A stretch of 64,000 nt of DNA from Fusobacterium perfoetens. GTDB lineage: Bacteria; Fusobacteriota; Fusobacteriia; Fusobacteriales; Fusobacteriaceae. Positions 1 through 64,000 of this stretch are shown here, piece after piece (position 1 is the first letter of the stretch; every line of letters begins with the position of its first letter). The stretch spans positions 62,001-126,000 of the forward strand of contig NZ_JADYUD010000001.1 in assembly GCF_021531595.1 (NCBI RefSeq), given 5' to 3'. Both the position numbers and the translations under genes were made by a program. The notes beneath the pieces are model-generated. The model did no database searches, was not told where the DNA came from, and was given only the letters and a program-made list of their open reading frames with translations.

Positions 1-1118
1 AAATTTAATTTTTCAATAGCCTCATCATATTTTCCTTGAAGATAAAGCATTTCACAATGTGCTGTTTCTACATACATAGAACTGTTTAAAAAAGCACTTC
101 CTTTATCATCTTTTAAATATTCAAGGCAGAGATTATAATATTCTTCAGCTTTTTCAAAATTATTTTTTCTACTTTCAAGGAGAAGAAGATTTTTATATCT
201 AAAAACTTTAACTCCTACAGCTATATTTGTAGGAAGATATGGTATAATTTTTTCAGTTTCAAGAGAACATTCTTTTGCTTTTTCGTAATTTTTAAGCTGA
301 ATATAGCTTTCAGATCTGTTAATATATGAACCATATTTTGAAAGAGCATTATCTGTAAGATTTTTAAGAGGAATATATACAGCTTTATTATAATATTTTA
401 CAGCAGATTCATAATCTTCCATAATGAAATACATATTTCCTAGATATTCATAAGATTTAATTTGTATTCTTGCACGGATTTCAGGATCTTTTATTTTTTG
501 AGTTCCTGAAAGAATATCATAATACATATAAATACTTTCGCCGTATTCCTCATTTGCCATTTTCAGCATAGCTATAAAACCTTTGACATTAAGCTTGCTT
601 TCAAGAGTCATTCCTTTTGCTTCTTTAAGGTAAGAATCAAGAAGAGATATAATTTTATTTCTAGATTTTATATCTGTCATAACAGATGAAATAAGCTGCC
701 ATATTAAATGAGTTTCATTTGAAAGTACAGGGTAATCTTTCATAAGATTTAAAGAATTTTCAACAAGAATAAAATCTCCATGTCCTTTAAGTTCTTTGTA
801 ACATTGGTTTAAATAAAAATTGCTGTAAAATAAAGTGACAGAATCAATTTTATTTGAATTGAGAATTTTTTCAAATAATGATTTAGCATTTTCAAAATTA
901 TTTTCTTCATATAATTTAAGTCCTTTAATAAATAATTTTTCTTCTTCATTTGAAAGAGGATATTTATCAGAAATATATCCTGTCGTAAAATATTCTTCAA
1001 TAGTTTGATAAACAGGGGAAAATTTAATTTTTTGTTCATTGGAAAAATTTGAAAATTTAAAAACTGCAATGAAAATAAAAGTAGATGCAGCAAGAAAAAA
1101 TATTAATTTTTTTTTCAT
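1..1118 (-). CDS. TPR-repeat protein with N-terminal membrane/signal segment (partial, C-terminus outside window)
   Basis: The frame is open from the ATG at 1118 to the left edge (372 complete codons) and has no stop in the window. The start has a good ribosome binding site (AAAGGAG, 1124-1130). Residues 1-20 are three lysines followed by a hydrophobic stretch, a signal peptide or membrane anchor. The rest is helical with TPR-like units, for example around YEYLGNMYFIMEDYESAVKYY and LYLQGKYDEAIEKL near the edge. TPR arrays mediate protein-protein contacts. The output domain, if any, lies outside the window, so no function is assigned. The protein probably faces the periplasm. Confidence 0.75.
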   Translation of the reverse strand, partial: MKKKLIFFLAASTFIFIAVFKFSNFSNEQKIKFSPVYQTIEEYFTTGYISDKYPLSNEEEKLFIKGLKLYEENNFENAKSLFEKILNSNKIDSVTLFYSNFYLNQCYKELKGHGDFILVENSLNLMKDYPVLSNETHLIWQLISSVMTDIKSRNKIISLLDSYLKEAKGMTLESKLNVKGFIAMLKMANEEYGESIYMYYDILSGTQKIKDPEIRARIQIKSYEYLGNMYFIMEDYESAVKYYNKAVYIPLKNLTDNALSKYGSYINRSESYIQLKNYEKAKECSLETEKIIPYLPTNIAVGVKVFRYKNLLLLESRKNNFEKAEEYYNLCLEYLKDDKGSAFLNSSMYVETAHCEMLYLQGKYDEAIEKLN

Positions 1119-1221
1119 AAATTCTCCTTTATAAAATAAAAAAATTTATCTTTCATATAAATAAAATGGTATCTTATTTATATCTGAATGTCAATGAGTA
1201 GAAAAAAATAACAAAAAATTG

Positions 1222-1250
1222 TTGACTTATAAATCAGGATATAGTACTAT
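1222..1250 (+). promoter_or_regulatory. Sigma-70 promoter for the riboswitch-lipoprotein-OMP transcript
   Basis: The -35 TTGACT (1222-1227) and -10 TACTAT (1245-1250) are separated by 17 nt. Transcription would start just before the first riboswitch at about 1268. No second promoter was seen before the downstream outer-membrane protein gene. Confidence 0.7.
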
Positions 1251-1265
1251 ACAGTATAAAATGAA

Positions 1266-1374
1266 TATGGGTAAAATAATGGAAACATTATGACACAAAG
1301 CTAAAGGGTCTTTAAAATGACAGCCAGCTGCAGTTTAAAAAAGAGTAAAGTCTTTTTAAATTGCAGCTTTTTTT
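1266..1374 (+). promoter_or_regulatory. Cyclic di-GMP-I (GEMM-I) type riboswitch, copy 1, with intrinsic terminator
   Basis: The order of conserved blocks matches the clostridial c-di-GMP-I aptamer: GGGTAAA, a P2 hairpin ATAATG-GAAA-CATTAT with a GAAA tetraloop, GACACAAAGC (usual form GACGCAAAGC), then GGGTC...GACAGCCAGCTGC. The aptamer 3' end overlaps the 5' arm of a strong terminator: stem 1326-1341 with 1353-1368 (16 bp, one G-U), then seven T. Ligand binding should therefore decide between readthrough and termination. The sign of control cannot be read from the sequence. The family assignment is from remembered consensus, not a covariance-model search. Confidence 0.85.
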
Positions 1375-1409
1375 ATTTTAAAATTATGATTTTTTATGAA
1401 GGAGATAAA

Positions 1410-1835
1410 ATGAAAAAAAATTTAATGAAAATGATATTTGTCTTATGTGTTGGATTATTTATAATGGGCTGCACTAATACTCAATCAGGAGGAAATAATC
1501 TTGGAAGTCTTAATAGAGCTTATAATAATGCTAATGGAACAACAAACAGATCTATGATAGTTGATACAGTAATTGCAACAACTTTATATAATCACCCTGA
1601 ACTTATTCCAGGAATTGGAGTAAGCAAAACAAAATCTCACACTAAAGGACACAGTAAAACAGTATCAAATACAACTGGAGGCACTCAATCTTTTATTGCA
1701 GACAGAGGATTTGGTACAAGCAGTATGACAAATACTCACAGTATAACTACAACTCAGACACATAGCAAATCAAGAACGAAATCAACATCAGCGGGAATAG
1801 GAATATCTCCCAACCTAGATTTCTTTTTAAAATAA
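1410..1835 (+). CDS. Small Ser/Thr/His/Lys-rich lipoprotein of unknown function
   Basis: The product has 141 residues. ATG 1410 is chosen because GAAGGAG sits just upstream. The frame stays open further upstream only because it runs through the riboswitch terminator. Residues 1-22 form a lipoprotein signal peptide ending in FIMGC, so the mature protein should be lipid-anchored at Cys22. The mature part is low-complexity and polar, with repeated SKTKSHTKGHSKT-like and TQTHSKSRTKST runs, and ends in Phe-Phe-Leu-Lys. No known domain was recognised. It lies between two c-di-GMP-type riboswitches and upstream of an outer-membrane beta-barrel gene, which suggests a surface or envelope role set by c-di-GMP. 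That role is inference. Confidence 0.8.
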   Translation: MKKNLMKMIFVLCVGLFIMGCTNTQSGGNNLGSLNRAYNNANGTTNRSMIVDTVIATTLYNHPELIPGIGVSKTKSHTKGHSKTVSNTTGGTQSFIADRGFGTSSMTNTHSITTTQTHSKSRTKSTSAGIGISPNLDFFLK

Positions 1836-1837
1836 AA

Positions 1838-1943
1838 TAGGTAAAATAATGGAAACATTATGACACAAAGCTAAAGGGTCTTTAAAATGACAGCCAGCTG
1901 CAGTTTAAAAAAAAGTAGAATCTTTTTAAATTGCAGCTTTTTT
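1838..1943 (+). promoter_or_regulatory. Cyclic di-GMP-I (GEMM-I) type riboswitch, copy 2, with intrinsic terminator
   Basis: This copy begins about 4 nt after the lipoprotein stop codon. From 1840 to 1912 it is identical to copy 1 (1270-1342), including the variant GACACAAAGC block. Only the terminator loop and the bases before GGTAAA differ. The terminator stem is 1896-1911 with 1923-1938, followed by a T run. With no separate promoter visible, the downstream outer-membrane protein gene would be transcribed only by polymerases that pass both switches. Confidence 0.85.
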
Positions 1944-1982
1944 ATTAAAAAAATAAATATTATTAAGGAGTGATAAAAAATT

Positions 1983-2624
1983 ATGAAAAAAATATTATTA
2001 GGAACACTATTAATTTCAAGTATGGCAATGGGAGCAGAGGGAACAAATCTTTATTTAAAAGCAGGAGCAGATTTATGGCAGAAATTTGATATAATAAAGC
2101 CTGAAGGATCAGTAGCTGCAAATAAAAAAGGAGCAGATGATTTTGGATATGAGATTACAGCTGAATTAACAAGAGAAGTTTATCCTAATTTAGAAATAGG
2201 AGCAGGAATTTCTTATCAGGATCACGGAAGTCCAGAAAGGGTAACACTAGATAATGATGCAAGATTAAATGTACCTGATTTAAAATCAATACCATTATAT
2301 GTTACTGCAAAGTATAATATTCCTATAGAATCAGCATTTAAACCATATATAAAAGCTGATTTAGGATATTCATTTAATAAAATAGACAGTAAATTTAAAG
2401 TTGAAGATTTAAGAGAAGATGACAGCTGGGAATTTTCTACAAGAATAAAAGATGGCACATATTTTGGAATAGGAGCAGGAGTAGAATATAATAATTTTAC
2501 AACAGATATAATGTATAAAATAAATAAATCTCAAATGAAAGTTAATACACCTAATGGAAGTTTTAAAGAAAATTTAGATTATTCAAGAGTGACTCTTTCA
2601 GTAGGATATAAATTTAATTTCTAA
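1983..2624 (+). CDS. Outer-membrane beta-barrel protein (OmpA/OmpW-like small porin fold)
   Basis: The product has 213 residues. Residues 1-18 form a Sec signal peptide (MKKILLGTLLISSMAMGA) with predicted cleavage after the final Ala. The mature protein alternates hydrophobic and polar residues in amphipathic strands typical of an 8-stranded barrel. It ends VTLSVGYKFNF, with the C-terminal Phe expected for recognition by the BAM machinery. An AAGGAGTGA ribosome site precedes the ATG. It is directly downstream of riboswitch copy 2, so its level should follow c-di-GMP. Ligand or adhesion function is unknown. Its preference for TTA Leu codons resembles that of highly expressed genes here. Confidence 0.85.
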   Translation: MKKILLGTLLISSMAMGAEGTNLYLKAGADLWQKFDIIKPEGSVAANKKGADDFGYEITAELTREVYPNLEIGAGISYQDHGSPERVTLDNDARLNVPDLKSIPLYVTAKYNIPIESAFKPYIKADLGYSFNKIDSKFKVEDLREDDSWEFSTRIKDGTYFGIGAGVEYNNFTTDIMYKINKSQMKVNTPNGSFKENLDYSRVTLSVGYKFNF

Positions 2625-2641
2625 TTTATTTGTAAAAAATA

Positions 2642-2670
2642 ACCGACTGTATTATACAGTCGGTCATTTT
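2642..2670 (+). terminator. Intrinsic terminator, possibly bidirectional
   Basis: A perfect 10-bp stem ACCGACTGTA/TACAGTCGGT with a TTA loop is followed by TCATTTTTT. On the minus strand it is followed by a T-rich run, so it could also end the recQ-side transcript. Confidence 0.85.
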
Positions 2671-2764
2671 TTGAAATTTTTTATTGCTTAATTTTTAGGG
2701 GAGAGAAATTTTATAAACAATTTACTTGTTTCATTAATTAAGACATGATTTTTATAAAAAAAGT

Positions 2765-4684
2765 TTAATCTGAAAATAAATTTTTTATAAGAATTTCTTT
2801 TAATCTGAAAATATCAATATCAATTTTTAAAGATTTTTTTAAATTTAAAAGTTTTCCTTCATTAAGGTAATTTTCATCTATAAAGTTTTCAACTTTTAAT
2901 ATTTCCATATCATCATCAGAGAAAGAGTTAATAATTTTTAAAAATCTTTCACCATAATTTTTAAATTTCTGGTTTCCTATTCCTCTTATTTTTAGCATTT
3001 CCCATCTATTTTTAGGTTTTTTTTCAGCAAGCTCTATAAGAGTAAGATCTGAAAAGATAATATAAGGAGCAACATTTTCTTCATTGCTTATCTCTTTTCT
3101 TAACTTGTTAAGATTTTCAAAAAGAGGATCTTCATAATAATCAAAAGATACAGTTTCATTTGAACGACGAAGTATAATTTTTTTATCTTTTAATATTGAA
3201 AAGGAATTTTTATTAAGCTGAACAATAGGAAAACTTCCAGCACTTAATTCAAGACATTCTTCTGATATTAAAAAATTTATAAATTCTTCCAGCCATTCTC
3301 TGCTTTTATCTTTCATAATTCCAAAAGTTGAAAGTTCCGTATATCCTTTTCTTTCAATTTTAGTATCTGGTTTTCCAAGAAGAATATTTACTAAAGTTGA
3401 TATTCCAATATTTTCTTTTGCTCTTCCTATACATGAGATAACCATTTTAGATTCAGTAGTAAGGTTTTCAACATCTTTTGCTTTTTTACAATTTCCACAG
3501 TTTCCACAATAATTTTTTATTCTCTTATCTCCAAAGTACTGGAGAATAAATTCCCGATAACAACTTTCAAGGTAAGCATATTCAACCATTTTATCAAGTT
3601 TTTTTCTTTTTATCTGTCTTATTTTATCACTTGTTTCTTCATTATTAATGATAAAAAATTCTTGTGTGGCAACATCTTCTTCAAAAAAAAGAAGAATAGC
3701 TTCACTTTGAACTCCATCTCTTCCTGCCCGTCCTGCTTCTTGATAATAACTTTCTAAATCTTTAGGAACATTTCTATGTATTACAAAACGAACATTAGAT
3801 TTATCTATTCCCATACCAAAAGCATTTGTAGCTATCATAATTTTAATATCATCATTTAAAAACTTTTCCTGAAAGCTGCTTCTTTCATTTTCAGGAAGTC
3901 CAGCATGATATTTTCCTACACTGAATCCTTTCATTTCAAGATAAGCATAGAGGTTATCAACTTCTTTTCTTGTTGCAGCATATATTATTCCAGATTTATT
4001 TTTATGTTCTTTAAGATATCTTACAATATATGCTTCGGGAACAACTCCTCTTTCAACTTTAAAGAAAATATTTTCTCTGTCAAATCCATCAACATAGTGA
4101 TAACATCTATTCATATTAAGAAGTTTTTCTATATCTTCACGGACTCTTGGTGTAGCAGTTGCTGTAAGGGCGAGAATTTGTATATTTTTCCCCATAGCTT
4201 TTATGAACTTAGGAATTTCAAGATAACTTTTTCTGAAATCGTGTCCCCATTGAGAAATACAGTGAGCCTCATCAACTGCAATTAAAGATATGTTGATTTC
4301 TTTCATAAAATTTATAAATTTTTCATTTACAATTCTTTCAGGAGCAAGATAGATTATTTTTACTTTTCCACTTTTAATTTGTCTTAGAGCATAAATATAC
4401 TCTTCTTTTGTAAGAGTTGAGTTTATGTAAAGAGATTTGACTCCAAGAATTTTAAGAGCATCAACTTGATCTTTCATAAGAGAAATAAGAGGAGAAATAA
4501 CAAGAGTTACCCCTTCAAAAATAAGAGCAGGTATTTGATAACAAATAGATTTTCCTCCTCCAGTTGACATAACTCCTAAAGTATCTCTTCTGCTTAAAAC
4601 ACTGCTTATAATATGTCCCTGACCTTTTCTAAAAGAATCATATCCATATATTTGTTTTAAAAGTTTTAATGCCTCTTTTTTCAT
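2765..4684 (-). CDS. recQ: ATP-dependent DNA helicase RecQ
   Basis: The product has 639 residues. It is a 3'-5' superfamily 2 DNA helicase acting in recombination and stalled-fork repair. Walker A is TGGGKS (41-46), the DEAH box is at 138-141 (VDEAHCISQWGHDF, with the aromatic-rich loop), and motif VI lies in SYYQEAGRAGRDG. A RecQ-C-terminal zinc module follows (Cys...CGNCGNC), then a winged helix. A C-terminal HRDC domain is seen near LRKEISNEENVAPYIIFSD. An AAGGAA ribosome site lies 14 nt upstream. The DEDDh exonuclease gene is 19 nt upstream on the same strand, so the two are probably co-transcribed. Confidence 0.97.
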   Translation of the reverse strand: MKKEALKLLKQIYGYDSFRKGQGHIISSVLSRRDTLGVMSTGGGKSICYQIPALIFEGVTLVISPLISLMKDQVDALKILGVKSLYINSTLTKEEYIYALRQIKSGKVKIIYLAPERIVNEKFINFMKEINISLIAVDEAHCISQWGHDFRKSYLEIPKFIKAMGKNIQILALTATATPRVREDIEKLLNMNRCYHYVDGFDRENIFFKVERGVVPEAYIVRYLKEHKNKSGIIYAATRKEVDNLYAYLEMKGFSVGKYHAGLPENERSSFQEKFLNDDIKIMIATNAFGMGIDKSNVRFVIHRNVPKDLESYYQEAGRAGRDGVQSEAILLFFEEDVATQEFFIINNEETSDKIRQIKRKKLDKMVEYAYLESCYREFILQYFGDKRIKNYCGNCGNCKKAKDVENLTTESKMVISCIGRAKENIGISTLVNILLGKPDTKIERKGYTELSTFGIMKDKSREWLEEFINFLISEECLELSAGSFPIVQLNKNSFSILKDKKIILRRSNETVSFDYYEDPLFENLNKLRKEISNEENVAPYIIFSDLTLIELAEKKPKNRWEMLKIRGIGNQKFKNYGERFLKIINSFSDDDMEILKVENFIDENYLNEGKLLNLKKSLKIDIDIFRLKEILIKNLFSD

Positions 4685-4703
4685 TTATATAAAATTTCCT
4701 TTT

Positions 4704-5300
4704 TTATTTTGCATTTAAAAAATTTATTGCGTTTTTATCAAAATTTTTACACATTTTTCTAAAAATTTTTGCAGTGACTTTTACATCGTCAAGACTACTG
4801 TGAAAAGAATAACAACTTACATCAATTCCATAAAATTCTGCTGTTTCAGAAAGTCTTGGATTTTTATATCCATAAGATGAGGGAAGTTTTATTATAAATT
4901 TATTTGTAGTCATGGTGTCAAAAGTATTAGGTGTTTCAATATAATTTTTTATATATTTTAAATCAAATTTAATATTGTGTCCAATAAAATGTCTAGTTTC
5001 ATTACAAAAATTTTTGAAGCTTTCAATATCATCATAAAAAAATCTTGGGTAAGAATGTCCTTCTCTTCTCTTTGTAATTTCATTTTCAGTAAGTCCATTT
5101 ACAGAAATAGCTTCAGGATTTTCTTTTTCTCCATTTTTTATATAATAATATCTATCATATGTTTTAAAGTCTTTTAAAAACATATTTTTATTTAAATCAT
5201 AAAAAATTTTGACAGCTGAAATAGAAAGAACAGAACACTCAGCTGTAATTCCATTTGTTTCAGTGTCAAAAACTATAATAGGGATGATATTTGAATTCAT
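4704..5300 (-). CDS. DEDDh 3'-5' exonuclease (DNA polymerase III epsilon-like)
   Basis: The product has 198 residues when started at ATG 5300, which has TAGGAAAT a few bases upstream. The longer frame from 5336 adds 12 residues without a ribosome site. The exonuclease motifs are clear: ExoI FDTETNG (Asp12, Glu14), ExoII HNIKFDLKYI, and ExoIII HSSLDDVKVT with the His and Asp of the DEDDh class. Such stand-alone proteins trim 3' ends in proofreading, repair or RNA turnover. The substrate is not decidable from sequence. It is upstream of and likely co-transcribed with recQ, which favours DNA repair. Confidence 0.9.
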   Translation of the reverse strand: MNSNIIPIIVFDTETNGITAECSVLSISAVKIFYDLNKNMFLKDFKTYDRYYYIKNGEKENPEAISVNGLTENEITKRREGHSYPRFFYDDIESFKNFCNETRHFIGHNIKFDLKYIKNYIETPNTFDTMTTNKFIIKLPSSYGYKNPRLSETAEFYGIDVSCYSFHSSLDDVKVTAKIFRKMCKNFDKNAINFLNAK

Positions 5301-5451
5301 TTTATTTCCTACTTTCTGATAAAAAAGTTTCTTCATATATTACTATACATGATTAAATGAAAAATTAAAAGGAAAAAGTTAAAAACAGCATATATTCTTT
5401 GATTTTCAAAATTTTAGCGTCCTAAAACGAAACACTATTATGAAATATTAC

Positions 5452-5480
5452 TTGACATTTTTTTATTTATACTGTATATT
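5452..5480 (+). promoter_or_regulatory. Sigma-70 promoter for ferredoxin
   Basis: A consensus TTGACA (5452-5457), a 17-nt spacer and TATATT (5475-5480) lie about 60 nt upstream of the ferredoxin start. The near-perfect match fits the high expression expected for an electron carrier. Confidence 0.8.
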
Positions 5481-5539
5481 AGAATTATCACCAAAGTAGT
5501 AAAATAAATTTAAAGTTTAGAACATTTAGGAGGTAGAAA

Positions 5540-5710
5540 ATGCACGTAATAGACAAAGATACTTGTATCGGATGCGGAGCTTGTGAAGGAACTTGTCCAG
5601 TAGGAGCTATATCTGCAACTGACGACGGAAAATTCCAAATCGGAGACGCTTGTGTTGATTGTGGAGCTTGTGCTGGTGGATGTCCAGTATCAGCAATCGC
5701 AGCTGAGTAG
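5540..5710 (+). CDS. 2[4Fe-4S] ferredoxin, clostridial type
   Basis: The product has 56 residues. Two cluster motifs are visible, CIGCGACEGTCPVGA in the first half and CVDCGACAGGCPVSA in the second, each CxxCxxCxxxCP. This is the classical low-potential bacterial ferredoxin of anaerobes. It is a cytoplasmic electron carrier for enzymes such as pyruvate:ferredoxin oxidoreductase. AGGAGG lies upstream of ATG 5540. The gene is monocistronic, bounded by a consensus promoter and a strong terminator. Confidence 0.97.
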   Translation: MHVIDKDTCIGCGACEGTCPVGAISATDDGKFQIGDACVDCGACAGGCPVSAIAAE

Positions 5711-5734
5711 TTTCTAAAAAGAAATTAATCTGAA

Positions 5735-5764
5735 AACCTAGGGATTTAATCTCTAGGTTTTTTT
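5735..5764 (+). terminator. Intrinsic terminator after ferredoxin
   Basis: The 10-bp stem AACCTAGGGA/TCTCTAGGTT (one G-T pair) has a TTTAA loop and is followed by a run of T. Confidence 0.9.
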
Positions 5765-5851
5765 ATATTCTTAATTTTTAGAAAATATATCTCGTATTAT
5801 TGATAAAATAGTATATAATAGAAAGAGAAATTAATTGTAAGGAGGTAGGGA

Positions 5852-8677
5852 ATGTCAGGATTTGAGCTTTTAAATGATAAACAAAAAGAAGCAGTACTTT
5901 ATACAGAAGGTCCTCTCCTTATAATTGCAGGTCCAGGATCTGGAAAGACAAGGACACTTGTAGAAAGAGTTCTGTATCTTCTTAATGAAAAAGAAGCAGA
6001 ACCAGAAAATATACTTCTTGCAACTTTTACAGAAAAAGCATCACGGGAACTTATAACTCGTGTTTCAGAAAATATAAAACATAATTTAAATTTAAGTGAA
6101 ATGTATATAGGAACAATTCATTCAATATGTTTGAGAATAATAGATGAAAATATAGAAAAATCATTTTTAAGAAAAAATTATAAAGTTCTAGATGCTTTGG
6201 AGCAGAGATTTTTTCTTTATTCAAAATTAAAAAAATTTGAAAATATTGAAGGATATGAAAATTTTTTCCTAGGAATGAATGCTTCAAACAGCTGGAAAAA
6301 AGCTGGAATTCTTCAGAAATGGATAGACAGAGTAAATGAAGAAAAATTAGGAAACGAAAAAATAAAAAAATCTTCAAATAAAAAAATTGTATTTTTGAAT
6401 AGTGTGCATGAAAAATATAAAGAACTTCTTTTTGAAGAAAATACAGTAGATTTTTCTAATATTCAGTTAGAGTGTTTTAGGTTACTTTCTGAAAATAATG
6501 ATATTTTAGAAAATCTAAGAGAAAAAATAAGATATATAATGATAGATGAATATCAAGATACAAACACAATTCAAGAAAAATTATTTCTTCTTATTGCAGG
6601 AGAAAGAAAAAATATATGTGTTGTGGGAGATGATGATCAGGGAATATATAGATTTAGGGGAGCAACTGTAAAAAATATTCTTCATTTTCAAAAAAACTTT
6701 GAAGAGGGAGAATGTAAAAAAATAGAACTTGATATAAATTATCGTTCTAATGAGGATATTGTTAATTTTTGTAATCTTTGGAATAAACAACTTAACTGGG
6801 ATGGCTGGAGATACTCTAAAAACATTGTATCAGGAAAAGAAAGAATAAATAAAACTCTTGGAGTTATAAAAATATCAGCAGACTTAGAATACAAATGGGA
6901 AGAAAAACTATATCGTTTTATAGATTATTTAAAAAAAACAGAAAGAATAACAGACTACAATCAAGTAGCTTTTCTTTTTAGGTCAGTGAGAAATTATAGG
7001 GTTTTAAGACTTATGGAAGCCTTGGAACACAGAGGAATTCCTGTGTATTCTCCTCGTTCTGAAATGTTTTTCCAAAGAGAAGAAATAAAGTTTTTAATCG
7101 GTCTTTTTATTATGATATTTCCTCAGACAAAAAATCTTATATTTACAAAAGGATATGGAATAGAAGATTATTATAAAGAGTGCTATGAAATTACTAGAAA
7201 AATTATAAAAACAGATAAAAATTTAATAGAATATATGAAATCTGTGAGAGAAAAATTTGAAGATGAAGAATGTGAAATAAAATCTCCAAGTTTTCTTGGA
7301 ATTTTTTATGGACTTATATCAACCGGAACAGAGAGCATAAAAAGATATTTTAATCTTACAGAAGACCACATTATAAAAAATAGAAGCACATATAATTTTG
7401 GAATTTTTTCTAAAATATTAAGTAAATTTGATGATTTGTGCAATATAGAATATATAACAAAGAAAAATGCAGATAAAATAATAAACTATTTTTTCAATAT
7501 TCATTTAAAATTTCTTATAGACAGTGGAATGGGAGAATATGAAAGTTTAAGAGAATATGCTCCTAAAGGTGCTGTATCTTTTCTTACAGTACATCAGGGA
7601 AAAGGTTTAGAATTTCCATGTGTAATAGTTGGATCACTGGAAGGGAATCCTACTGTAGAGGAAAATGAGGCACAGCTTAAACTTGAAATGGCTTTGACTG
7701 AAAGTTTTGAACCTGAATATAGAATAAAAGAATTTGATTTTTGGAGAATATACTATACTGCATTTTCAAGAGCACAAAATCTTCTTGCTCTTACATGTGT
7801 AGAAAATAGTTATAAACCAGTACCAAGCCTTCCTTTTAAGAGATTATATGAAGAATTAAAAGATGCTTCAGACAGTGACTTTGAATTTGCAAAGCTACAT
7901 TTTGAAGATGTAAAAGAAATAAATATTAAAGATATTTTTGCATTTACATCCCATATAAGTCTTTACAATAAATGTCCAAGATTATATAAGCTTTATAAAA
8001 AATATGAATTTATTCCTGAGAAAAATAAAGGAATGATTTTTGGAACTCTTGTTCATGAAACTCTTGAAGATATTAACAGAAAAATATTTAAAAAAGAAAA
8101 TATTTCTTTTGAAATTGTAGAAGAGATATTTTATGAAAATTATAAAAATATACAGAAAAAATATAAAATAAATATAGAAAAAGAGATTTTAAAAACAGGA
8201 GAAGAGAGCATAAAGGAATATTTAGAAAATTATTCTTTATTATATGATAATATAAAAGATATTGAAGTAAAACTTTCACTGGTAAAAGAGAAATATATTT
8301 TGGAAGGGATAGTAGATCTTGTTGTAGAAAAAGATAGTAAAATTGAGATAATAGATTTTAAAACTGGAAAGAGAAATGAAAACGAAAAGGCTTATATAAA
8401 TCAGCTTGAAATATATGCTTATCTCATAGGTAAAAAATATAAAAGAGAGATAAAAAGAGGGAAACTTTATTATCTTGGAGAGAAAGAAAATAAAATAAAA
8501 GAGATAAATTTTACAGAAGAAAATTTAAGCAATGCAGTAAAAGATTTTGATAAAACAGCTGAAAAAATACTGGCAGAAAATTTTCAGTGCTTTTTTGAAG
8601 AAGGAAAAAGTCAATGCAGATTATGTTGGATGAAAGAGTTTTGTAAAAAAGAATCATTTAAAGAAGAAATTATATAA
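5852..8677 (+). CDS. UvrD/PcrA-type helicase fused to a Cas4/AddB-type Fe-S nuclease
   Basis: The product has 941 residues. The N-terminal two-thirds is a superfamily 1 UvrD-like helicase: Walker A GPGSGKT (27-33), Walker B IDEYQD (231-236), then VVGDDDQGIYRFRGA, and TVHQGKGLEFPCVIV further on. The C-terminal part is a PD-(D/E)XK nuclease: Asp822 in GIVDLV and IDFKTGK with Asp835 and Lys837. Four cysteines, Cys708 in YNKCPRLY and Cys922, Cys925, Cys931, fit the Fe-S staple seen in AddB and Cas4. The likely role is double-strand end processing. It is shorter than AddA, and no AddB partner is next to it. The ATG follows AAGGAGG. pgeF starts 10 nt downstream. Confidence 0.9.
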   Translation: MSGFELLNDKQKEAVLYTEGPLLIIAGPGSGKTRTLVERVLYLLNEKEAEPENILLATFTEKASRELITRVSENIKHNLNLSEMYIGTIHSICLRIIDENIEKSFLRKNYKVLDALEQRFFLYSKLKKFENIEGYENFFLGMNASNSWKKAGILQKWIDRVNEEKLGNEKIKKSSNKKIVFLNSVHEKYKELLFEENTVDFSNIQLECFRLLSENNDILENLREKIRYIMIDEYQDTNTIQEKLFLLIAGERKNICVVGDDDQGIYRFRGATVKNILHFQKNFEEGECKKIELDINYRSNEDIVNFCNLWNKQLNWDGWRYSKNIVSGKERINKTLGVIKISADLEYKWEEKLYRFIDYLKKTERITDYNQVAFLFRSVRNYRVLRLMEALEHRGIPVYSPRSEMFFQREEIKFLIGLFIMIFPQTKNLIFTKGYGIEDYYKECYEITRKIIKTDKNLIEYMKSVREKFEDEECEIKSPSFLGIFYGLISTGTESIKRYFNLTEDHIIKNRSTYNFGIFSKILSKFDDLCNIEYITKKNADKIINYFFNIHLKFLIDSGMGEYESLREYAPKGAVSFLTVHQGKGLEFPCVIVGSLEGNPTVEENEAQLKLEMALTESFEPEYRIKEFDFWRIYYTAFSRAQNLLALTCVENSYKPVPSLPFKRLYEELKDASDSDFEFAKLHFEDVKEINIKDIFAFTSHISLYNKCPRLYKLYKKYEFIPEKNKGMIFGTLVHETLEDINRKIFKKENISFEIVEEIFYENYKNIQKKYKINIEKEILKTGEESIKEYLENYSLLYDNIKDIEVKLSLVKEKYILEGIVDLVVEKDSKIEIIDFKTGKRNENEKAYINQLEIYAYLIGKKYKREIKRGKLYYLGEKENKIKEINFTEENLSNAVKDFDKTAEKILAENFQCFFEEGKSQCRLCWMKEFCKKESFKEEII

Positions 8678-8687
8678 GGAGTAACTT

Positions 8688-9428
8688 ATGTTTAAAGATA
8701 AAGATATTTATTTTGAGATTGAAGAATTTAATAATTTTAATATAAAAGCAATTTATACAACAAAAAGTATAGGAGATATAGATATCCTTTTTAAAGATGG
8801 AGAAAAAAGCAGTGAAAATATAGAAAAATATTTTGGTAAAAAAAATAGTATAGTTGTTTATGCAAAGCAAACTCATACAAATAATGTAATTCTTATAGAT
8901 AAGGAAACAGATAAATATTTTTATGAAGAAGTTGATGGGTTTGTAACTAAAAGAAAAGATATAGTTCTTATGACTCAATATGCAGATTGTCTTCCTATAT
9001 TCTTTTATGATAAAGAAAATGATGTAATAAGTGTTTGTCATTCTGGTTGGAAAGGTACTTTTCAAGAAATTTCTTTAAAAGCTCTTAAACTTATGGAAGA
9101 AAAATATAACTCAAAGAAAAAAAATATTATTGCAGCTTTAGGAATTGGAATTTCTTGTGAAAAATATGAAGTAGGAGAGGAATTTTATTTAAATTTTAAA
9201 AATAAATTTTCTGAAGAAATAGTTAATAAATCTTTTAAATTTTTTAAAGAAGATAATAAATGGCATTTTGACAATACAGAGTTTAATAGATTAAATCTTA
9301 TAAAAAATGGAATCTTATCTGAAAATATAGTTGTTTCAGATGAATGTACATTTAAAAATGAAAGATTTCACTCTTTTAGAAGAGATAAAAACACTTACAG
9401 AAATGCAGGAATAATATTTTTTAAATAA
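8688..9428 (+). CDS. pgeF: PgeF/YfiH family (laccase-domain) peptidoglycan editing factor / purine nucleoside phosphorylase-like
   Basis: The product has 246 residues. The family metal site is visible: His63 in QTHTNN, Cys101 in ADCLP and His118 in CHSGWKG. A further CxxF-HSFRRD motif near the C-terminus is also typical. Members have been described as removing miscoupled peptidoglycan precursors and as having purine nucleoside activity. Which applies here cannot be told from the sequence. It lies 10 nt behind the helicase-nuclease gene with its own AAGGAG site, so it is probably co-transcribed. Confidence 0.93.
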   Translation: MFKDKDIYFEIEEFNNFNIKAIYTTKSIGDIDILFKDGEKSSENIEKYFGKKNSIVVYAKQTHTNNVILIDKETDKYFYEEVDGFVTKRKDIVLMTQYADCLPIFFYDKENDVISVCHSGWKGTFQEISLKALKLMEEKYNSKKKNIIAALGIGISCEKYEVGEEFYLNFKNKFSEEIVNKSFKFFKEDNKWHFDNTEFNRLNLIKNGILSENIVVSDECTFKNERFHSFRRDKNTYRNAGIIFFK

Positions 9429-9437
9429 TATAGAATA

Positions 9438-9477
9438 AAAAAGGCTAGGAATACTTTAAAATATCCTAGCTTTTTTG
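9438..9477. terminator. Bidirectional intrinsic terminator
   Basis: The stem GCTAGGA/TCCTAGC is flanked by an A run and a T run and sits between convergent genes (pgeF and the S24 repressor), so it can end both transcripts. Confidence 0.85.
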
Positions 9478-9481
9478 TTTT

Positions 9482-10171
9482 CTAAATATCACTTAGAACT
9501 TTAATAACTTTTCCAACTGCATGGAAATTTTCTCCAGGCCCTATATAAATAGGCGCATAATTAGGGTTGTCACTTATAAGAGCAATATAATTTTTAGTAA
9601 TTTTTAATCTTTTTACATAAGCTTGATCATCAATAAAAAATGCCCCTATTTCTCCATTTCTGATTTCAATATTTTTTTTACATATTATAATAGAGCCATC
9701 TTTTATTGTTGGTTCCATAGAATCTCCCACAACATTTACAGCAAAAAGACTGCTACTGTTTTTTAAACCTGGAAGGACAATATAATCTGTGATTTCATCA
9801 TCACTGAAAGCTCCAGGCCCTGCAGAAATTCTTTCAAAAAGTGGTATTGCATTTTCAGAATTTCCAAGAAAATCTTGCATATTATTTTTTGTTTTAAGTT
9901 TTAGTTCTTCTTCAAGCTCATTTAGAGTATCAAGTATTACTTGAGGAGTTCTTTCAATAGCAGCAAGATAAAACATTTGTTTTTTCTCTTCTGAATTAAG
10001 CTCAAGTCCTTCAGCAATTCTTTCTAAAACTTCTCTGCTTGGTGGATTTTTTACCTCTCCTCTTTCTATAGAATTAAAATATGATTGAGTTATATTAACA
10101 AGTTTAGAAAATTTATTTTGACTGTATCCAAGTTGTTCTCTTCTTGATTTCAAAAAAGTAATAAAGTCCAT
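9482..10171 (-). CDS. LexA/CI-like repressor: XRE helix-turn-helix plus S24 autopeptidase
   Basis: The product has 229 residues. An XRE-type helix-turn-helix spans about residues 7-55 (LGYSQNKFSKLV...YFNSIERGEV). The C-terminal half is a peptidase S24 domain with Ser151 in VVGDSMEPT and Lys187 in AYVKRLK as the Ser-Lys dyad. The candidate self-cleavage site is Ala117-Gly118 in ISAGPG. Such repressors are inactivated when RecA filaments stimulate cleavage after DNA damage. The gene is divergent from a 71-aa gene, and two similar inverted repeats sit in the two promoters between them, suggesting autorepression. It could be the SOS repressor of this genome or a stress-responsive HTH-S24 paralogue. 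Confidence 0.93.
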   Translation of the reverse strand: MDFITFLKSRREQLGYSQNKFSKLVNITQSYFNSIERGEVKNPPSREVLERIAEGLELNSEEKKQMFYLAAIERTPQVILDTLNELEEELKLKTKNNMQDFLGNSENAIPLFERISAGPGAFSDDEITDYIVLPGLKNSSSLFAVNVVGDSMEPTIKDGSIIICKKNIEIRNGEIGAFFIDDQAYVKRLKITKNYIALISDNPNYAPIYIGPGENFHAVGKVIKVLSDI

Positions 10172-10201
10172 ACTATGCCTCCTTACATCTATTCATAGTT
10201 A

Positions 10202-10230
10202 ATTGTACTATAAATTTTAATAGAATGCAA
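10202..10230 (-). promoter_or_regulatory. Promoter of the S24 repressor with candidate operator in its spacer
   Basis: On the minus strand, TTGCAT (10225-10230) and TACAAT (10202-10207) are 17 nt apart. The spacer holds CTAT-N8-ATAG (10208-10223). The same pattern recurs in the divergent promoter. Confidence 0.7.
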
Positions 10231-10243
10231 CAAAATAAAAAAT

Positions 10244-10275
10244 CTATTGACAAATATAGGTAAGAATATTATAAT
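10244..10275 (+). promoter_or_regulatory. Perfect consensus promoter with candidate operator over the -35
   Basis: TTGACA (10247-10252), a 17-nt spacer and TATAAT (10270-10275) match the full sigma-70 consensus. CTAT-N8-ATAG (10244-10259) overlaps the -35, where a bound repressor would block polymerase. A promoter this strong normally needs repression, which fits control by the divergent S24 protein. Confidence 0.75.
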
Positions 10276-10338
10276 GGGTATATATAAAAAAAGATAACCT
10301 GTCAGTGATATTAATAGATATTTTATGGAGGTAATAAT

Positions 10339-10554
10339 ATGAAAATACTAATAAAAGATAAAAAATGGAATATGTTCATAGGAAATATGGTTTTAGTATG
10401 TGACATACATGAAAGTAATGGTATTTTCAGTATAGAATTTTTATATGGAGATAAAAAAGTATCTTTAAAAAGCAATAATATAGATAGAACTTTAAAATAT
10501 TTAGAGAAATTATTTTTAGATACTGAAATACAAGTAAGCAAGAAAAGTGCATAA
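10339..10554 (+). CDS. Small 71-residue protein of unknown function, divergent from the S24 repressor
   Basis: The ATG at 10339 follows TGGAGGT, and the gene has a full-consensus promoter and its own terminator, so it is very likely real. The protein is soluble and basic (no signal peptide or membrane segment), begins MKILIKDKKWNMFIGNM and ends in a charged helix (RTLKYLEKLFLD). No family was recognised. The promoter's candidate operator matches that of the neighbouring repressor gene, so it may be induced when that repressor is cleaved. Confidence 0.75.
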   Translation: MKILIKDKKWNMFIGNMVLVCDIHESNGIFSIEFLYGDKKVSLKSNNIDRTLKYLEKLFLDTEIQVSKKSA

Positions 10555-10576
10555 ATTTTTAAATAAATTTCCAAAA

Positions 10577-10609
10577 AAATTCCGAGACAAAAATCTCGGA
10601 ATTTTTTCT
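10577..10609 (+). terminator. Intrinsic terminator after the 71-aa gene
   Basis: The stem AAATTCCGAGA/TCTCGGAATTT (11 bp) has a six-base loop and is followed by TTTTCTTT. Confidence 0.9.
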
Positions 10610-10652
10610 TTATAAATTATCTATAAATATAGATAGAAAAAATAAAAAACTT

Positions 10653-12152
10653 TTATTTTAAAATAGAATATATTTTATCCATGTCAAGATGTGTTCTCAT
10701 AATTTTAGCAAGTCTTTTATATTCTTTTTCTTTATATGTTTCAAGGCTCATAAAATCAAAAAGAGGAGAAAGACCTTTATCTGTTCTTATTTTATTTAAA
10801 AGTTTTCTTGTAAATTTAGGTGAATCAAAAATACCATGTATATATGTTCCTATAATATTATCACGGCATACAAGACTAAAACCACCATCTTCTACAACAG
10901 AACAACTATTATCTCCTGTAGTAACTCCCTGATGAATTTCATAACCATTTATTTTCATTCCATTAAATCCTTTAAGTATTCCAGTACAGTTTTGAAGAAC
11001 TTTATTTACTTGCTGTGTATATTTTTTACTTTCCATTTTTGTAGTAATATCAAGAAGACCAAGAGCTTCAATTTTAAGATATGAACTTTCAACTTGCTCT
11101 AAATCTTTAATGCTTTTTCCAAGCATTTGGAATCCACTATGTATACCTATAATTATTTTTCCCATATCAGCAAGTTCTTTTATTTTTTGTGCTATTTTTC
11201 TTTCTTTTATAAGGCTGAAATCATAAATAGCATTTTTACTTCCAGGCAGAATAATTATATCAAAAGTATCATTTAGCTGATCTGCTGTTTCAATATATTG
11301 TAAATTTACATCATCATACATAAGAAGTGATGTGAAATCAGTAGAATTTGAAAGTTTGTCAAATTTTATGACAGCTATATTAATATCTTTTTCATGAGAA
11401 TGAGATGAAAGAGAATCGTATGTATAACTATCTTCTTTTTCAAGATTTATTTTAGTAAAAGGAATAATTCCTAAACAAGGAACATCAATTCCATGTTTCT
11501 TTAAAGCAGCATCCATTTGTGCTATACCTTTTTCAAGAAGAGATTCATCTCCTCTGAATTTATTTATGATATATCCTTTTATCCTATTTCTGTCAGGGGG
11601 ATCAAGAAGCATTATTGTTCCATATATTGAAGCAAAAACTCCTCCTCTTTCAATATCTCCTATAAGAACTACAGGAGCATTTACAAGTTCGGCCATTCCC
11701 ATGTTGACAAGGTCTACATCTCTTAAATTTATTTCTGCAGGGCTTCCAGCTCCCTCCATAACACATATATCAAATTCTTTTTTTAGTTTGTTATAATTTT
11801 TAAGAGCAATTTTTTTAAATTTTTCAGAATTGCTATAATATTCCTGTGCACTCATATTTTTGAAAGGAACTCCTTCAAGAATAACTTGAGAGCAATCTTC
11901 TCCTCCCGTAGGTTTTAGAAGAATAGGATTCATAAAAACACGGGGAACAACATTGCATGCTTCTGCTTGAACAACTTGAGCCCTGCTCATTTCTTTTCCG
12001 TCAATATCAACAAAAGAATTAAGAGCCATATTCTGAGATTTAAAAGGAGCAACTTTATATCCGTCCTGAGCGAAAATTCTGCACAGACCTGCAGTAAGTA
12101 TAGATTTTCCTACAGATGAACCTGTACCTTGTAACATTATTTTTTTATGCAT
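10653..12152 (-). CDS. cobQ: Cobyric acid synthase (CobQ/CbiP), glutaminase nucleophile replaced
   Basis: The product has 499 residues, the usual family length. It amidates four side chains of the corrin ring in cobalamin synthesis. The N-terminal synthetase domain has the P-loop GTGSSVGKS (9-17) and KSQNMALNS. The class I glutamine amidotransferase domain starts near residue 250 and includes the expected His in GTYIHGIFD. The motif normally written GICGG(F/Y)QMLG reads GIHSGFQMLG here: His338 and Ser339 stand where the catalytic Cys and the next Gly are expected. It may use free ammonia or be impaired. GAGGTGAC precedes the ATG. No other cobalamin gene is in the window. Confidence 0.93.
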   Translation of the reverse strand: MHKKIMLQGTGSSVGKSILTAGLCRIFAQDGYKVAPFKSQNMALNSFVDIDGKEMSRAQVVQAEACNVVPRVFMNPILLKPTGGEDCSQVILEGVPFKNMSAQEYYSNSEKFKKIALKNYNKLKKEFDICVMEGAGSPAEINLRDVDLVNMGMAELVNAPVVLIGDIERGGVFASIYGTIMLLDPPDRNRIKGYIINKFRGDESLLEKGIAQMDAALKKHGIDVPCLGIIPFTKINLEKEDSYTYDSLSSHSHEKDINIAVIKFDKLSNSTDFTSLLMYDDVNLQYIETADQLNDTFDIIILPGSKNAIYDFSLIKERKIAQKIKELADMGKIIIGIHSGFQMLGKSIKDLEQVESSYLKIEALGLLDITTKMESKKYTQQVNKVLQNCTGILKGFNGMKINGYEIHQGVTTGDNSCSVVEDGGFSLVCRDNIIGTYIHGIFDSPKFTRKLLNKIRTDKGLSPLFDFMSLETYKEKEYKRLAKIMRTHLDMDKIYSILK

Positions 12153-12250
12153 TTTGTCACCTCTGTTAAAAATGAAATTAACTCTTTTTCCTATAGTATA
12201 ATATAAATTTTCATAAAAATGAATTTTTTTTTCTTATTTATAAAAAAATG

Positions 12251-12293
12251 CAAAATAAAAGAGGGGGGCTTTTCCCACACCTCTTTTATTTTG
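12251..12293 (-). terminator. Intrinsic terminator after ptsI
   Basis: A 14-bp stem CAAAATAAAAGAGG/CCTCTTTTATTTTG has a GC-rich inner part and is followed on the minus strand by CATTTTTTTA. Confidence 0.9.
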
Positions 12294-12310
12294 TACTTAT
12301 GGACTATAGA

Positions 12311-14041
12311 CTATTTTCCATAAACTGTTTTGTTGAACTCAGCTACTGTCTTTAACACTTCTTCAGCAGTTGTCTGCTCAAGAACCCTTTCTACTAATTT
12401 TTCACATTCTTTTTTATCAAGTGACATGATATTTTTTTTAATTCTAGGAACTGAAATAGCTGACATAGAGAAAGCATCAAGTCCCATTCCAAATAATATT
12501 GCAGTAGCATTTTCATCACCGGCAAACTCTCCACACATAGAGATAGTTATACCTCCAGCATGAGCTCCGTCGATGGCACATTTTATTGCCTGTAATACAG
12601 CAGGGTTATATGAGTTGTATAGGTGAGATATCTGTTCGTTTCCTCTGTCTACAGCTAATGTATATTGTGTTAAGTCGTTAGTACCTATTGAGAAGAAGTC
12701 ACACTCTTTTGCAAATGATGCTGCTCTAAAACATACAGCAGGAGTTTCTACCATTATTCCAAGCTGAATATTTTCATCAAAAGCAATTCCTTCAGCTCTT
12801 AATTCTTCCATACATTCTTTTAAGATTGCTCTTGATTTTCTTACTTCATCAAGAGATATAATCATAGGAAGCATGATTTTTATATATCCAAATGCAGAAG
12901 CTCTAAGTAAAGCTCTGAATTGAGTTTTTAATATTTCAGGTCTGTCAAGACAAACTCTTAAAGCTCTCCATCCTAAAAATGGATTTTCTTCTTTTGGAAG
13001 TTCCATATATGGAAGAGATTTGTCTCCTCCAATATCCATTGTTCTTATAGTTACAGGTTTTCCTTCAAGAGATTCAGCAACAGTTTTATAAGCTTCAAAC
13101 TGTTCTTCTTCACTTGGGAATCTGTCATTATTCATGAAAAGGAATTCAGTTCTGTAAAGTCCAATTCCTTGAGCACCGTTTCTTAAAAGTCCGGCTACAT
13201 CTTTAGGAGATCCAATATTTGCCCATGCTCCTACTTTGATACCATCTTTTGAAACAGCATCTTTATCTTTAAGTTGTTTTAAAAGTTCTTTTTCAGCTAA
13301 ATATTCTTCTCTTTTAGCTGTGTATATTTTCAATTCTTCTTCGTCAGGATTGATAATAGCAATACCTTCAATAGCATCAACTATAATATCCATTCCTGTA
13401 GAAGCCTCACTGCATATAGAACCAGTTCCTACAACAGCAGGAAGTTCAAGAGATCTTGCCATAATAGATGAATGTGCAGTTTTTCCTCCAATTTCAGTTA
13501 CAAAGGCAATTACATTTTCAAGATCAAGCTGTGCAGTATCAGATGGAGTAAGATCTTTAGTAATTACAACAGAATTTTTAGGCAGATTTGATAAATCAAT
13601 TATTTCAGTTCCTGTTACATTATAAAGCCATCTTTTTCCTATATCTTTTAAGTCAGCTGCTCTTTCTCTTAAATAAGGATCTTCAAGATTTGCAAGCATT
13701 TCACAGTATCCATTTATTCCTTGCTCAAGAGCATATTCAGCAGTGATGTTTTCATCTTCTATAAGTTCTATAACTTCATCAAAAAGATCTTCATCTTCTA
13801 AAAGAGTAATATGTCCATCAAATATGGCAGCTTTATCCTCTCCTAAATTTTTAGCTGTTTTTTCTCTAATCGCAAGAAGTTGTGCTTTAGTCATTTCTCT
13901 TCCACGAAGAAGTTTATCCTTTTCTATTTCTAGGTTTTTAGCTTCGTTTGTATCAATGAAAAGTTCATTTTCTTTATATAAATAAACTTTTCCAACAGAA
14001 ATTCCAGGTGATGCAGGAATTCCTTTTATTACTTTACCCAT
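12311..14041 (-). CDS. ptsI: Phosphoenolpyruvate-protein phosphotransferase (PTS enzyme I)
   Basis: The product has 576 residues, full length. Enzyme I takes phosphate from phosphoenolpyruvate and passes it to HPr, the first step of PTS sugar import. The active-site His190 is in GGKTAHSSIMARS. The C-terminal PEP-binding barrel shows GLYRTEFLFM, GDKSLPYMELP and SIGTNDLTQYTLAVDR, and ends near the catalytic Cys region (ISMCGEFAGD). It is cytoplasmic. It lies 88 nt downstream of ptsH with an 11-bp hairpin between them, so enzyme I may be made at a lower level than HPr. Confidence 0.98.
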   Translation of the reverse strand: MGKVIKGIPASPGISVGKVYLYKENELFIDTNEAKNLEIEKDKLLRGREMTKAQLLAIREKTAKNLGEDKAAIFDGHITLLEDEDLFDEVIELIEDENITAEYALEQGINGYCEMLANLEDPYLRERAADLKDIGKRWLYNVTGTEIIDLSNLPKNSVVITKDLTPSDTAQLDLENVIAFVTEIGGKTAHSSIMARSLELPAVVGTGSICSEASTGMDIIVDAIEGIAIINPDEEELKIYTAKREEYLAEKELLKQLKDKDAVSKDGIKVGAWANIGSPKDVAGLLRNGAQGIGLYRTEFLFMNNDRFPSEEEQFEAYKTVAESLEGKPVTIRTMDIGGDKSLPYMELPKEENPFLGWRALRVCLDRPEILKTQFRALLRASAFGYIKIMLPMIISLDEVRKSRAILKECMEELRAEGIAFDENIQLGIMVETPAVCFRAASFAKECDFFSIGTNDLTQYTLAVDRGNEQISHLYNSYNPAVLQAIKCAIDGAHAGGITISMCGEFAGDENATAILFGMGLDAFSMSAISVPRIKKNIMSLDKKECEKLVERVLEQTTAEEVLKTVAEFNKTVYGK

Positions 14042-14080
14042 GTTAAATACCTTCCTTTATAATAAAATAGAATATTCTTT

Positions 14081-14120
14081 GAAAAAAAAGAGAGGAATAG
14101 AGTATACAATATTCCTCTCT
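14081..14120 (-). terminator. Intercistronic hairpin/terminator between ptsH and ptsI
   Basis: On the minus strand a perfect 11-bp stem AGAGAGGAATA/TATTCCTCTCT (10-nt loop) is followed by a run of eight T. It has the form of an intrinsic terminator inside the pts operon. Partial readthrough would give more ptsH than ptsI mRNA. Confidence 0.8.
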
Positions 14121-14129
14121 GGAGTTTAA

Positions 14130-14396
14130 TTAGTCTTTTAAGTTAGCAAGAAGTTCTGCTAATTTTTCAACAGCTTCAGTTTCATCAGCACCATCAGCGT
14201 GAACAGTAACTTTTGCTCCTTTTTTAATACCTAAAGATAAAAGTTTTAAAAGAGAAGTTCCTTTAACTCTTTTTCCTTCTTCATTTTCAACTTCAATTGC
14301 TGAAGAGAAAGTTTTTGCTAAACTAACAAATTCATTTCCAGGTCTAGTGTGAAGACCAGTTTCATTTGTTATTTCTACAGTTTTGCTACATGCCAT
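14130..14396 (-). CDS. ptsH: PTS phosphocarrier protein HPr
   Basis: The product has 88 residues. His16 in GLHTRPG is the phosphorylation site used by enzyme I. The regulatory serine position of Gram-positive-type HPr (Ser46) is conserved as Ser48 in KGTSLLKLLSLG, so an HPr kinase could act on it. No such kinase is in this window. AGGAAGGTG lies just upstream of the start. A promoter at 14478-14506 precedes it, and ptsI follows. Confidence 0.98.
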   Translation of the reverse strand: MACSKTVEITNETGLHTRPGNEFVSLAKTFSSAIEVENEEGKRVKGTSLLKLLSLGIKKGAKVTVHADGADETEAVEKLAELLANLKD

Positions 14397-14477
14397 TTTT
14401 TTTCACCTTCCTAAAATATTAAAATTACTTTGAATTATACATTTATACAAATAAAAATTAATTTAAACAGCAAATAT

Positions 14478-14506
14478 AGGATATATGATTTTTCTCCGTT
14501 TGTCAA
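14478..14506 (-). promoter_or_regulatory. Promoter of ptsH-ptsI
   Basis: On the minus strand TTGACA (14501-14506), a 17-nt spacer and TATCCT (14478-14483) lie about 80 nt upstream of ptsH. Confidence 0.7.
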
Positions 14507-14573
14507 CCTTTTAAGCGGGCTTATTGCTGAAAAATTAAAATTTTTACCATAGATTGATTAATAATAGAGCAAA

Positions 14574-16385
14574 TTAATTTTTATTAAAATGTCTTCTTCT
14601 TTCATTATCAGTTAGATATTTCTTTCTTAATCTGATGAAGTTAGGAGTAACTTCTACATATTCATCTTCAGATATATAATCAAGTGCTTGTTCAAGAGTA
14701 AGTTTTCTTGGAGGAGCAAGTTTTACAGCATCATCAGAACCAGCAGCTCTTGTATTTGTAAGTTTTTTTGTTTTACATACATTTACAACAAGGTCATTTT
14801 CTTTACTGTGTTCTCCAACAACCATTCCTTCATAAACATTTACTCCTGGATCTATAAACATTTCTCCTCTATCTTGAAGAGCATTTAAGGCATAAGCAAC
14901 AGAAACACCTGTTTCAGTTGCGATAAGAACACCTTTCTTTCTTCCTGAAATTGGTCCTTTGAATGGTTCAAAATCATAGAAAGAATGGTTTAATATTCCA
15001 GATCCTTTAGTGTCAGTTAAGAATTCATTTCTGTATCCGATAATACCTCTTGAAGGAATTTTGAATTCAAGACGAGTATATCCATCTTGTCCAGGAGTCA
15101 TAGAAATAAGTTCTCCTTTTCTTCCTCCAAGCTTTTCAATAACTACTCCTGCAAATGTTTCATCAACATCTACAACAGCTATTTCAACAGGTTCATAAGT
15201 TTTTCCATCAATTTCTTTAAAAATAACTCTTGGTTTTGAAACTTGAACTTCATATCCTTCTCTTCTCATGTTTTCAAGAAGTATAGATAATTGAAGTTCT
15301 CCTCTTCCTTTTACTGTAAAGGCATCAGGAGAGTCAGTAGCTTCTACTCTCATACTTACATTTTTTTGAAGTTCTTTTTGAAGTCTGTCCCAAATATTTC
15401 TTGATGTGATATATTTTCCATCTTTTCCTGCAAAAGGAGAGTTATTTACCATAAAAGTCATAGCAAGTGTAGGTTCATCAATACTTATTAATGGAAGTGC
15501 TTGCGGATCATTAACATCAGCAATAGTTTCTCCGATATCAAGTCCTGAAAGTCCTGCAATAGAAATGATTTCTCCAGTTGTAGCTTCAGGAATCTCAACT
15601 CTGTTAAGTCCTTCGTAACCATAAAGAAGAGAAACTTTTCCTTTTATCATTTTTCCATCTCTTTTTATTAACATAACTTCTTGATTTTTTCTTATTTTTC
15701 CGTTATGAATTTTACCTACAGCAAGTTGTCCAACATAGTTATCGTATTCTATATTAGTGATAAGGAATTGAAGAGGTTTATTTTCATCTCCTTCAGGATC
15801 ATCAACTTCACTTAATATAGTTTCAAAAAGAGGAACCATATTTTCACTAGGATCATCTAGTTCTTTTTTAGCAAAACCTCCTTTTCCAGAAGCATATAAA
15901 ACAGGGAACTCAAGCTGATGTTCATTAGCATTAAGTTCTAAGAATAGGTCGTATACCATGTATAAAACTTCTTCTGGTCTTGCATTTGGTCTGTCAACTT
16001 TATTGACAACAACGATTGGTCTGTGTCCTTGTTCAAGTGCTTTTTTAAGAACATATTTTGTTTGAGGCATAGGTCCTTCAAAAGCGTCAACAAGAAGAAT
16101 AACAGAATCAACCATTTTCATTATTCTTTGTACTTCTCCACCAAAGTCAGCATGCCCTGGAGTGTCTACGATATTGATTTTATAATCTTTGTATTTAACA
16201 GAAGCATTTTTAGAGAAAATTGTAATTCCTCTTTCACGCTCAATATCATTTGAGTCCATTACTCTGTCACTAACTTTTTCCAATTCATGTGCCCCGAATA
16301 CCCCAGCTTGTCTTAAAAGACAGTCAACAAGAGTTGTCTTACCGTGGTCAACATGGGCAATAATTGCGATGTTTTTAATTTTCAT
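14574..16385 (-). CDS. typA: Ribosome-associated GTPase TypA/BipA
   Basis: The product has 603 residues. It is a translational GTPase of the EF-G family that binds the 70S ribosome and helps 50S assembly and stress or low-temperature growth. G1 is HVDHGKTT near residue 11, followed by the switch region [22 protein letters not shown] (G3) and NKVDRP (G4). EF-G-like domains follow, and the family-specific C-terminal domain contains GERRR-type basic ends ([10 protein letters not shown]). The stop lies far from ptsH, and truB is 25 nt upstream on the same strand, so truB-typA is probably an operon. Confidence 0.97.
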
Positions 16386-16410
16386 AAAATATTCCTTCCT
16401 TATTATATAA

Positions 16411-17268
16411 TTAATAATATTTATATCCTTTTAAACGATTATTCTTTAAAGAGGCAAGCCCTAGAAAATGGTTATCATAATAAACTCTATACATACCATC
16501 ATTTCCATTAAAGATAAGAGTATTGCCATTTAAAAAAAGTGTATGATTTTTTTCTCCTGAAATAGTGATTTTTGGATAAGTAAAATAATTTTCAATAGAA
16601 GTGATAAAATCTGTATTTCCTTCATGTTTCAAAGTTTCAATTTCATCAAGAGTAAAACTATCTTCAATAGTTTTTACTCCTACTTTTGTTCTTACAAGTG
16701 AAGTCATAACTGCAAAAGTTTTAAGTTCTTCCCCAATATCATATATAAGAGAACGAATATATGTTCCTTTTGAAACTTTACACTTCAGAAGCCCTTTTTT
16801 TCCATCAAACTCTAAGACTTCAATATTTTCAATGAAGACATCTCTTGCTTCCCGTTCAATGATTTCTCCTTTTCTTGCAAGATCATAAAGTTTTTGGCCA
16901 TTAATTTTTATAGCAGAATACATAGGAGGAACTTGCTTTATATGTCCTGTAAACTTTTTTAAAACTTCTGTAAATTTTTCTGAACTTACAGAAAAAACTT
17001 CTGATTTATCTGTTACAGTACCTTCTGTATCATATGTATCAGTTTTATATCCAAGTTCAAAACCAGCAATATATTCTTTTGAAGAAGCTTCAATATCTTG
17101 AGCAAGTTTTGTTGCTTTTCCTACACAGACAAGAAGAACTCCTTCTGCCATAGGATCAAGAGTACCTGTGTGTCCTATTTTTCTCAGAGATAAAATTTTT
17201 CTGAGTTTTCTGATAACATCAAAGGATGTTATGCCTTTTGGTTTATTAACATTAATAATTCCTTCCAA
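16411..17268 (-). CDS. truB: tRNA pseudouridine(55) synthase TruB
   Basis: The product has 285 residues. It isomerises U55 in the T-loop of tRNAs. The catalytic Asp38 is in GHTGTLDPMAEG. Further TruB motifs are NVNKPKGITS at the N-terminus, QVPPMYSAIKINGQKLYDLAR, and KCKVSKGTYIRSLIYDIG. A short C-terminal PUA-like segment is present. It is immediately upstream of typA on the minus strand. Confidence 0.97.
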   Translation of the reverse strand: MEGIINVNKPKGITSFDVIRKLRKILSLRKIGHTGTLDPMAEGVLLVCVGKATKLAQDIEASSKEYIAGFELGYKTDTYDTEGTVTDKSEVFSVSSEKFTEVLKKFTGHIKQVPPMYSAIKINGQKLYDLARKGEIIEREARDVFIENIEVLEFDGKKGLLKCKVSKGTYIRSLIYDIGEELKTFAVMTSLVRTKVGVKTIEDSFTLDEIETLKHEGNTDFITSIENYFTYPKITISGEKNHTLFLNGNTLIFNGNDGMYRVYYDNHFLGLASLKNNRLKGYKYY

Positions 17269-17330
17269 AAAATCAACTCCGTTCTATAAGTCAGAGATAA
17301 TTATATCATAAAAAACATAAGATTAAAATA

Positions 17331-17357
17331 AAAAAAGAGAGGTCTGCTCTCTTTTTT
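17331..17357 (-). terminator. Intrinsic terminator after the glycoside-hydrolase-like gene
   Basis: The 11-bp stem AAAAAAGAGAG/CTCTCTTTTTT with a 5-nt loop has T runs on both strands. It separates the 17404-19029 transcript from truB. Confidence 0.85.
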
Positions 17358-17403
17358 TTATTATGTTCTGTTTTAAAAATTAAAGTTCAGTATTTATATA
17401 ATT

Positions 17404-19029
17404 TTATTTTTTTATTTTTTCCATATGATATCTGTTGCTAGGACTCCATAAAAGATATTGGTGAATTCCTAAATCTTCTAAGGCTTTTATTTGTGCATTT
17501 ATTTCTTTTACATCATAAGTTATATGACCTTTAACCCATCTTGCTGTAAAATCTTGTATCCATGGTCTAATCTCAGCAGGATTATCTATGTTTTCATTTC
17601 TATTTACAGAATCAAGAGTACAGTAATAAATAGTTTTATAAGGTTCTGCATCAGGAACAGAAATTCCATATGCTCCATTTATATAATGGCTTGGATACAT
17701 CATAGGAGAAATATAATGAACATATCCACTTATAGCTTCCCAATATTGTCCAAGTCCCATATCATCTCTGAAAGTTCCTATTTGACCATAAATATCTGCA
17801 TTTATATAAACATGAAGAGGAGTAAGTTCTTCCCATGCATATTTTAGATATTTTTGAATTGTAACAGGCTTTGAATCATTTTCAGGATTTCTGTAATCAA
17901 GATATGCATCAAGTTTTCCGCCATTTGATGCAGGAAATCTTACATAGTCAAACTGAATTTCATTAAATCCTACTTTAGCAGCTTCTTTTGCAACAGCAAT
18001 ATTATATTCCCAAAGATTTTTATCATGAGGAGAAACCCAAATTATGCCATCTTTATTCATAAAAGGTTTTCCTGTTTTCTTTTCAATAATTGCTTTATCA
18101 GGATTTTGCTTTGCATATACAGGATCTTTAAAAGATACAATTCTTGCAATAGTATAAATATTATTTTCTTTTAATTTTTTTATAAAAGAATTTATATCTT
18201 TAATATAAACTTTTGAAAAGGCTTTAGGATTATATTTTAAAATAGAATCATCCATTTTCCAAAGAAGTTGTCCACCATCATCTTTTACATCAATTACAAA
18301 AGCATTTATATTTGTTTCTTTTGCAAGCTGAATAAGAGAATCAAGTTTTCTTTCTGAAGAAGCAGAATAAACAGTAAGATAAACTCCTTTTACATCAATT
18401 CTTGGATTATCTGGAAATTCAACTTTTTCTGGGAAATTATTAAGCTGCATTCCTTTCCATGATTTTGGAAGATTTTTTAATGCATCTGAATGAAGATTTT
18501 TTTCCAAAATCCATCCATCTTTTTCTTTTAAGTCTTTTCTGTATTTCACATGAACCCAATGTTCATATTCTTTAGGCTCTTGTAAATTATTTTCTGGAAG
18601 AGAAACTTCTTCTTTCTTAGAAATTTCAGTTTTTTCAGTAAAAATTATTTTTACCTTTTCATCATCATTGACAAAAGGCTTTTCAACTTTTTTAGGTTTC
18701 GCAGGAATAACTTTATTTGTATTTCCTTTTTGAACTTCATTTTTATTTTCTTTTATGATTTCTATATCTTTTCTTTCTGTAACAAGAACTCTTGTATTTT
18801 GTCCTAATGTATCAATAATTTTTTTAGTTTCAGGGGAGTCTAGTACAGTTGTTTTTAATTTTGTTGTGTATAAAAATTCTTTTGGTGGAATTTTTTCTGC
18901 AGGAACAGAAACTTCAACTTTTTCTGCAGGGATTGATTCTCCACTGCTGTTTCTGCAAGATGCAGCAGTTAAAGAGATAGCTATTATAGAAAGAATAGTG
19001 ATAAAAGTTTTTTTATTAAAAAATTTCAA
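17404..19029 (-). CDS. Lipoprotein with putative glycoside hydrolase (DUF4015-like) domain
   Basis: The product has 541 residues. Residues 1-25 are a lipoprotein-type signal (ISLTAASC), so it is probably membrane-anchored outside the cytoplasm. Residues about 30-190 look like a linker plus an SH3-like region (KKIIDTLGQNTRVLV... WVHVKYRKD...GWILEKNL). From about residue 210 to the end is a TIM-barrel region of the putative glycoside hydrolase family: VKGVYLTVYSAS, NAFVIDVKDDGGQLLW, IARIVSFKDPVYA, FNEIQFDYVRFPA, YISPMMYPSHY and WIQDF. The substrate is unknown, probably a cell-wall or surface glycan. It is monocistronic, divergent from the M16 protease gene. Confidence 0.88.
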   Translation of the reverse strand: MKFFNKKTFITILSIIAISLTAASCRNSSGESIPAEKVEVSVPAEKIPPKEFLYTTKLKTTVLDSPETKKIIDTLGQNTRVLVTERKDIEIIKENKNEVQKGNTNKVIPAKPKKVEKPFVNDDEKVKIIFTEKTEISKKEEVSLPENNLQEPKEYEHWVHVKYRKDLKEKDGWILEKNLHSDALKNLPKSWKGMQLNNFPEKVEFPDNPRIDVKGVYLTVYSASSERKLDSLIQLAKETNINAFVIDVKDDGGQLLWKMDDSILKYNPKAFSKVYIKDINSFIKKLKENNIYTIARIVSFKDPVYAKQNPDKAIIEKKTGKPFMNKDGIIWVSPHDKNLWEYNIAVAKEAAKVGFNEIQFDYVRFPASNGGKLDAYLDYRNPENDSKPVTIQKYLKYAWEELTPLHVYINADIYGQIGTFRDDMGLGQYWEAISGYVHYISPMMYPSHYINGAYGISVPDAEPYKTIYYCTLDSVNRNENIDNPAEIRPWIQDFTARWVKGHITYDVKEINAQIKALEDLGIHQYLLWSPSNRYHMEKIKK

Positions 19030-19138
19030 AGTAATCCTCCTGATATATATTTTAATCTAAATTATTAGGATTATAGTATATCATATTAACTGCTGTTTTA
19101 GGCAAAAAAATTCTGTTTTAAGAAAAAATTTAATATTT

Positions 19139-19167
19139 TTGACTTTTGTAAACAGTAAAGTTATAAT
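19139..19167 (+). promoter_or_regulatory. Promoter of the M16 peptidase gene
   Basis: TTGACT (19139-19144), a 17-nt spacer and TATAAT (19162-19167) lie about 75 nt upstream of the start codon. Confidence 0.8.
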
Positions 19168-19243
19168 TTTTATATAACAAGTGGTAAGAAATAAAAATTA
19201 AAAGTTTTTATAAAAATGCATGATTTATGAAACGGAGGAAAAA

Positions 19244-22018
19244 ATGAACATAAGAAAAAAAATATCAGCTTTTTTATTCTTACTTATATTTATTGTAAGT
19301 TTTGGACAGCTAAAAGTAGAAAATCCTAAAGAACTTGTAATAGGAAAATTACAAAATGGAATGACATATTACATTTATAAAAATAAAATGCCTGAGAACA
19401 GAGTATCGGTAAATGTACTTGTAAAAGCAGGTTCTCTTCAGGAAGACGATGATCAACTTGGAATGGCGCATCTTATAGAACATCTTTGCTTTAATGGTAC
19501 AGAGAAATATAGCAGAAATGAAGTGGTAAAGTATTATCAATCAATAGGACTTAACTTTGGAGGAGACCTTAATGCCCATACAGGCTTTGATGAAACTGTT
19601 TATAAAATTCAGATTCCTACAGATGATAAAGAAAAATTTGAAAAAGGAATAGAAGTTTTAAAAGAAATGACTTTAAAACCTACTTTTAAGCAGGAGGATA
19701 TAGACAGTGAAAAAGATATTGTAAAAGAAGAATGGAGATTAGGACAAGGACTTTCAGAAAGAATACTTAAAGTTTTTCAGAAAGAGCTTTTTGATGATTC
19801 AAGATATGGAAAAAGGTTTCCTATTGGTGATATGAATATAATATCAGGAACAAAAAGAGATGTTTTAAAAAGATATTATGACAGATGGTATCATCCAGAA
19901 AATATGGCTGTTGTTATGGTGGGAGATATTGATGTTCCTTATGCTGAAAATATTATAAAAAAATATTTTGATTATAACGAAACAAGAAAATTTATTCCAA
20001 GAGAGGAATACAGACTTAAAGAGCTTGATAATAGATATGTAATATTTAAAGACAAAGAACTTACTTATGTTCTTCTTGAAATAACAGGAAGAGAAGATTA
20101 TTCTTTTATTAATAATGAAGAAAAAGTAAAGGATTATTTTGAAAATATTCTTTTCAAACTTCTTGTTTCAAACAAGATAAATGATGAAATCAAAAAAGGG
20201 GAAAATTTTATTTATGAAGGTGGATATTATGATATGGAACTTTCAAAAGATAGACTTAATACCTTTTTTGCAGTTCTTAATAAAAATAAAATTCAAGAAG
20301 GAATAGAAACTTCAATAGGAATTATAAAAGATTTTGCAGTAAATGGTGTTTCTCAAGAAGAGCTTAATCTTGAAAAAGAAAATTTAAAAAGTATTTTTGA
20401 AGATGCTTTAAAAAATAGAGACAGCTTAGAAAATGAAGAACTAATTTCAAATATAAGAGAAGTTTTCTTAAAAGGAAATATTTTTGCAGATGCCTATCAA
20501 ATTCTTGAATATTATAATGAATTTTCTAAAAACATAACAGCTGAAGATATAAAAAAGAGAGCCGAAAAGTTTTATAAAGATAAACATTCTATAATTCTTT
20601 TTGCTCCTGAAGATAAAAATATAAAAGTCCCAAATGAAATAGAACTTAAAAATATTATTCTTAAAGCAAAAGACAAACCTGTTTTAAAAAGAGAAGAGCA
20701 AAATTTTAATTTAATTCTTAAAAAGCCTCAAATAGAAAAAGGTAAAATAAATGAAATTCAGGAATTTGAAAATTATAAAAAAATAAAACTTTCAAATGGA
20801 ATAGAATTTTTATATAAAAAAACAGATTTTGAAAAAGATAAAATTTATATAAAACTGTTTAAGAGAGAAGGAAGTCTAAAGGATAATGATACTATGTATC
20901 TTAATTCAAAATTTGCAACAGACCTTATAGATCAATCAGGAGCAGGAAATATTGAATATAAAGATATTGAAAGATTTATGAAAGGAAAAGAATTTTTTGT
21001 TCAAACCTATATAAATGATTTTGAACAGGGATTTGTAGTCGTATCAAATGAAAAAGATTTAGAAACAGCTCTTGATTATTTTTACTATACAGCAAGAGAG
21101 CCAAAACTATCTGAAGAAGCGTACAAATATATGACAGCTAGTGTAAAAGAAATGCTTGAAAATAGAAAAAATTCTCCTGCAGCTATGTATTCAGACAAAA
21201 TAACAGAAATCTTTTTTAAAAATGATATAAGAAAGAGAATGATTACAACAGAAGACTTAAATAAAATATCTATTGAAAAAATGAAAGAGGAGTATAACAA
21301 TAAATTCTCTAATTTTGATGGATTTAAAGGAATTATATTAGGCTCTATAAATGAAAAGGAAGCGAAAGAAATACTTGAAAAATATTTTGCTTCACTTCCT
21401 GTGAATAATATAGAAAAAGATAAAGAGGAAAAACAATTTCTTGATATAAAATATCCTGAAAAAGAAGTTAAAGAAACAGTTATTAAAGGTGTGGATAAGA
21501 AAGTAAAAGTTTCTCTTTATTATCCGATTAAAGCAGAATATTCTCAGGAAAATGCATATATGGCACAAACTTTTGAAGATGTCTTGAGAATAAATCTTAT
21601 AGATGAAGTAAGAGAAAAGCTAGGGGGAGTATATGGAATTTCTCCAAGTGTTTTTATAAGCAGAAATGAAAACGGATATCTTCAAATAAGATTCTCAACT
21701 GATCCTAAAAGATTAGAAGAAATTATTGCAGCAGTGAAAAAAGAAGTTGAAAATCTAATAAATGGTGAAATAAAAAAATCTTCACTTGAAAGTGTGATAA
21801 AAAATTATAAAATTGTATATGAAGACAGTCAGAAACAAAATAGTTATTGGTTTAACTATTTGGATAAAAAATTAAAAAAAGGAGAAAATTACGAGCCTTA
21901 CTCTCCTAAAGTTTTTGAAGAAAAAATGAAAGAAGATAATTTAAGACCTTTCTTTAAAAAAATGATTGACAAAACTGACTTCATTCAAGTAATATTAATA
22001 CCAGAAAGAGAAGAATAA
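19244..22018 (+). CDS. Exported M16-family zinc metalloprotease (PqqL-like)
   Basis: The product has 924 residues when started at ATG 19244, which has CGGAGG at the right distance. An upstream in-frame start would put eight extra residues before the signal. Residues 1-22 are a Sec signal peptide. The inverted zinc motif HLIEH is at 76-80, with acidic ligands in DSEKDIVKEEW at about 155-164. The length fits four M16 half-domains in one chain, as in pitrilysin or PqqL, with the inactive C-terminal half holding the usual R/Y pair region (REKLGGVYGISP). It probably degrades peptides in the periplasm. Confidence 0.93.
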   Translation: MNIRKKISAFLFLLIFIVSFGQLKVENPKELVIGKLQNGMTYYIYKNKMPENRVSVNVLVKAGSLQEDDDQLGMAHLIEHLCFNGTEKYSRNEVVKYYQSIGLNFGGDLNAHTGFDETVYKIQIPTDDKEKFEKGIEVLKEMTLKPTFKQEDIDSEKDIVKEEWRLGQGLSERILKVFQKELFDDSRYGKRFPIGDMNIISGTKRDVLKRYYDRWYHPENMAVVMVGDIDVPYAENIIKKYFDYNETRKFIPREEYRLKELDNRYVIFKDKELTYVLLEITGREDYSFINNEEKVKDYFENILFKLLVSNKINDEIKKGENFIYEGGYYDMELSKDRLNTFFAVLNKNKIQEGIETSIGIIKDFAVNGVSQEELNLEKENLKSIFEDALKNRDSLENEELISNIREVFLKGNIFADAYQILEYYNEFSKNITAEDIKKRAEKFYKDKHSIILFAPEDKNIKVPNEIELKNIILKAKDKPVLKREEQNFNLILKKPQIEKGKINEIQEFENYKKIKLSNGIEFLYKKTDFEKDKIYIKLFKREGSLKDNDTMYLNSKFATDLIDQSGAGNIEYKDIERFMKGKEFFVQTYINDFEQGFVVVSNEKDLETALDYFYYTAREPKLSEEAYKYMTASVKEMLENRKNSPAAMYSDKITEIFFKNDIRKRMITTEDLNKISIEKMKEEYNNKFSNFDGFKGIILGSINEKEAKEILEKYFASLPVNNIEKDKEEKQFLDIKYPEKEVKETVIKGVDKKVKVSLYYPIKAEYSQENAYMAQTFEDVLRINLIDEVREKLGGVYGISPSVFISRNENGYLQIRFSTDPKRLEEIIAAVKKEVENLINGEIKKSSLESVIKNYKIVYEDSQKQNSYWFNYLDKKLKKGENYEPYSPKVFEEKMKEDNLRPFFKKMIDKTDFIQVILIPEREE

Positions 22019-22080
22019 TACTTTTAAAGAACAAAAAATAATTTTTTATAACAAAATCATAAAAATAAGTAAAAAGGCAG

Positions 22081-22707
22081 GTGTTTGATTTGGTTGAAAA
22101 AAATAAAAATTTAGAGGAGATACTGACATTTAACAAAAAGTTTGTAGAGAATAAAGAATATGAAGCTTTTGATACAACAAAGTATCCTGATAAAAAAATG
22201 GTAGTGGTTTCATGTATGGATACAAGACTTACAGAACTTCTTCCTAAAGCTATGAATGTAAGAAATGGAGATGCAAAATTTATAAAAAATGCTGGGGGAG
22301 TTATAGTTCATCCTTTTGGAAGTGCTATGAGAAGCATTATAGTTTGTGTTTATGAATTTGATGTAAAAGAAGTTTATATTGTTGGGCATTTTCATTGTGG
22401 AATGAGTGGAATAGATCCAAGTAAAACTATTCAAAAAATGCTGGACAGAGGAATTTCAAAAAATACGATTGATACTTTAAGCAATGCAGGAATAAAAGTA
22501 AATAAATGGCTTTATGGTTTTGATTCTGTTGAAATTTCTCTTATTGAAAGTGTAGAAAAAGTAAGAAATCACCCTTTAATGCCTAAAGATGTAGCAGTTC
22601 ATGGACTTCTTATAGATCCAAAAACAGGAGCTCTTTTCTTAAGAATAAACGGTTGGGATGCTGTTGAAGCATATAAGGAAAGTCTTAAAGAACAAGAAAA
22701 TCATTAA
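22081..22707 (+). CDS. Beta-class carbonic anhydrase
   Basis: The product has 208 residues. The zinc ligands and catalytic pair of beta carbonic anhydrases are present: Cys45-x-Asp47-x-Arg49 in SCMDTRL, and His103-x2-Cys106 in GHFHCGM. It interconverts CO2 and bicarbonate in the cytoplasm. The start is uncertain: GTG 22081 is the longest frame, but TTG 22090 has AGGTG six bases upstream and would remove three residues. A stem-loop terminator follows. It stands alone between the M16 protease and the ABC transporter. Confidence 0.95.
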   Translation: MFDLVEKNKNLEEILTFNKKFVENKEYEAFDTTKYPDKKMVVVSCMDTRLTELLPKAMNVRNGDAKFIKNAGGVIVHPFGSAMRSIIVCVYEFDVKEVYIVGHFHCGMSGIDPSKTIQKMLDRGISKNTIDTLSNAGIKVNKWLYGFDSVEISLIESVEKVRNHPLMPKDVAVHGLLIDPKTGALFLRINGWDAVEAYKESLKEQENH

Positions 22708-22716
22708 AATTAATAT

Positions 22717-22759
22717 AAGCTGAAGATAGGTTCTTTTGGAATTTATTTTCAGCTTTTTT
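22717..22759 (+). terminator. Intrinsic terminator after carbonic anhydrase
   Basis: The stem AAGCTGAA/TTCAGCTT has a long loop that can pair further, followed by TTTTTT. Confidence 0.75.
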
Positions 22760-22800
22760 ATATTATATAAAGAAAATCTACTTTTGTTTTTAAAGAACTA

Positions 22801-22809
22801 TGATATACT
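22801..22809 (+). promoter_or_regulatory. Extended -10 promoter of the LolC/LolD-like operon
   Basis: TGATATACT (extended TG plus TATACT) lies 37 nt upstream of the permease start. No good -35 was seen. Confidence 0.5.
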
Positions 22810-22845
22810 ATACGAAAGATAAAAAAATAAGAGAGAGGAGCAAAA

Positions 22846-24012
22846 ATGCTTGAATTTTTTATAGCTAAAAAACATATACTTGAAAAGAAAAAACAAAGCC
22901 TTATAGGAATACTAGGGATAACAATTGGTATAACGGTTCTTATGGTGTCAATAGGGATAGCTAATGGGCTTGATAAAAATATGATAAATAGTATTCTTTC
23001 AATGGGAAGTCATGTTTCAGTTGCAAATATTGAAAGAGAAGATAATTATAAACAACTTGTAGAAAAAATTGAAAAACTTGATGGAGTAAAAGGTGTAATT
23101 CCTAAAGTGTCAACACAAGGAATAATAAAATATACAGGAATTTATGGAACTCATGTATCTGGAGTAAAAGTAGATGGAATTGATTTTAAAAAAGCAGAAA
23201 AAGGGCTTAATCTTAGTGAAAAAATTGTTTATGGAAAAATGGATTCTGAAAAGAAAAATATAATTCTTATTGGAAAAGAGTTATATAATCAGCTTGGAGC
23301 ACAAATTGGCGATAAAATAACTCTTGTTTCTGCAGAAAATCAAGAACTCCCTTTAGTGATAGGTGGAGTTTTTGAAAGTGGATATTATGATTATGATGTA
23401 AATATGGTAATAATTCCTCTTGCAACAGCACAATATTTAATGTATCTTGATAAAAATGATGTTACAAGTCTTGAAGTTACATTGAATAATCCATACAGAG
23501 CAGAAGAAATAGCAGATAAAATATTTGAAAAATATGGTTTTTTAAGCAGAACATGGGGAGACCAGAACAGAAATCTTCTTTCAGCTCTTGCTCTTGAAAA
23601 AACTGTTATGATAGTAGTATTCTCTCTTATTGTTATAATAGCAGGATTTGTTGTTTGGGTAATAATGAATATGCTCGTAAGAGAAAAAATAAAAGATATA
23701 GGAATAATGAGGGCTATGGGATTTTCTAAAAAAACAATAATGAGAATATTTCTTCTAGAAGGAATGACTTTAGGAGGGATAGGAATATGTGTAGGAACTT
23801 TATTGTCTCTAGGAACTTTATGGTATGTAGAAAATTATTCTATATCAGGAATAACTAATATTTATTATCTTACTAAAATACCTGTGGAGTTATCTATGAA
23901 AGAGATAATAACAATTATATGTGTGAATATAGGTATTATATTTTTATCAAGTGTCTTTCCAGCATATAGAGCAGGAAAAATGGAGACAATGGAGGCGTTA
24001 AGACATGAGTAG
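22846..24012 (+). CDS. ABC transporter permease, LolC/LolE-like (MacB-FtsX family)
   Basis: The product has 388 residues. The topology is that of the FtsX/LolC class: one N-terminal membrane helix (about 20-42), a large periplasmic domain (about 45-255), then three helices near residues 258-280, 305-328 and 352-375. The N-terminal FFIAKKHILEKKKQS...GITIGITVLMVSIGI and C-terminal PAYRAGKMETMEALRHE are typical. With the downstream LolD-like ATPase it probably releases lipoproteins from the inner membrane to the carrier LolA. The two reading frames overlap by 8 nt. An antimicrobial-peptide exporter of the MacB type is the alternative. Confidence 0.88.
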   Translation: MLEFFIAKKHILEKKKQSLIGILGITIGITVLMVSIGIANGLDKNMINSILSMGSHVSVANIEREDNYKQLVEKIEKLDGVKGVIPKVSTQGIIKYTGIYGTHVSGVKVDGIDFKKAEKGLNLSEKIVYGKMDSEKKNIILIGKELYNQLGAQIGDKITLVSAENQELPLVIGGVFESGYYDYDVNMVIIPLATAQYLMYLDKNDVTSLEVTLNNPYRAEEIADKIFEKYGFLSRTWGDQNRNLLSALALEKTVMIVVFSLIVIIAGFVVWVIMNMLVREKIKDIGIMRAMGFSKKTIMRIFLLEGMTLGGIGICVGTLLSLGTLWYVENYSISGITNIYYLTKIPVELSMKEIITIICVNIGIIFLSSVFPAYRAGKMETMEALRHE

Positions 24013-24703
24013 AACAGCTTTGGAGCTGAAAAAAATAAATAAGATTTATAAAGGGAAAACAGAAAATATTCATATATTAAAAGATTTAGATTTAAAAGTG
24101 GAAGAGGGAGAGTTTATCTCTATTTTAGGAAAATCAGGATCAGGAAAATCAACACTTTTGAATGTAATAGGAATGCTTGATTCCATTGATAGTGGAGAAA
24201 TATTTATAGAAGAAAAACAAATAGACAGAAAAAATTCTGAAAATGTAGATGAGATAAAAAATAAAAAAATAGGTTTTGTTTTTCAGTTTCATTATCTTCT
24301 TCCTGAATTTACAGCATTGGAAAATGTAATGCTACCAGCCCTTTTAAAAGGAGGAGATAAAAAAGAAACAGAGGAAAAAGCAAAAAGACTTTTAAAAGAA
24401 GTTGGACTTGAAAATAGATTTTATCATAAACCAAGTGAACTTTCAGGAGGAGAAAAACAAAGAGCGGCAATATCAAGGGCTCTTATAAATGATCCTGAAA
24501 TTCTTCTGGCAGATGAACCTACAGGAAATTTAGATGAAGAAACAAGTAATAATATTCATAATCTTTTTAAAAAAATAAATGTTGAGAAGAAGCAAACAAT
24601 AATAGTTGTTACACACTCAAGAGAACTTTCAAATATTACTGATAAAAAATACTATCTTAAGGGAGGAAAGCTTTTTTTAGAAGGAAAAACTCAGGAAATT
24701 TAA
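24005..24703 (+). CDS. ABC transporter ATPase, LolD-like
   Basis: The product has 232 residues. It has Walker A GKSGSGKST (about 45-53), Q-loop FQFHYLLPEFTALENV, signature LSGGEKQR, Walker B ILLADEPTGNLD and the H-loop His in VVTHSREL. The ATG overlaps the permease stop by 8 nt, so translation is coupled and the pair forms one transporter. The LLPEFTALENV sequence is characteristic of the LolD/MacB group. Confidence 0.93.
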   Translation: MSRTALELKKINKIYKGKTENIHILKDLDLKVEEGEFISILGKSGSGKSTLLNVIGMLDSIDSGEIFIEEKQIDRKNSENVDEIKNKKIGFVFQFHYLLPEFTALENVMLPALLKGGDKKETEEKAKRLLKEVGLENRFYHKPSELSGGEKQRAAISRALINDPEILLADEPTGNLDEETSNNIHNLFKKINVEKKQTIIVVTHSRELSNITDKKYYLKGGKLFLEGKTQEI

Positions 24704-24885
24704 TAAATAAAATTTTTTTGTTTATGGCTTTGTTTGTTCTGAAAATTTATTAGAATTTCTAGTTTTTTATATAAATAAAAAAATTTTTTTATAAAAAAAA
24801 GGAAATTTTAAATAAACAACGAATATAAAAGTAACACAAGAAATACTTTCAGGTTTAACTGACAGTGACCAAGGAGTGATGTTTT

Positions 24886-25434
24886 ATGAAAATTACAGTA
24901 TTAGGAAGACACTTAGTAATAACAGATCCGATTAATGATTATGCAATCAAAAAGATGGAGAAACTGGACAAATATTTTGATAATTTAGGAGATATTACAG
25001 TTACTTTATCTGCAGTTAAATTAAAGAAAGGACCATCTCATACAGCGGAAGTAATAGCAAACGCTAATGGAAATATACTAAAAGCAGTATCAACAGAAAG
25101 TGATTTATATGTTGCCATAGATAAAGCTGCAAATGTACTTGAAGGACAAATTAAAAAATATAAAGAAAAATTAAGAGATAATAAAGATGTTGTGTCTCAT
25201 AGAAGTCTTAAATTTGATCCTGCTACTAACACAGTATCATCAGAAGCAACTAAAAAAGTTGTAAAAGTTGCTCTTGAAGCTAAACCTATGAATTTAGAAG
25301 AAGCAATTCTTCAGATGGAAGCATTAGGAAAAGACTTCTATGTATTCTTTAACTGCGATACAGAAGAAATGAATGTAGTTTACAAGAAAAGAAATGGAAA
25401 CTACGGACATGTTGAACCTACTTTAGAAAAATAA
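24886..25434 (+). CDS. hpf: Ribosome hibernation promoting factor, long form (HPF)
   Basis: The product has 182 residues. The N-terminal S30AE/RaiA-type domain (1 to about 100) binds the 30S decoding region. The C-terminal domain (about 125-182, KPMNLEEAILQMEALGKDF...FFNCDTEEMNVVYKR-like) mediates 100S dimer formation, as in Firmicutes. AAGGAGTGATG precedes the ATG. Leu codons are mostly TTA, as in rpsP, suggesting high expression. It is monocistronic, with a terminator at 25453. The 182 nt upstream hold no clear promoter match. Confidence 0.96.
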   Translation: MKITVLGRHLVITDPINDYAIKKMEKLDKYFDNLGDITVTLSAVKLKKGPSHTAEVIANANGNILKAVSTESDLYVAIDKAANVLEGQIKKYKEKLRDNKDVVSHRSLKFDPATNTVSSEATKKVVKVALEAKPMNLEEAILQMEALGKDFYVFFNCDTEEMNVVYKKRNGNYGHVEPTLEK

Positions 25435-25452
25435 AAAGTAATATAAATTTTT

Positions 25453-25482
25453 AAGGACAGTGTAAAAGCTGTCCTTTTTTAA
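25453..25482 (+). terminator. Intrinsic terminator after hpf
   Basis: The stem AAGGACAG/CTGTCCTT has an 8-nt loop and is followed by TTTT. Confidence 0.85.
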
Positions 25483-25513
25483 TTAAAAAAATATATCTAT
25501 AAATATTAAAAAA

Positions 25514-25522
25514 TGATATAAT
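25514..25522 (+). promoter_or_regulatory. Extended -10 promoter of the obg operon
   Basis: TGATATAAT (TG at 25514-25515, TATAAT at 25517-25522) lies 66 nt upstream of obg. There is no recognisable -35, as is common for extended -10 promoters. Confidence 0.6.
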
Positions 25523-25554
25523 ATTATGAGGCACTTCTGCCTATTTATATATAA

Positions 25555-26874
<1,320 letters not shown>

Positions 26875-26888
26875 GATAGGAGTGTTTT

Positions 26889-27797
26889 ATGAAAGGAATA
26901 GTTTTAGCAGGACCTACAGGAGTAGGAAAAACAGACCTGTCCCTTAAGCTTGCCAAACTTTTAAATGCAGATATAATTTCTTGTGATTCAGCTCAAGTCT
27001 ATAGAGAAATGAACATTGGAACTGCAAAAATAAGAGAAGAAGAGATGAAGGGAATAAAACATTACATGCTTGATGTAGTCCCTCCTATTGAAAAATATAG
27101 TGTTGGAGAATACCAAAGAGCAGTTGATAAAATATTAGCTGAAAAGGAAAAAGAGGGAAAAGCAGTTATTCTTACAGGAGGGACAGGACTTTATATCAAT
27201 TCTGTTGTAAATGGACTTTCTGCTCTTCCTGAAAGCAATCCTGAGCTTCGTGAAAAACTTATGAATCTTTCAGCAGAAGAACTTTATGAAAAACTTAAAG
27301 AATTAGATATTGAAGCAGCAGAAACAATTCATATGAATAATAAAAAAAGAGTTGAAAGGGCTGTGGAAGTATGCCTTATGACTGGAGAAAAATTTTCAGC
27401 TCTTTCAAAGCAGAATATAAAAAATAATAACTATGATTTTTTAAAAGTTTGTCTTACAAGAGATAGAGAAATTCTTTATCAAAGAATAGATAAAAGAGTT
27501 GATATAATGATGGAAGATGGACTTCTTTATGAAGTGGAAAATCTTTATAAAAAATATGGCTCTGAAACTCTAAGAAAAATTAATATCATAGGATATACCC
27601 AGCTGATAGATTATATAGAAGGAAAAATAACTCTTGAAAGGGCTGTGGAATTTATAAAAAGAGATTCTAGAAGATATGCCAAAAGACAAATGACATGGTT
27701 TAATAATGATGATGGATATTTGTGGTTTGATTTGGAAAATCAATCGGAAAATGATATATTAAAATCTATAATAGAGCATTATTCAATAGGTGTTTAA
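26889..27797 (+). CDS. miaA: tRNA dimethylallyltransferase MiaA
   Basis: The product has 302 residues. It adds a dimethylallyl group to A37 of tRNAs reading UNN codons. P-loop GPTGVGKT (about 7-14), then DSAQVYREMNIGTAK, LTGGTGLY and KRDSRRYAKRQMTWF are family signatures. The insertion domain between them is of normal length. AGGAGTG precedes the ATG, 14 nt after the obg stop. Confidence 0.97.
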   Translation: MKGIVLAGPTGVGKTDLSLKLAKLLNADIISCDSAQVYREMNIGTAKIREEEMKGIKHYMLDVVPPIEKYSVGEYQRAVDKILAEKEKEGKAVILTGGTGLYINSVVNGLSALPESNPELREKLMNLSAEELYEKLKELDIEAAETIHMNNKKRVERAVEVCLMTGEKFSALSKQNIKNNNYDFLKVCLTRDREILYQRIDKRVDIMMEDGLLYEVENLYKKYGSETLRKINIIGYTQLIDYIEGKITLERAVEFIKRDSRRYAKRQMTWFNNDDGYLWFDLENQSENDILKSIIEHYSIGV

Positions 27798-27862
27798 CAA
27801 GAATTAACTTGATAAAATAGATTTCTTATGGTATCATAAATCAAAGGTTTGTAGGAGAATTT

Positions 27863-28372
27863 ATGAAAAATAAAATAATAATTCTGCTGACTCTGATGTT
27901 ATTTATTTCATGTTCCAATATAAAAAAATCTGAAATAAATACAGAAAAAAAATATGAAATACTTTTAAACAACTGGGAATTAGAGAAACTTAATCTTATG
28001 CTTAACAGCAATGTAAACTCTGATGAAAACAAAATTGCAGAAAAATATAAAATTTTATTGCAGGAGAGAATAAAAGAAAAATCAGATTTGGAAAATCTAA
28101 TTAAAAATCTTAAATCTCAATTAAAAAGCAATAATTTTGAAAATATTGAAATGTATTTTAATGATAGTTTTGTAAATAGAAAAATTATCTCAGAACTTGT
28201 AAAAATAGATTTTTCAAAGATGAGAATAATGACTTCAAAACCAAAATTTCATAAAAACACAGCTGTTAATACAGTTGCTGTGATATTCAGAGATCAGGTT
28301 CAGTATTTTCAGTTTACTTATAAGTTGAGTAATAAAAAATGGAGTATAATAGAAATTAAAGATGGAAGGTGA
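27863..28372 (+). CDS. Hypothetical lipoprotein in the obg-rny gene run
   Basis: The product has 169 residues. The signal peptide MKNKIIILLTLMLFISC ends in a lipobox-like LFISC, so the mature protein should be lipid-anchored. Residues about 20-80 are helical and charged. The C-terminal part (FNDSFVNRKIISELVKIDFS ... VAVIFRDQVQYFQFTYKL) suggests a small alpha/beta domain. No family was recognised. GTAGGAG lies upstream. The next gene overlaps or abuts, so it is in the same transcript as miaA and the RsbW-like gene. Confidence 0.8.
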   Translation: MKNKIIILLTLMLFISCSNIKKSEINTEKKYEILLNNWELEKLNLMLNSNVNSDENKIAEKYKILLQERIKEKSDLENLIKNLKSQLKSNNFENIEMYFNDSFVNRKIISELVKIDFSKMRIMTSKPKFHKNTAVNTVAVIFRDQVQYFQFTYKLSNKKWSIIEIKDGR

Positions 28373-28376
28373 TATT

Positions 28377-28772
28377 TTGAATAAGAATGAGATAAAAATT
28401 CTCCTTTCTTCAGCTTTAGAAAATCTTTCTGTTATCAGAACATTAATCAGAACTTATTTAACTCTTCATAAAGTAGAAGAACGAAATATAATGGAGATTC
28501 TGACCATTACAGATGAACTGGCAACTAATGTTGTAGAGCATGGTTATCAGTACCAGCCAGGAGAGCTTATAATAACTATAGAAAAAGAGGGAAGTGTTAT
28601 AAAACTTGTGGTTGAAGATAACGGTGTTGGATTTGATGAAAGTAAAATGAGTAAAGAAGAAGGAGGAATGGGACTTCGTATTGCACGAAGTATGTCAGAT
28701 AGCTTCAAAATTGAGAAAAAAGTAAACGGAACAAAATTTAAGGTGGAGAAAAAAATAAAGGAGGTTTGTTAA
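28377..28772 (+). CDS. RsbW-like anti-sigma factor / GHKL serine-protein kinase
   Basis: The product has about 131 residues. ATPase motifs of the HATPase/RsbW class are seen: N box ITDELATNVVEHGY, G1 DNGVGFD and GGMGLRIARS (G2). Known relatives bind a sigma factor and phosphorylate a STAS antagonist. The start is chosen as TTG 28377, which has GGAAGGTGA a few bases upstream. An in-frame ATG at 28362 overlaps the previous gene and lacks a ribosome site. The STAS gene follows 6 nt downstream. No stress or sporulation sigma factor gene is nearby, so the target is unknown. Confidence 0.9.
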   Translation: MNKNEIKILLSSALENLSVIRTLIRTYLTLHKVEERNIMEILTITDELATNVVEHGYQYQPGELIITIEKEGSVIKLVVEDNGVGFDESKMSKEEGGMGLRIARSMSDSFKIEKKVNGTKFKVEKKIKEVC

Positions 28773-28778
28773 AACATT

Positions 28779-29132
28779 ATGGATACAAATTTTGATATAA
28801 TAGAAACAAGAAATGGTGATGTTGTAATAATGAAAGTTGAAGGGGAACTAGATGCACTTGTTGCTCCAAGACTTAAAGATAAAATCACAAAAGAAATGGA
28901 AAATGGAACAAAATATTTTGTTATAGATTTTGAAAATCTTGTACATATTAACAGTTTAGCTATGGGAATTTTAAGAGGAAAACTAAAACTAGTTAAAGAT
29001 ATGGGTGGAGATATTAAACTTGTGAAATTAAATGACCACATTAAAGGAATATTTGAAATGATAGGTCTTGATGAAATATTTGAAATATATGAGAGTGAAG
29101 AAGAAGCAGTAGAAAGCTATAATAAAATTTAA
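28779..29132 (+). CDS. STAS-domain anti-sigma factor antagonist (RsbV-like)
   Basis: The product has 117 residues. A single STAS domain is seen: [15 protein letters not shown] at the N-terminus and [14 protein letters not shown], in which the Ser lines up with the serine that RsbW kinases phosphorylate in RsbV/SpoIIAA. The usual DSSG is weakened to NSLA, but the acceptor Ser is kept. It follows the RsbW-like gene by 6 nt, so the two are predicted partners. Confidence 0.92.
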
Positions 29133-29149
29133 ATAAGGATGGATATGGT

Positions 29150-30715
29150 ATGAATTATATGATAGGAATAGGATTTGCAGTAATCGGATTCTGTATAGTA
29201 TTTGCAATGCTGTACAAGAAGTCTGTTATAGATAAAAAAATACAAGAACTTAGAGATACAGAAGATGAAAAATTAAAAGCTAAAATAAAAGCGAAAGAAA
29301 TAATAAAAAATGCTGAATCAGAAGCAATAATTCTTAAAAAAGATATAGAACTTAAAGCTAAAGAAACAGTTTATCAAATGAAAGAAGAAGCAGAAAAAGA
29401 AATAAAAATAGCTAAAAATGAAGTTTTACAAAAAGAATTAAGACTTACTAGAAAAGAAGAAAGTGTTGATAATAAACTTGAAAAAATAGAAGCTAAAACA
29501 ATAGAACTTGAAAAATCAAGAGAAGAACTTGAAAAGAAAACAGAAGAAGTTCAAGTTCTTATAGAAAAACAAGAAGTTGAACTTGAAAGAATATCAGAAT
29601 TATCTAAGTCTGAAGCAAAAGAAATGCTGATTTCTAAATTAAGAGATAGTCTTACACATGAAACAGCAGTTGCAATAAGAGAGTTTGAGGCAAAACTAAA
29701 AGAAACAAAAGAAGATATTTCAAAAAGAATCCTTTCAACAGTAATAGGAAAAGCTGCTTCTGAATATGTTGTAGACTCAACAGTAACAGTTGTAAATCTT
29801 CCTAATGATGAGATGAAAGGAAGAATAATTGGTAGAGAAGGAAGAAATATAAGAACTATAGAATCTCTTACTGGTGTAGATATCATAATTGATGATACTC
29901 CTGAAGCAGTAGTTTTATCAAGTTATGACGGAGTAAAAAGAGAAGTGGCAAGAAGAGCCATTGAAAAACTTATTTCAGATGGAAGAATTCATCCTGGAAA
30001 AATTGAAGAACTTGTAAATAAATCAAGAAAAGAAATAGAAAAAGATATCCTTGAAGCAGGAGAACAAGCTTTAATAGAAGTTGGAATTCAAGGAATGCAT
30101 CCAGAAATAGTAAAAACACTTGGAAGATTAAAATACAGAACAAGCTACGGTCAAAATGTACTTGTTCACTCAATAGAAGTTGCAAGGCTTGCAGCTAATC
30201 TTGCAGCAGAACTTGGAGCAGATGCTCAGCTTGCTAAAAGAGGAGGACTTTTACACGATATAGGTAAGGTCTTAGATCACGAAATAGAGTCTTCACATGC
30301 TCTTATAGGAGGAGAGTTCTTAAAGAAATTTGGAGAACATGAAGATGTAATAAATGCTGTAATGGCTCACCATAATGAAGTAGAATATTCTACTGTAGAA
30401 TCAGTTCTTGTACAAGCAGCAGATGCTGTATCAGCATCAAGACCTGGAGCAAGAATGGAAACATTATCATCTTACTTAAAGAGACTTGCTTCTCTTGAAG
30501 AAATTGCTAAATCATTTAAAGGAGTTGAATCTTCTTATGCAATTCAAGCAGGAAGAGAAATAAGAATCATAATTAATCCTGATGTTGTAAGTGATGATGA
30601 AGCAGCTGTAATGGCAAGAGATGTAGCTAAAAAAATAGAGGAAACTATGCAGTATCCTGGACAAATAAAAGTTACAATCTTAAGAGAAACAAGAGCTACA
30701 GAATATGCAAAATAG
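29150..30715 (+). CDS. rny: Ribonuclease Y
   Basis: The product has 521 residues, the standard length. It has an N-terminal membrane anchor (about 2-22), a long coiled coil (about 30-200, rich in Glu/Lys), a KH domain ([21 protein letters not shown] at about 225-245) and an HD domain with [10 protein letters not shown] and MAHHNEVE. This membrane-bound endonuclease starts mRNA decay in Firmicutes and related bacteria. A terminator follows, then ymdB, the same neighbour as in Bacillus. Confidence 0.98.
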
Positions 30716-30740
30716 AAAATAAACTGTCAAGGCAGATACA

Positions 30741-30775
30741 AACGGTGTGGATTTTCCATACCGTTTTCTTTTATA
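30741..30775 (+). terminator. Intrinsic terminator after rny
   Basis: The 10-bp stem AACGGTGTGG/CCATACCGTT (one G-T pair) has an ATTTT loop and is followed by TTCTTTT. Confidence 0.75.
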
Positions 30776-30826
30776 GAAAAATTATTTTGAGATTTAGTTA
30801 TGTAACTTTTATTTTAATGGAAAAAA

Positions 30827-30835
30827 TGATATAAT
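30827..30835 (+). promoter_or_regulatory. Extended -10 promoter of ymdB operon
   Basis: TGATATAAT (TATAAT at 30830-30835) lies about 74 nt upstream of ymdB. It has the same nine bases as upstream of obg and tex. Confidence 0.6.
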
Positions 30836-30908
30836 TATTAAGGTTTTAAATAAAAGTATAAATTTTTAAATTAAGAATAATAAAAGTAAAACAGAAAGAG
30901 AGAATATT

Positions 30909-31703
30909 ATGAAAGTATTAGTAGTTGGAGATGTGGTTGGAAATCCAGGAAGAAAAACTTTATATGCATATCTTGAGAAAATGAGAGATAAGTACGATTT
31001 TATAGTTGTAAATGGAGAAAATGCTGCGGGAGGATTTGGTATTACAACTAAAATAGCAGATGAGTTTTTTGATAAAAAAATAGATGTCATAACAAGTGGA
31101 AATCATATTTGGGACAAGAAAGAAATATACACATATCTAGAAGGTTCAGATAGAATCTTAAGACCTATTAATTATCCAAAAGGAACAACTCCAGGTAAAG
31201 GATATACAATAGTTGAAAGTAAAAGAGGAGTAAAAGTTGGGGTTATTTCAGCTCAAGGAAGAGTATTTATGCCTCCTATTGACTGTCCTTTTGAAAGAAT
31301 ATCTGAAGTTATTGATGAAATAAGAAAGCAATGTAAAATAATAATAGTTGATTTTCATGCAGAAGCTACATCAGAAAAAATTGCTCTTGGAAAATATCTT
31401 GATGGGAAAATTTCTCTGTTATATGGAACTCATACTCATGTGCAGACAGCAGATGAGAAAATTTTTCTTGAAGGAACAGGATATATTTCAGATGTGGGAA
31501 TGACAGGATCAGACAGTGGTATTATAGGAATGTCTGCTGAAGTAGTTATTCCAAAATTTATTACAGCACTTCCTCAAAGATTTGAAGTGGCTGAGGGAAA
31601 TGAAAGATTCAATGGACTTTCAGTTGTTATAGACGAAGAAACAGGTGAATGCGAAAGTATAGAAAGAATCAACCTGTCTCTTAAACAGATAGAAATATTA
31701 TAA
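30909..31703 (+). CDS. ymdB: YmdB-family metallophosphoesterase (2',3'-cNMP phosphodiesterase type)
   Basis: The product has 264 residues. The metal-binding motifs are ordered as in the family: GDVVGNPGRK, VNGENAAGGFG, SGNHIWDKKE, DFHAEATSEK and GTHTHVQTAD. YmdB of Bacillus hydrolyses cyclic nucleotides and influences biofilm and RNA metabolism. It is the classic downstream neighbour of rny. The prmA start lies 12 nt after its stop. Confidence 0.94.
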   Translation: MKVLVVGDVVGNPGRKTLYAYLEKMRDKYDFIVVNGENAAGGFGITTKIADEFFDKKIDVITSGNHIWDKKEIYTYLEGSDRILRPINYPKGTTPGKGYTIVESKRGVKVGVISAQGRVFMPPIDCPFERISEVIDEIRKQCKIIIVDFHAEATSEKIALGKYLDGKISLLYGTHTHVQTADEKIFLEGTGYISDVGMTGSDSGIIGMSAEVVIPKFITALPQRFEVAEGNERFNGLSVVIDEETGECESIERINLSLKQIEIL

Positions 31704-31715
31704 GAGGTGGCTTTT

Positions 31716-32645
31716 ATGAAAGTAATGGAGATAAAAGTAATTTTTGAAAGTGATGATATAGAAAAAGCAAAAAAGGAAATAGGAGATATTTTTTATGATT
31801 TTGGAGCTACAGGTTTAAAAATAGAAGAGCCTATGACTCATAAAAATTCTCTTGATTATTATAAAAATGAAAAAGATTTTCTTATGGTAGATCATGCAGT
31901 TTCAGCATATTTTCCTATGAATATATATGCTGAAAGAAGAAAACAAGCGATATTAAAAAGATTTGAAGAAACTTTTTCAGAGAGAGAAGACCTTGTTTAT
32001 ACAATAGATTTTTATGATTATGAGGAAGAAGATTATCAAAACAGCTGGAAAAAATATTTCTATACTCAGAAAATAAGTGAAAGATTTGTAGTAAAACCTA
32101 CATGGAGAGAATATGAACCTCTTGAAGATGAACTTGTAATAGAAATAGATCCAGGAAGAGCATTTGGAACAGGAACTCACCCAACAACATCTCTTTGTAT
32201 AAAACTTATGGAAGAAAATATAAAAGAGGGAAATACAGTTATAGATGTTGGAACAGGTTCAGGAATTCTTATGGTTGCTGCAGAGAAACTTGGTGCAGGA
32301 AAAATTATAGGAACAGATATAGATCCAATGGCTGTTGAAGTTGCAGAAGAAAATCTTCTTTTAAATAAAGTTGATATGGAAAAAGCAAAGGCTTATGCAG
32401 GAGATCTTGTAACAGTAGTTAAAGATGAAAAATTTGATGTTGTAGTTGCAAATATTCTAGCAGATGTTCTTCTTATTCTGCTTAAAGATATTTCAAGAGT
32501 TGTAAAAAAAGATGGGCTTGTTATATTTTCAGGTATTATAGAAGATAAACTTGAAGAGATGAAAAAAGAAATAGAAAATGTTGGACTTGAAATTCTTGAA
32601 ATAAAAGCAGATAAAGAGTGGAGAGCAATACTTATGAAAGCATAA
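31716..32645 (+). CDS. prmA: Ribosomal protein L11 methyltransferase
   Basis: The product has 309 residues from ATG 31716, which has GAGGTGG upstream. GTG 31707 would sit inside that ribosome site. It trimethylates ribosomal protein L11 using S-adenosylmethionine. The SAM motif is DVGTGSGILMVAAEKLGA, followed by GTDIDPMAVEVA and VVANILADVL. The upstream DPGRAFGTGTHPTT is a strong family signature. It shares an operon with ymdB, cmk and waaA. Confidence 0.95.
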   Translation: MKVMEIKVIFESDDIEKAKKEIGDIFYDFGATGLKIEEPMTHKNSLDYYKNEKDFLMVDHAVSAYFPMNIYAERRKQAILKRFEETFSEREDLVYTIDFYDYEEEDYQNSWKKYFYTQKISERFVVKPTWREYEPLEDELVIEIDPGRAFGTGTHPTTSLCIKLMEENIKEGNTVIDVGTGSGILMVAAEKLGAGKIIGTDIDPMAVEVAEENLLLNKVDMEKAKAYAGDLVTVVKDEKFDVVVANILADVLLILLKDISRVVKKDGLVIFSGIIEDKLEEMKKEIENVGLEILEIKADKEWRAILMKA

Positions 32646-32662
32646 TAAAGGGGGAATAAATT

Positions 32663-33325
32663 ATGAGAAACTTTATAATGGCAATAGATGGACCTGCAGG
32701 AAGTGGAAAAAGTACAATAGCAAAAATTCTTGCAGAAAGACATAATCTTACATATCTTGATACAGGAGCAATGTACAGAATGGTAGCTCTTTATTTCTTT
32801 GAAAATAATGTTGATCTTGATAATGATATGGAAGTAAAGCTTAATCTTGATAAAATAAAAATGGATATAGAAAAAGATAAGTTTATACTAAATGGAAAAG
32901 ATGTTTCTAAAGATATAAGAACACCAAGAGTGAGCGGACTTGTTTCTTTTGTTGCAAGAATAAAAAGAGTGAGAGAAAAATTAGTAGAACTTCAAAGAGA
33001 AATAAGCAACGGAAAAAATGTTGTTCTTGATGGAAGAGATATAGGAACAGTTGTATTTCCTAATGCTGCTTTAAAAATATTTCTTGTAGCTTCTCCTGAA
33101 GAAAGAGCTAAAAGAAGAATGAAAGAATATGAAGAAAAAGGAATGAAAGAAGACTTTGAAGCTGTTCTTGCAAACATAAAAGAAAGAGATATGATTGATT
33201 CAACAAGAGAAGAAGGGCCTCTAAAAAAAGCTTATGATGCAGTAGAGATTGATACAAGTTTTATGACAATAGATGAAGTATCTGAAGAAATAAGCAGACT
33301 TGTAAAAGAAAAAATAGGTGAATAA
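32663..33325 (+). CDS. cmk: Cytidylate kinase
   Basis: The product has 220 residues. It phosphorylates CMP/dCMP with ATP. The P-loop DGPAGSGKST is at about 9-18, followed by LDTGAMYR and DGRDIGTVVFPNA. The lid region is RAKRRMKEYEEKG. The waaA ATG begins one base after its stop. Confidence 0.97.
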   Translation: MRNFIMAIDGPAGSGKSTIAKILAERHNLTYLDTGAMYRMVALYFFENNVDLDNDMEVKLNLDKIKMDIEKDKFILNGKDVSKDIRTPRVSGLVSFVARIKRVREKLVELQREISNGKNVVLDGRDIGTVVFPNAALKIFLVASPEERAKRRMKEYEEKGMKEDFEAVLANIKERDMIDSTREEGPLKKAYDAVEIDTSFMTIDEVSEEISRLVKEKIGE

Positions 33326-33326
33326 T

Positions 33327-34559
33327 ATGATTTATAACTTACTTAGAGTTCTGATATGGATTCCATTGAAAATAGTGATGATTTTTAGTTCTAAAAAAAG
33401 AAAATTTATAGAAAAAAGGCTTAATCAAGATTTTGAATTTTTAAAATCAGACAAACCTTATATTTGGCTTCATTGCTCGTCAGTGGGAGAGATTAATCTT
33501 TCAGATGCTCTTATAAAAAAGCTTCTTGCTGAAAGAAATGAAAATATTTTAATCAGTACTTTTACAGATACAGGATATGAAACAGCACAGAATAAATATT
33601 CAAAGGAAGAGAGAATAAAAAGAATATATTTTCCTTTAGATTGTAACGCAGAAATTAGAAAAATCTTAAGAAGAATAGATTTAAAACTTCTTATTTTAAT
33701 AGAAACAGAAATATGGCCTAATTTAATAAAACTTGCTCATAAAAAAGGAAAAGTAATTCTTGTAAATGGAAGAATTTCAGATAAAAGTTTTGGAAAATAT
33801 ATGAAATTCAGAAGAATTTTAAAGAAAACTCTTGAAAAGATTGATGGATTTTATATGCAGACAGAAATTGACTGTGGAAGAATAGCAGCCATAGGTGCTG
33901 ATTCTGAAAAAATAACAGCAGCTGGAAATTTGAAATTTGATATAGAACTTCAAAATTATTCTGAGGAAGAAAAAAATGAACTTAAGGAAACTATTTTTTC
34001 TGATGGAAGAAAAATTTTTGTTGCAGGAAGTACAAGAACAGGTGAAGATGAAATTATAATAGATGCTTTTTCACATCTTAGAGATTATATGCTTGTTATA
34101 GTTCCAAGACATCTTGAAAGAATGGAAAAAATAGAAGAAATTATAAGAAAGAAAAATTTTTCTTATGTAAAATACAGTGAATATCTTGAAGGAAAAGGGA
34201 AAAAGGCAGATATAGTTTTAGTTGATAAAATGGGAGTTCTTAGAAAATTTTATTCAATAAGCAATGCAGCTTTTGTAGGAGGAACTCTTGTAAATATAGG
34301 AGGGCATAGTCTTTTAGAGCCTTTGTTTTATAGAAAAACTCCTATTTTTGGAAAATATCTTCAAAATGTAAAAGATATAGCTGAAGAAATCTTAAAAAGA
34401 GGAATAGGATTTAAAGCTGATAATAGTGAAGATATAGCTGTTTCTATTGGAGAAATAGATAACGGGCATATAAAAAATGAGGAAATAGAAAAATTTTTTA
34501 CAGCAAATAAAAATGCTGTTCAAAGAATAGCAGATGAAATAGACAGATTAATTAAATAA
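33327..34559 (+). CDS. waaA: 3-deoxy-D-manno-octulosonic acid (Kdo) transferase
   Basis: The product has 410 residues from ATG 33327, with AGGTGA overlapping the end of cmk. It transfers Kdo from CMP-Kdo to lipid A on the inner face of the inner membrane. An N-terminal membrane helix (about 5-22) is followed by WLHCSSVGEINLS, with the acidic catalytic residue, and LILIETEIWPNLI. The C-terminal GT-B half contains GGTLVNIGGHSLLEP. Its presence shows that the cell makes lipopolysaccharide. Confidence 0.95.
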   Translation: MIYNLLRVLIWIPLKIVMIFSSKKRKFIEKRLNQDFEFLKSDKPYIWLHCSSVGEINLSDALIKKLLAERNENILISTFTDTGYETAQNKYSKEERIKRIYFPLDCNAEIRKILRRIDLKLLILIETEIWPNLIKLAHKKGKVILVNGRISDKSFGKYMKFRRILKKTLEKIDGFYMQTEIDCGRIAAIGADSEKITAAGNLKFDIELQNYSEEEKNELKETIFSDGRKIFVAGSTRTGEDEIIIDAFSHLRDYMLVIVPRHLERMEKIEEIIRKKNFSYVKYSEYLEGKGKKADIVLVDKMGVLRKFYSISNAAFVGGTLVNIGGHSLLEPLFYRKTPIFGKYLQNVKDIAEEILKRGIGFKADNSEDIAVSIGEIDNGHIKNEEIEKFFTANKNAVQRIADEIDRLIK

Positions 34560-34588
34560 TTTTAATATAGACGGAGGAATTAAACTTA

Positions 34589-35290
34589 ATGATAAAATTA
34601 GATGAAAATGATGATTTCTGGAAACACTTTTTTAAACATCCTAAAAAAGCATACAATCCTTATATGGAAAGACTTAAAGAATTTCCTGAATATATAATGT
34701 ATGATAAAGAAATAATGGATTCTTATAAGGGAAGATGGAAAGAATATTTTAAAAATGATAATCCTATATATGTAGAAATAGGTTCAGGAAGTGGAAATTT
34801 TGCTCTTGGAATGTGTGAAAAATATAAGGATAGAAATCATATAGCTCTTGAACTTAGATTTAAAAGACTTCATTCATCAGCAAGAAAATCTAAGAAATTA
34901 AATCTTTCAAATGTTTTATTTATAAGAAGATTTGGAGAAGAACTTCCAGAATTTCTTGGAGAGTGTGAGATTTCAGGATTATATATCAATTTTCCAGACC
35001 CTTGGGAGGGAAATGAAAAAAACAGAATTATTCAAGAAAGTCTTTTCTCAAGTTTAGATAAGGTTTTAAGAGTAGGTGGTAAATTATTTTTTAAAACAGA
35101 CCATGACAAGTACTATGAAGATGTGATACAATTAAGCGGAAATTTAGAAAATTACAAGCTGGTGTATCATACTCCTGATCTGCATAACAGTGAGAAAGCT
35201 GAAGATAATGTATTGACAGAGTTTGAGCAGTTGTTTCTTAATAAATTCCAAAAAAATATTAATTATATAGAAATTGAAAAAATAAAATAA
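34589..35290 (+). CDS. trmB: tRNA (guanine-N7-)-methyltransferase
   Basis: The product has 233 residues. It methylates G46 in the tRNA variable loop. The SAM site VEIGSGSGNFALGM and the family signature YINFPDPWEGNEKNR are clear. GGAGGAATT precedes the ATG, 29 nt after waaA. Confidence 0.95.
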   Translation: MIKLDENDDFWKHFFKHPKKAYNPYMERLKEFPEYIMYDKEIMDSYKGRWKEYFKNDNPIYVEIGSGSGNFALGMCEKYKDRNHIALELRFKRLHSSARKSKKLNLSNVLFIRRFGEELPEFLGECEISGLYINFPDPWEGNEKNRIIQESLFSSLDKVLRVGGKLFFKTDHDKYYEDVIQLSGNLENYKLVYHTPDLHNSEKAEDNVLTEFEQLFLNKFQKNINYIEIEKIK

Positions 35291-35329
35291 CTTTTTCTAT
35301 ATTATTCCATAGAAATTAAATTTTTTTAG

Positions 35330-36619
<1,290 letters not shown>

Positions 36620-36630
36620 TAAAAAATTTA

Positions 36631-36668
36631 AAAGGGGCTTATGCATATGCAAAAGTCCCTTTACTTTT
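36631..36668 (+). terminator. Intrinsic terminator after purA
   Basis: The stem AAAGGGGCTT/AAGTCCCTTT (one G-T pair) has a 12-nt loop and is followed by TACTTTT. Confidence 0.75.
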
Positions 36669-36771
36669 ATATTAAAGAAAAAAGAATATAGACAAAAAGA
36701 AGATAAAAGATTAAAATATGTTAGAACTTTAAATGGTTATGGGATTAAAATTGATAGGAGGCATATTAATT

Positions 36772-37335
36772 ATGAAAAAACAATTAATTATATTATCAAC
36801 TTTTGCATTATTACTTGGAGGGTGTGGGAACGAAGAAAGCAAAGCCTCAAAAGTTGCTGCAATAAAACTTACAGAACAAGAAATAAAAGATGCAGGAAAT
36901 AATTCAAATATAGGAGCTCAGATTCTTGTAAAAAAAGCTGTTTTAAAAGAAATGAATGGAGTAAAATATACTGAAGATGAGAAAAAAGAGCTTGAAGAAT
37001 TAAAGAAAAATGTTGAAATAGAATATTTCTTAAATAAAAAAGCTATGGAAACAACTAATGTAGATGATATGGAAGTTCTTCAGGTATATCAAAATAATAT
37101 AGATAAACTTAAAGAAGCTGATATAGTTACAATTTTACCACAGCTTAAAGAACAAATGCTTTTACAGAGAAGAGAGGAAGAGAAAGTAAAATATATGAAT
37201 TCTCTTGTGGAAAAATATGATTTAAATTCTGAATTAAAAAAATATTTTCCTGAAATAGAAAAGCCTGTAGAGAAAGTAAAAGCTGTAGAAGATAAAAAAG
37301 AGATAAAAAAAGAAACATCTAAAAAAACAAAATAA
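36772..37335 (+). CDS. Lipoprotein, possibly related to SurA/PrsA-type chaperone core
   Basis: The product has 187 residues from ATG 36772 (ATAGGAGG upstream). The longer frame from 36733 only adds 13 residues without a ribosome site. The signal peptide ends LLLGGC, a clear lipobox. The body is all-helical and charged (LTEQEIKDAG...YTEDEKKELEELKKN...LPQLKEQMLLQRREEEK), in the style of the N-terminal domain of SurA/PrsA folding factors but without a prolyl-isomerase domain. The C-terminal 30 residues are a Lys/Glu-rich tail. It lies before an autotransporter gene, separated by a terminator. Confidence 0.82.
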   Translation: MKKQLIILSTFALLLGGCGNEESKASKVAAIKLTEQEIKDAGNNSNIGAQILVKKAVLKEMNGVKYTEDEKKELEELKKNVEIEYFLNKKAMETTNVDDMEVLQVYQNNIDKLKEADIVTILPQLKEQMLLQRREEEKVKYMNSLVEKYDLNSELKKYFPEIEKPVEKVKAVEDKKEIKKETSKKTK

Positions 37336-37352
37336 TAAAAAAAATGAAAAAG

Positions 37353-37389
37353 TATCTGTATGTATTTTTATATATACGGATATTTTTTT
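37353..37389 (+). terminator. Intrinsic terminator after the 36772 lipoprotein gene
   Basis: An 11-12-bp stem (ATCTGTATGTA/TATATACGGAT, with G-T pairs) has a loop of T and A and is followed by a T run. Confidence 0.7.
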
Positions 37390-37700
37390 ATTTTAAGGAA
37401 AAATAAAATTAAATAATATTTTTTGAATTATTAGTTTGATAATTATATATTTTGATTAAAAATAGTGTATAAAATTAATAAAAAATATTTTTTAGAAACT
37501 TGTAAAAAAACTGTAAAAAATTGAAGAAAATATTGATTTTTACATAAAAAAAGTTATACTTAAAAAGAGATTTTAGAGAATAATACTTAAAAGGTATATA
37601 TATTAATTATAATAAAATAAAGTTAGAAAATTACAGTGTATAATGTGCAGAATGTTATAATTATTTATATACTCAAATATTTTGAGGAGGACTTTTATTT
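37390..37700 (+). promoter_or_regulatory. Intergenic region with promoter of the autotransporter gene
   Basis: This stretch is very AT-rich. TTGATT (37533-37538), a 16-nt spacer and TATACT (37555-37560) form a plausible promoter, giving a leader of about 135 nt. Just before the -35 two TGTAAAAAA direct repeats occur near 37501-37520. GAGGAGG lies 11 nt before the start codon. No leader ORF or riboswitch was recognised. Confidence 0.5.
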
Positions 37701-40700
37701 ATGAAAAATTTAGTTAGCACAGAAAAAATGCTGAAACACTGGTTAAAAAAGAGAGTAACAATTACAACAGCAACTGTTGTAGGATTTTTATTAATGGGAA
37801 CAGCTGCTTTTGGAGAAGAAATAACTAGCAAAGTAGAGATAAATGATAATTATACTGTAGAAAAAGAAAAGCATATAAATGTAGTAGTAAAAGAAGAAAA
37901 GACACAGGCTAAAGGAATTCAAATAAACAGAGGTAACCCAAAAGTTAAAGTTGAAAATAAAGGCAGCATTAATGTACAAGGGAAGAAATATTATGCTAAA
38001 GGAATTCATGCATATAATGATGTTGAAATTATAAATGATGGAAGTATTATGATAACAGGAAAAGCAGATGTTCAAGGTATTCAAGGAGAAAATAACATAA
38101 ATGTAACTGTTAAAAATGGAGAAAATGCAAAAATAACAACAAGTGGAACAGGAAAAGTATTTGCTATTCAGACAAATGGAACAGGAAGAGGGGAAATAGA
38201 AAATAGTGGAACTATAAGTACTAATTCTATGGAAAAAGCTGGTGTTGCAATGACAATATCTTTTCAAAATGGTGGAACTGTTTTAAATAAAAAAAGTGCA
38301 CTTATTGAAGCAAGTGCCCCGGAAGGTCCAGCTACAGGAATTTATGCTAATGCAAAAGGAGAGAAAGATACTAAAATCACAAATAATGGAACAATAAATG
38401 CTTCAGGAAAGACTTTGGCTACAGGAATACATTTAAATGTAAATGAAGATTATTCAGGTACAACAGAAAATATGATTGAAAATAATGGAGAAATTATAGC
38501 TTCAAGTGATAACTTTGCTTCAGCAATTACAGTTACAAATAAATCAAATAAAAAAATTTCTATTAAAAATGGAGAAAATGGAATATTAAATGTAGATGGA
38601 AAAGGAGATCATAAAACAGGAGCAGTAAGATTAGATAGCACAAATGGAGAAATTAGTTTTATTAATAATGGAACTATTAAAATAAAAGATGGAACAGCAA
38701 TATCTATAAAAGGAGAAAGTGTAAAAGCTGAAATTGGAGGAAAAGTAGAAGTTTCTGGTAATAGTATAGTTGTAAAAAATACAGATGGAACAGCAGAAAT
38801 TACTGGAACTATAACATTAACAGATAAAACACAGCAAGACATAACACAAGACGATATTAACAACCTTTTCAGAGGAGAAGTAAAAATAACAGGTATCATT
38901 GCAGATAAAAATAATGTACATTATAAAACAAATAATATAGTTTGTTTAGAAAAAGGAACGACTGATGATATTAATGCTCTTGGAAAAGATAGTCAGTCAG
39001 TAACTATGGGAAATAAAAATGTTGATATTAATAAGAATGATTCAGTTGTAGCTGGAATAACAGCAGGGAAAGAAGCAGCAAATATTAAATCTTTAAATAT
39101 TATTGGAGATGTAAAAATTGGAGAATTTAAAAATGATTCTAAAATAGATAAACAAGAAACAATTAAACTTGCTGTAAAAGATTTAAATCTTGATGCTAAT
39201 GGAAAACTTCATATTGCACAGGGAGACATTTTAGAAATAATAGGAAGTAATGTAAATAAACTTGAAAATTTAGAAGAAAAGAACAAAGAAGCAATCGTTC
39301 TTAGAGAAAATTCAAAGTTAATTTTAAATGGAGCAAATGTTAATGGAGCAGGTATAACAGGTGTAGATTCGTCTGCTACTATAAAAACTTTAGGAAATAC
39401 ATCATTTAATGGAATAATTAAAAATGTAGGAACAATAAATGTAGATAGTGGAAACTTATCATTATCAGCAGATTCTAAATATGAAAAAGACACTGATAAA
39501 GCAAATATGACAATAAATGGAAATGTAAATCTTGCAGTTGGAGCTGAAAAAAATAAAGATGGAGAATATACTCAAAATTTCTTTAATAATTCTAATGGAT
39601 TTTTAAATGTAACTGGAAATGGAACTATAACAATAGGAACAGAAAATATTAATGGAAAAACAGCTGTTATCAACTTAGGAGAAAATAATGAATTTGCAAA
39701 AGATCTTACAGGTAAGATTACAGGAAATGGTATTTATGAAATAAAAGCAGGGGATGACTTAACAGATAAAAAAATAGAAATAGTTTATAAATCTAACATT
39801 TTTGGTAATAGCATATTAGACTCTATTAATGGACAAGCATATGAAGTAAATGATTTATTTGACAATAATAATTTAGAAAATAGAAAAGTTCAATTTGATA
39901 AAATCTATTCATCTAACATCTATTCAGAAACAGTAAAAGCAGCTTACGATACTGTTAAAATGAATGAAGAAGCAGTTCTTTCTCTTGCTAGAAAATCTGA
40001 AGTAGGAAAATGGACAGCTGAAGGTAAAGCACTTTACTCTAAAGATGAATATAACAGAAAAGGAACTGTAGGAGATTATTCTTCTGAAATAGAATCAACA
40101 GGACTAATGGCAGCATTTGGTTATGGATTAAATGAAACAACTACAGCAGGAGTAGCATTCTCTGGAGTAAAACAAGATGTTGATACAGATGGTGGAAGTG
40201 CAGATGCTGACTTATTCTACTTAGGATTATATGGAAATAAAGTTTATGGAAACTATGATTTCACAGCAGGATTAGGATATCAATTTGGAGAATATGAAGC
40301 AGATAACACAATAGCTAATGTTCATGGTTCAGATAAATATGATTCTAAAGCATTAAGTGGATATGTACAAGGAAGATATACAGCAGACTTAGGAGATGGA
40401 TTATCACTACAACCTAGAGTAAGATTAGGATATACTTATGTAGAACAAGATGATACAAGAGATTCTTACTTTGGAGTAAGCGATGCAGAAATAACAACAT
40501 TTGATGCAGAATTCGGTTTAGATACAGTAAAATCAATTCAATTAGAAAAATCTAAAGTAGATGTAAAATTCGGAGTATCTTATGTAAGAACAATGGGAGA
40601 TACAGATGATGAATTTACAGGAAGATTCTATGGAACAACAGCAAGTGAAGGATTTAATGTATTAGGAGCAGAACTAGCAGAAAATGTAGTTAAATTTAAC

Positions 40701-40820
40701 TTAGGAGCAGAAGTAACAAATGAAAATGGATTCTTCTACAATGGTGGATTTACTTATGAATTCGGAAGCAATGATACAGATGCTTATGGAGTTAATGTTG
40801 GTGTAGGATACAGATTCTAA
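37701..40820 (+). CDS. Type Va autotransporter with beta-helix passenger
   Basis: The product has 1039 residues. An extended signal peptide spans about 1-38, ending TAAFG. Residues about 40-760 form a passenger with repeated short units of the NNGTINASG / NNGEIIASS type, expected for a right-handed beta-helix. An autotransporter beta-barrel domain spans about 765-1039, with alternating strands, and ends GVNVGVGYRF with the C-terminal Phe used by BAM. Fusobacteria carry many such surface adhesins. No protease triad or known adhesin domain was recognised, so the binding target is unknown. The gene is monocistronic. Confidence 0.95.
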   Translation: MKNLVSTEKMLKHWLKKRVTITTATVVGFLLMGTAAFGEEITSKVEINDNYTVEKEKHINVVVKEEKTQAKGIQINRGNPKVKVENKGSINVQGKKYYAKGIHAYNDVEIINDGSIMITGKADVQGIQGENNINVTVKNGENAKITTSGTGKVFAIQTNGTGRGEIENSGTISTNSMEKAGVAMTISFQNGGTVLNKKSALIEASAPEGPATGIYANAKGEKDTKITNNGTINASGKTLATGIHLNVNEDYSGTTENMIENNGEIIASSDNFASAITVTNKSNKKISIKNGENGILNVDGKGDHKTGAVRLDSTNGEISFINNGTIKIKDGTAISIKGESVKAEIGGKVEVSGNSIVVKNTDGTAEITGTITLTDKTQQDITQDDINNLFRGEVKITGIIADKNNVHYKTNNIVCLEKGTTDDINALGKDSQSVTMGNKNVDINKNDSVVAGITAGKEAANIKSLNIIGDVKIGEFKNDSKIDKQETIKLAVKDLNLDANGKLHIAQGDILEIIGSNVNKLENLEEKNKEAIVLRENSKLILNGANVNGAGITGVDSSATIKTLGNTSFNGIIKNVGTINVDSGNLSLSADSKYEKDTDKANMTINGNVNLAVGAEKNKDGEYTQNFFNNSNGFLNVTGNGTITIGTENINGKTAVINLGENNEFAKDLTGKITGNGIYEIKAGDDLTDKKIEIVYKSNIFGNSILDSINGQAYEVNDLFDNNNLENRKVQFDKIYSSNIYSETVKAAYDTVKMNEEAVLSLARKSEVGKWTAEGKALYSKDEYNRKGTVGDYSSEIESTGLMAAFGYGLNETTTAGVAFSGVKQDVDTDGGSADADLFYLGLYGNKVYGNYDFTAGLGYQFGEYEADNTIANVHGSDKYDSKALSGYVQGRYTADLGDGLSLQPRVRLGYTYVEQDDTRDSYFGVSDAEITTFDAEFGLDTVKSIQLEKSKVDVKFGVSYVRTMGDTDDEFTGRFYGTTASEGFNVLGAELAENVVKFNLGAEVTNENGFFYNGGFTYEFGSNDTDAYGVNVGVGYRF

Positions 40821-40840
40821 TAAAAAATAAATATAGTTTT

Positions 40841-40874
40841 AAAAACGGGAGAGTTTTCTTCCGTTTTTATTTTT
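40841..40874 (+). terminator. Intrinsic terminator after the autotransporter
   Basis: A 12-bp stem starting AAAAACGG and closing CCGTTTTT (40841-40852 with 40857-40868) is followed by ATTTTTT. Confidence 0.85.
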
Positions 40875-40947
40875 TGATAAGATAGTAAAAAAAATCTATA
40901 AATGGTAAAATATTTAATATAATAATTATAAAAAAGATGGTGAAATT

Positions 40948-41625
40948 ATGCTTACAAAAGATATGATGAAAGATTTTTTTGAGAATAAAGGACATAGCAA
41001 AATAATAGGAAGAGAAGCAATGATGAACTCCGCTGTAATGGTTTTATTTTGTGAAACGGAAGGGAAAATTAATGTTCTTTTTGAAAAAAGAGCAAAAGGG
41101 ATAAGACAGGGAGGAGAAGTTTCATTTCCAGGAGGAAGAAGAGATAAAGAAGATCTTAATTTTTTAGAAACAGCTTTAAGAGAAACTTATGAAGAGATAG
41201 GACTTTCTAGAGAGAGAATAACAGATACAAGAAAGTACGGAACTCTTATTCTTCCTACAGGAGTTATTGTAGAAGCATATATAGGATATGTAAAAAATTT
41301 TTCTCTTGATGAACTTAATGTAAATGAAGATGAGGTAGAAAGAATAATTCTAGTTCCTTTAGACTATTTTTTTGAAACTAACCCTGAATTTGAATATGTT
41401 ACAGTGGAAAATGAACCTTTTTATATAGATAAAAAAGGAGAAAAAATAGAATTTCCTGCTAAAAAATGGGGACTTCCAGAAAAATATACAAAACCATGGA
41501 GAGGAAGTCCAAGAAGACTATTATTTTATCTTTATGGAGGAGATGTTATTTGGGGAATTACAGGAGAGATTATTTATAGTGTAGCGAGAGAACTTAGAAG
41601 CAGAGTGAAATGTGAAAAATATTAA
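40948..41625 (+). CDS. NUDIX hydrolase, CoA pyrophosphatase-like
   Basis: The product has 225 residues. The NUDIX box runs from GGRRDKEDLNFLETALRET to YEEIGL, with the catalytic Glu pair, and is preceded by GGEVSFPGG, the pattern of the NudL/CoA diphosphatase group. It probably cleaves CoA or related dinucleoside diphosphates. The substrate call is by motif only. GATGGTGA precedes the ATG. It lies between the autotransporter terminator and the ylxM promoter. Confidence 0.88.
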   Translation: MLTKDMMKDFFENKGHSKIIGREAMMNSAVMVLFCETEGKINVLFEKRAKGIRQGGEVSFPGGRRDKEDLNFLETALRETYEEIGLSRERITDTRKYGTLILPTGVIVEAYIGYVKNFSLDELNVNEDEVERIILVPLDYFFETNPEFEYVTVENEPFYIDKKGEKIEFPAKKWGLPEKYTKPWRGSPRRLLFYLYGGDVIWGITGEIIYSVARELRSRVKCEKY

Positions 41626-41655
41626 TAAAAAATCAAAAATGTAAAGAAAAAATAC

Positions 41656-41684
41656 TTGACAAAGTTTTATAAAATTATTATAAT
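41656..41684 (+). promoter_or_regulatory. Perfect consensus promoter of ylxM-ffh-rpsP
   Basis: TTGACA (41656-41661), a 17-nt spacer and TATAAT (41679-41684) lie only 14 nt before the ylxM ATG, so the mRNA leader is very short. Confidence 0.85.
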
Positions 41685-41698
41685 AATCTGGTGATATT

Positions 41699-42010
41699 AT
41701 GGAATTAAATGAGATGATTGAAATTGGAATACTTTTAGATTATTATAAGCCTCTTCTTACAGAGAAACAAAAAAAATATCTTATAAACTATTTTGAAGAA
41801 GATTTATCTCTGACAGAAATCGCAGAAATGAATGAGGTAAGCAGACAGGCTGTTTATGATAATATAAAAAGAGGAAGTAAGATTTTAAGAAGTTACGAAG
41901 ATAAACTTAATTTCTATAAAAAAGACAGAAAACTTTATAAAGAGCTTTTAGAACTTAGAAAAGATTTTAAAAAAGAAAATTTAGATAAAATTATTGAAAA
42001 AATGAGTTAG
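41699..42010 (+). CDS. ylxM: YlxM-family (UPF0122) DNA-binding protein linked to SRP
   Basis: The product has 103 residues. A sigma-region-4-like helix-turn-helix is seen (LSLTEIAEMNEVSRQAVYDNIKR). In Gram-positive bacteria this protein is encoded next to ffh and modulates the signal recognition particle. The same order ylxM-ffh-rpsP occurs here. GGTGAT lies just before the ATG, close to the promoter -10, so there is little room for leader regulation. ffh starts 22 nt downstream. Confidence 0.92.
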   Translation: MELNEMIEIGILLDYYKPLLTEKQKKYLINYFEEDLSLTEIAEMNEVSRQAVYDNIKRGSKILRSYEDKLNFYKKDRKLYKELLELRKDFKKENLDKIIEKMS

Positions 42011-42031
42011 CAGGAAGCATGGGAGAAATAG

Positions 42032-43408
42032 ATGTTAGAAAATTTAGGAAATAGATTTCAGGACATTTTCAAAAAAGTAAGAGGGCATGGAAAACTTAGT
42101 GAAAGTAATATAAAAGAAGCTTTAAGAGAAGTTAAAATGTCACTTTTAGAAGCTGATGTAAACTATAAAGTTGTAAAAGATTTTATAAATAAAATTCAGG
42201 AAAAAGCAATAGGAACTGAAGTAATAAGAGGAATAAATCCAGGACAACAATTTATTAAGATAGTAAATGATGAGCTTATAGAACTTCTTGGAGGAACAAA
42301 CTCAAAACTTACAAAAGGAGTTAAAAATCCAACTGTTTTAATGCTTGCAGGGCTTCAAGGAGCAGGAAAAACTACTTTTGCTGCTAAACTTGCAAACAAA
42401 TTAAAAAAAGATGGAGAAAGACCATATCTTGTTGCAGCAGATGTGTACAGACCAGCTGCTATAAAACAGCTTCAAGTTTTAGGAGAGCAAATAAAAGTTC
42501 CTGTTTATGCTGATGAGGAAAATAAAGATCCTGTTGATATTGCAAGAAAAGCATGGGGACAGGCAAAAGCAAACGATTATACATACATGATAATAGATAC
42601 TGCAGGTAGACTTCATGTGGACGAAGCTCTTATGGAAGAACTTAGTCAGATAAAGAAAACAGTAAGACCTCAAGAAATACTTCTTGTTGTTGATGCAATG
42701 ATAGGACAAGATGCAGTAAATTTAGCAAAGAATTTTAATGATAAATTAAATATAGATGGAGTTGTTCTTACAAAATTTGATGGAGATACAAGAGGGGGAG
42801 CTGCCCTTTCAATAAAATCTGTTGTAGGAAAACCAATTAAGTTTGTAGGGGTAGGAGAAAAGATAGAAGACTTAGAACTTTTTCATCCTGAAAGACTTGC
42901 TTCAAGAATTCTAGGAATGGGAGATGTAGTTTCTCTAGTAGAAAAAGCTCAGGAAAATATAAATGAAGATGATGCAAAATCATTGGAAGAAAAAATAAGA
43001 ACTCAAAAATTTAATTTGGAAGATTTCTTAAAGATGCTTCATATGATTAAAAAGATGGGGCCTCTTGCAAGTATTTTAAAAATGCTTCCAGGAGTTGGAA
43101 ATGATTTAGGAGATTTATCTCTTGCAGAAAAAGAAATGAAAAAGGTAAGAGCTATTATTCAATCAATGACAAAAGAAGAGAGAGCAAAACCTGAAATTCT
43201 TAAAGCGAGCAGAAAAATGAGAGTTGCTAAAGGAAGCGGAACAGATGTTTCTGATGTAAACAGACTTTTAAAACAATTTGAAATGATGAAAAGTATGATG
43301 AAAATGTTTAGTTCAGGAAAAATGCCAAACCTTGGAGCTATGAAAAATATGGGAGCTGGAATGCCAAACATGAGGAATGGAAGAGGAAAAGGAAAATTTC
43401 CTTTCTAA
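42032..43408 (+). CDS. ffh: Signal recognition particle GTPase Ffh
   Basis: The product has 458 residues. An N domain spans 1 to about 90. The G domain has GLQGAGKTT (G1), DVYRPAA, DTAGR and TKFDGDTRGG. From about residue 300 comes the Met-rich M domain that binds SRP RNA and signal sequences, ending in a Met/Gly/Asn tail (MKSMMKMFSSGKMPNLG). With FtsY it targets nascent membrane proteins to the translocon. The start ATG follows AAGCATGGGAG, a weak ribosome site. Confidence 0.98.
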   Translation: MLENLGNRFQDIFKKVRGHGKLSESNIKEALREVKMSLLEADVNYKVVKDFINKIQEKAIGTEVIRGINPGQQFIKIVNDELIELLGGTNSKLTKGVKNPTVLMLAGLQGAGKTTFAAKLANKLKKDGERPYLVAADVYRPAAIKQLQVLGEQIKVPVYADEENKDPVDIARKAWGQAKANDYTYMIIDTAGRLHVDEALMEELSQIKKTVRPQEILLVVDAMIGQDAVNLAKNFNDKLNIDGVVLTKFDGDTRGGAALSIKSVVGKPIKFVGVGEKIEDLELFHPERLASRILGMGDVVSLVEKAQENINEDDAKSLEEKIRTQKFNLEDFLKMLHMIKKMGPLASILKMLPGVGNDLGDLSLAEKEMKKVRAIIQSMTKEERAKPEILKASRKMRVAKGSGTDVSDVNRLLKQFEMMKSMMKMFSSGKMPNLGAMKNMGAGMPNMRNGRGKGKFPF

Positions 43409-43476
43409 AATAAATAAAGTTTAAAAATAAATTTAAAATAAAAATTAAAAAAAGAATATAAAAGGAGTGATTTTTA

Positions 43477-43740
43477 ATGTTAAAATTAAGATTAACAAGA
43501 TTAGGAAGCAAAAAAAACCCAGTATACAGAATAGCAGCTATGGAATCTTCTGTTAAAAGAGAAGGAAATGCAGTAGCATACTTAGGAAACTACTATCCAT
43601 TAGAAGATTCTAAAGTAACTTTAAAAGAAGAAGAAATCTTAACTTTCTTACAAAATGGAGCACAACCTACAAGAACTGTTAAATCTCTTCTAGTTAAAGC
43701 TGGAGTTTGGGCTAAATTTGAAGAATCTAAAAGAAAATAA
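43477..43740 (+). CDS. rpsP: 30S ribosomal protein S16
   Basis: The product has 87 residues, complete. It starts MLKLRLTRLGSKKNPVYRI, the S16 signature. AAAGGAGTG precedes the ATG. Nine of its eleven Leu codons are TTA. It is third in the ylxM-ffh-rpsP run. Other common neighbours (rimM, trmD, rplS) do not follow; the ileS leader begins instead. Confidence 0.98.
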   Translation: MLKLRLTRLGSKKNPVYRIAAMESSVKREGNAVAYLGNYYPLEDSKVTLKEEEILTFLQNGAQPTRTVKSLLVKAGVWAKFEESKRK

Positions 43741-43780
43741 TTAAATTTTAGATGAATGAAAAATTAAAATAATTTAGATA

Positions 43781-43810
43781 TTTACTTTTATATATAATAT
43801 ATGGTATAGT
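43781..43810 (+). promoter_or_regulatory. Promoter of the ileS leader transcript
   Basis: TTTACT (43781-43786), an 18-nt spacer and TATAGT (43805-43810), with TG before the -10 (TGGTATAGT), form an extended -10 promoter 33 nt upstream of the leader-peptide ATG. Confidence 0.6.
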
Positions 43811-43842
43811 ATATTTAATAAAAAGAACAAGGGGAGATAAAG

Positions 43843-43890
43843 ATGAATTTCACGAACACTATAATAATAATATCATCAATAATAAAGTAA
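43843..43890 (+). CDS. Isoleucine-rich leader peptide of ileS
   Basis: This is a 15-residue open frame, MNFTNTIIIISSIIK. Six of 15 residues are Ile, and all six codons are ATA. AAGGGGAG lies about 7 nt before the ATG, one of the strongest ribosome sites in the window. It is followed by an intrinsic terminator and then ileS. This is the standard layout of ribosome-mediated attenuation: translation speed through the Ile codons would report charged tRNA-Ile. Only AUA-reading tRNA-Ile (lysidine-modified) would be sensed. It is too short to be a functional protein. Confidence 0.85.
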   Translation: MNFTNTIIIISSIIK

Positions 43891-43996
43891 ACAACAATAT
43901 TATAGATGTTATTATGTGGCGTTGTAAATAATTACTCTTCTAAAAATATAAATTATTTTGTAAAGATTAAGGCAACCTGCATGGTTGCCTTTTTTA
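43864..43996 (+). promoter_or_regulatory. Attenuator of ileS: mutually exclusive hairpins and terminator
   Basis: The terminator stem is AAGGCAACC/GGTTGCCTT (43969-43977 with 43983-43991) with a TGCAT loop and T run. A rival pairing uses 43914-43925 (ATGTGGCGTTGT) with 43972-43982 (GCAACCTGCAT), 11 bp with one bulged C. It would trap the terminator's 5' arm and loop, with an inner stem 43926-43933/43951-43958. The Ile-codon stretch (43864-43884) can pair with 43898-43915, about 17 bp, and ACAAC/GTTGT (43891-43895/43921-43925) is a further alternative. Which state wins under starvation cannot be settled by eye. Confidence 0.75.
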
Positions 43997-44048
43997 TTTA
44001 TCTGTTAATTAAGAAATATTATTATAAACTTTTATTCAGGAGGTTTTT

Positions 44049-47000
44049 ATGTACAAAAAAGTATCTACCAGCTTAAATTTCGTAGAGAGAGAAAAAGAAA
44101 TTGAAAAGTTCTGGGAAGAAAACAAGATTTTTGAAAAAAGTATCGAGTCAAGAAAAGGAGAAAAAACATATACTTTCTATGACGGACCACCTACAGCAAA
44201 TGGTAAACCACATATAGGACATGTTTTAACTCGTGTAATAAAAGATATGGTTCCAAGATACAGAACAATGAAAGGTTATGATGTTCCAAGAAAAGCAGGT
44301 TGGGATACTCATGGACTTCCAGTTGAGCTTGAAGTTGAAAAGCTTTTAGGAATAAATGGAAAAGAACAAATTGAAACTTATGGATTACAACCATTTATTG
44401 AAGAATGTAAAAAAAGCGTATGGAAATACAAAGGAATGTGGGAAGACTTCTCTAAAACAGTAGGATTTTGGGCTGACATGGAAAATCCATATGTTACTTA
44501 TGATAATAACTTTATAGAATCTGAATGGTGGGCTTTAAAGAAAATTTGGGAAAAAGGATTACTATATAAAGGATTTAAAATTGTTCCTTATTGCCCAAGA
44601 TGTGGAACACCTTTATCAAGCCATGAAGTTGCTCAAGGGTATAAAGATATTAAAGAAAAATCTGCAATAGTAAGATTTAAAGTAAAAGATGAAGATGCAT
44701 ACATTTTAGCATGGACAACTACTCCATGGACTCTTCCATCAAATGTGGCTCTTTGTGTTAACCCTAACGAAACTTATGTAAAAGTTAAACATGAAGAATA
44801 TACTTATTATATGGCAGAAGCTCTTGTAGAATCTGTATTAAAAGAAGATTTTGAAATTCTTGAAAGATTTACAGGAAAAGATTTAGAATATAAAGAATAT
44901 GAACCATTATTCAGATTTGTAAATCCTGATAAAAAATGCTGGTATGTAACTTGTGACACTTATGTTACTCTTACTGATGGTACTGGAGTAGTTCATATTG
45001 CTCCTGCATTCGGGGAAGACGACGCAAATGTTGGAAGAATTTATGACTTACCTTTTGTACAATTAGTTGATGCTAAAGGAGAAATGACAAAAGAAACTGA
45101 CTGGGCAGGAGTTTTCTGTAAAAAAGCAGATAAACAAATTCTTATTGATCTAGATAAAAAAGGATTATTATTTGATGCACCAAATTATGAACACAGTTAT
45201 CCACATTGCTGGAGATGTGACACTCCTCTTATCTATTATGCAAGAGAATCTTGGTTTATCAAAATGACAGCAGTAAAAGAAGATTTAATTAAAAATAATA
45301 ATAAAATTAACTGGATTCCAAAATCAATAGGAAAAGGTCGTTTCGGAGACTGGCTTGAAAATGTTCAAGACTGGGGAATCAGCCGTGACAGATATTGGGG
45401 AACTCCTCTTAATGTATGGGAATGTGAATGTGGACACAGACATGCAATAGGAAGCATTGCAGAACTTAAAGAAATGTCTCCTAATTGTCCTGAAAATATT
45501 GAACTTCACCGTCCATATATTGATGCTGTAACTATTACTTGTCCTCATTGTGGAAAACAAATGACAAGAGTTAAAGAAGTTATTGATTGTTGGTTTGACT
45601 CAGGTTCAATGCCTTTTGCTCAGCATCACTATCCATTTGAAAATGAAGATTTATTTAAGAAACAATTCCCAGCTGACTTTATTTCAGAAGCAGTTGACCA
45701 AACAAGAGGTTGGTTCTATTCACTTCTTGCTGTTTCTACATTAATTTTCAATGAAGCACCTTATAAAAATGTTATAGTTCTTGGACATGTTCAGGACGAA
45801 AATGGACAAAAAATGTCTAAATCTAAAGGAAATGCAGTTGATCCATTTGATGCACTTGCAACTTATGGAGCAGATGCAATTCGTTGGTATTTCTATATAA
45901 ACTCAGCTCCTTGGCTTCCTAACAGATTCCATGGAAAAGCAGTTCTTGAAGGACAAAGAAAATTCATGTCAACTTTATGGAATACTTATGCGTTCTATGT
46001 TCTTTATGCTGAAATAGATCAGTTTGATCCTACAAAATATACACTAGATAAAGAAAAAATGACTGTTATGGATAAATGGCTTATGTCAAAACTAAATACA
46101 GTTGTTAAAGGTGTAGATGAAAACCTTTCTGATTACAAACTTCTTGAAGCAGCAAGACTATTACAAGATTTTGTTGACGAGTTAAGTAACTGGTATGTAA
46201 GAAGAAGCAGAGAGCGTTTCTGGGTAACTGATATGACAGAAGATAAAATCACTGCATATATGACATTATATACAGCTCTTGTTACAATAGCTAAAACAGC
46301 AGCTCCAATGATTCCATTTATGACAGAAGAAATTTATCAAAACTTAGTAAGAAGTGTTGATAAAAATGCTCCTGAAAGTATTCACTTATGTGACTTCCCT
46401 GTTGTTGATGAATCTGCAATAGATACAGCTTTAGAAGCTGATATGGATGAAGTTTTACAAGTTGTTACTCTTGGAAGAGCAGCAAGAAATGCAGCAAATA
46501 TTAAAAATAGACAACCTATTGCAAATATTTATGTAAAAGCAGGACATGAAGTTGGAGAACTTTACCAAAATATAATCAAAGAAGAATTAAATATTAAAAA
46601 TATTCACTTCGTACAAGACACATCACAATTTACTTCTTATACATTCAAACCTCAGTTAAAAACTTTAGGTCAAAGATATGGTAAGAAAGTAAATGAAATC
46701 AGAACTCTTCTAGCTGAAATAGATGGAAGCAAAGCTAAAAAACAACTTGATGAAACAGGAGTGTTATCACTTACTCTTTCTGATGGAGAAGTTGCAAATT
46801 TAGCTGTTGAAGATCTTCTAATTGAAAGTGGTCAGACTGAAGGATATATGCCTTTAGAAGATAGAGGAATTACAGTAGTTCTTGATACAAAACTTACTCC
46901 TGAGCTTATTGAAGAAGGATTTGTAAGAGAAATTATAAGTAAAATCCAATCAATGAGAAAAGAGGCAGACTTTAATGTTGTAGATCATATTGTTCTTTAT

Positions 47001-47162
47001 GAAGAAGGAAACGATAAGATTAAAGATATTATTTCAAGAAATGCATATGCAATTAAAAATGATACTTTAACAGATGAAATTGTATTTGGTGCAGCTGAAG
47101 GATTTGTGCAAGAATTTAATGTAAACGGAGAAAAAGTTAAATTTGGTGTAAAAGTAAAATAA
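44049..47162 (+). CDS. ileS: Isoleucyl-tRNA synthetase, type 2-like
   Basis: The product has 1037 residues. It charges tRNA-Ile with isoleucine. The HIGH motif is in GKPHIGHVLTR (about 55-60), and KMSKS is in GQKMSKSKGNAVDP. The CP1 editing domain lies between (WTTTPWTLPSN). The length and GWDTHGLPVELEVEK (rather than GWDCHGLP) point to the eukaryote-like IleS2 group, often less sensitive to mupirocin. The editing domain is intact. CAGGAGG precedes the ATG. It is expressed from the attenuated leader transcript upstream. Confidence 0.97.
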   Translation: MYKKVSTSLNFVEREKEIEKFWEENKIFEKSIESRKGEKTYTFYDGPPTANGKPHIGHVLTRVIKDMVPRYRTMKGYDVPRKAGWDTHGLPVELEVEKLLGINGKEQIETYGLQPFIEECKKSVWKYKGMWEDFSKTVGFWADMENPYVTYDNNFIESEWWALKKIWEKGLLYKGFKIVPYCPRCGTPLSSHEVAQGYKDIKEKSAIVRFKVKDEDAYILAWTTTPWTLPSNVALCVNPNETYVKVKHEEYTYYMAEALVESVLKEDFEILERFTGKDLEYKEYEPLFRFVNPDKKCWYVTCDTYVTLTDGTGVVHIAPAFGEDDANVGRIYDLPFVQLVDAKGEMTKETDWAGVFCKKADKQILIDLDKKGLLFDAPNYEHSYPHCWRCDTPLIYYARESWFIKMTAVKEDLIKNNNKINWIPKSIGKGRFGDWLENVQDWGISRDRYWGTPLNVWECECGHRHAIGSIAELKEMSPNCPENIELHRPYIDAVTITCPHCGKQMTRVKEVIDCWFDSGSMPFAQHHYPFENEDLFKKQFPADFISEAVDQTRGWFYSLLAVSTLIFNEAPYKNVIVLGHVQDENGQKMSKSKGNAVDPFDALATYGADAIRWYFYINSAPWLPNRFHGKAVLEGQRKFMSTLWNTYAFYVLYAEIDQFDPTKYTLDKEKMTVMDKWLMSKLNTVVKGVDENLSDYKLLEAARLLQDFVDELSNWYVRRSRERFWVTDMTEDKITAYMTLYTALVTIAKTAAPMIPFMTEEIYQNLVRSVDKNAPESIHLCDFPVVDESAIDTALEADMDEVLQVVTLGRAARNAANIKNRQPIANIYVKAGHEVGELYQNIIKEELNIKNIHFVQDTSQFTSYTFKPQLKTLGQRYGKKVNEIRTLLAEIDGSKAKKQLDETGVLSLTLSDGEVANLAVEDLLIESGQTEGYMPLEDRGITVVLDTKLTPELIEEGFVREIISKIQSMRKEADFNVVDHIVLYEEGNDKIKDIISRNAYAIKNDTLTDEIVFGAAEGFVQEFNVNGEKVKFGVKVK

Positions 47163-47186
47163 AATTATTTTAAAAGATAATTAAAG

Positions 47187-47238
47187 CAAAAGATAAAAAT
47201 TTTCCAAAAGATTTGAGGAAGATTTTTATCTTTTTGTT
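47187..47238 (+). terminator. Intrinsic terminator after ileS
   Basis: A long AT-rich stem pairs AAAAGATAAAAAT...TTCC with GGAA...ATTTTTATCTTTT and is followed by a T-rich tail. Confidence 0.75.
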
Positions 47239-47279
47239 TTAGAGGATATCTTTTTTATTTAGAAATTATACTTGATTTA

Positions 47280-47288
47280 TGATATAAT
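47280..47288 (+). promoter_or_regulatory. Extended -10 promoter of the tex operon
   Basis: TGATATAAT (TATAAT 47283-47288) lies 44 nt upstream of tex, with no convincing -35. Confidence 0.6.
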
Positions 47289-47331
47289 ATAATGGTTTAA
47301 TTCATGTGAAAACAAAAGACGGAGGCAGCTA

Positions 47332-49497
47332 ATGAATAATCTTTTTGAAGCCGTAGCAAAAGAGTTAAAATTAAAATTAACTCAGGTAGAAAATACAGTA
47401 AAATTACTTGATGAAGGAGCAACAGTTCCTTTCATTTCAAGATATAGAAAAGAAGTAACAGGAAACCTTGATGAAAATCAGATTGGAGATATTCTAAAGA
47501 CTGTAACATATTTAAGAAACCTTGAAAAGAGAAAAGAAGAAGTAACAGCTCTTATTGAAGAACAAGGAAAACTTACTGAGGAATTAAGAGCAGCTATTCT
47601 GAAAGCAGAAAAGCTTCAGGAAGTGGAAGATTTATATCTTCCTTATAAAAAGAGAAGAAAAACAAAGGCTGATATTGCTATTGAAAAAGGTCTTGAACCT
47701 TTATCACAATATATATATTTAATGAAATCTGAAGCAGATTTAATGAAAAAAGCAGAAGAATTTATAACAGAAGAAGTCACTTCAGCAGAAGAAGCTGTTG
47801 AGGGAGCAAAACTTATAGTAGCTCAAGGAATTTCTGAAAAAGCAGAATACAGAGAAAAATTAAGAGAAATGCTTCTTAAAAATGGAATTATAGTTTCCAA
47901 AAATAGTAAGAAAGCAGAAGAACTTGATGTTAAAAAAGTATATGCAGATTATTATGAATATTCAGAGCCTATAAAAGCAATTCCTTCTCATAGAGTTCTT
48001 GCTGTAAACAGAGGAGAAAAAGAAGATATTCTTTCAGTTTCTTTAAAAGTTGAAGATAATATAAGAGAAAAAATGGATAGTATTCTTCTTGGTGAATTTA
48101 AAAACAGAGAGGCTCTTGAATTTTTAAAAACAATAACAGCAGATGCTTTTGAAAGACTTATTTTTCCATCTATAGAAAGAGAAGTAAGAAATATTCTTAC
48201 AGAAAAAAGTGAAACAGAGGCTATAGCTGTATTTAAAGAAAATCTTAAAAATCTTTTGTTACAGCCACCTTTAAAAGAAAAAAATGTTCTTGGACTTGAT
48301 CCTGGATACAGAACAGGATGTAAAGTTGCTATAGTTGATAAGAATGGATTTTATGTGACAAATGATGTTTTCTTTCTTGTTGAAGAAATGAATACACCAA
48401 AACAACTTGAAACAGCAAAAAATAAAATTTTAAAATATATAAAAGATTATGATATAGATATTATTGCTATAGGAAATGGAACTGCTTCAAGAGAGACAGA
48501 AAGTTTTGTAGCAAAAACTCTTAAAGAATGTACAAAAGATGTAAAATATATAATAGTAAATGAAGCTGGGGCTTCTGTATATTCTGCTTCAAAGCTTGCT
48601 AACGAAGAATTTCCTGATCTTGATGTAACAGTAAGAGGAGCTATTTCAATAGGAAGAAGAATTCAAGATCCTTTAGGAGAACTTGTTAAAATAGATCCTA
48701 AATCAATAGGTGTAGGAATGTATCAGCATGATGTTGATCAGAAACAGCTTGATGCTTCTCTTGATGAAGTTATTGCTTCAGTTGTAAATAGTGTTGGTAT
48801 AAATGTAAATACAGCTTCATGGGCACTTCTTGAACATGTTTCAGGAGTGAAGAAAAATACAGCTAAAAGTATTGTTGAATACAGAAGAGAAAATGGAAAC
48901 TTTAAAAATAGAAAACAGCTTTTAAAAGTAAAAGGCGTAGGAGCAAAAGCTTATGAACAGATGGCAGGATTCTTAATTATAGAAAATGGGGAAAATATTT
49001 TTGATAATACAATAATCCACCCGGAATCTTATAACATAGGTGAAGAAATTCTTTCAACAGTAGGAATTTCAATGGAAGAATATAGAAATAATCTTTCAGA
49101 GAGCAGAGAGAAGTTAAAAAAATTTAATTACAATAAATTTGCTGAAGAAAAAGGTTATGGAAAAGAAACAGTTAAAGATGTTTATGAAGCTCTTGTAAGA
49201 GACAGAAGAGATCCTAGAGATGAACTTGAAAAACCTCTTTTAAAATCAGATATATTAAAAATTGAAAATCTTAAAGAGGGAATGGAACTTGAAGGAACAG
49301 TAAGAAATGTTGTAAAGTTCGGAGCATTTGTTGATATTGGACTTAAAAATGATGCTCTTCTTCATATTTCAGAAATTTCAGATAAATATATAGATGATCC
49401 TGGAAAGGTACTTTCAGTAGGTCAGATAATAAAAGTAAAAATAAAAGATGTTGATCTTAAGAGAGAAAGAGTTGGCTTAACAAAGAAAGGAATGTAA
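47332..49497 (+). CDS. tex: Tex-family RNA-binding transcription accessory protein
   Basis: The product has 721 residues. Domain order fits Tex: a helical N-terminal region, a YqgF/RNase H-like domain (VLGLDPGYRTGCKVAIVD at about 322), helix-hairpin-helix units (NFKNRKQLLKVKGVGAKAYE) and a C-terminal S1 RNA-binding domain (GMELEGTVRNVVKFGAFVDI to the end). Tex binds nucleic acid and affects transcription and stress tolerance. GACGGAGG precedes the ATG. The histidine kinase ATG comes one base after its stop. Confidence 0.96.
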   Translation: MNNLFEAVAKELKLKLTQVENTVKLLDEGATVPFISRYRKEVTGNLDENQIGDILKTVTYLRNLEKRKEEVTALIEEQGKLTEELRAAILKAEKLQEVEDLYLPYKKRRKTKADIAIEKGLEPLSQYIYLMKSEADLMKKAEEFITEEVTSAEEAVEGAKLIVAQGISEKAEYREKLREMLLKNGIIVSKNSKKAEELDVKKVYADYYEYSEPIKAIPSHRVLAVNRGEKEDILSVSLKVEDNIREKMDSILLGEFKNREALEFLKTITADAFERLIFPSIEREVRNILTEKSETEAIAVFKENLKNLLLQPPLKEKNVLGLDPGYRTGCKVAIVDKNGFYVTNDVFFLVEEMNTPKQLETAKNKILKYIKDYDIDIIAIGNGTASRETESFVAKTLKECTKDVKYIIVNEAGASVYSASKLANEEFPDLDVTVRGAISIGRRIQDPLGELVKIDPKSIGVGMYQHDVDQKQLDASLDEVIASVVNSVGINVNTASWALLEHVSGVKKNTAKSIVEYRRENGNFKNRKQLLKVKGVGAKAYEQMAGFLIIENGENIFDNTIIHPESYNIGEEILSTVGISMEEYRNNLSESREKLKKFNYNKFAEEKGYGKETVKDVYEALVRDRRDPRDELEKPLLKSDILKIENLKEGMELEGTVRNVVKFGAFVDIGLKNDALLHISEISDKYIDDPGKVLSVGQIIKVKIKDVDLKRERVGLTKKGM

Positions 49498-49498
49498 T

Positions 49499-51898
49499 AT
49501 GAGAATAAACCGTGATTCTCTTCTTGTGAAAATAATTTTTTATAATAACATAGCGATAGTGGTAACAGCTATCGCTGTTGCCTTTATGACAACTTTTATT
49601 ACTTTTGAAGATATGGAATCAAGGCTTGTTGCAACAGCAAGAGAGAAAGTTTCTTTACTTGATAAAGCTAAAACAAACTATCTTTCAAAGGTAAGAGAAG
49701 ATTTATATGAAGTATCAAGAAAGGATGCCCTTGACGGTTCAAGAACAGTTGGAAATTATGACATAGCAACACAGCTTTTAAAAAGTGAGCTTTTAAGGCG
49801 TGATTTTCAAACTTATTACAGAATAGGCCTTGCTGTAATAGATAATACAGGAAAAGTAATAGGAAAAGCAGGAGAAAAAGAAGTTTTAGATTCTGAAAAA
49901 TGCTTTAAGTATTCAGGAATTTCAAAAGGAATAGAAGAAGGAAGTTACCTTGTTGAAATAGGAGGAAAAATATTTGCCAAGGTAATCATACCTTATGCAA
50001 ATAATAAAGCTGATAAAGAATATTTAGTTGCAGCAGTTCCTTTAGACCTTAATTTTCTTCAGTATATGAAAAACTTTATAGAACTTGGAAATAATGACAA
50101 AATATTTGCTGTTATTGGAGACAGATATGTAAATGGAGATTTTCCTGCTGAAGATGGGAAAAAATTTATTTCATCAGATAGTTTTAATACTCTTAAAAGA
50201 GCAAAGTACAGATATTTTTATAAGAAATCAAAAATACAGAATGAGGCATATTATGTTGCAATTTTATCTTTAAGAGATTATAAAAATGATTATATAGGAA
50301 ATTTTGGAATTGCAGTTTCAAGAAAAGAACTGTTCAGAACAAAGGTAATAGTAAGTATATTTATTGCTGTAATTGTTCTTATGCTTGTAGGAACTTGTAC
50401 GACAGTATTTACAAGAGTTCTTAAAAAACTTTTATCTCCTTTAAGAGATATAACAGAAGCAGCAGAGAGAATAAGTTTAGGAGACTATGAAACTCCTATT
50501 AAATTTGAGGGAAGCGGAGAGATAAAAACGCTGGCTGTTTCTATTAAGAAAATGCTAGGAAAGCTTGAAGAAAATCAGAAAAAACTGAAAGTTCAAAATA
50601 AAAAACTAAAAGAAAACTTAAATAAAATTACAACTATTGAGCAGCTTCTTCTTGGAATACAGATAGAAGATGATGTAACAGTAACAGTAAGAAAAATAAT
50701 GTCTGCATTTACTTCTGAAATGGGACTGGGATTCAGTAGATGTATGTTTTTTAGATACAGTCGTGAAAGAGATGTAATGATGGGTGAATGCACTCAAATA
50801 AATGCTCATATAGCTGAAATAAAGAATGATATTTTAAAAGAAAGAAAGAGTGGATTTGATTTCCAGATAAAAGAGCTTAAAGATGTTGTACCTCTTATAA
50901 AAATTCCTTTTTCAGAAGACAATATATCAAGCAGAGCATTAAGAACAAAAGATATTATATATTATAATGACAAAGGATATAAGTACGATTTAGGAAATGA
51001 CCTTTTCAAAAGTTTAGGATTAAAAAATTTCCTTATTTTTCCAATATATAATGTAGATTATTATTCAGGAGTAATTATTTGTGATTATTTTACTAAAGAT
51101 AAAGAGATCACAGAAGAAGATATAGAACTTTTAAGACTTCTTCTTATGAATATATCAGTTAAGCTAAAAAATAAAATAAATGAAGAAGACAGAATAGAAG
51201 TTGAAAGAAATGCTACTATAAGTAAGATTTCAGAGAGATTTCTTAATACAAGACAGGCTGCTCTTAATAAACTTTTAGATATACTTGAAAAAACAAAAAA
51301 TCAAGAGAATGAAAATATTGGTGATACAATAAAAGAACTTGAAGAACAAATTAAAAAGATGAAAAAAAGTAATAAAACTCTTATTGAATATTCAAGCCAA
51401 AATAGAAATAAACCTGAAAGAGTTAATATAGAACATCTGATGGCTGAAGTTATAGAAGAGTTTAAATCTGCTCTTAAAGCAGAGGGAAAAGATAAAGATA
51501 TAATGATTTCATCGTTTATAAGTTATACAGGGGATGTGTTCGGAGATAACAGCCGTCTTAAAAAAGCTTTTATAGAACTTCTTAAGAACTCTTACGATGC
51601 TGTAATGGCTAGTAAAAATCTTCCTAGAAAGATAAATGTTATTGTAATAAGAGATAAACATGCAAATAAAATTAAGATTGATATAAAAGATAACGGTGTT
51701 GGAATGAGTGAAGAAAGAATTAAAACAATCCAGGAACCTTTTGTAACTTATAAGAGTGATGCTCCTGGACTTGGAATTCCTCTTGCTATAAGAGTAATAA
51801 AAGACTGCCGTGGAGTAATAAAATTTAATTCTCAGGAAAATGTGGGAACTACTATAAAAATTACATTAAATATGTTTAAAGAAAATATAAAAAAATAA
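49499..51898 (+). CDS. Large membrane sensor kinase-like protein with GAF and HATPase, no clear phospho-acceptor His
   Basis: The product has 799 residues. TM1 spans about 14-35, followed by an extracytoplasmic sensor of about 245 residues, TM2 (about 281-303), HAMP (304-356), a short coiled coil, a GAF-like region (about 385-560), a helical linker (567-640) and a C-terminal HATPase (about 650-799) with N box ELLKNSYDAV (Asn697), DNGVGM and GLGIPLA. The helix where the H box should be (NATISKISERFLNTRQ, 571-586) has no His. The only His before the ATPase is His645, outside an H box. It may signal without autophosphorylation, or use an atypical dimerisation domain. It overlaps the tex operon. 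No response regulator is adjacent. Confidence 0.88.
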   Translation: MRINRDSLLVKIIFYNNIAIVVTAIAVAFMTTFITFEDMESRLVATAREKVSLLDKAKTNYLSKVREDLYEVSRKDALDGSRTVGNYDIATQLLKSELLRRDFQTYYRIGLAVIDNTGKVIGKAGEKEVLDSEKCFKYSGISKGIEEGSYLVEIGGKIFAKVIIPYANNKADKEYLVAAVPLDLNFLQYMKNFIELGNNDKIFAVIGDRYVNGDFPAEDGKKFISSDSFNTLKRAKYRYFYKKSKIQNEAYYVAILSLRDYKNDYIGNFGIAVSRKELFRTKVIVSIFIAVIVLMLVGTCTTVFTRVLKKLLSPLRDITEAAERISLGDYETPIKFEGSGEIKTLAVSIKKMLGKLEENQKKLKVQNKKLKENLNKITTIEQLLLGIQIEDDVTVTVRKIMSAFTSEMGLGFSRCMFFRYSRERDVMMGECTQINAHIAEIKNDILKERKSGFDFQIKELKDVVPLIKIPFSEDNISSRALRTKDIIYYNDKGYKYDLGNDLFKSLGLKNFLIFPIYNVDYYSGVIICDYFTKDKEITEEDIELLRLLLMNISVKLKNKINEEDRIEVERNATISKISERFLNTRQAALNKLLDILEKTKNQENENIGDTIKELEEQIKKMKKSNKTLIEYSSQNRNKPERVNIEHLMAEVIEEFKSALKAEGKDKDIMISSFISYTGDVFGDNSRLKKAFIELLKNSYDAVMASKNLPRKINVIVIRDKHANKIKIDIKDNGVGMSEERIKTIQEPFVTYKSDAPGLGIPLAIRVIKDCRGVIKFNSQENVGTTIKITLNMFKENIKK

Positions 51899-51985
51899 AA
51901 ATTTTAATTATTTAAAAATATTTGCGAAAAAGGAAATATTATTATAAAATTAAGAAAGAAAATTTAAAAAGCAGTTCAGGAGAGA

Positions 51986-52441
51986 ATGATGATTTTTTAC
52001 TTGGTAATAACAATATTGCTTGTTTTAATAGATCAAATTGTAAAAATTTTGGTTGAAAGACATATGTTTTTCGGAGATACAATTTCTATTATAGATGGCT
52101 TTCTTCATTTGACATATGTACAAAATAGAGGAATAGCCTTTGGAATATTTCAAGGGAAAGTTGATATAATAAGTATAGCAACAGTAATAGCAATAATCGG
52201 TATTATTGTCTATTTTTTAAAAAATGTAAAAAAATCCAATCTATTTGAAAAAGCAGCTTATGTATTTATAATTTCTGGTGCTGTAGGGAATATGATAGAC
52301 AGACTTACAAGAGGTTATGTAGTAGATATGATTGATTTCAGAGGAATTTGGAGTTTTGTATTTAATATAGCAGATGTATATATAAACTTAGGAGTAATAC
52401 TTTTACTTCTTGATTTACTGCTAAAAAGAAGGAAAGATTAG
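51986..52441 (+). CDS. lspA: Lipoprotein signal peptidase (signal peptidase II)
   Basis: The product has 151 residues. This aspartic protease of the inner membrane cleaves prolipoproteins after lipid attachment. There are four membrane helices, with catalytic Asp residues in [15 protein letters not shown] and [11 protein letters not shown], and a conserved N-terminal LIDQIVK. Its substrates in this window include the lipoproteins at 1410, 27863 and 36772. Two ATG codons (51986 and 51989) follow AGGAGAGA; either could start. glyQ begins 12 nt after the stop. Confidence 0.96.
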
Positions 52442-52452
52442 GAGGAAAAGAA

Positions 52453-53322
52453 ATGACATTTCAAGAGATGATATTTACTCTTCAACAGTACTGGGGATCT
52501 AAAGGATGTGTACTGGGAAATCCTTATGATGTGGAAACAGGAGCAGGAACATTTAACCCTAACACATTTTTAATGTCTTTAGGACCAGAACCATGGAAAA
52601 CTGCCTATGTAGAACCATCAAGAAGACCAAAAGATGGAAGATACGGGGAAAATCCTAACAGAGTGTATCAGCATCATCAGTTTCAGGTAATAATGAAACC
52701 ATCACCTGATAATATTCAGGAACTTTACTTAGAAAGTTTAAGATTATTAGGTATTATACCAGAGGAACATGACATTCGTTTTGTTGAGGACGACTGGGAA
52801 TCACCAACACTAGGAGCATGGGGACTTGGATGGGAAGTGTGGCTGGATGGAATGGAAATCACTCAGTTTACTTATTTCCAACAAGTTGGAGGTTTGGAAC
52901 TTGACATAGTTCCTGTTGAAATCACTTACGGACTTGAAAGAATAGCTCTATATATTCAAAATAAATCTAATGTTTATGATTTAGACTGGACAGAAAATGT
53001 AAAATATGGAGATATGAGATATCAATATGAATATGAAAACTCAAAATATTCATTTGAACTTGCTGATTTAGATTTATATTTCAAATGGTTTGATGAGTAT
53101 GAAAGAGAAGCTAAAAATATTTTGGAACAAGGATTAGTTCTTCCTGCATATGATTTTGTATTGAAATGTTCTCATACATTTAATGTTTTAGATTCAAGAG
53201 GTGCTATTTCTACAACAGAAAGAATGGCATATATTCTTAGAGTAAGAGATTTAGCAAAGAGATGTGCTGAAATTTATGTAGAAAATAGAAAAAATTTAGG
53301 TTATCCTTTATTAAAAAAATAA
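52453..53322 (+). CDS. glyQ: Glycyl-tRNA synthetase alpha subunit
   Basis: The product has 289 residues. It is the catalytic (class II core) subunit of the bacterial alpha2beta2 enzyme. Signatures include [17 protein letters not shown] at the N-terminus, [28 protein letters not shown] and [14 protein letters not shown] overlaps the lspA stop, so the genes are coupled. glyS follows. Confidence 0.98.
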
Positions 53323-53367
53323 TGATAGAACCGTTTTATAAGAATAAAATAAAAGGAGATGAATAAA

Positions 53368-55437
53368 TTGAGACTACTTTTTGAAATAGGAATGGAAGAA
53401 AATCCAGCCAGATTCCTAGTAAAAGCATTAGATGATTTAAAGAAAAATTTAGAAAATAAATTAAAAAATGAAAGAATTAAATATGATGATATAAAAACTT
53501 TCGGAACACCTAGAAGAATGGTTCTTTTAGTTGAAGGACTTGCTGAAAGACAAGAAGATTTAAATGAATTAAACATGGGGCCTGCAAGAAAAGTTGCTTA
53601 TGATGCAAATGGAGAACTTTCAAGAGCAGGACTTGGATTTGCTAAATCTCAAGGTGTAGAGGGAAAAGATTTAGAAATAGTTGAAACTCCAAAAGGAGAA
53701 TATATTGCTGTAAGAAAGTTTTCAGAGGGAGTGGCAACAAAAACTCTTCTTCCTGAAATCTTAAAATCTCTTGTACTTGAACTTGAATTCCCTAAGTCAA
53801 TGAAATGGGCTGACAGAAAGTTTAAATTTGCAAGACCTATTCAATGGTTTTTAGCTATGGCTGACAATGAAGCTGTTGAATTTGAAATAGAAGGAATAAA
53901 AAGTGGATTATCTTCAAAAGGGCACAGATTCTTTGGAAAACCATTTACAGTATCAAGCATAGATGATTACTTTAATAAAATAAGAGAAAATAATGTAATT
54001 ATTGATATTGCAGAAAGAAAACAAATGATAAGAGATCTTATTGATAAAAACTGTACAAAAGAAAATGAGCAAGTTTTAATTCATGAAAATCTTTTAGATG
54101 AAGTAACAAACTTAGTTGAATATCCTTATCCTATAGTTGGAACATTTAATTCTGACTTCCTTGAAGTTCCTCAGGAAGTTCTTATAATATCAATGGAAGT
54201 TCATCAAAGATATTTCCCTATTTTAGATAAAAATGGAAAACTTCTTCCAAAATTTGTTGTTGTAAGAAATGGTATTGAAGATTCTGATAAAGTAAGAGCA
54301 GGAAATGAAAAAGTTCTTTCAGCAAGACTTGCTGACGCTAGATTCTTCTATCAGGAAGACCTTAAAAATCCTCTTGAAGCAAATGTACCTAAATTAAGTA
54401 CTGTTGTATTCCAAAAAGATCTTGGAACTATTGCAGATAAAATGGCAAGAGTTACTAAACTTGCAGATTTCTTAACAGATAAACTTGGATACGGTGCTGA
54501 AAAAGAAGATATATTTAGAACAATAAAACTTTGCAAAGCAGATCTTGTGTCAAATATGATTAATGAAAAAGAATTTACAGAACTACAAGGACTTATGGGA
54601 GCTGACTATGCTCTTAAATCAGGAGAAAAAGAAACTGTATCAAGAGGAATAGAAGAACATTACTTCCCAAGATTTAAAGGGGACAAACTTCCTGAAACTA
54701 AAGAAGGAATTGTTGCAGGAATTTGTGACAGAATGGATACTCTTGCAGGATGTCTTGGTGTAGGTGTAACAGTTACTGGATCTAAAGATCCATTTGCTTT
54801 AAGAAGAGCAGCACTTGGAATAGTAAATGTTATAATTAACTCTAAACTTAATATCTCTCTTAAAGAATTAACAGAAAAGAGTATAGAAATTCTTGATGAA
54901 GCAGGAGTTCTACAAAAAGATAAAGCTACTCTTGAAAAAGAAGTACTTGAATTCTTAAAACAAAGAGTAATTAATGTATTTACAGATATGAAATATAGAA
55001 GAGATGTAATTCTTGCAGTTGTTGCAAAAACTTGGGACAATGTCATTGAAACTAAATCTGAAATTGAAGTTCTTGAAAAGGCAGTTCAGGAAGATAGTTT
55101 CAAAAACCTTATTGGAATTATCAAAAGAGTTGGAAACATTGTTAAAGATCATGAAGGAAGAGAAGTTAATAAAGATTTATTTAAAGAAGAAGCTGAAGTT
55201 TCTCTTTATGATTATGTAGAAAATCTTGATAAAACTGTTACAGAACTTCTTGCAGCAAAAGATTATAAAGGATATCTTGATGCTGTATTAAATGGAGAAG
55301 AAATAGTAAATAACTATTTCAATACAGTTATGATTAATGATAAAGATGCAGCTGTAAAAAATAACAGACTTTCTCAAATGAAGAGATTAGATGATATTTA
55401 TGAAAGAATGGCTGACCTTGATTTAATAGAAGGATAA
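53368..55437 (+). CDS. glyS: Glycyl-tRNA synthetase beta subunit
   Basis: The product has 689 residues starting at TTG 53368, preceded by AAGGAG at a spacing of about 7. An ATG at 53359 directly abuts that site with no spacer and would add three residues. The N-terminal MRLLFEIGMEE matches the usual GlyS start (MRLLFEIGTEE). The beta subunit binds tRNA-Gly through a C-terminal anticodon-binding region and an HD-like domain in the middle (LAGCLGVGVTVTGSKDPFALRR). It forms the enzyme with GlyQ. Confidence 0.97.
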   Translation: MRLLFEIGMEENPARFLVKALDDLKKNLENKLKNERIKYDDIKTFGTPRRMVLLVEGLAERQEDLNELNMGPARKVAYDANGELSRAGLGFAKSQGVEGKDLEIVETPKGEYIAVRKFSEGVATKTLLPEILKSLVLELEFPKSMKWADRKFKFARPIQWFLAMADNEAVEFEIEGIKSGLSSKGHRFFGKPFTVSSIDDYFNKIRENNVIIDIAERKQMIRDLIDKNCTKENEQVLIHENLLDEVTNLVEYPYPIVGTFNSDFLEVPQEVLIISMEVHQRYFPILDKNGKLLPKFVVVRNGIEDSDKVRAGNEKVLSARLADARFFYQEDLKNPLEANVPKLSTVVFQKDLGTIADKMARVTKLADFLTDKLGYGAEKEDIFRTIKLCKADLVSNMINEKEFTELQGLMGADYALKSGEKETVSRGIEEHYFPRFKGDKLPETKEGIVAGICDRMDTLAGCLGVGVTVTGSKDPFALRRAALGIVNVIINSKLNISLKELTEKSIEILDEAGVLQKDKATLEKEVLEFLKQRVINVFTDMKYRRDVILAVVAKTWDNVIETKSEIEVLEKAVQEDSFKNLIGIIKRVGNIVKDHEGREVNKDLFKEEAEVSLYDYVENLDKTVTELLAAKDYKGYLDAVLNGEEIVNNYFNTVMINDKDAAVKNNRLSQMKRLDDIYERMADLDLIEG

Positions 55438-55451
55438 TAAAATTTTTTAAG

Positions 55452-55507
55452 ATGCCCTGAAGAAGAAAATTCTCTTTAAAGATTATTTTCTTTTCAGGGT
55501 ATTTTTT
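55452..55507 (+). terminator. Intrinsic terminator of the tex-glyS operon
   Basis: A long stem pairs ATGCCCTGAA plus AAGAAAAT with ATTTTCTT plus TTCAGGGTAT and is followed by six T. Confidence 0.85.
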
Positions 55508-55618
55508 ATTTTAATTTATATATAATATAGTATTAGACATTTATATATAAAAGTGTTATACTAAAAAAGGATATAAGTTAAAGGATAATAAAAAATATGG
55601 TTTTGGTATGATTAAAAG

Positions 55619-55647
55619 TTGACAAACCATTAAAAAAATATTATAAT
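55619..55647 (+). promoter_or_regulatory. Perfect consensus promoter of the CofE-like gene
   Basis: TTGACA (55619-55624), a 17-nt spacer and TATAAT (55642-55647) lie 44 nt upstream of the start codon. Confidence 0.85.
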
Positions 55648-55691
55648 TACATGTTAAAAGATAAATTTTTATATCAAAGGAGAAATAAAGT

Positions 55692-56885
55692 ATGGGAAGA
55701 TTAGTCGGAACTATTTCAAGAGGACTTCGTGCACCAATCATTCATCAAGGTGATGATATAGCAAATTTCGTAGTAGATGCAGTGCTTGCTGCTGCTGAAA
55801 GCGACAATATTGTTTTAAGAGACAGAGATATCGTTGCAATGACTGAGTCTATTGTTGCCAGAGCTCAAGGAAACTATGCTTCTATAGATGATATAGCTGC
55901 AGATGTTAAAGCTAAATTTGGAGACAACACAATAGGTGTTATATTCCCAATATTAAGCCGTAATAGATTTTCTGTATGTTTAAAAGGAATAGCAAAAGGA
56001 GCAAAGAAAATTGTTTTAATGTTCAGCTATCCTTCAGATGAAGTTGGAAACCACTTTATTGATTATGATTTACTTGATGAAAAAGGAGTAAATCCATGGA
56101 GTGATGTTTTAACAGAAGCAGAATTTACAGAAAAATTCGGAAAACCTGTTCATGTATTTACAGGAGTAAATTATATTGAATATTATTCTGAATTAATAAA
56201 AGAGCAGGGAGCAGAAGTTGAAGTAATATTTGCTAATAATCCTACAGCTATTTTAAAATATACAGACTGTGTTTTAAACTGTGATATTCACACTCGTGTA
56301 AGAACTAAAAAATTATTAAAAAATGCTGGAGCTAAAATAGTTTACGGAATGGATGAAATAATGGCTTCTTCTATAAATGGAAGTGGATTCAATGAAAATT
56401 ATGGACTTCTTGGATCTAATAAAGCTACTGAAGATACAGTAAAATTATTCCCTCGTAACTGTAAAGAACTTGTAGACAGAGTTCAAAAAATGCTTAAAGA
56501 AAAAACTGGAAAAAATATGGAAGTTATGGTTTACGGAGACGGAGCTTTCAAAGATCCAGTAGGAAAAATATGGGAACTTGCAGACCCAGTAGTATCTCCA
56601 GGATATACTGATGGATTAGAAGGGACTCCAAACGAAATTAAATTAAAATATCTTGCAGATAATGACCTTGCAGGATTAAAAGGTGAAGAATTAAATAAAG
56701 CAGTTGCTGAAGCTATAAGAGGAAAAGATTCAGATCTTAAAGGACAAATGATAACTCAAGGAACTACTCCAAGAAGATTAACTGACCTTATTGGTTCTTT
56801 ATGTGACCTTACTTCAGGAAGTGGAGATAAAGGAACTCCTATCATTTTAATTCAAGGTTACTTTGATAACTATATTGATGATTAA
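55692..56885 (+). CDS. Coenzyme F420-0:L-glutamate ligase (CofE)-like protein of unknown substrate
   Basis: The product has 397 residues. The N-terminal half matches the CofE/FbiB ligase fold by pattern: VGTISRGLRAPI, VDAVLAAAESDNI, LRDRDIVAMTESIVARAQGN and NRFSVCLKGIAKGAKK. The C-terminal half (LLGSNKATEDTVKLFPRN...YGDGAFKDPVGKIWELADP...) is an extension found in a longer bacterial subgroup. True CofE adds glutamate to coenzyme F420. No F420 or deazaflavin genes are in this window, and Fusobacteria are not known to make F420, so another amide-forming reaction is likelier. It has a consensus promoter and AAAGGAG, so expression is probably high. Confidence 0.85.
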   Translation: MGRLVGTISRGLRAPIIHQGDDIANFVVDAVLAAAESDNIVLRDRDIVAMTESIVARAQGNYASIDDIAADVKAKFGDNTIGVIFPILSRNRFSVCLKGIAKGAKKIVLMFSYPSDEVGNHFIDYDLLDEKGVNPWSDVLTEAEFTEKFGKPVHVFTGVNYIEYYSELIKEQGAEVEVIFANNPTAILKYTDCVLNCDIHTRVRTKKLLKNAGAKIVYGMDEIMASSINGSGFNENYGLLGSNKATEDTVKLFPRNCKELVDRVQKMLKEKTGKNMEVMVYGDGAFKDPVGKIWELADPVVSPGYTDGLEGTPNEIKLKYLADNDLAGLKGEELNKAVAEAIRGKDSDLKGQMITQGTTPRRLTDLIGSLCDLTSGSGDKGTPIILIQGYFDNYIDD

Positions 56886-56892
56886 TAAAATT

Positions 56893-56926
56893 AAGAGAGT
56901 GGTTGTAAACTGCTCTCTTTTTTTAT
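56893..56926 (+). terminator. Intrinsic terminator after the CofE-like gene
   Basis: The stem AAGAGAG/CTCTCTT has a 13-nt loop and is followed by a T run. Confidence 0.85.
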
Positions 56927-56942
56927 AGATAATAATAAAATA

Positions 56943-56975
56943 AAAAATCAGGAGCTTTTAAAACTCCTGATTTTT
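56943..56975. terminator. Second tandem terminator, possibly bidirectional
   Basis: The 12-bp stem AAAAATCAGGAG/CTCCTGATTTTT with a 9-nt loop has T runs on both strands. It lies 17 nt after the first terminator with no gene between them. It may also catch the convergent kinase transcript. Confidence 0.8.
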
Positions 56976-57263
56976 GTAAGCAGTATATTATAACCTTAGG
57001 ATTAGTTATTATAAAATTGCCTTGCAGCAGTTATGAGAAAAATTAAATTCCTAATGGTATAAAAAACATTTGGAGAGATAAGATAGGAATAAAATTTTTC
57101 CCACAAACATCCTGCTGAATATTTTAATTAAAGTGAGAAACCTTAGGTGAATAAAAGAAATTTTATTTTTCTAAAATCCCTAACTTTAAGTTATAACAAA
57201 GTTCTTTTCTTATCTTGGCTTTATTATATACAGCTTATCTATTTTTTGTATATCCTCTTTAAA
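56976..57263. other. Intergenic region between convergent genes, nothing recognised
   Basis: These 288 nt are AT-rich. The string AACCTTAGG occurs twice (near 56991 and 57139), about 148 nt apart. A 66-codon plus-strand open frame begins at 57147, but it has no ribosome site and runs into the antisense of the kinase gene. No tRNA, riboswitch or terminator for the kinase transcript was recognised here. Confidence 0.4.
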
Positions 57264-58874
57264 TTATTTATCCATCTGAAGAGTAAAGTAAAATTTTACA
57301 CAGTTATTAAGATTAATAACCCCATATTTACTTTTATGAGCTTTTAATATATTAGAAACAATATAAAGTCCCAGTCCTCTTTGGTAATTATTACTTGTTG
57401 TGTAAAACTTATTCCATATTTTATGTAAATCTGCTTCAGGAATAGATTCTCCATCATTTGAAACTGATATTGAAACTCTATTACCAGGAATTTCATCAAT
57501 TCTTATAACAATTTTACTTTTAGCATAGTTATATCCATTTTTAATAAGATTGAAAATAACTTGCTCAATTTTTTCTCTGTCTCCTATAACAAAAATTTCT
57601 CTTTCATCATTAAAAATAATTTTTTTCTCTGAAAGTTCTTTTTGATAAATATAAAGTCCAAGTTTTATGACAGGAATAATATCAAATCTTTTTAAAATAA
57701 GATTTTCTTTTATACCAGTGTCATTTCCTATAAGAAGAGTTTCTTCAGAAAGTCTCAAAAGTCTTTTAGCCTCAGAAATAATAATATTAAAATCTTCATC
57801 ATCTTTATATTTATCTTGCATAAGTTCAGTAAATCCCATAATAAGAGAAAGAGGAGTCTTAATTTCATGCATAAAACTCATTATTTTTTCTTCAAGTTCT
57901 TCTTTTTTTATAATATTTTTTTCTGCTTCATCTCTATAAAGCTTAATTACATCTTCAAGTCTATATGCCATTTCGTCAATTTTAAAATAAAGTTCACCAA
58001 TTTCATCATTTTTATGGTAGACGATGTCATTTTTAAAATTAAGTTTTGAAATTCTTTCTGTAACTTTTGAAAGATATACAATAGGATTGACAAGGAAATA
58101 ATCCAAAAAATGACCTATTACAAGAGTAAGCAATAAAAGAAATGCAGCTTTAAAATAAAAATACACTCTTAAAGTAGGGAAAACAGAACTTAAATTTTGA
58201 TAAGAGTAGTATATATATACAGTGCAATTTCCTATATTTTTTTTTATAATTTCAACTTCTTGTCCATTATTATCTGTAAAAATATGTTTTTCTTTTTTTA
58301 TATCAGATAATTTAGAAAAAGCTACAACAAGAGAACTTGCCTGAGGAGAAAAAAAGTCTGAATCTGATGTTGCAGAAACATTTCCTTTAATGGAATATGT
58401 TCTTAAATTTTTCATGGTTGCAAATTTATAGTCTTCATATACTCTGTCTATACATTGTATAGATATAGGAAGATAATATTTTTCTGCAAGAATATCTATA
58501 CCAATAAGTTTTATAGGCTCTTTATCAATAAGATAAAATTTATCATCTGAATATAAATTATTTAAGAATGAATTAAGAAGGATTATTTTTTTTCCTTCAT
58601 CAGTTTGTATTGAAAAATAATCAAAATCTTCTATATTGATAATTTTATTATTTTTTACTACAAGAACAATACTGTCTGTATTGTGCTGAAAATCTCTTAA
58701 TTTTTGAAAATTGATTTCATTTTGTGAAGTTATGAAGTCAATATTCATAAGTTGCTTTTGTTTTTGCATTCTGAAAAATTTTTCAAAATAAAATTCCCCT
58801 GAAAAAAATTCAAGGGCAACTATTGAGAAAAACATAAGTGCTAGTATTAAAAGAATTTTAGGTTTTAGTTTCAA
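57264..58874 (-). CDS. Sensor histidine kinase
   Basis: The product has 536 residues. TM1 spans about 7-24, followed by an extracytoplasmic sensor (about 25-237), TM2 (238-258), HAMP (259-312) and a dimerisation domain with phospho-acceptor His336 in FMHEIKTPLSL. The HATPase has LIKNGYNYAKSK (N box), SNDGESIPEADL (G1) and RGLGLYIVSNIL (G2). Its ATG overlaps the stop of the response regulator gene by 4 nt, so it pairs with that regulator. The signal is unknown. Confidence 0.95.
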   Translation of the reverse strand: MKLKPKILLILALMFFSIVALEFFSGEFYFEKFFRMQKQKQLMNIDFITSQNEINFQKLRDFQHNTDSIVLVVKNNKIINIEDFDYFSIQTDEGKKIILLNSFLNNLYSDDKFYLIDKEPIKLIGIDILAEKYYLPISIQCIDRVYEDYKFATMKNLRTYSIKGNVSATSDSDFFSPQASSLVVAFSKLSDIKKEKHIFTDNNGQEVEIIKKNIGNCTVYIYYSYQNLSSVFPTLRVYFYFKAAFLLLLTLVIGHFLDYFLVNPIVYLSKVTERISKLNFKNDIVYHKNDEIGELYFKIDEMAYRLEDVIKLYRDEAEKNIIKKEELEEKIMSFMHEIKTPLSLIMGFTELMQDKYKDDEDFNIIISEAKRLLRLSEETLLIGNDTGIKENLILKRFDIIPVIKLGLYIYQKELSEKKIIFNDEREIFVIGDREKIEQVIFNLIKNGYNYAKSKIVIRIDEIPGNRVSISVSNDGESIPEADLHKIWNKFYTTSNNYQRGLGLYIVSNILKAHKSKYGVINLNNCVKFYFTLQMDK

Positions 58875-59527
58875 AATTCATTCACCTCAAATTTATACCC
58901 TACCAGCTTAACAGTTTTTATAAATTTAGAATAATTTTTAAGTCTTTGTCTAAGCTTTTTTATATGGTTATCTATAACTCTGTCGTTTCCTATGAAAGAA
59001 TATCCCCAGATAGAAGTGATAATCTGTTCTCTTGTAACAACAGTATTTTCATTTTCAATAAGATACATAAGAATTTCTCTTTCTTTAGGAGGAAAATCAC
59101 ATTCTTCTCCATCTATAAGAATCTTTTTTCCCTTTTCTTCAATTTCCAGACCTTCATATTTTTTATTTATTTTTGTCTTTTTAAGATATCTGTTTACAAT
59201 TGATATAAGAAGCTGTTTAGGAAATGGTTTTGTAATATATCCATCAGCTCCTGCATCATAAGCAAGTACCTGACTTTTTTCATCAGAAAGAGCTGTAATA
59301 AATATGATAGGAACTTGGGAAAATTTTCTGATTTCTCTTGTAAGTTCCAGTCCGTTAAGTTTAGGCATCATAATATCAACAAGAAGAAGAGAATATTTAT
59401 TTCCATTTTCAAGTTTTTCAAGAGCCTCTTCCCCATTAGATGCTTCGTCCACTTCAATATCTTCTTGTTTTAGTATAGTAGTTATAAGTTTTCTCATATT
59501 TAAAGTATCCTCAACAAGTAATATCAT
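58871..59527 (-). CDS. OmpR/PhoB-type response regulator
   Basis: The product has 218 residues. The receiver domain has the acidic pocket at Glu6-Asp7, phospho-acceptor Asp51 in LLLVDIMMP, and the switch Thr and Lys in FITALSD and YITKPFP. The C-terminal winged helix (about 125-218) contains FPPKEREILMYLIENENTVVTRE and RVIDNHIKKLRQRL. Phosphorylated by the overlapping kinase, it should bind direct repeats at target promoters. AGGAGG-like GGGAGG precedes the ATG. Targets are not evident in the window. Confidence 0.95.
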   Translation of the reverse strand: MILLVEDTLNMRKLITTILKQEDIEVDEASNGEEALEKLENGNKYSLLLVDIMMPKLNGLELTREIRKFSQVPIIFITALSDEKSQVLAYDAGADGYITKPFPKQLLISIVNRYLKKTKINKKYEGLEIEEKGKKILIDGEECDFPPKEREILMYLIENENTVVTREQIITSIWGYSFIGNDRVIDNHIKKLRQRLKNYSKFIKTVKLVGYKFEVNEF

Positions 59528-59640
59528 ATAATTCCTCCCAAATATGTTATATATATGTCATGAGCATATATTATAATTATATCTTAAAATTAAGTTTAAG
59601 TCTAACAAATAAAAAAATATTCATAAAAGAATTATAAAAA

Positions 59641-59678
59641 AATCCCTGCCAAAAAAATATATTATTTGAACAGGGATT
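59641..59678 (-). terminator. Intrinsic terminator after fbp
   Basis: The stem AATCCCTG/CAGGGATT with a 22-nt AT-rich loop is followed on the minus strand by a T run. Confidence 0.8.
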
Positions 59679-59683
59679 AAATA

Positions 59684-61630
59684 TTAATGTTTTTCTTTTA
59701 TAAAACCTTGTTTATAGGCATTAAGCAAATCATATAAATCATTTATCTGCATTTCAATTTTTGTACCTATATCTGTATCTTTAACTCTTTTTCTTTGAAG
59801 AACTCTTTTAACAATTCTTGTAGATGAATGAATATCTATGCAGTTTTCAATGGCATTTTTTACATTTTGAAATGGTTCATGTGAAACAAGCTTCATTCCG
59901 TATGAATTATATATTAAAGTATATCCAGCAAGACCTGTTTCAGATTGGTAAGCTTTTGAAAAGCCTCCATCAATAACAATAAGCTTTCCTTGAGCTTTGA
60001 TAGGACTTTCTCCTTTTTTTTCTTTAACAGGGACATGCCCATTTATAATGTGAGATATTTCAGGGTTAAGGTTAAATTCTTTAAAAATTTTATTTATAAA
60101 ATTAATATCTTCACAGAATGAATAGTAAGGATTTTTATTTTCTTTATGCAGAATTTTATCAGAAGTAAAATATCTTTCAAAAGTTTTCATAGCATCTTTA
60201 CCAAAAAGAGGGGAATTAGGTCCACACCATAGATACCACATAAAATCAATAGCTCTTTCTCTTCTTTCAGAATCTGTTTTATTAAAATATCCCTCTCTGC
60301 ATACTCTATCAAGTTCTTCAAGATATTTTTTTCCAGAAAGAATTTTTCCACATATATTCACTTCTGTAAATTCTTGATTTTCTGTAACAGGAATACAACC
60401 ATGAAATAAAAGATTTGAATTATATTTTAAGAACATGCTTCCTTTTGCAAAAAGAAATTTTATATGTTTTTGAAGTTTTTCACTATGCATAAAACTTTTC
60501 TTAAGTTTTTCTATAATCTCTTTTTCTTCAGTTGTAAGCTCAAGAGGATTTTCTCTATTTAATGTAGGGAAATTTTTATCAGTAAGAGGATAATCAATAC
60601 CATCAATTTTAACAGTTCCTTTATCAAAGTCAATTTTATCAAGAAGAATTCTGTGTTCCATTTTAAATATAGGATTATTTTTAATTATCTCTGCTTCAAC
60701 TTTAAATTGTATGATAGTAATAGCTTTATGAATTTTACTCATAAGAGAACTATCTTTTTCATTTCTGCTTTCTTTAGGAATAAATTGTATACAATCATCA
60801 TCAGCATATGTATTCATTGCAAAAGCAGCAAGAGGAAGAAGATTTATTCCATAAACATCTTCTAATATATCTGTATTTGAATATCTGCTGCATATTCTTA
60901 CAACATTTGCTATAGCTCCTTTATGTCCTGCTGCAGCATTCATCCATAAAATATCATGATTTCCCCATTGAATATCTACATTGTGATAGTTCATAAGTCT
61001 ATCCATGATTTTATGAGGAGCAGGTCCTCTGTCATATATATCCCCTACAATATGAAGAACATCAATAGTAAGTCTTTGGATAAGTTCTGAAATAGCGATA
61101 ATAAATTCTTTTGCTCTATCAAGTTCAATAATTGTATTTATTATATTTCTTACATATTCTTTTTTATTGTATGAAAATTCTTTTTCGTGAAGAAGTTCCT
61201 GAATAATATATGAGAAATCTTCAGGAAGAGCTTTTCTCACTTTTGAAGCAGTATATTTTGAACTTACAACTTTGCATACCTGAACAAGACGAAGAATAGT
61301 AACTCTATACCAACTTTCCATATCAGTTCCTAATTCTTGAATAAAATTTATTTTTTCTTCAGGATAGTATATAACAGTTGCAAGCTGCTTTTTAAATTTT
61401 TCTTCAAGAGTATCTCCAAAAATATCATCAATTTTATCTTTTATAACTCCTGATCCATTTCTTAATACATGATTAAAAGCTTGATATTCTCCATGAATAT
61501 CTGTTAAAAAATGTTCTGTTCCTTTTGGAAGATTAAGAATTGCTTTTAAATTTATGATTTCTCTTGTTGTTGCTCCAATAGTTGGAAATGACTCTGATAA
61601 AAGTCTTAAGAACTTTAATTTGTCATCCAT
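59684..61630 (-). CDS. fbp: Fructose-1,6-bisphosphatase class III
   Basis: The product has 648 residues, typical of the Firmicutes-type class III enzyme. It removes the C1 phosphate of fructose 1,6-bisphosphate in gluconeogenesis. The metallophosphatase core shows DIHGEYQAFNHVLRNGSG, HIVGDIYDRGPAPHKIMD, WGNHDILWM and INGHVPVKEKKGESP. The N-terminus MDDKLKFLRLLSESFPT is also family-typical. GGAGG precedes the ATG, with an extended -10 sequence upstream. It is monocistronic. Confidence 0.97.
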   Translation of the reverse strand: MDDKLKFLRLLSESFPTIGATTREIINLKAILNLPKGTEHFLTDIHGEYQAFNHVLRNGSGVIKDKIDDIFGDTLEEKFKKQLATVIYYPEEKINFIQELGTDMESWYRVTILRLVQVCKVVSSKYTASKVRKALPEDFSYIIQELLHEKEFSYNKKEYVRNIINTIIELDRAKEFIIAISELIQRLTIDVLHIVGDIYDRGPAPHKIMDRLMNYHNVDIQWGNHDILWMNAAAGHKGAIANVVRICSRYSNTDILEDVYGINLLPLAAFAMNTYADDDCIQFIPKESRNEKDSSLMSKIHKAITIIQFKVEAEIIKNNPIFKMEHRILLDKIDFDKGTVKIDGIDYPLTDKNFPTLNRENPLELTTEEKEIIEKLKKSFMHSEKLQKHIKFLFAKGSMFLKYNSNLLFHGCIPVTENQEFTEVNICGKILSGKKYLEELDRVCREGYFNKTDSERRERAIDFMWYLWCGPNSPLFGKDAMKTFERYFTSDKILHKENKNPYYSFCEDINFINKIFKEFNLNPEISHIINGHVPVKEKKGESPIKAQGKLIVIDGGFSKAYQSETGLAGYTLIYNSYGMKLVSHEPFQNVKNAIENCIDIHSSTRIVKRVLQRKRVKDTDIGTKIEMQINDLYDLLNAYKQGFIKEKH

Positions 61631-61674
61631 TTTTTCCTCCGTAAATATTTAATCCTTTTATTTAATATTATTAA

Positions 61675-61683
61675 ATTATATCA
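61675..61683 (-). promoter_or_regulatory. Extended -10 promoter of fbp
   Basis: On the minus strand TGATATAAT lies 45 nt upstream of the fbp ATG. No clear -35 is present. Confidence 0.6.
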
Positions 61684-61781
61684 CAGAAATCATAAAAGAT
61701 ATAACTCTTTTTAAAATATAATAATAGAATTATAAATTCACGAAAAATAAAAAGATATTAATTTTTAATACAGAAAAATAC

Positions 61782-61823
61782 AAAAAAAAGCTGTTGTAAA
61801 ACTTAATAATTTACAACAGCTTT
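61782..61823 (-). terminator. Intrinsic terminator after gatB
   Basis: A perfect 14-bp stem AAAGCTGTTGTAAA/TTTACAACAGCTTT (9-nt loop) is followed on the minus strand by a run of T. Confidence 0.9.
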
Positions 61824-61837
61824 AATAATAATTTTTA

Positions 61838-63277
61838 TTATCCTAATTTTTTTATCATAAGTTCTGTAACCATTTGAGGATTTGCTTTTCCTTTAGAAAG
61901 TTTCATTGCTTGACCGATAAGTCCTTTAAGAACTCTAGGTTTTCTTCCTTCATCAGAGTTTTTATAGTCTTCAATAAGTTTAGGGTTATTTGCAAGAACT
62001 TCATCAACAAGAGTTTCAATAGCACTGTCATCTGTAACTTGAGCCATTTTTTCTTCTTTAACAATAGTTTCAGGATCTCTTTCATCAGTAAGTTTCATTT
62101 CAAAAAGAGTTTTAGCTATTTTTGATGAAATAACATTTGTATCAATAAGTTTTATAATTTTTCCTAAATCTTCAGAAGAAATTACAAAATCTTTTATTTC
62201 AGTATTTTTTTGTTTTAATTCTTTTAAAACTTCTGTCATTATCCAGTTTGAACTTGATTTTGCATTTCCAGAAGCTTTTGCTGTATTTTCAAAATAATCA
62301 GCAAGTTCAATATCTTCACAAAGAATATGTGCATCATATTCAGGAATTTGATATTCATTTATAAATCTTGCAACTTTATCAGTTATTGATTCAGGCATAG
62401 TTTCTTTTATGGCTTCTATTTCTTCATCAGTTATAACAAGAGTAAGAAGATCTGGTTCATGGAAATATCTGTAATCCATAGCCTCTTCTTTGCTTCTCAT
62501 AACTCTTGTAACTTGAGCATCATCATCCCAAAGTCTTGTTTCCTGATCTATTTTTCCACCCTTTTCAATAGTTTCAATTTGTCTATTTACTTCATAGTCT
62601 ATTGCTCTTGCAACAGCTTTGAAAGAGTTAAGGTTTTTAACTTCAACTCTTGTTCCAAAAGGTTCTCCTTTATGATGTACAGATATATTAGCATCACATC
62701 TTAAAGAACCAAGTTCCATTGAAACATCACTGACACCAGTATATTTAATAGTATTTTTAAGAAGAGTAAGATATTCATAAGCTTCTTCTGAAGTTCTCAT
62801 ATCAGGTTCAGAAATAATTTCTACAAGAGGAATAGAAGCTCTGTTATAGTTTAAATAAGATTCATGAACTCCATGAACAGATTTACCTGTATCCTCTTCT
62901 ATTTGTATTTTTGTAATTCCAACTTTTTTAGCTTTTCCATTTACATTTATTTCTAAGAATCCTTTTCCTGCATAAGAATTTTCAAACTGAGTTATTTGAT
63001 AGTTCTTTGGAGCATCAGGATAGAAATAATTTTTTCTATCAAAATGACTTTCGTTATTTATGTTACAGTTTAAAGCAAGAGCAGCTTTGACAGCATACTC
63101 AACAACTTTTTTATTTAATTTTGGAAGAGCTCCTGGATGTCCAAGACATATAGGGCATGTATGAGTATTTGAATCATCGTTATCGTAATCAGCACTGCAA
63201 CCACACCATACTTTTGTTCCTGTTTTTAATTGGAGATGGACTTCAAGTCCTATTACTGATTCCCATTCTTTTATCAT
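61838..63277 (-). CDS. gatB: Aspartyl/glutamyl-tRNA amidotransferase subunit B
   Basis: The product has 479 residues. GatB holds the kinase/transamidase site of the GatCAB complex that converts Glu-tRNA-Gln (and Asp-tRNA-Asn) to the amide. Signatures are EWESVIGLEVHLQLKT, CPICLGHPGALPKLN, FYPDAPKNYQITQ and MDYRYFHEPDL. The C-terminal YqeY-like tail (about 330-479) is present. The ATG overlaps the gatA stop by one base (TAATG), so translation is coupled. Confidence 0.98.
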   Translation of the reverse strand: MIKEWESVIGLEVHLQLKTGTKVWCGCSADYDNDDSNTHTCPICLGHPGALPKLNKKVVEYAVKAALALNCNINNESHFDRKNYFYPDAPKNYQITQFENSYAGKGFLEINVNGKAKKVGITKIQIEEDTGKSVHGVHESYLNYNRASIPLVEIISEPDMRTSEEAYEYLTLLKNTIKYTGVSDVSMELGSLRCDANISVHHKGEPFGTRVEVKNLNSFKAVARAIDYEVNRQIETIEKGGKIDQETRLWDDDAQVTRVMRSKEEAMDYRYFHEPDLLTLVITDEEIEAIKETMPESITDKVARFINEYQIPEYDAHILCEDIELADYFENTAKASGNAKSSSNWIMTEVLKELKQKNTEIKDFVISSEDLGKIIKLIDTNVISSKIAKTLFEMKLTDERDPETIVKEEKMAQVTDDSAIETLVDEVLANNPKLIEDYKNSDEGRKPRVLKGLIGQAMKLSKGKANPQMVTELMIKKLG

Positions 63278-64000
63278 TATTTATCATCTCCTTCAGGAAG
63301 TTTCCATTCTCCTCTAATTTTTTCAAAAGCACTTCCTACAGCAATTAAGTCTTCTTCTCCAAATTGTTTTCCTAAAAGTTGGATTCCTACAGGAAGACCA
63401 TCTGTAAGCCCTGCTGGAACAGAAAGCCCTGGAATACCAGCAAGGTTTGCAGAAAGTGTAAATATATCTTCTAAATATAATTCTATTGGTGTTTTTTCTT
63501 TATTAAGTTCAAAAGATGGTGATGGAGCAACTGGAGTAAATATTACATCAACAGTTTTAAAAGCTTCATCAAAATCTTTTTTTATAAGAGTTCTTACTTT
63601 CTGAGCTTTTTTAAAGTATGCATCAAAGAAACCAGCACTTAAAACATATGTTCCTATCATAATTCTTCTTTTTACTTCAGCACCAAATCCTTCACTTCTT
63701 GATTTAATGTAAAGATCAAGGATATTTTTAGCTTCAGGGCTTCTGTATCCATATCTTACTCCATCAAATCTTGCAAGGTTTGAACTTGCTTCAGCAGGAG
63801 CAAGAACATAGTAAACAGGAACAGCATATTTTGTATGAGGAAGAGAGATATCAATGACTTCTGCTCCAAGTTCTCTTAATTTATCAAGAGATTCAAGCAT
63901 AACTTTTCTTACACCTTCATCAATTCCTTCAATAAAATATTCTTTAGGAACTCCTATTTTCATTCCTTTTATATCTCTTCCAAGAGCTTTTGTATAATCT
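63277..64000 (-). CDS. gatA: Glutamyl-tRNA amidotransferase subunit A (C-terminal half, cut by the window edge)
   Basis: About 241 codons are visible, open to the right edge. The first complete codons read [22 protein letters not shown], a conserved internal GatA sequence, so ATG 63963 is an internal Met and not the start. [29 protein letters not shown] and the C-terminal [13 protein letters not shown]...[13 protein letters not shown] match the amidase family. The catalytic Lys and two Ser lie in the missing N-terminal half. GatA hydrolyses glutamine to supply ammonia to GatB. Confidence 0.96.

Follow-up and report, generated by a model that had tools for sequence, protein, structure and literature searches.

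A probable isoleucine leader-peptide attenuator in front of ileS2, a gene of apparent clostridial origin, in Fusobacteriota

The ileS2 gene of Fusobacterium perfoetens, encoding a type 2 isoleucyl-tRNA synthetase, is preceded by a leader which very probably works as a ribosome-mediated transcription attenuator and tunes ileS2 to the charging of Ile-tRNA, as far as can be judged from sequence comparison and folding models. The anatomy of this attenuator, its conservation, the compensations in its terminator and the predicted bistability of its RNA were observed directly, in the sequences or in the computed folds. Stalling at Ile codons would be the signal, and readthrough into ileS2 would change with it. 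An original prediction had put forward that a synthetase gene is attenuated through a leader peptide in response to Ile-tRNA charging, and this view gains strong comparative support from our analysis: the arrangement recurs in eight of eight ileS2 genomes, and its central folds exclude each other.

All parts of the leader lie on the + strand of the window, by which we mean the whole 64-kb stretch of DNA analysed. A consensus scan revealed a promoter-like site, TTTACT-18-TATAGT with a TG before the second hexamer, at 43781-43810. It is followed by an SD-like AGGGGAG at 43830-43836, the putative ribosome-binding site of a leader peptide frame of 15 codons, MNFTNTIIIISSIIK (43843-43890), which can be read directly and represents segment 1. 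The frame begins with ATG at 43843, ends with TAA at 43888-43890 and contains six ATA codons at positions 7-10 and 13-14 (43861-43872 and 43879-43884), so that direct reading agrees with the ribosome site and the six all-ATA Ile codons originally described. The intrinsic terminator (segments 3:4, 43969-43995), assigned from its hairpin and from compensatory changes, consists of AAGGCAACC-TGCAT-GGTTGCCTT at 43969-43991 and a subsequent T run; its perfect 9 bp compare with 0.1 expected in shuffles.

Segment 2 (43898-43925), delimited by the folds, connects these two parts. With its 5′ portion it pairs with the Ile-codon stretch (43898-43914, 10 + 6 bp), while its 3′ portion (43914-43925) has alternative partners, either codons 4-7 or the 5′ arm and loop of the terminator. 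The latter form segment 3 (43969-43982), of which 43972-43982 are also the antiterminator partner: 43914-43919 pair with 43977-43982 and 43921-43925 with 43972-43976, giving 11 bp with one bulged C. Both the terminator and this competing pairing had been predicted, the pairing at exactly these positions. Pairing of the Ile stretch with 43898-43915 had been proposed as well, and the pairing itself stands at 43898-43914, but instead of the whole stretch it is mainly codons 4-7 (43852-43863), immediately ahead of the first Ile codon and including it, that hide the antiterminator half. In the fold of the free leader, AGGGGAG (43830-43836) pairs with CTCTTCT at 43935-43941; in other species the free leader pairs the start region rather than the ribosome site.

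As long as Ile-tRNA is plentiful, a ribosome would pass the Ile codons and reach the stop codon. The 1:2 hairpin would then close behind it and hide the antiterminator half of segment 2 together with the initiation region of the leader, terminator 3:4 would form and transcription would end before ileS2. With the ribosome site or start region paired in the free leader, later ribosomes would have difficulty opening the hairpin again. Under a shortage of charged Ile-tRNA, the ribosome would stall on the Ile codons and cover codons 4-7; segment 2 would pair with segment 3 once this is transcribed, no terminator would form and ileS2 would be transcribed.

The comparison comprised 98 genomes of Fusobacteriota, eight of which contain ileS2: the window genome (G000) and G036, both from the window genus, and G025-G030 from another genus of the same family. 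Upstream of all eight genes, the promoter, the Ile-run frame, the competing segment and the terminator follow each other in the same order, and the promoter block is conserved in the alignment though the genes further upstream differ. Since ileS2 is located in different neighbourhoods across the genomes, leader and gene travel together in at least four contexts with different upstream genes. Every frame has an SD-like site, a start and a stop codon and six to eight Ile codons, and indels within the Ile run are multiples of three. The deduced peptides, MNFTNTIIIISSIIK in G000, MMTIISIIIISIICLKKNIIDSIVVL in G036, MTLRAAIIIIISIICFQ in G026 and G027, MTLRAAIIIIISIIYFQ in G029, MALRVAIIIIISIICFQ in G028 and MGYRKAIIIISIICSK in G025 and G030, keep the Ile run and vary in their N-terminal residues. 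According to the original prediction, frame and Ile codons should be kept in relatives wherever the terminator is, and this was found in eight of eight ileS2 genomes. The frame of G036 (locus L111) comprises 26 codons, overlaps segment 2 and has extra Ile, Val, Val and Leu codons; apart from this shifted stop, the attenuator is equal to the others. Within segment 2, AATATTATAG is invariant in all eight genomes. The TATAAT of a strong sigma-70-like antisense site at 43928-43899 on the - strand is complementary to invariant segment 2 sequence.

A covariance model built from frame and segment 2 detected the eight leaders among the 98 genomes with 67.8 to 94.4 bits and nothing convincing elsewhere, the next best match (30.9 bits) coming from one of these eight, in reverse orientation. 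Fusobacterial ileS1 genes, which mostly lie close behind the preceding gene, showed no such leader in 22 upstream regions. Similar leaders were found neither before leuS, valS, metG and one further candidate region of the window genome nor before leuS and valS of relatives.

Compensatory changes had been expected for both hairpins, and the terminator displays them: two pairs switch between G-C and A-U on both sides between two sequence groups, 94% of the cells in its alignment are paired, and none of 500 shuffles reaches its covariation score. For the antiterminator, column-wise covariation was not significant in the automatic alignment of the eight sequences, in which it cannot be scored by columns because indels shift segment 2 out of register. 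It was assessed instead by duplexes between segment 2 and the terminator arm of the same species. The 2:3 duplex forms in every species with -8.7 to -11.9 kcal/mol. It is strongest in the window (-11.9 kcal/mol), where 0.55% of the shuffles are as good, and amounts to -11.3 kcal/mol in G036, including a joint change of ATG..CAT to TTG..CAA, and to -9.6 kcal/mol in G026-G029; in G025 and G030 it is weaker (-8.7 kcal/mol) and matched by shuffles in 22-31% of cases.

The two arms of the 1:2 hairpin differ in their variation. On the Ile-codon arm, nine A positions could turn to G with pairing kept, which would lead to Val or Met, and none of them varies, whereas three of six comparable purine positions on the other arm vary between A and G (p = 0.044). 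A frozen arm 1 would be expected if this arm has to code for Ile. In a set of eight genomes, some of them close relatives, this modest difference between the arms suggests that selection acts on coding in addition to pairing.

The effect of a ribosome was modelled by folding the RNA made before the 3′ arm of the terminator, with the ribosome footprint masked. In all eight cases, the free leader had 1:2 formed and 2:3 reduced to 0-0.5 pairs, a ribosome with its A site on the first of the run's Ile codons yielded 7-12 antiterminator pairs, and a ribosome at the stop codon left 2:3 at 0-1 pairs. In the window, 2:3 dominates throughout the Ile run; the four close relatives G026-G029 are predicted to antiterminate only with the ribosome at the first one or two Ile codons. 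Stalls at the codons before the Ile run, which are not conserved, also predict antitermination, and amino-acid specificity hence rests on codon content and not on geometry. In this model, the Ile codons would be the most probable stall site and the source of specificity. A simpler scheme in which everything upstream of the leading edge of the ribosome was removed gave antitermination at nearly every codon and was superseded by the footprint scheme. Since the frame in G036 is longer and runs over segment 2, a non-stalling ribosome would itself cover segment 2 in this genome.

Several other explanations for this arrangement have to be considered. In a window with a GC content of only 28.6%, short frames rich in a single residue are not rare because of the AT-richness, and indeed both strands together contain 17 frames in which the same residue fills six of ten positions. 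The terminator might merely end the upstream transcript, in the window that of the rpsP operon, with an ileS2 promoter located behind it and the short frame being incidental. This is highly improbable given that the consensus scan of the + strand detected nothing promoter-like from the terminator to ileS2 and that the unit of promoter, frame, segment 2 and terminator is kept across neighbourhoods which have different genes upstream. Moreover, only the MNFTNTIIIISSIIK frame among the 17 precedes a terminator. The leader exceeds chance expectation: no frame-plus-terminator of such kind occurred in 30 simulated windows, and folding of the complete leader reaches z = -4.4 relative to dinucleotide shuffles. 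It is also conceivable that the leader RNA senses something else, be it a ligand, a protein such as IleRS, or tRNA directly as in a T-box, and that the frame is a by-product of an AT-rich hairpin. Autoregulation of an aminoacyl-tRNA synthetase through mRNA mimicry is known from E. coli thrS, and because the nucleotides on arm 1 of the 1:2 hairpin core are identical in all eight genomes, constraints from coding can hardly be told apart from those of pairing there. Yet none of the A to G changes is seen that would leave the pairing intact and replace Ile, the SD-like site, start and stop are kept throughout together with indels in threes, and a conserved tRNA-like or ligand-type core is missing outside the switch segments. 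The T-box family (RF00230; Stem I with specifier, T-box sequence) had no match in the window or the window genome, and neither a T-box nor another Rfam family was found at the leader at the gathering threshold, laxer limits leading to chance-level matches only. We therefore regard a different sensor as very unlikely.

The frame is short, Ile-rich and hydrophobic, and the antisense site mentioned above, TTTACA-18-TATAAT (43928 to 43899, 11 of 12 positions), reads across it, as might be the case for a small type I toxin-like peptide of the Ibs kind with its antisense RNA. Such a toxin would leave the architecture of the RNA switch unexplained, and the leader occurs only before ileS2. Its conserved core run consists of Ile only, never Leu, Val or Phe, and the antisense -35 element is not conserved in position, which makes this explanation extremely improbable.

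Within attenuation by Ile codons, the original prediction had gone one step further and suggested that the AUA-decoding, lysidine-modified tRNA-Ile2 is sensed specifically, and hence the modifying enzyme TilS. TilS is encoded, all six Ile codons are ATA in the window as well as in G025 and G030, and the conserved core is ATA too. However, the relatives do not follow this rule: the leader of G036 has ATT, ATC and ATT before the ATA core, its first Ile codon thus being ATT, and ATT also occurs within the Ile run of the four genomes G026-G029. ATA is the commonest Ile codon of the window (50.5%), six out of six being expected by usage alone with p = 0.017; pairing with segment 2 additionally fixes the invariant ATA core. 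As IleRS charges both Ile tRNAs, a lack of IleRS would make ribosomes stall whichever Ile codon they meet. A special role of the lysidine-modified tRNA is possible in principle but not supported by these comparisons, and we consider this refinement unlikely. In theory, the choice between synonymous codons affects the sensitivity of attenuators (PMC1183508).

The gene controlled by the leader (44049-47162, + strand, 1037 amino acids) was assigned to isoleucyl-tRNA synthetase type 2 by scores against PDB chains, by TIGR00392 and by a tree. Its product scored 1114 bits against PDB chain 8c8v, of the type with about 1030 amino acids, and 387 bits against 8c9e, of the bacterial type with about 920 amino acids; from the entry numbers, we take these chains to be the IleRS2/IleRS1 pair of Priestia megaterium (PMC10485003). 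The other Fusobacteriota genomes contain only an IleS1 of about 930 amino acids, with about 37% identity to the ileS2 product over the compared region. The closest relatives outside the phylum are clostridial and 72-77% identical to the window IleS2. A tree computed from 87 sequences groups the eight fusobacterial IleS2 proteins into a single, fully supported clade, which stands among clostridial sequences and adjoins the clostridial locus L034. Judged by bit scores and tree, ileS2 is horizontally acquired, of clostridial origin and distinct from the ordinary ileS1 of the phylum; the original prediction had spoken of ileS and missed the type, the acquisition and the displacement of the resident ileS1. 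The HIGH motif is the canonical HXGH and differs from the G/AXHH of the hyper-resistant IleRS form (PMC10485003).

A T-box lies just upstream of ileS2 in six of seven tested clostridial relatives, including L034, which is in line with the original statement that ileS genes of Firmicutes usually use T-boxes; at the other fusobacterial ileS2 genes, no T-box was found. The covariance model of the leader had no match in 78 clostridial ileS2 loci, which also lack a comparable Ile-run leader frame upstream. Inheritance of the leader from the clostridial donor was rejected on these grounds.

The position of ileS2 in the window is informative with regard to the resident gene. The congeners G031 and G033 share the gene order ffh-rpsP-tex-kinase-ileS1-lspA-glyQ-glyS; the corresponding order of the window reads ffh-rpsP-[leader-ileS2]-tex-kinase-(87 bp)-lspA-glyQ-glyS. 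Between the histidine kinase gene and lspA, at the ileS1 position of G031 and G033, there is a clean gap (51899-51985), the remaining order being that of the congeners. Upstream of the ffh-rpsP region, a large autotransporter-like protein of 1039 amino acids is encoded at 37701-40820 (+ strand), in which N/G-rich repeats and a beta-barrel-like C-terminal end were recognized by eye. The IleRS family model TIGR00392 matched above its cut-off once in the window genome, once per genome in five congeners and twice in G036, and ileS2 is the only IleRS found in the window genome, the completeness of which is 99.94%. From this single match and the gene order of the congeners, it follows that ileS2 and its leader were apparently placed between rpsP and tex and that ileS1 disappeared from its former position. 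G036 retains ileS1 at the usual place, with ileS2 located elsewhere; G025-G030 have kept ileS1 too, with ileS2 in yet other neighbourhoods. Accordingly organized, the attenuator would control the sole IleRS in the window genome, and in G036 and the other ileS2 genomes a second copy beside ileS1, that is, an inducible back-up.

Enzymes of the IleS2 type tolerate mupirocin (PMC4861432, PMC10485003). Because of this tolerance, built-in induction by mupirocin-like inhibitors would follow: a charging-inducible leader would make ileS2 inducible by IleRS inhibitors wherever ileS1 is the main enzyme. The history might have been that ileS2 crossed from Clostridia to Fusobacteria without its T-box, gained the Ile leader once, spread with this leader as a charging-inducible back-up, and displaced the resident enzyme in one lineage, the leader possibly making an inhibitor-tolerant enzyme inducible by IleRS inhibitors. 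For this scenario as a whole, we see about even chances.

T-boxes are infrequent in the phylum, with matches in 20 of the 98 Fusobacteriota genomes and none in the window genome; an earlier T-box survey reported none for its two Fusobacteria/Thermotogae genomes (PMC2494555). High-scoring matches were obtained for G025 (contig C53, 5272-5519, 125 bits) and G035 (contig C2, 400391-400662, 95 bits), in genera otherwise without T-boxes. On its + strand, the window itself harbours two c-di-GMP-I riboswitch aptamers separated by about 500 bases (1260-1335, 59 bits, and 1830-1905, 62 bits).

The proposed attenuator follows the same classical logic as those of trp and his, where a stall leads to the antiterminator (on) and no stall to the terminator (off). 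In E. coli, pheST is controlled by a Phe leader-peptide attenuator, and here, too, synthetase genes follow a short frame of cognate codons and a mutually exclusive antiterminator and terminator. It differs in amino acid and phylum, has no sequence relation and belongs to a resident synthetase operon. Leader attenuators of biosynthetic operons are known from ilvGMEDA and ilvBN of enterobacteria, in which branched-chain codons of the leader peptide likewise control termination. Their leaders combine Ile, Val and Leu codons in front of biosynthetic operons, whereas the ileS2 leader is essentially restricted to Ile and precedes a synthetase gene (ilvGMEDA and ilvBN are listed in PMC1183508). For Streptomyces trpS2 and leuS, classical leader-peptide attenuators before aminoacyl-tRNA synthetase genes were predicted as well, there in Actinobacteria and for Trp or Leu, while actinobacterial ileS genes have translational T-boxes and not leader peptides (PMC1262725). 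Our search of the open-access literature came upon no description of an ileS leader peptide, and the original prediction knew of none in this phylum. As far as this literature shows, ileS would join the synthetase genes with leader-peptide attenuators, as the first case described in Fusobacteriota.

The T-box of clostridial ileS2 shares gene family, signal (uncharged tRNA-Ile) and kind of output with the proposed attenuator but binds the tRNA directly. The same replacement of a sensor has been described for hisS* and hisZ of bacilli, synthetase paralogues with His leader peptides, where the hisS* leader replaces the T-box present in relatives (Naville and Gautheret 2010, PMC2965389). That case concerns histidine and a duplication within bacilli, in contrast to ileS2, which concerns isoleucine, apparently came from another phylum and displaced the resident gene in one genome. 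As a history of a replaced sensor, the ileS2 case is unusually clear: within one gene family, the sensor would have changed from a T-box to ribosome stalling after the gene had crossed phyla, and the displaced resident gene is visible as a gap.
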